Positions 1-7,232 of a DNA stretch of 7,232 nucleotides are shown here, in pieces. The stretch is from Candidatus Helarchaeota archaeon (lineage in GTDB: Archaea > Asgardarchaeota > Lokiarchaeia > Helarchaeales > HEL-GB-A). The position numbers and the translations under genes are program-made. The notes under the pieces were generated by a model. That model had not been told where the DNA came from, did no database searches, and worked only from the letters and a program-made list of their open reading frames with translations. Numbering within the stretch: the first letter of the stretch is position 1; each line of letters begins with the position of its first letter. Location: positions 1-7,232 of the forward strand of contig JABXJU010000216.1 of NCBI GenBank assembly GCA_013375405.1. Direction: 5' to 3'.

Positions 1-2
1 AT

Positions 3-584
3 GGAGGACAACTTATAACCATGTTTGGGGTTACCGTGGTCTTTGAGTTTGTTTTACTTCTCGATTTAATCCGGCTCAAAGCTCCTCGGTATTTTCCTGC
101 AAGAATATTGTCGAACCTATACAGAGAAAAAGAAAAAGATTCATTAGGCCCACATATTTACCTAATTGCCGGCATGTTATTCGCTATTTTAGTATTCCCG
201 CCGCCGATTGCAATGGCAGTAATTGCAATCAGTGCTTTAGGTGATGCTACGGCAACAATTGTGGGTGTAACAAGAGGAAAACGTAAAATTCGGCCTAGCG
301 TTTCCAAGAAGACTTGGGAAGGCAGTATTGCCGGTATGGTGGCCTCATTTGTTTTCGGATTCATCGGATTCATCGCGCTCGCATTCACACCTGCATATAT
401 AGGATATGTTGGAACAATTGGGAGAGGGGTCGTAATAGGACTAGTACTAAATGCAGCAGCAGTCCCCGTCTTTTTTTTAATCGATTATTATACTCCAAAG
501 CCCTTGCCGGTCTCGGATAATTTGCTTAATCCGATTTTGATCGGCTTCACCATGTGGGGACTCTATGGGCTTTTCCTTCTCTAG
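3..584 (+). CDS. CTP-dependent polyprenol/diacylglycerol kinase-like membrane protein, 5' end cut off by window
   Basis: This looks like the DGK1/SEC59/VTE5 group of integral membrane CTP-dependent lipid kinases, which phosphorylate dolichol, diacylglycerol or phytol-type lipids. The diagnostic stretch is SALGDATATIVG (71-82, counted from the ATG at 21), followed by a basic segment RGKRKIR (85-91) and KKTWEGSIAGM (96-106); the family binds its nucleotide there. Hydrophobic segments lie near residues 2-16, 46-69, 103-125, 132-155 and 168-187. The frame stays open upstream of the ATG at 21 to the window edge (GGQLIT precedes it), and the usual N-terminal helices are missing. The gene therefore probably starts outside the window and is not a complete 187-residue protein. 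In archaea such a kinase could feed isoprenoid lipid or glycan-carrier phosphorylation. The exact substrate cannot be read from the sequence. Confidence 0.72.
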   Translation, partial: GGQLITMFGVTVVFEFVLLLDLIRLKAPRYFPARILSNLYREKEKDSLGPHIYLIAGMLFAILVFPPPIAMAVIAISALGDATATIVGVTRGKRKIRPSVSKKTWEGSIAGMVASFVFGFIGFIALAFTPAYIGYVGTIGRGVVIGLVLNAAAVPVFFLIDYYTPKPLPVSDNLLNPILIGFTMWGLYGLFLL

Positions 585-721
585 GCCATCAGCCGTCTCC
601 GAATGTAGAGGATATATCATCGTCCATTTCGTGTAATTAATTTAAAGCGTCCCTGCGTAACTGAAACATTTCGCTTGCAGATATTGTGGGAATGTTAATA
701 CTTTGCAGAATTAATGATTAT

Positions 722-735
722 CCAAAAATATAAAT
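722..735 (+). promoter_or_regulatory. Candidate TATA box for hdrCB
   Basis: CCAAAAATATAAAT is an AT-rich TATA-like element preceded by a short purine/C stretch. It sits about 65-75 bases before the hdrC start, which would place transcription start near 755-760 and leave a short leader. No strong Shine-Dalgarno sequence lies before hdrC. This is inferred from spacing only. Confidence 0.4.
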
Positions 736-798
736 TACGATTTCGGAATGTTGTGTTGGAAGTAAGATATTCTTTATCAATTAAAATTAAGTTATGTG

Positions 799-1368
799 AT
801 GGATATGGCACTTGATAAAACGAAAGTCGTGCGTGTTCGAGATACAGAGTTTCAAGATGAAATTGTGGAGATAGGTGAGAAGACACTTCCAGATATTGAT
901 AAGATAAGGACATGTATTCAATGTGGAACATGTGTGGGTGGGTGTCCTTCTGGGCGTCGAACAGCTTGGAGAATCAAAACTCTTTTTCAGAAAGCTTTAT
1001 TGGGATTAAAGGAAGAAGTCCTTGATTCTGATGATCTCTGGTGCTGCACAACCTGCTATACCTGTCAAGAGAGATGCCCCCGAGCGATTAGCACGACTGA
1101 TGTGCTTCGTGTAATTCGGAATTTAGCGTTTAAAGAGGGATATGCGAAAAAAAATCATCTATTTGTTTGCTCATTATTATTCAAGTTTGGACATGCAGTT
1201 CCCGTCAATGATCCCACGAAGGAGCTTCGTAAGAAGTTGGGATTAGGGGAATTACCCCCAACAGTACATTCCTACCCCGAGGGTTTGAAGGAAGTTAATA
1301 TCATTTGTGAGAAAACAGGGTTTAAAGATGTATGGAAAAAACAATGGGAGAAGGCGCAAGAAAAATGA
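799..1368 (+). CDS. hdrC: Heterodisulfide reductase subunit C (HdrC-like iron-sulfur protein)
   Basis: A small cytoplasmic ferredoxin-like protein that passes electrons to HdrB. From the ATG at 799, two classical 4Fe-4S motifs are visible: C39-x2-C42-x2-C45-x3-C49-P (CIQCGTCVGGCPSG) and C83-x2-C86-x2-C89-x3-C93-P (CTTCYTCQERCP). The linking and flanking segments, with WRIKTLFQKALLGL and STTDVLRVIRNLAFKEGY, are typical of HdrC. The length of 189 residues fits the family. A GTG at 796 directly before the ATG is an alternative start, as is the ATG at 805; no ribosome binding site decides between them. The stop overlaps the hdrB start (ATGA), so the two are translationally coupled. No hdrA lies in the window, so the flavin subunit partner must be encoded elsewhere. 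The electron acceptor could be CoM-S-S-CoB or another disulfide. Confidence 0.93.
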   Translation: MDMALDKTKVVRVRDTEFQDEIVEIGEKTLPDIDKIRTCIQCGTCVGGCPSGRRTAWRIKTLFQKALLGLKEEVLDSDDLWCCTTCYTCQERCPRAISTTDVLRVIRNLAFKEGYAKKNHLFVCSLLFKFGHAVPVNDPTKELRKKLGLGELPPTVHSYPEGLKEVNIICEKTGFKDVWKKQWEKAQEK

Positions 1369-2264
1369 CCGCAGTAGAAGATAAGAAATATGCTTATTTT
1401 TTAGGTTGTCTGACCCCAAACCGTTATCCAGGGATTGAACACGCCACTATCGAAGCCTTTAAAATACTTGGTGTTGAATTAGTGGAGTTAAAGGGAGCAA
1501 GTTGTTGCCCGGCGCCGGGAGTTTTCGGAAGCTTTGATCTTTTCACATGGGCAACGGTGGCTGCGCGAAATCTTCTGATTGCCGAACAGCAAGGTAACAA
1601 CATCTCAATGACTTGCAACGGATGTTATGGTTCGTTGCAAGAGACAAACCATTTACTTCATGAGAATCCAGACCTGAAGGAACGTGTAAACAAAATTCTC
1701 AAGGAAGCCACAGGACATGAATATCAAGGAACTGTGAAAGTAAAGCATACAATCGAAGTCTTACGAGATGAGATCGGATTTGATACGGTTCGAGATGCAG
1801 TTGTCAAGCCGCTTACAGGACTACGAGTTGGTATTCATTATGGGTGCCACTTCCTGAAACCAAGTAAAGTGCGGGGACAAGGCTCCTCAGAACGTCCCAG
1901 AGTGCTGGATGATTTTATTAATATCCTGGGAGCAGAATCAGTGATGTATAAGGATCGAAACATGTGTTGTGGTGCAGGAGGCGGAGTCCGTGCATATATC
2001 AAAGATGTCGCACTGGATTTCACAAGCGAGAAAGTACAGAATATGCAGGAGGCCGGCGTTGATATTATCACAACCCCTTGTGCATTTTGCCATTTCCAGT
2101 TTGACGTTGGGCAACAAGAACTCAATAAAGCTCATGGGACAAATTTCAATATCCCTGTAGTTTTCTATACTCAATTACTCGCGATTGCACTTGGTATATC
2201 CCCTTTAGAGATGGGGTTGGAAACACAATCCACATCGGTTCAACCCTTCCTCGATAAACTTTAA
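1365..2264 (+). CDS. hdrB: Heterodisulfide reductase subunit B (HdrB, two CCG domains)
   Basis: The catalytic subunit, in which two cysteine-rich CCG domains each bind a non-cubane 4Fe-4S cluster that reduces a disulfide. Both motifs are complete: C15, C47-C48, C84-x2-C87 in the first (spacings 31 and 35) and C161, C201-C202, C239-x2-C242 in the second (spacings 39 and 36). Family signatures include YFLGCLTPNRYPGIE, MTCNGCYGSL, HYGCHFLKP, MCCGAGGGVR and TPCAFCHFQFDVGQ. The ATG at 1365 is chosen because it makes the usual ATGA overlap with hdrC and puts YFLGC near the N-terminus as in homologues. The in-frame ATG at 1332 would add 11 residues with no family match. Length is 299 residues. The intact clusters indicate a working enzyme. 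Whether it serves methanogenesis, alkane metabolism or general anaerobic redox cannot be told from two subunits. Confidence 0.95.
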   Translation: MTAVEDKKYAYFLGCLTPNRYPGIEHATIEAFKILGVELVELKGASCCPAPGVFGSFDLFTWATVAARNLLIAEQQGNNISMTCNGCYGSLQETNHLLHENPDLKERVNKILKEATGHEYQGTVKVKHTIEVLRDEIGFDTVRDAVVKPLTGLRVGIHYGCHFLKPSKVRGQGSSERPRVLDDFINILGAESVMYKDRNMCCGAGGGVRAYIKDVALDFTSEKVQNMQEAGVDIITTPCAFCHFQFDVGQQELNKAHGTNFNIPVVFYTQLLAIALGISPLEMGLETQSTSVQPFLDKL

Positions 2265-2280
2265 TTTATATTCAAACTTC

Positions 2281-2300
2281 GGTTTTTATACCTTTTTTTT
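2281..2300 (+). terminator. T-rich archaeal-type terminator after hdrB
   Basis: Two pyrimidine runs, one of five T and one of eight T, follow the hdrB stop by 17-36 bases. Archaeal RNA polymerase stops at such T tracts without needing a hairpin. The site lies between convergent genes, hdrB on + and coaD on -. Confidence 0.55.
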
Positions 2301-2313
2301 CGAAAATAAGTTA

Positions 2314-2778
2314 TTATTTAGCGAGATTGCCGTTTGGATCAATCTCGTTTTTGCGAATTCTCGTAGAAGATATGGGGTTTCCATCTTGCGCATGTATCAG
2401 TTTAATAGTAACAATTTCAAGCGGTTTCATTCCCTTTTTTTGTCGGATTTGATTAATTTGTTCCGCACCCTTCACCGTGTCTTCACTTACAACAATCCCT
2501 TCCTGCTCTCTTAAGGTAATAGCAACTCCATATGGATCCTCAAGCGGAATAATCTTATATCGCCCCTGGTAGCCTTCTCCGTTTAAAAATTGTTCAAGAT
2601 TGTGTTTTCTTATTTCATAGGGAGGAATTTTTCCTTTAACTTCCTTTCGTTGAAGCATAGATTCCGTTGTCAGAGCAACAAGAACGTGTTCCCCGACTTC
2701 AAAAGCCTTCCGTAAAAGGATTTTATGCCCCTTATGGAGAGGCCCAAAAGTGCCTGCGACCCCAACGATACCTAACAT
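2314..2778 (-). CDS. coaD: Phosphopantetheine adenylyltransferase, archaeal type
   Basis: Transfers AMP from ATP to 4'-phosphopantetheine to make dephospho-CoA, the penultimate step of coenzyme A synthesis, in the cytoplasm. It is a nucleotidyltransferase of the HxGH superfamily: GTFGPLHKGH (9-18) carries T10 and the H15-K-G-H18 motif that binds the ATP phosphates, VSEDT (98-102) lies in the substrate pocket region, and ISSTRIRKNEID (136-147) is the second nucleotide-binding signature. The 154 residues agree with archaeal COG1019 proteins, which are shorter and divergent from bacterial CoaD. The start at 2778 is preceded on its strand by an AAGGGGAT ribosome site. It is the last gene of a probable operon with the two membrane protein genes upstream (54-base gap). 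No lesion is seen. Confidence 0.9.
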   Translation of the reverse strand: MLGIVGVAGTFGPLHKGHKILLRKAFEVGEHVLVALTTESMLQRKEVKGKIPPYEIRKHNLEQFLNGEGYQGRYKIIPLEDPYGVAITLREQEGIVVSEDTVKGAEQINQIRQKKGMKPLEIVTIKLIHAQDGNPISSTRIRKNEIDPNGNLAK

Positions 2779-2832
2779 AACTATCCCCTTGTAATTTGAA
2801 AAAATAATAAAAAATTAGTGGATTATGGAAAT

Positions 2833-3315
2833 TTATAGAGTGTCTATGATTTTTGGTGTTGGAAGTTCGTCTTTTTTTTGTGATTCCTGATCCTTTTTCG
2901 CTTCTTCTTGCTTTTGCTTGGGAGGTGTTTTATCTACTTCAAAAATGGCAGCAATATACAGGGGGCTATTGCATTTTTCACATTTATCTTCAAGTTCTTG
3001 AAAGATATATTCACCCCGTTCAAATTTCTTTGCGCGGACAAATTTGCAATCAGGAAGACCAGTGCATTTAATGATAGAGAGGGTGTCAAATTCTTGTTTA
3101 ATAATGCCTTGCTGGGCAACGGCAAGTAAAGGGACGCCAGCGAAAAGAAGCAAAAGGCCAATCAAAAGCATATATATAGGTTCGAGGAAATCAAGTGAGA
3201 GTCCCATGAAAAATGAAGACATAGCAAGCATAGTAAAAATCAATCCCGTGCCCATTAAGATATAAGCGAAGAATTTAAGAAATCTGGCACTAGTTGTGTA
3301 TTTTTGTTCGGACAT
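2833..3315 (-). CDS. Two-helix membrane protein with cytoplasmic cysteine motif, unknown function
   Basis: I do not recognise a named family. From the chosen start (MSEQKY) the protein has 160 residues. Two hydrophobic segments near residues 12-38 and 43-68 form a hairpin in the membrane. A soluble part follows with C84-x5-C90 and C112-x2-C115 (KCEKC), a likely zinc site in the style of a split zinc ribbon. The tail from about 130 to 152 is rich in K, Q and E and probably disordered. An in-frame ATG at 3336 would overlap the preceding gene. The ATG at 3315 is preferred because GGAG and AAAGG lie just before it and it leaves a 13-base gap. It sits between the DUF1512 gene and coaD in one orientation, so it is probably co-transcribed. 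It may act with the DUF1512 membrane protein, but that is only inference from position. Confidence 0.8.
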   Translation of the reverse strand: MSEQKYTTSARFLKFFAYILMGTGLIFTMLAMSSFFMGLSLDFLEPIYMLLIGLLLLFAGVPLLAVAQQGIIKQEFDTLSIIKCTGLPDCKFVRAKKFERGEYIFQELEDKCEKCNSPLYIAAIFEVDKTPPKQKQEEAKKDQESQKKDELPTPKIIDTL

Positions 3316-3328
3316 AACCTTTCTCTCC

Positions 3329-4447
3329 TTACTCACCTATTCCACAACAATTTCCAACGCCTGCTATAATGATATTATCACCTTCAGAGGTCCGGGTGGT
3401 AATTGCTGTTTTAATTTTCTTTATTGCTTTTGGGATACTATTCACCAGGTCTTTTGTCATCGCACCCAGGGCATCCTCCTGAGCCTCTTCAATGACAATG
3501 CCATCCATGGGCAGTTCATATTTCACACCAGCGGACTCCTCTATTTTGTATTTTTCAACTCCGGGGCCGCCAATAACCGCTCCGACGCCCTCAATGATGG
3601 TTCCAGTCTTTTCACCCTCAAGTTTCAATCCGGCATCAATCATGATGAGGCGTGCAATAGTTCCTTTTTTCTCTTCAACTAGCTTCTCAATGGCTTTTCC
3701 AGGTTTTCCAACGCGAGCCCCAGGGCCAGTTGCTCGAATAAGAAAGACGTTTCGGCCCTCGATTTCCATTTCAGTTAGAGTTATATCTTTTGTATATTCC
3801 TTTATAATTTTTGGAGGAGATTTATCTCTATATTCATGAATGAGAGTGGAAACAACAAACGGTCCAATTCCATCACCGATTGGTTTGCCCTCGCTAAAGG
3901 CTTTCAAGGCTTTAAAAATTGCTTTCGCCAGTTGCATGATTAGTGGAAGTTGCATCTGAAGTTGCATAATTAAGATGAGACTCTTCGTTTTCTTTCCAAG
4001 TAACAGATAATGCCGGATGATTTTATAAATCATATTAACTGAACTTGCCGCTTCGACTGTTCCTTCGATATCAGCGGCTTCATCTCGTGAGGCAGCAGGG
4101 GCAAATTGTTTCACATGCCCTTCCCATCTCGATTTTCTGATATCTAGAATATGTTCAAGACGATTAACTATGCCTCCAGGGTCTATATTAACAGGCATTA
4201 TCGTAAAAAAGTCCAATAGGGAATTCAGCATTGGACGAGGATCCTCTTTCGGTTTTCCTCTTTCATTTACTAATTTTACAAGAATTTCCTTTCCTTCATT
4301 GTTCATTCGCTCTAGCTCGTACATCGCCCGTTCTACTTGTTTCTGCATCATCCACAATTGCATTCGCTGGTTATAAAAGAAAATAACAAAAAAGAACACA
4401 AGAAATATTATCTGAAATATCCAAGAGAATTCATTATACGGTTGCAT
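3329..4447 (-). CDS. DUF1512 family membrane-anchored protein
   Basis: I match this to DUF1512, an archaeal family of about 370 residues with no established function; the match is from memory of the family. One N-terminal transmembrane segment (about 8-25) is followed by a basic, helical, coiled-coil-like stretch (28-60) and a long soluble domain. Visible landmarks are LDFFTIMPVNIDPGGIVNRL (78-97), a helical block rich in Met, Gln and Leu (157-175), a glycine-rich segment ATGPGARVGKPGKAIEKL (239-256) that resembles a phosphate-binding loop without being a Walker A, and GVGNCCGIGE at the very C-terminus with a Cys-Cys pair (367-368). Length is 372 residues, full for the family. It heads a probable three-gene operon ending in coaD. 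A TATA element about 25-35 bases before the ATG and the lack of a ribosome site suggest a leaderless mRNA. Confidence 0.85.
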   Translation of the reverse strand: MQPYNEFSWIFQIIFLVFFFVIFFYNQRMQLWMMQKQVERAMYELERMNNEGKEILVKLVNERGKPKEDPRPMLNSLLDFFTIMPVNIDPGGIVNRLEHILDIRKSRWEGHVKQFAPAASRDEAADIEGTVEAASSVNMIYKIIRHYLLLGKKTKSLILIMQLQMQLPLIMQLAKAIFKALKAFSEGKPIGDGIGPFVVSTLIHEYRDKSPPKIIKEYTKDITLTEMEIEGRNVFLIRATGPGARVGKPGKAIEKLVEEKKGTIARLIMIDAGLKLEGEKTGTIIEGVGAVIGGPGVEKYKIEESAGVKYELPMDGIVIEEAQEDALGAMTKDLVNSIPKAIKKIKTAITTRTSEGDNIIIAGVGNCCGIGE

Positions 4448-4469
4448 GTTTCATATCACATCGAATAAC

Positions 4470-4484
4470 TTGAAATATTTTAAT
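4470..4484 (-). promoter_or_regulatory. Candidate TATA box for the DUF1512 operon
   Basis: On the minus strand the sequence reads ATTAAAATATTTCAA. It is centred about 28 bases before the ATG at 4447, so transcription would start at or very near the start codon. Its upstream edge overlaps the left arm of the inverted repeat that starts at 4482. Confidence 0.45.
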
Positions 4485-4543
4485 CGAAACCGTTCTTCTT
4501 TAGAAGAATAGATATCTAGGAAACTGAAGGTTTCGATTCCTAG
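4482..4543. repeat. Nested, mutually exclusive inverted repeats upstream of the DUF1512 gene
   Basis: Three stems crowd into 62 bases. AATCGAAACC (4482-4491) is a perfect inverted repeat of GGTTTCGATT (4529-4538). TTCTTC (4493-4498) pairs with GAAGAA (4503-4508) around the loop TTTA. CTAGGAA (4516-4522) pairs with TTCCTAG (4537-4543), and this last stem cannot coexist with the first because both use 4537-4538. The left arm touches the TATA box of the DUF1512 operon. It may be an operator pair, an RNA structure or a degenerate element; the sequence does not decide. Confidence 0.5.
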
Positions 4544-4792
4544 TCATTTGCTAAATTTATTCTAGGTTAAAGGAATAAACTTACCTATCTATTAAAAAAT
4601 TTTGGCAATTTTATTTACTTTGCACAGACTATAACGAATAGTAAAATTAATCCTATTTAAACTTACTAATCAATACAATTCTTATTGGAGGTGGTAAGAG
4701 TTCGTTATTTGAGTATAAATATGATGATTTATTGATTTTTCAATCTCAGTCTGTCTTAACTTTGTCCAATGTTAATTTTAACCTTTACAAAA
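4544..4792. other. AT-rich non-coding region, nothing convincing seen
   Basis: No open reading frame of note and no recognisable RNA. A GGAGGTGG at 4687-4694 resembles a ribosome site but leads to no protein of substance. An ATGATGA at 4720-4726 matches box C of C/D RNAs, yet no CTGA box follows. The stretch separates the divergent DUF1512 operon from the 5S locus. Confidence 0.6.
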
Positions 4793-4806
4793 CTTTTTTA
4801 AAATAA
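4793..4806 (+). promoter_or_regulatory. Candidate TATA box for the permuted 5S rRNA
   Basis: The run CTTTTTTAAAATAA is a good archaeal TATA element. Its centre lies about 25 bases before G4825, the first base of the long flanking stem. The primary transcript would therefore begin exactly at the stem, which supports the stem being part of the designed precursor. Confidence 0.55.
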
Positions 4807-4839
4807 TAACACCTTCTTAGGATAGGATTAGATTTGAGT

Positions 4840-4987
4840 TGAGATTCACGCCGAATCAAGCTCTCACACGTTGCGATTGGTACTGTAGTACGAGAGTCTA
4901 CGGAAAGGTCGTAAAGCTGAACTTCGGCTCGGTCATAGCTGAGAGGTAATACCCGTTCTCATCCCGAACACGGCAGAGTGGATCTCA
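4840..4987 (+). other. Bulge-helix-bulge splicing motif joining the two ends of the permuted 5S precursor
   Basis: The outer helix pairs TGAGATTCAC (4840-4849) with GTGGATCTCA (4978-4987), ten pairs with one G-U. Next come the central 4-bp helix GCCG (4850-4853) with CGGC (4971-4974), the bulge AAT (4854-4856) on the 5' strand and the bulge AGA (4975-4977) on the 3' strand. On each strand the order is helix, central helix, bulge, which is the geometry of archaeal tRNA splicing sites. Cutting after the second bulge base releases 4856-4976. No extended helix is seen on the core side, so it is a one-sided (hBH-type) motif. The central helix competes with 5S helix III and would have to open after splicing. 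Confidence 0.82.
4856..4976 (+). rRNA. rrf: 5S ribosomal RNA, circularly permuted gene
   Basis: This encodes the 5S rRNA of the large ribosomal subunit with its halves in swapped order. In gene order: 3' strand of helix II (4861-4866), helix V (4871-4878 with 4907-4914), loop E and helix IV (4885-4888 with 4898-4901), helix I 3' strand (4915-4921), one base (C4922), helix I 5' strand (4923-4929), loop A with the conserved GGTCATAG (4931-4938), helix II 5' strand (4940-4945, six perfect pairs with 4861-4866), and helix III with CCCGAACACGG in loop C (4963-4973). The arm GGTACTGTAGTACGAGAG (4879-4896) matches the usual archaeal 3' half. The new ends lie in loop B. Rejoining 4976 to 4856 gives ACACGGCAG|TCAAGC, as in normal 5S, with a total of 121 nt. 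No conventional 5S copy is in the window. Whether the product stays circular or is opened at C4922 is not visible. Confidence 0.9.
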
Positions 4988-5057
4988 TGCTGACAAATCT
5001 AATCCACCTTTCCCCTCCAAACTTTTATATTCCATCTCATCGAACCAAGCAGAGGAT

Positions 5058-5067
5058 ACTATAAATA
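5058..5067 (+). promoter_or_regulatory. Candidate TATA box for the tRNA-Trp/tRNA-Pro unit
   Basis: ACTATAAATA lies about 45 bases before tRNA-Trp. It is a good match to the archaeal TATA box, and transcription would start near 5088, giving a short leader. Confidence 0.45.
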
Positions 5068-5144
5068 CTTTGAAAAATACAATTCCATAGATATACATTT
5101 CAACATGGGGCTGTAATCTAGCCAGGTATGATGCTGGGCTCCAG

Positions 5145-5209
5145 AAGGATCTATAAAATAGGGTCTGCTGACGAAAGGATGACGAACTTTTGGAGCGATT
5201 CCTGGTGAG
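5145..5209 (+). other. tRNA-Trp intron 1 (position 37/38, 65 nt)
   Basis: The canonical archaeal intron site. The BHB reads: exon helix CTGGG:CCCAG; central helix C32-T33-C34-C35 against GGTG (5204-5207) with a T33-T mismatch; bulges AGA (5143-5145) and AGA (5208-5210); intron helix AGGA (5146-5149) with TCCT (5200-5203). Cuts after G37 and before A38 leave a seven-base anticodon loop. Confidence 0.82.
5145..5209 (+). ncRNA. Possible box C/D guide RNA encoded by the tRNA-Trp intron
   Basis: CTGA (5168-5171) is a perfect D box. Just before it, GGGTCTG (5161-5167) is complementary to CAGACCC, positions 35-41 of the spliced tRNA. The base five upstream of the D box (G5163) faces C39, so the N+5 rule predicts methylation of C39. 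ATGACGA (5179-5185) is a six-of-seven C box, and CTGG (5202-5205) is a weak D'. A second stretch TGGAGC (5191-5196) complements 31-36, including C34, but its spacing to the weak box does not fit C34. Introns of tRNA-Trp in haloarchaea and others are known to guide methylation at 34 and 39. Read as a circle, the box order here is C, D', (C'), D. Confidence 0.55.
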
Positions 5210-5215
5210 ACCCAG

Positions 5216-5247
5216 GGAAATGTAACATAAATGTTCATTTCTGGTAG
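5216..5247 (+). other. tRNA-Trp intron 2 (variable region, 43/44, 32 nt)
   Basis: The hairpin GAAATG (5217-5222) with CATTTC (5236-5241), continued by AACA/TGTT, forms the intron body. The central helix pairs ACC (5210-5212) with GGT (5243-5245). Cutting AG|G (5214-5216) and AG|T (5246-5248) leaves a five-base variable loop TATTC. The central helix has one mismatch, so the boundaries are likely but not certain. Confidence 0.7.
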
Positions 5248-5263
5248 TATTCAGGGGTTCAAG

Positions 5264-5293
5264 AAATCTGCCGGAGGATCGGCGATTTGAAAA
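5264..5293 (+). other. tRNA-Trp intron 3 (T loop, 59/60, 30 nt)
   Basis: A clean BHB. The central helix TTCA (5258-5261) pairs with TGAA (5288-5291). The bulges are AGA (5262-5264) and AAT (5292-5294). The intron helix is AATC (5265-5268) with GATT (5284-5287), then GCCG with CGGC and a six-base loop. Removal gives the T loop TTCAAGT. Confidence 0.85.
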
Positions 5294-5320
5294 TCCCCTC
5301 AGCCCCATCCTAGCTCTTAT

Positions 5321-5424
5321 GGGCGGGTAGTCTAGTCTGGCTATGATTCTGGGTTTGGGACCCAGAGGTCGTGGGTTCGAAAAACCCTCCAAAGGATGTG
5401 GGTTCGATAATCCCATCCCGCCCA
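5321..5424 (+). tRNA. tRNA-Pro (TGG anticodon) with a T-loop intron
   Basis: Decodes CCA and related proline codons. The acceptor strands GGGCGGG (5321-5327) and CCCGCCC (5417-5423) pair perfectly, with A73 at 5424. The D stem GTCT is at 5330-5333. The anticodon stem CTGGG (5349-5353) pairs with CCCAG (5361-5365), the loop is TTTGGGA and the anticodon TGG is at 5356-5358. The variable loop is AGGTC. The T stem GTGGG (5371-5375) pairs with CCCAT (5412-5416). The T loop is broken by a 29-base intron. The anticodon arm has none. It follows tRNA-Trp by 13 bases and ends 33 bases before the next coding region. CCA is not encoded. Confidence 0.92.
5382..5410 (+). other. tRNA-Pro intron (T loop, 59/60, 29 nt)
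   Basis: The central helix TCG (5377-5379) pairs with CGA (5405-5407) beside one T-T mismatch. The bulges are AAA (5380-5382) and AAT (5409-5411). The intron helix is AACCC (5383-5387) with GGGTT (5400-5404), and TCC with GGA above it. Removal gives the T loop TTCGAAT. The intron holds a second copy of GTGGGTTCGA (5398-5407), identical to the T-arm start at 5371-5380. Confidence 0.85.
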
Positions 5425-5457
5425 CCTACAAGATAGAAAAAATTATGGGAAAACAAG

Positions 5458-5964
5458 ATGGAACCCCAAAAAAAGGAAGATTTCTCCGCTATTAATGATG
5501 ATAAAAAGATATCGATATTAGCGCACTTGGAATTATTTGTGAATAGGGGCAAATTTGACGGGATATATCTGTTATCGGAGGATGCGACCATTGCGTATAA
5601 AGAAGAGGCGCCAAATCTTTCGGTGGATTTAGAATCCCTAAGATTAACACTAATTCATGCGATCAAAGTGTATCCGCAGTTTTTCGAACTTATCTTGAAC
5701 TATCAAGACCATATGGTGGTTGTCCGCCCGGTCAAATCAATAGCTTTTAAGGGAGGGTCTGCGAACATTCCGGGTATATCGTACATAGCCCTTGTCCTTC
5801 CCCCAACGAAAACATTTCGTAAGAATGTAAATGATTTTATACGTATTCTCTTCACTCCTTTTATAGTACGGGAAAAAAAGGTTGCGCCTAAAAAGAAGCT
5901 GATAGAAGAAAAAACACAAAGACGGCTTGCGGAGGAAGTTTTGAGGGATTTGGATAAGATCTAG
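5458..5964 (+). CDS. Conserved-looking small protein of unknown function, possibly Roadblock/LC7-like fold
   Basis: No family is recognised with certainty. The 168-residue protein has no signal or membrane segment. Residues 15-130 alternate strands and helices in the order helix (KKISILAHLELFVN), strand (GIYLLSED), strand (TIAYKEE), long helix (SVDLESLRLTLIHAIKVY), strand (FFELILNY), strand (HMVVVRPV), strand (SYIALVLPP), helix (FRKNVNDFIRILFTPF). That order resembles the Roadblock/longin type of GTPase-regulator domain, but the match is by eye only. The C-terminal 35 residues (VREKKVAPKKKLIEEK and on) are highly charged and helical. The start ATG at 5458 is taken from the length of the frame; GGGAAAACAAG precedes it without a clear ribosome site. 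The gene begins 33 bases after tRNA-Pro and could be read through from the tRNA promoter. Confidence 0.75.
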   Translation: MEPQKKEDFSAINDDKKISILAHLELFVNRGKFDGIYLLSEDATIAYKEEAPNLSVDLESLRLTLIHAIKVYPQFFELILNYQDHMVVVRPVKSIAFKGGSANIPGISYIALVLPPTKTFRKNVNDFIRILFTPFIVREKKVAPKKKLIEEKTQRRLAEEVLRDLDKI

Positions 5965-5970
5965 CAATAT

Positions 5971-5999
5971 TAAGAAGTCAAGAAATATCTTAAGAAGTC
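5971..5999. repeat. Short direct repeat after the 5458-5964 gene
   Basis: TAAGAAGTC occurs at 5971-5979 and again at 5991-5999, twenty bases apart. It may be chance or a small duplication; no function is evident. Confidence 0.4.
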
Positions 6000-6110
6000 C
6001 TCTAAAGCTTGGTCCTCGAAAATTTTTACATCCTATTAGATATATCATATTAAAATACCATTAAAAATAATCATTTTATAACATTATAAATAAAGAAGAG
6101 GTGTAACAAG

Positions 6111-6260
6111 ATGCCAATATGTCCTTATTGTGAGAAAGAAGTTCATTTAAAGCAGATGATTCCTGAAGTCGAAAAAATTAGAGTCTGGAATCCGGTGAGA
6201 ATGTTCTTCTGCCCCCATTGTGATAAAATATTAGGAGTTACTGAAAGTAATAGAAAATAA
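6111..6260 (+). CDS. Tiny zinc-ribbon protein (49 residues)
   Basis: The translation begins MPICPYCEKEVHLKQ and continues to FFCPHCDKILGV, giving two CPxC knuckles: C4-x2-C7 and C35-x2-C38. Two such pairs about 28 residues apart make a complete zinc-ribbon fold of the kind seen in many archaeal small proteins. The ATG at 6111 is preceded by GAGGTG eight to nine bases upstream, a fair ribosome site, and by AT-rich TATA-like sequence near 6073-6092 (TTTTATAACATTATAAAT). The frame ends in TAA at 6258-6260. The role is unknown: a nucleic-acid or protein-binding adaptor is typical for the type. The gene stands alone between the preceding gene and tRNA-Thr on the opposite strand. Confidence 0.8.
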   Translation: MPICPYCEKEVHLKQMIPEVEKIRVWNPVRMFFCPHCDKILGVTESNRK

Positions 6261-6449
6261 GATCTCAAAAAACTCGTGTGGGAAAAACCCTCGGAACAAA
6301 TCGTAAGAGAATATAGTGTTTCAGGCAGTTAAACACAAAAAAAGTAGTTTCGATGGAGCATTCTGAAGTCGCTGGGGGGATATTGGACGGAAATAAGGGG
6401 GAATAAATCGCAGAAAATCCCTGAAATGGAGTTTTAGAGGGGATTTTGG

Positions 6450-6522
6450 AGCCCCCGGTGGGACTTGAACCCACGACCAACAGATTACAAGTCTGTCGCT
6501 CTACCAACTGAGCTACGGAGGC
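6450..6522 (-). tRNA. tRNA-Thr (TGT anticodon), no intron
   Basis: On the minus strand the acceptor GCCTCCG (6522-6516) pairs with CGGGGGC (6457-6451) with one T-G pair, and the discriminator is T at 6450, usual for archaeal tRNA-Thr. The anticodon loop CTTGTAA carries TGT, and the T arm GTGGG-TTCAAGT-CCCAC is standard. At 73 bases it is uninterrupted, in contrast to all four other tRNAs in the window. Confidence 0.95.
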
Positions 6523-6549
6523 ATATCAGTTGAAAAGTCTGAGTACTAC

Positions 6550-6565
6550 AATATTTAAAAATATT
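6550..6565 (-). promoter_or_regulatory. Candidate TATA box for tRNA-Thr
   Basis: AATATTTAAAAATATT is a near-palindromic AT box about 28-43 bases before the 5' end of tRNA-Thr. It is suitably placed for a transcript that starts just ahead of the tRNA. Confidence 0.45.
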
Positions 6566-6615
6566 TAATCTTTATTGACTTAATAGCAAAACAATAAAAA
6601 GTATTGTGCCCATTG

Positions 6616-6624
6616 GATATATAC
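6616..6624 (+). promoter_or_regulatory. Candidate TATA box for the tRNA-Met/tRNA-Leu unit
   Basis: GATATATAC lies about 40 bases before tRNA-Met, which would put the transcript start near 6645. No second promoter is evident between the two tRNAs (47-base gap), so co-transcription is likely. Confidence 0.4.
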
Positions 6625-6674
6625 AATCTTCATGCAGAAGATTAAGCGAGAAGAAGCACGCCGGGGTCGCTCAA

Positions 6675-6744
6675 GGCGCGGACTGGGACGCCCGTGCTGG
6701 TAACGCCTGGTTACAATTGTAACTATGATGATGGAATGACCACA
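6675..6744 (+). other. tRNA-Met D-arm insertion, probably two introns (boundaries approximate)
   Basis: Between GCTCAA (6669-6674) and AGCG (6744-6747) there are about 60 bases too many. TGGTAA (6698-6703) looks like the G18-G19 part of the D loop. TGGT (6698-6701) pairs with ACCA (6739-6742), and GTGC (6694-6697) with GCGC (6745-6748), like a BHB that removes about 6704-6744. A first insert of about 21-23 bases (from 6675, with GGCG/CGCC arms) would lie before TGGTAA. A palindrome GTTACAATTGTAAC occupies 6710-6723. Confidence 0.6.
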
Positions 6745-6758
6745 GCGCCGGACTCATA

Positions 6759-6794
6759 AGGTAAGAACATTAATGCAATTTAACGGCCTGTGAA
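6759..6794 (+). other. tRNA-Met anticodon intron (37/38, 36 nt)
   Basis: Central helix CTCA (6753-6756) against TGTG (6789-6792), with the same T33-T mismatch seen in tRNA-Trp. The bulges are TAA (6757-6759) and AAA (6793-6795). Removal leaves the seven-base loop CTCATAA. Confidence 0.82.
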
Positions 6795-6825
6795 ATCCGG
6801 AGATCGTGGGATCAAAGCCCACCCC

Positions 6826-6854
6826 ATCATAGAAGATAACCTTCATGAGGTGAA
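6826..6854 (+). other. tRNA-Met acceptor-stem intron (68/69, 29 nt)
   Basis: A fully canonical BHB. The central helix CACC (6820-6823) pairs with GGTG (6849-6852). The bulges are CCA (6824-6826) and AAC (6853-6855). The intron helix is TCAT (6827-6830) with ATGA (6845-6848), then GAAG with CTTC around an ATAAC loop. Removal joins C68 to C69 and restores a perfect seven-pair acceptor stem. Confidence 0.9.
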
Positions 6855-6928
6855 CGGCACTTATAGGGGCCCACGATTAAAATGCACTGGTAGAGTAAGC
6901 TATTGGGCAGGGGTAGCCAAGCCTGGTA

Positions 6929-6962
6929 AACGGAAACTGGAACGTGGGTCAGTTTATCAGCC
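6929..6962 (+). other. tRNA-Leu D-loop intron (about 34-35 nt)
   Basis: AAACTG (6934-6939) pairs with CAGTTT (6950-6955) in the insert. AAACGG occurs on both sides (6928-6933 and 6963-6968), so the exact cut is ambiguous by sequence. The cut shown is supported by CTGG (6923-6926) pairing with TCAG (6957-6960) as central helix. A 35-base excision would instead give the usual D-loop length. Confidence 0.65.
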
Positions 6963-6998
6963 AAACGGCGCTGGACTTAAGATCCAGTCTCGAAGGAG

Positions 6999-7027
6999 AT
7001 TGAAACGACGAGTCGTTTGGACCTGTT
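6999..7027 (+). other. tRNA-Leu variable-arm intron (about 29 nt)
   Basis: The insert folds as AAACGAC (7003-7009) with GTCGTTT (7012-7018). AGG (6994-6996) pairs with CCT (7022-7024) as a three-pair central helix, with bulges AGA (6997-6999) and TTT (7026-7028). Removal leaves a 14-base variable region ending in TCC, the usual size for archaeal tRNA-Leu. The central helix is imperfect, so the boundaries are tentative. Confidence 0.65.
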
Positions 7028-7232
7028 TCCGTGGGTTCGAATCCCACCCTCTGCATTTTAAACCCTTGCATTCCTCCTGAATTTTCCTCTTGTTTCTTCG
7101 CCTCTACTGAGTTAGCTCAGTAAAATAGATAATCTTTAAAAATTAGCATCGGCTTGTTTTCATCAAGTAATAAAAAAATGTAATAATTAGAATTATCACA
7201 TTTTATGAAATCAATCAATTAAAAGCTTACCA

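What the first reader, a model, noticed from the sequence alone, without database searches (positions are those of the whole stretch)
4825..5005. Circularly permuted 5S rRNA gene
The 3' half of 5S (helices V, IV and the 3' strand of I) precedes the 5' half (helices I, II and III). All five helices can be formed with perfect or near-perfect pairing, and conserved loops (GGTCATAG, CCCGAACACGG, GGTACTG) are intact and correctly spaced. The break lies in loop B. Permuted tRNA genes are known in some archaea and algae, and permuted 5S rRNAs in brown-algal mitochondria; I know of no archaeal permuted 5S rRNA, so this appears new, though I cannot search.
Basis: partly seen in the sequence, partly recalled or inferred. 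Interest (0 to 1): 0.97.

Follow-up and report, generated by a model that had tools for sequence, protein, structure and literature searches.

The report
Permuted, likely circular archaeal 5S rRNA
In this Asgard archaeon, and in 138 of 227 related genomes searched, the gene for the ribosome's 5S RNA is written with its two halves in swapped order, and the transcript is predicted to be cut and sealed into a small circle by the enzymes that splice tRNA.

Summary
At window 4845-4980 a complete 5S rRNA is encoded with its 3' half first. Helix I is closed by a short hairpin loop, and the gene is open at the loop B/helix III border. The flanks pair into a canonical bulge-helix-bulge (BHB). Rejoined, it scores 67 bits against a profile of conventional 5S; as written, 32 and 19 in two pieces. 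The form occurs in 138 of 227 Asgard genomes searched, including single-contig chromosomes, and its helices covary strongly. BHB pairing at the register that restores normal spacing is gene-specific (outer helix of at least 5 bp in 56 of 129; 3.2 on average after swapping strands). 60 genomes have conventional genes; the 21 of these placed on a tree fall in four clades. All 30 genomes checked have the splicing endonuclease, 28 have RtcB. Expression, circularity and use in the ribosome are inferred. My searches found no report of permuted 5S in archaea. This may explain why 5S genes could not be predicted in Heimdallarchaeum.

The parts
4794..4806 (+). TATA-like element (TTTTTTAAAATAA), probable promoter of the 5S unit
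   Evidence: Sequence; TATA-like hits also peak 45-65 nt upstream of the 3' half in relatives (no control for A+T content). Promoter role inferred.
4825..4836 (+). Outer flank helix, 5' strand (GGATTAGATTTG), pairs with 4994-5005
   Evidence: 12 perfect pairs; a change on both sides in Hel_GB_A L006 keeps the pairing.
4840..4849 (+). BHB outer helix h', leader strand (TGAGATTCAC), pairs with 4978-4987
   Evidence: 10 pairs, one of them G-U.
4850..4853 (+). BHB central 4-bp helix, GCCG, pairs with CGGC 4971-4974
4854..4856 (+). BHB 3-nt bulge AA^T at the start of the 3' half; predicted cut after 4855
   Evidence: Geometry; the cut itself is predicted from the archaeal BHB rule.
4856..4921 (+). 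3' half of 5S rRNA (helix II 3' strand, helices V and IV, loops D and E, helix I 3' strand)
   Evidence: R1 model match of the window 58.4 bits.
4915..4929 (+). Helix I closed as a hairpin (AGCTGAACTTCGGCT)
   Evidence: Fold; 74 of 99 distinct hairpins of the set have a 4-nt predicted loop here, 46 of them UNCG; the window's own loop is predicted as 3 nt.
4922..4976 (+). 5' half of 5S rRNA (helix I 5' strand, loop A, helix II 5' strand, helix III, loop C)
   Evidence: (RF00001 aligns this half).
4971..4974 (+). BHB central helix, other strand (CGGC)
4975..4977 (+). BHB 3-nt bulge AG^A at the end of the 5' half; predicted cut after 4976
   Evidence: cut predicted.
4978..4987 (+). BHB outer helix h', trailer strand (GTGGATCTCA)
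4994..5005 (+). Outer flank helix, 3' strand (CAAATCTAATCC)

Best explanation
This is a circularly permuted 5S rRNA gene whose transcript is predicted to be cut at a bulge-helix-bulge formed by its own leader and trailer and ligated into a covalently closed ring of 121 nt that would serve as the ribosome's 5S RNA. Shown: the swapped order, the closed helix I, the BHB geometry, the exact restoration of consensus 5S spacing by the standard cut rule, covariation of the helices, gene-specific splice-site pairing, wide occurrence in the phylum, absence of a second archaeal 5S over the Rfam threshold in 137 of 138 such genomes, and presence of the splicing endonuclease and (28 of 30) RtcB. Inferred: transcription from the upstream TATA-like element, cutting by EndA, sealing by RtcB, and use of the ring without reopening. 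Because helix I is capped by a tight, often UNCG, loop, there is no sign of a site where normal 5' and 3' ends would be made, so a ring is expected to be the mature form.
For: Rejoined score 67.0 bits versus 32.0+19.3 as written, maximum at the BHB-predicted rotation among those sampled. Same gene with compensatory changes in Hel_GB_A. 135 of 227 Asgard genomes match the permuted-core model R2 at E<1e-10, plus G041 and G104 (cut by contig ends) and G115 (copies at contig ends, missed by R2, seen by eye) = 138; 24 of 27 core pairs have double changes, 90.2% of cells paired versus 63.5% in shuffles, 0/500. BHB at the register restoring normal spacing: outer helix of at least 3, 5, 8 bp in 82, 56, 33 of 129 genomes (window 10 bp); after swapping strands between genomes the means are 10.9, 3.2, 1.0 (maxima 20, 8, 4); off by 1-3 nt it falls to at most 22, 14, 4. 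Helix I loop: 74 of 99 distinct hairpins have 4 nt, 46 UNCG. EndA domain in 30 of 30 genomes tested, two matches in 26; RtcB in 28 of 30. The splice site also occurs as a plain intron-like insert in a conventional-order 5S (L208). Precedent: permuted Thermoproteus SRP RNA is sealed into a ring, with a BHB at its termini (PMC4731332, passages read).
Against: No RNA data. 47 of 129 genomes lack a contiguous outer helix of at least 3 bp at the tested register; some of these show other break sites (loop C in G020, G040, G043, G045, G046, with outer helices of only 3-4 bp next to the bulge), a leader hairpin, or 1-nt-different spacing, and some (for example G079, G083, G129, G131) I did not resolve. 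An unconstrained search ranks the canonical BHB first in only 54 of 128. RtcB was not found in G133 and G137, G133 being a single long contig. One genome (G096) also carries a conventional-order 5S with an insert, possibly on a stray contig. 30 of 227 genomes show neither form.
Confidence: 0.8

Rival explanations
1. The transcript is cut at the BHB or by another nuclease but not sealed; the mature 5S is a linear permuted RNA with ends in loop B and a closed helix I, as in brown-algal mitochondria.
For: Closed helix I makes a permuted linear 5S structurally complete; organellar permuted 5S is reported (Valach 2014, recalled, not held; cited in PMC10085705 and PMC11528492, passages).
Against: Leader-trailer pairing has the exact BHB register and restores consensus spacing, which a simple trimming would not need; EndA products in archaea are normally ligated (recalled).
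Confidence: 0.12
2. The ring is only an intermediate: a nuclease opens it at helix I to give an ordinary linear 5S, as permuted tRNA transcripts are opened to ordinary tRNAs.
For: Permuted tRNA genes are processed that way (PMC10085705 passage).
Against: Almost no spacer between the helix I strands: 74 of 99 distinct predicted loops are 4 nt, 46 UNCG, and helix I pairs covary as one hairpin.
Confidence: 0.06
3. Assembly artefact or dead pseudogene.
For: None found beyond the lack of expression data.
Against: Recurs in 138 of 227 genomes, including contigs of 1.39 to 4.94 Mb that make up the whole rounded genome size (G174, G133, G132, G091, G134), with covariation and, over the Rfam threshold, another archaeal 5S in only one of the 138.
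Confidence: 0.01

Closest known systems
Permuted SRP RNA gene of Thermoproteus tenax/uzoniensis (PMC4731332, passages)
   Same: Archaeal structural RNA gene, permuted, ends joined, with a BHB formed by leader and trailer; experimentally a ring in T. tenax.
   Different: Different RNA; reported in two Thermoproteus species; here a ribosomal RNA across much of a phylum, with no RNA data yet.
Permuted 5S rRNA of brown-algal and other organelles (Valach 2014; recalled, cited by PMC10085705 and PMC11528492)
   Same: Permuted 5S; helix I closed (recalled).
   Different: Organelle genomes, no BHB or tRNA splicing machinery known there (recalled); not a cellular genome.
Permuted tRNA genes of archaea and Cyanidioschyzon (Soma 2007/2014, cited in papers whose passages I read)
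   Same: Swapped halves, circular intermediate; BHB at the junction (recalled).
   Different: tRNA ring is reopened to ordinary ends; here no reopening site is apparent.
Circular 23S/16S pre-rRNAs of archaea (PMC12918454, PMC7758197, passages)
   Same: Archaeal rRNA circularised at BHB.
   Different: Their genes are in ordinary order; PMC12918454 says 16S and 23S 'but not 5S' take that route (passage).
5S circRNAs of Halobacterium and Sulfolobus (PMC12558985, passages)
   Same: Circular RNA of 5S sequence.
   Different: From ordinary genes, variable ends, proposed as part of degradation.

Membership tests
5S rRNA (RF00001) | Three-way junction of helices I-V with conserved loops | tested here: met
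   Rejoined window sequence 67.0 bits against a conventional archaeal 5S profile; helices I, IV, V covary at 94.6-97.6% paired cells, helix II at 73.7% in an alignment that misplaces it by one base in some rows.
5S rRNA (RF00001) | Score over Rfam gathering threshold in genomic order | tested here: not met
   33.7 bits versus 38: the model cannot follow the permutation. This is the point of the finding, not evidence that the RNA is no 5S.
BHB-processed permuted RNA genes | 4-bp central helix with 3-nt bulges and outer helix at the junction | tested here: met
   Window: CGGC/GCCG, AGA and AAT, 10-bp outer helix. Across 129 genomes: 82 with at least 3 bp, 56 with at least 5, 47 below 3.
BHB-processed permuted RNA genes | Splicing endonuclease and RtcB in the genome | tested here: met
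   30 of 30 and 28 of 30 relatives tested; window's own genome not held.
BHB-processed permuted RNA genes | Ligated junction seen in RNA | not testable with these tools
   No transcriptome data available.
Organellar permuted 5S | Located in mitochondrial or plastid genome | tested here: not met
   Neighbouring DUF1512 protein is 83% identical to one named Candidatus Helarchaeota.

The most novel reading that the evidence does not exclude
Most Asgard archaea, the closest known prokaryotic relatives of eukaryotes, build their ribosomes with a covalently closed circular 5S rRNA made from a permuted gene; this state is old in the phylum, its break point has since moved (loop B to loop C), and four clades carry the ordinary gene either by reversion or because the permutation was gained repeatedly elsewhere. 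A 5S gene with a BHB intron at the very same site (L208) is a plausible intermediate.
Probability: 0.65. Interest if true: 0.97.

Novelty: new variant of a known kind. Interest (0 to 1): 0.94.

Why it matters
5S rRNA is one of the most conserved RNAs. A permuted gene as the common form across much of a phylum, with a predicted ring-shaped mature RNA, would be new for cellular life as far as my searches go. It may explain why annotation pipelines miss 5S in Asgard genomes: Wu et al. 2022 state that 5S genes 'could not be predicted' in Heimdallarchaeum (PMC8813620, passage). It gives a natural series (conventional, intron-bearing, permuted at loop B, permuted at loop C) for how permuted genes may arise. 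It also makes a concrete structural prediction for the Asgard ribosome, relevant to the origin of eukaryotes.

Tried and rejected
Own genome: not held. Of the ten hits of the genome pattern scan, one is the permuted gene (L006); the Haloarcula (2), Halovenus, Halohasta, Sinisalibacter, Shimia and Acidimicrobiaceae hits are ordinary 5S genes preceded by a chance GTACTG, and L004, L008 and the two viral-collection hits L011 and L012 look like chance matches (by eye). The first covariance model R1 gave partial matches to ordinary 5S (27-38 bits), so R2 was built and the two score groups separated: permuted full-length at least 54.1 bits, ordinary Asgard genes at most 37.1. R2 was trained on genes from this phylum. 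Of the 138 permuted genomes 31 were not R1 hits; of these G083 was in R2's training set and G115 was found by eye, so 29 are independent finds. Control: 392 genomes of the Haloarcula phylum, best 46.0 bits, 92 with E<=1e-6; of the five top loci three could be read (L319, L321, L323) and have ordinary order, two (L320, L322) were cut out wrongly by my script and not checked. An unconstrained search for the best BHB ranks a canonical one first in 54 of 128 (4.9 on average after swapping), so the constrained test was used; a first version with other anchors gave 63 of 131 with at least 3 bp. In one search G017 was also flagged as a loop C break, with no outer helix, and is not counted. Rows dropped before the BHB counts: G178 and G205 (ordinary / false), three weak hits (G056_L147, G068_L148, G047_L144), second copies, and loci without enough flank. 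For the tree, 16 of 103 rows (gappy, of unknown 5S state, or a second outgroup) were dropped. A single clade for all permuted rows is rejected on uL3-uL4-uL23-uL2 (p-AU 2.7e-51, quick tree, LG+G without mixture, tested after the tree was seen), but the tree cannot tell gain from loss. Of the 60 ordinary-order genomes I saw the sequence of only some and used 30 loci in a profile; the others rest on the RF00001 score.

Full report
What is in the window. The window is from a Helarchaeota-like Asgard archaeon: its DUF1512 protein (3329-4447, minus) is 83% identical to one named Candidatus Helarchaeota, and 80% identical to one whose longest contig is 7206 bases, the length of the Hel_GB_A contig L006 (L006). 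Pfam sees a cytidylyltransferase-family protein, an Fe-S protein and a CCG-domain protein (HdrC/HdrB-like, recalled label), a cytidylyltransferase-like protein, and DUF1512; a Thr tRNA is found by ARAGORN. Between the DUF1512 gene and tRNA-like genes lies the reported feature.

The permuted 5S gene. Reading 5' to 3': a 12-base flank (4825-4836), a 10-base helix strand (4840-4849), the 3' half of 5S (from 4856), helix I folded on itself (4915-4929), the 5' half (to 4976), and the partner strands of the two flanks (4978-4987, 4994-5005). Rfam follows only the 5' half, at 33.7 bits, under threshold. A profile of 31 ordinary archaeal 5S genes scores the rejoined sequence 67.0 bits, the written order 32.0 and 19.3 in two pieces; among rotations sampled every 10 nt the score peaks at the predicted one. 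The same treatment of L013 gives 80.2 bits.

A bulge-helix-bulge at the junction. The end of the 5' half (CGGC, 4971-4974) pairs with the start of the 3' half (GCCG, 4850-4853). Each is followed by a 3-nt bulge (AGA, AAT), then a 10-bp helix of leader and trailer. [quoted passage not shown] The rule of cutting after the second bulge base is recalled. It gives 4976^4856 and a ring of 121 nt; the ordinary 5S genes used are 116-121 nt. In Hel_GB_A the same motif is kept through several base changes, with one mismatch in the outer helix.

How general. One pattern scan of the genome collection (84,980 species by its description) gave ten stretches, of which one is the permuted gene, Hel_GB_A. In that genome RF00001 finds the permuted gene (two partial matches) and a chance fragment. 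Its class (83 genomes) and phylum (227 genomes) were then searched. RF00001 gave weak, often adjacent double matches. Models built from the permuted core (R1; R2) show it to be the commonest form: 113 of 227 by R1 at E<=0.1 (six of these are ordinary genes or false), 153 of 227 by R2 at E<=0.1, of which 135 at E<1e-10. The loci of all 135 were fetched and printed or aligned. With two genes cut by contig ends (G041, G104) and G115, whose copies lie at contig ends and were seen by eye, the count is 138 of 227. Within the class it is 65 of 83. RF00001 over threshold is found in 64 of 227. After removing three bacterial-looking matches (G031, G055, G124, by eye) and one that overlaps the permuted gene (G113), 60 genomes have an ordinary-order gene; only G096 has both; 30 have neither; completeness of these genomes is not told. 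In a control phylum (that of Haloarcula, 392 genomes) no match exceeded 46.0 bits, while full-length permuted genes score 54.1 or more.

Structure is under selection. On 92 distinct rows, 24 of 27 pairs have changes on both sides, 90.2% of cells pair (63.5% after shuffling; 35.6-49.0% when slid), covariation score 0.719 versus 0.206. Helix I pairs as a hairpin in 97.6% of cells, helices V and IV in 94.6% and 94.9%, helix II in 73.7%. The alignment was fitted to R1's structure, which leans towards it. The predicted helix I loop is 4 nt in 74 of 99 distinct hairpins, 46 of them UNCG; the window's own loop is of another kind (3 nt, ACT, by that prediction). The splice-site pairing is gene-specific: at the register that restores the normal spacing from GAAC to UUAA, outer helices of at least 5 bp occur in 56 of 129 genomes, 3.2 on average after swapping strands (maximum 8 in 300), and 0-14 when the register is shifted by 1-3 nt. 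Against this, 47 of 129 fail the 3-bp criterion; some have different break sites or inserts, some are unresolved.

Variants. In G020, G040, G043, G045 and G046 the break lies in loop C, with a BHB (outer helix 3-4 bp at the bulge) that would join ACCCGGTC^CATCCGAAC or similar (G039 by eye). In one contig of G096 (L208) an ordinary-order 5S carries a 23-nt insert with BHB geometry at the same site as the common permutation break (CACG GA^A ... CGTG AA^A); an exact pattern search found this form in 1 of 227 genomes. This supports the view that the permutation site began as, or can become, an intron site; that contig may be foreign to the bin.

Evolution. On a tree of uL3, uL4, uL23 and uL2, the 21 ordinary-5S Asgard genomes placed fall in four separate clades among permuted ones (103 rows, 87 rows, fewest changes 4, also without the outgroup). 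One clade for all 65 permuted rows is rejected (p-AU 2.7e-51, quick tree).

Machinery. The tRNA splicing endonuclease domain was found in 30 of 30 genomes tested (24 permuted, 6 ordinary), two matches in 26, and RtcB in 28 of 30 (not in G133 and G137). These genomes therefore can process BHBs; that they do so here is inference.

Literature. Nine searches of the open library: 'permuted 5S' 0 papers; 5S rRNA + permuted + Asgard 9 papers; 5S rRNA + Asgard archaea + circular 17; 5S rRNA + circularly permuted + archaea 17; 5S rRNA + Lokiarchaeo 11; BHB + 5S rRNA 15; Asgard + 5S rRNA gene + intron 3; and two for precedents. I read passages of eleven papers, none whole. None of these passages reports a permuted 5S gene or a circular mature 5S in archaea; one reports 5S circRNAs from ordinary genes. 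Preprints and most subscription papers are not held, so a prior report cannot be excluded.

Verdict. A ring-shaped mature 5S is the best-supported but unproven consequence.

Noticed in passing
L208 (G096:C117:8077-8614, minus strand): Ordinary-order archaeal 5S gene with a 23-nt BHB intron-like insert at the same site as the common permutation break; only such case among 227 genomes by exact pattern. Contig is 9 kb and may be foreign to the bin.
   Followed up: partly
L213 (G212:C15:39693-40244, minus strand): Ordinary-order 5S with an insert of about 32 nt just after GTTAA (by eye), possibly an intron or expansion segment.
   Followed up: no
L028 (G042), also G026, G027, G028, G029, G049, G054: Permuted 5S genes with an insert of about 30 nt in the helix IV/loop E region (core matches of 132-134 nt instead of about 103).
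   Followed up: no
L075 (G061), L065 (G071), L071 (G060): Several permuted genes have an extra inverted repeat in or near loop C (GTTCGGGAAC-like), perhaps an additional intron.
   Followed up: no
L177-L192 (G092-G112 group), leader of the 5S unit: A conserved leader hairpin (CATCTGGATGCGTTCCAGATG-like) lies between the outer flank helix and the central helix, so two alternative BHBs can be drawn.
   Followed up: partly
L107 (G137:C510), G091 C1, G113: Multiple permuted copies: two in tandem about 158 bases apart in G137, two in the 3.33-Mb contig of G091, four on different contigs in G113.
   Followed up: no
window 5105-5310, 5321-5426, 6660-6832, 6906-7056 (+): Four intron-bearing tRNA-like genes by eye (one Trp-like; one with an insert in the T-arm region); ARAGORN reports only the Thr tRNA on the minus strand, Rfam a weak tRNA match at 5327-5390.
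   Followed up: no
window 3329-4447 and 4825-5005 versus L006: DUF1512 gene and tRNA-like genes flank the 5S in both, but the 5S is inverted relative to them in L006. Contig lengths suggest a DUF1512 gene on the 5S contig also in G002, G003, G084 and G173.
   Followed up: partly
L024 (G005): Permuted 5S apparently broken on the 5' side of loop B, a third break site; BHB not resolved.
   Followed up: no
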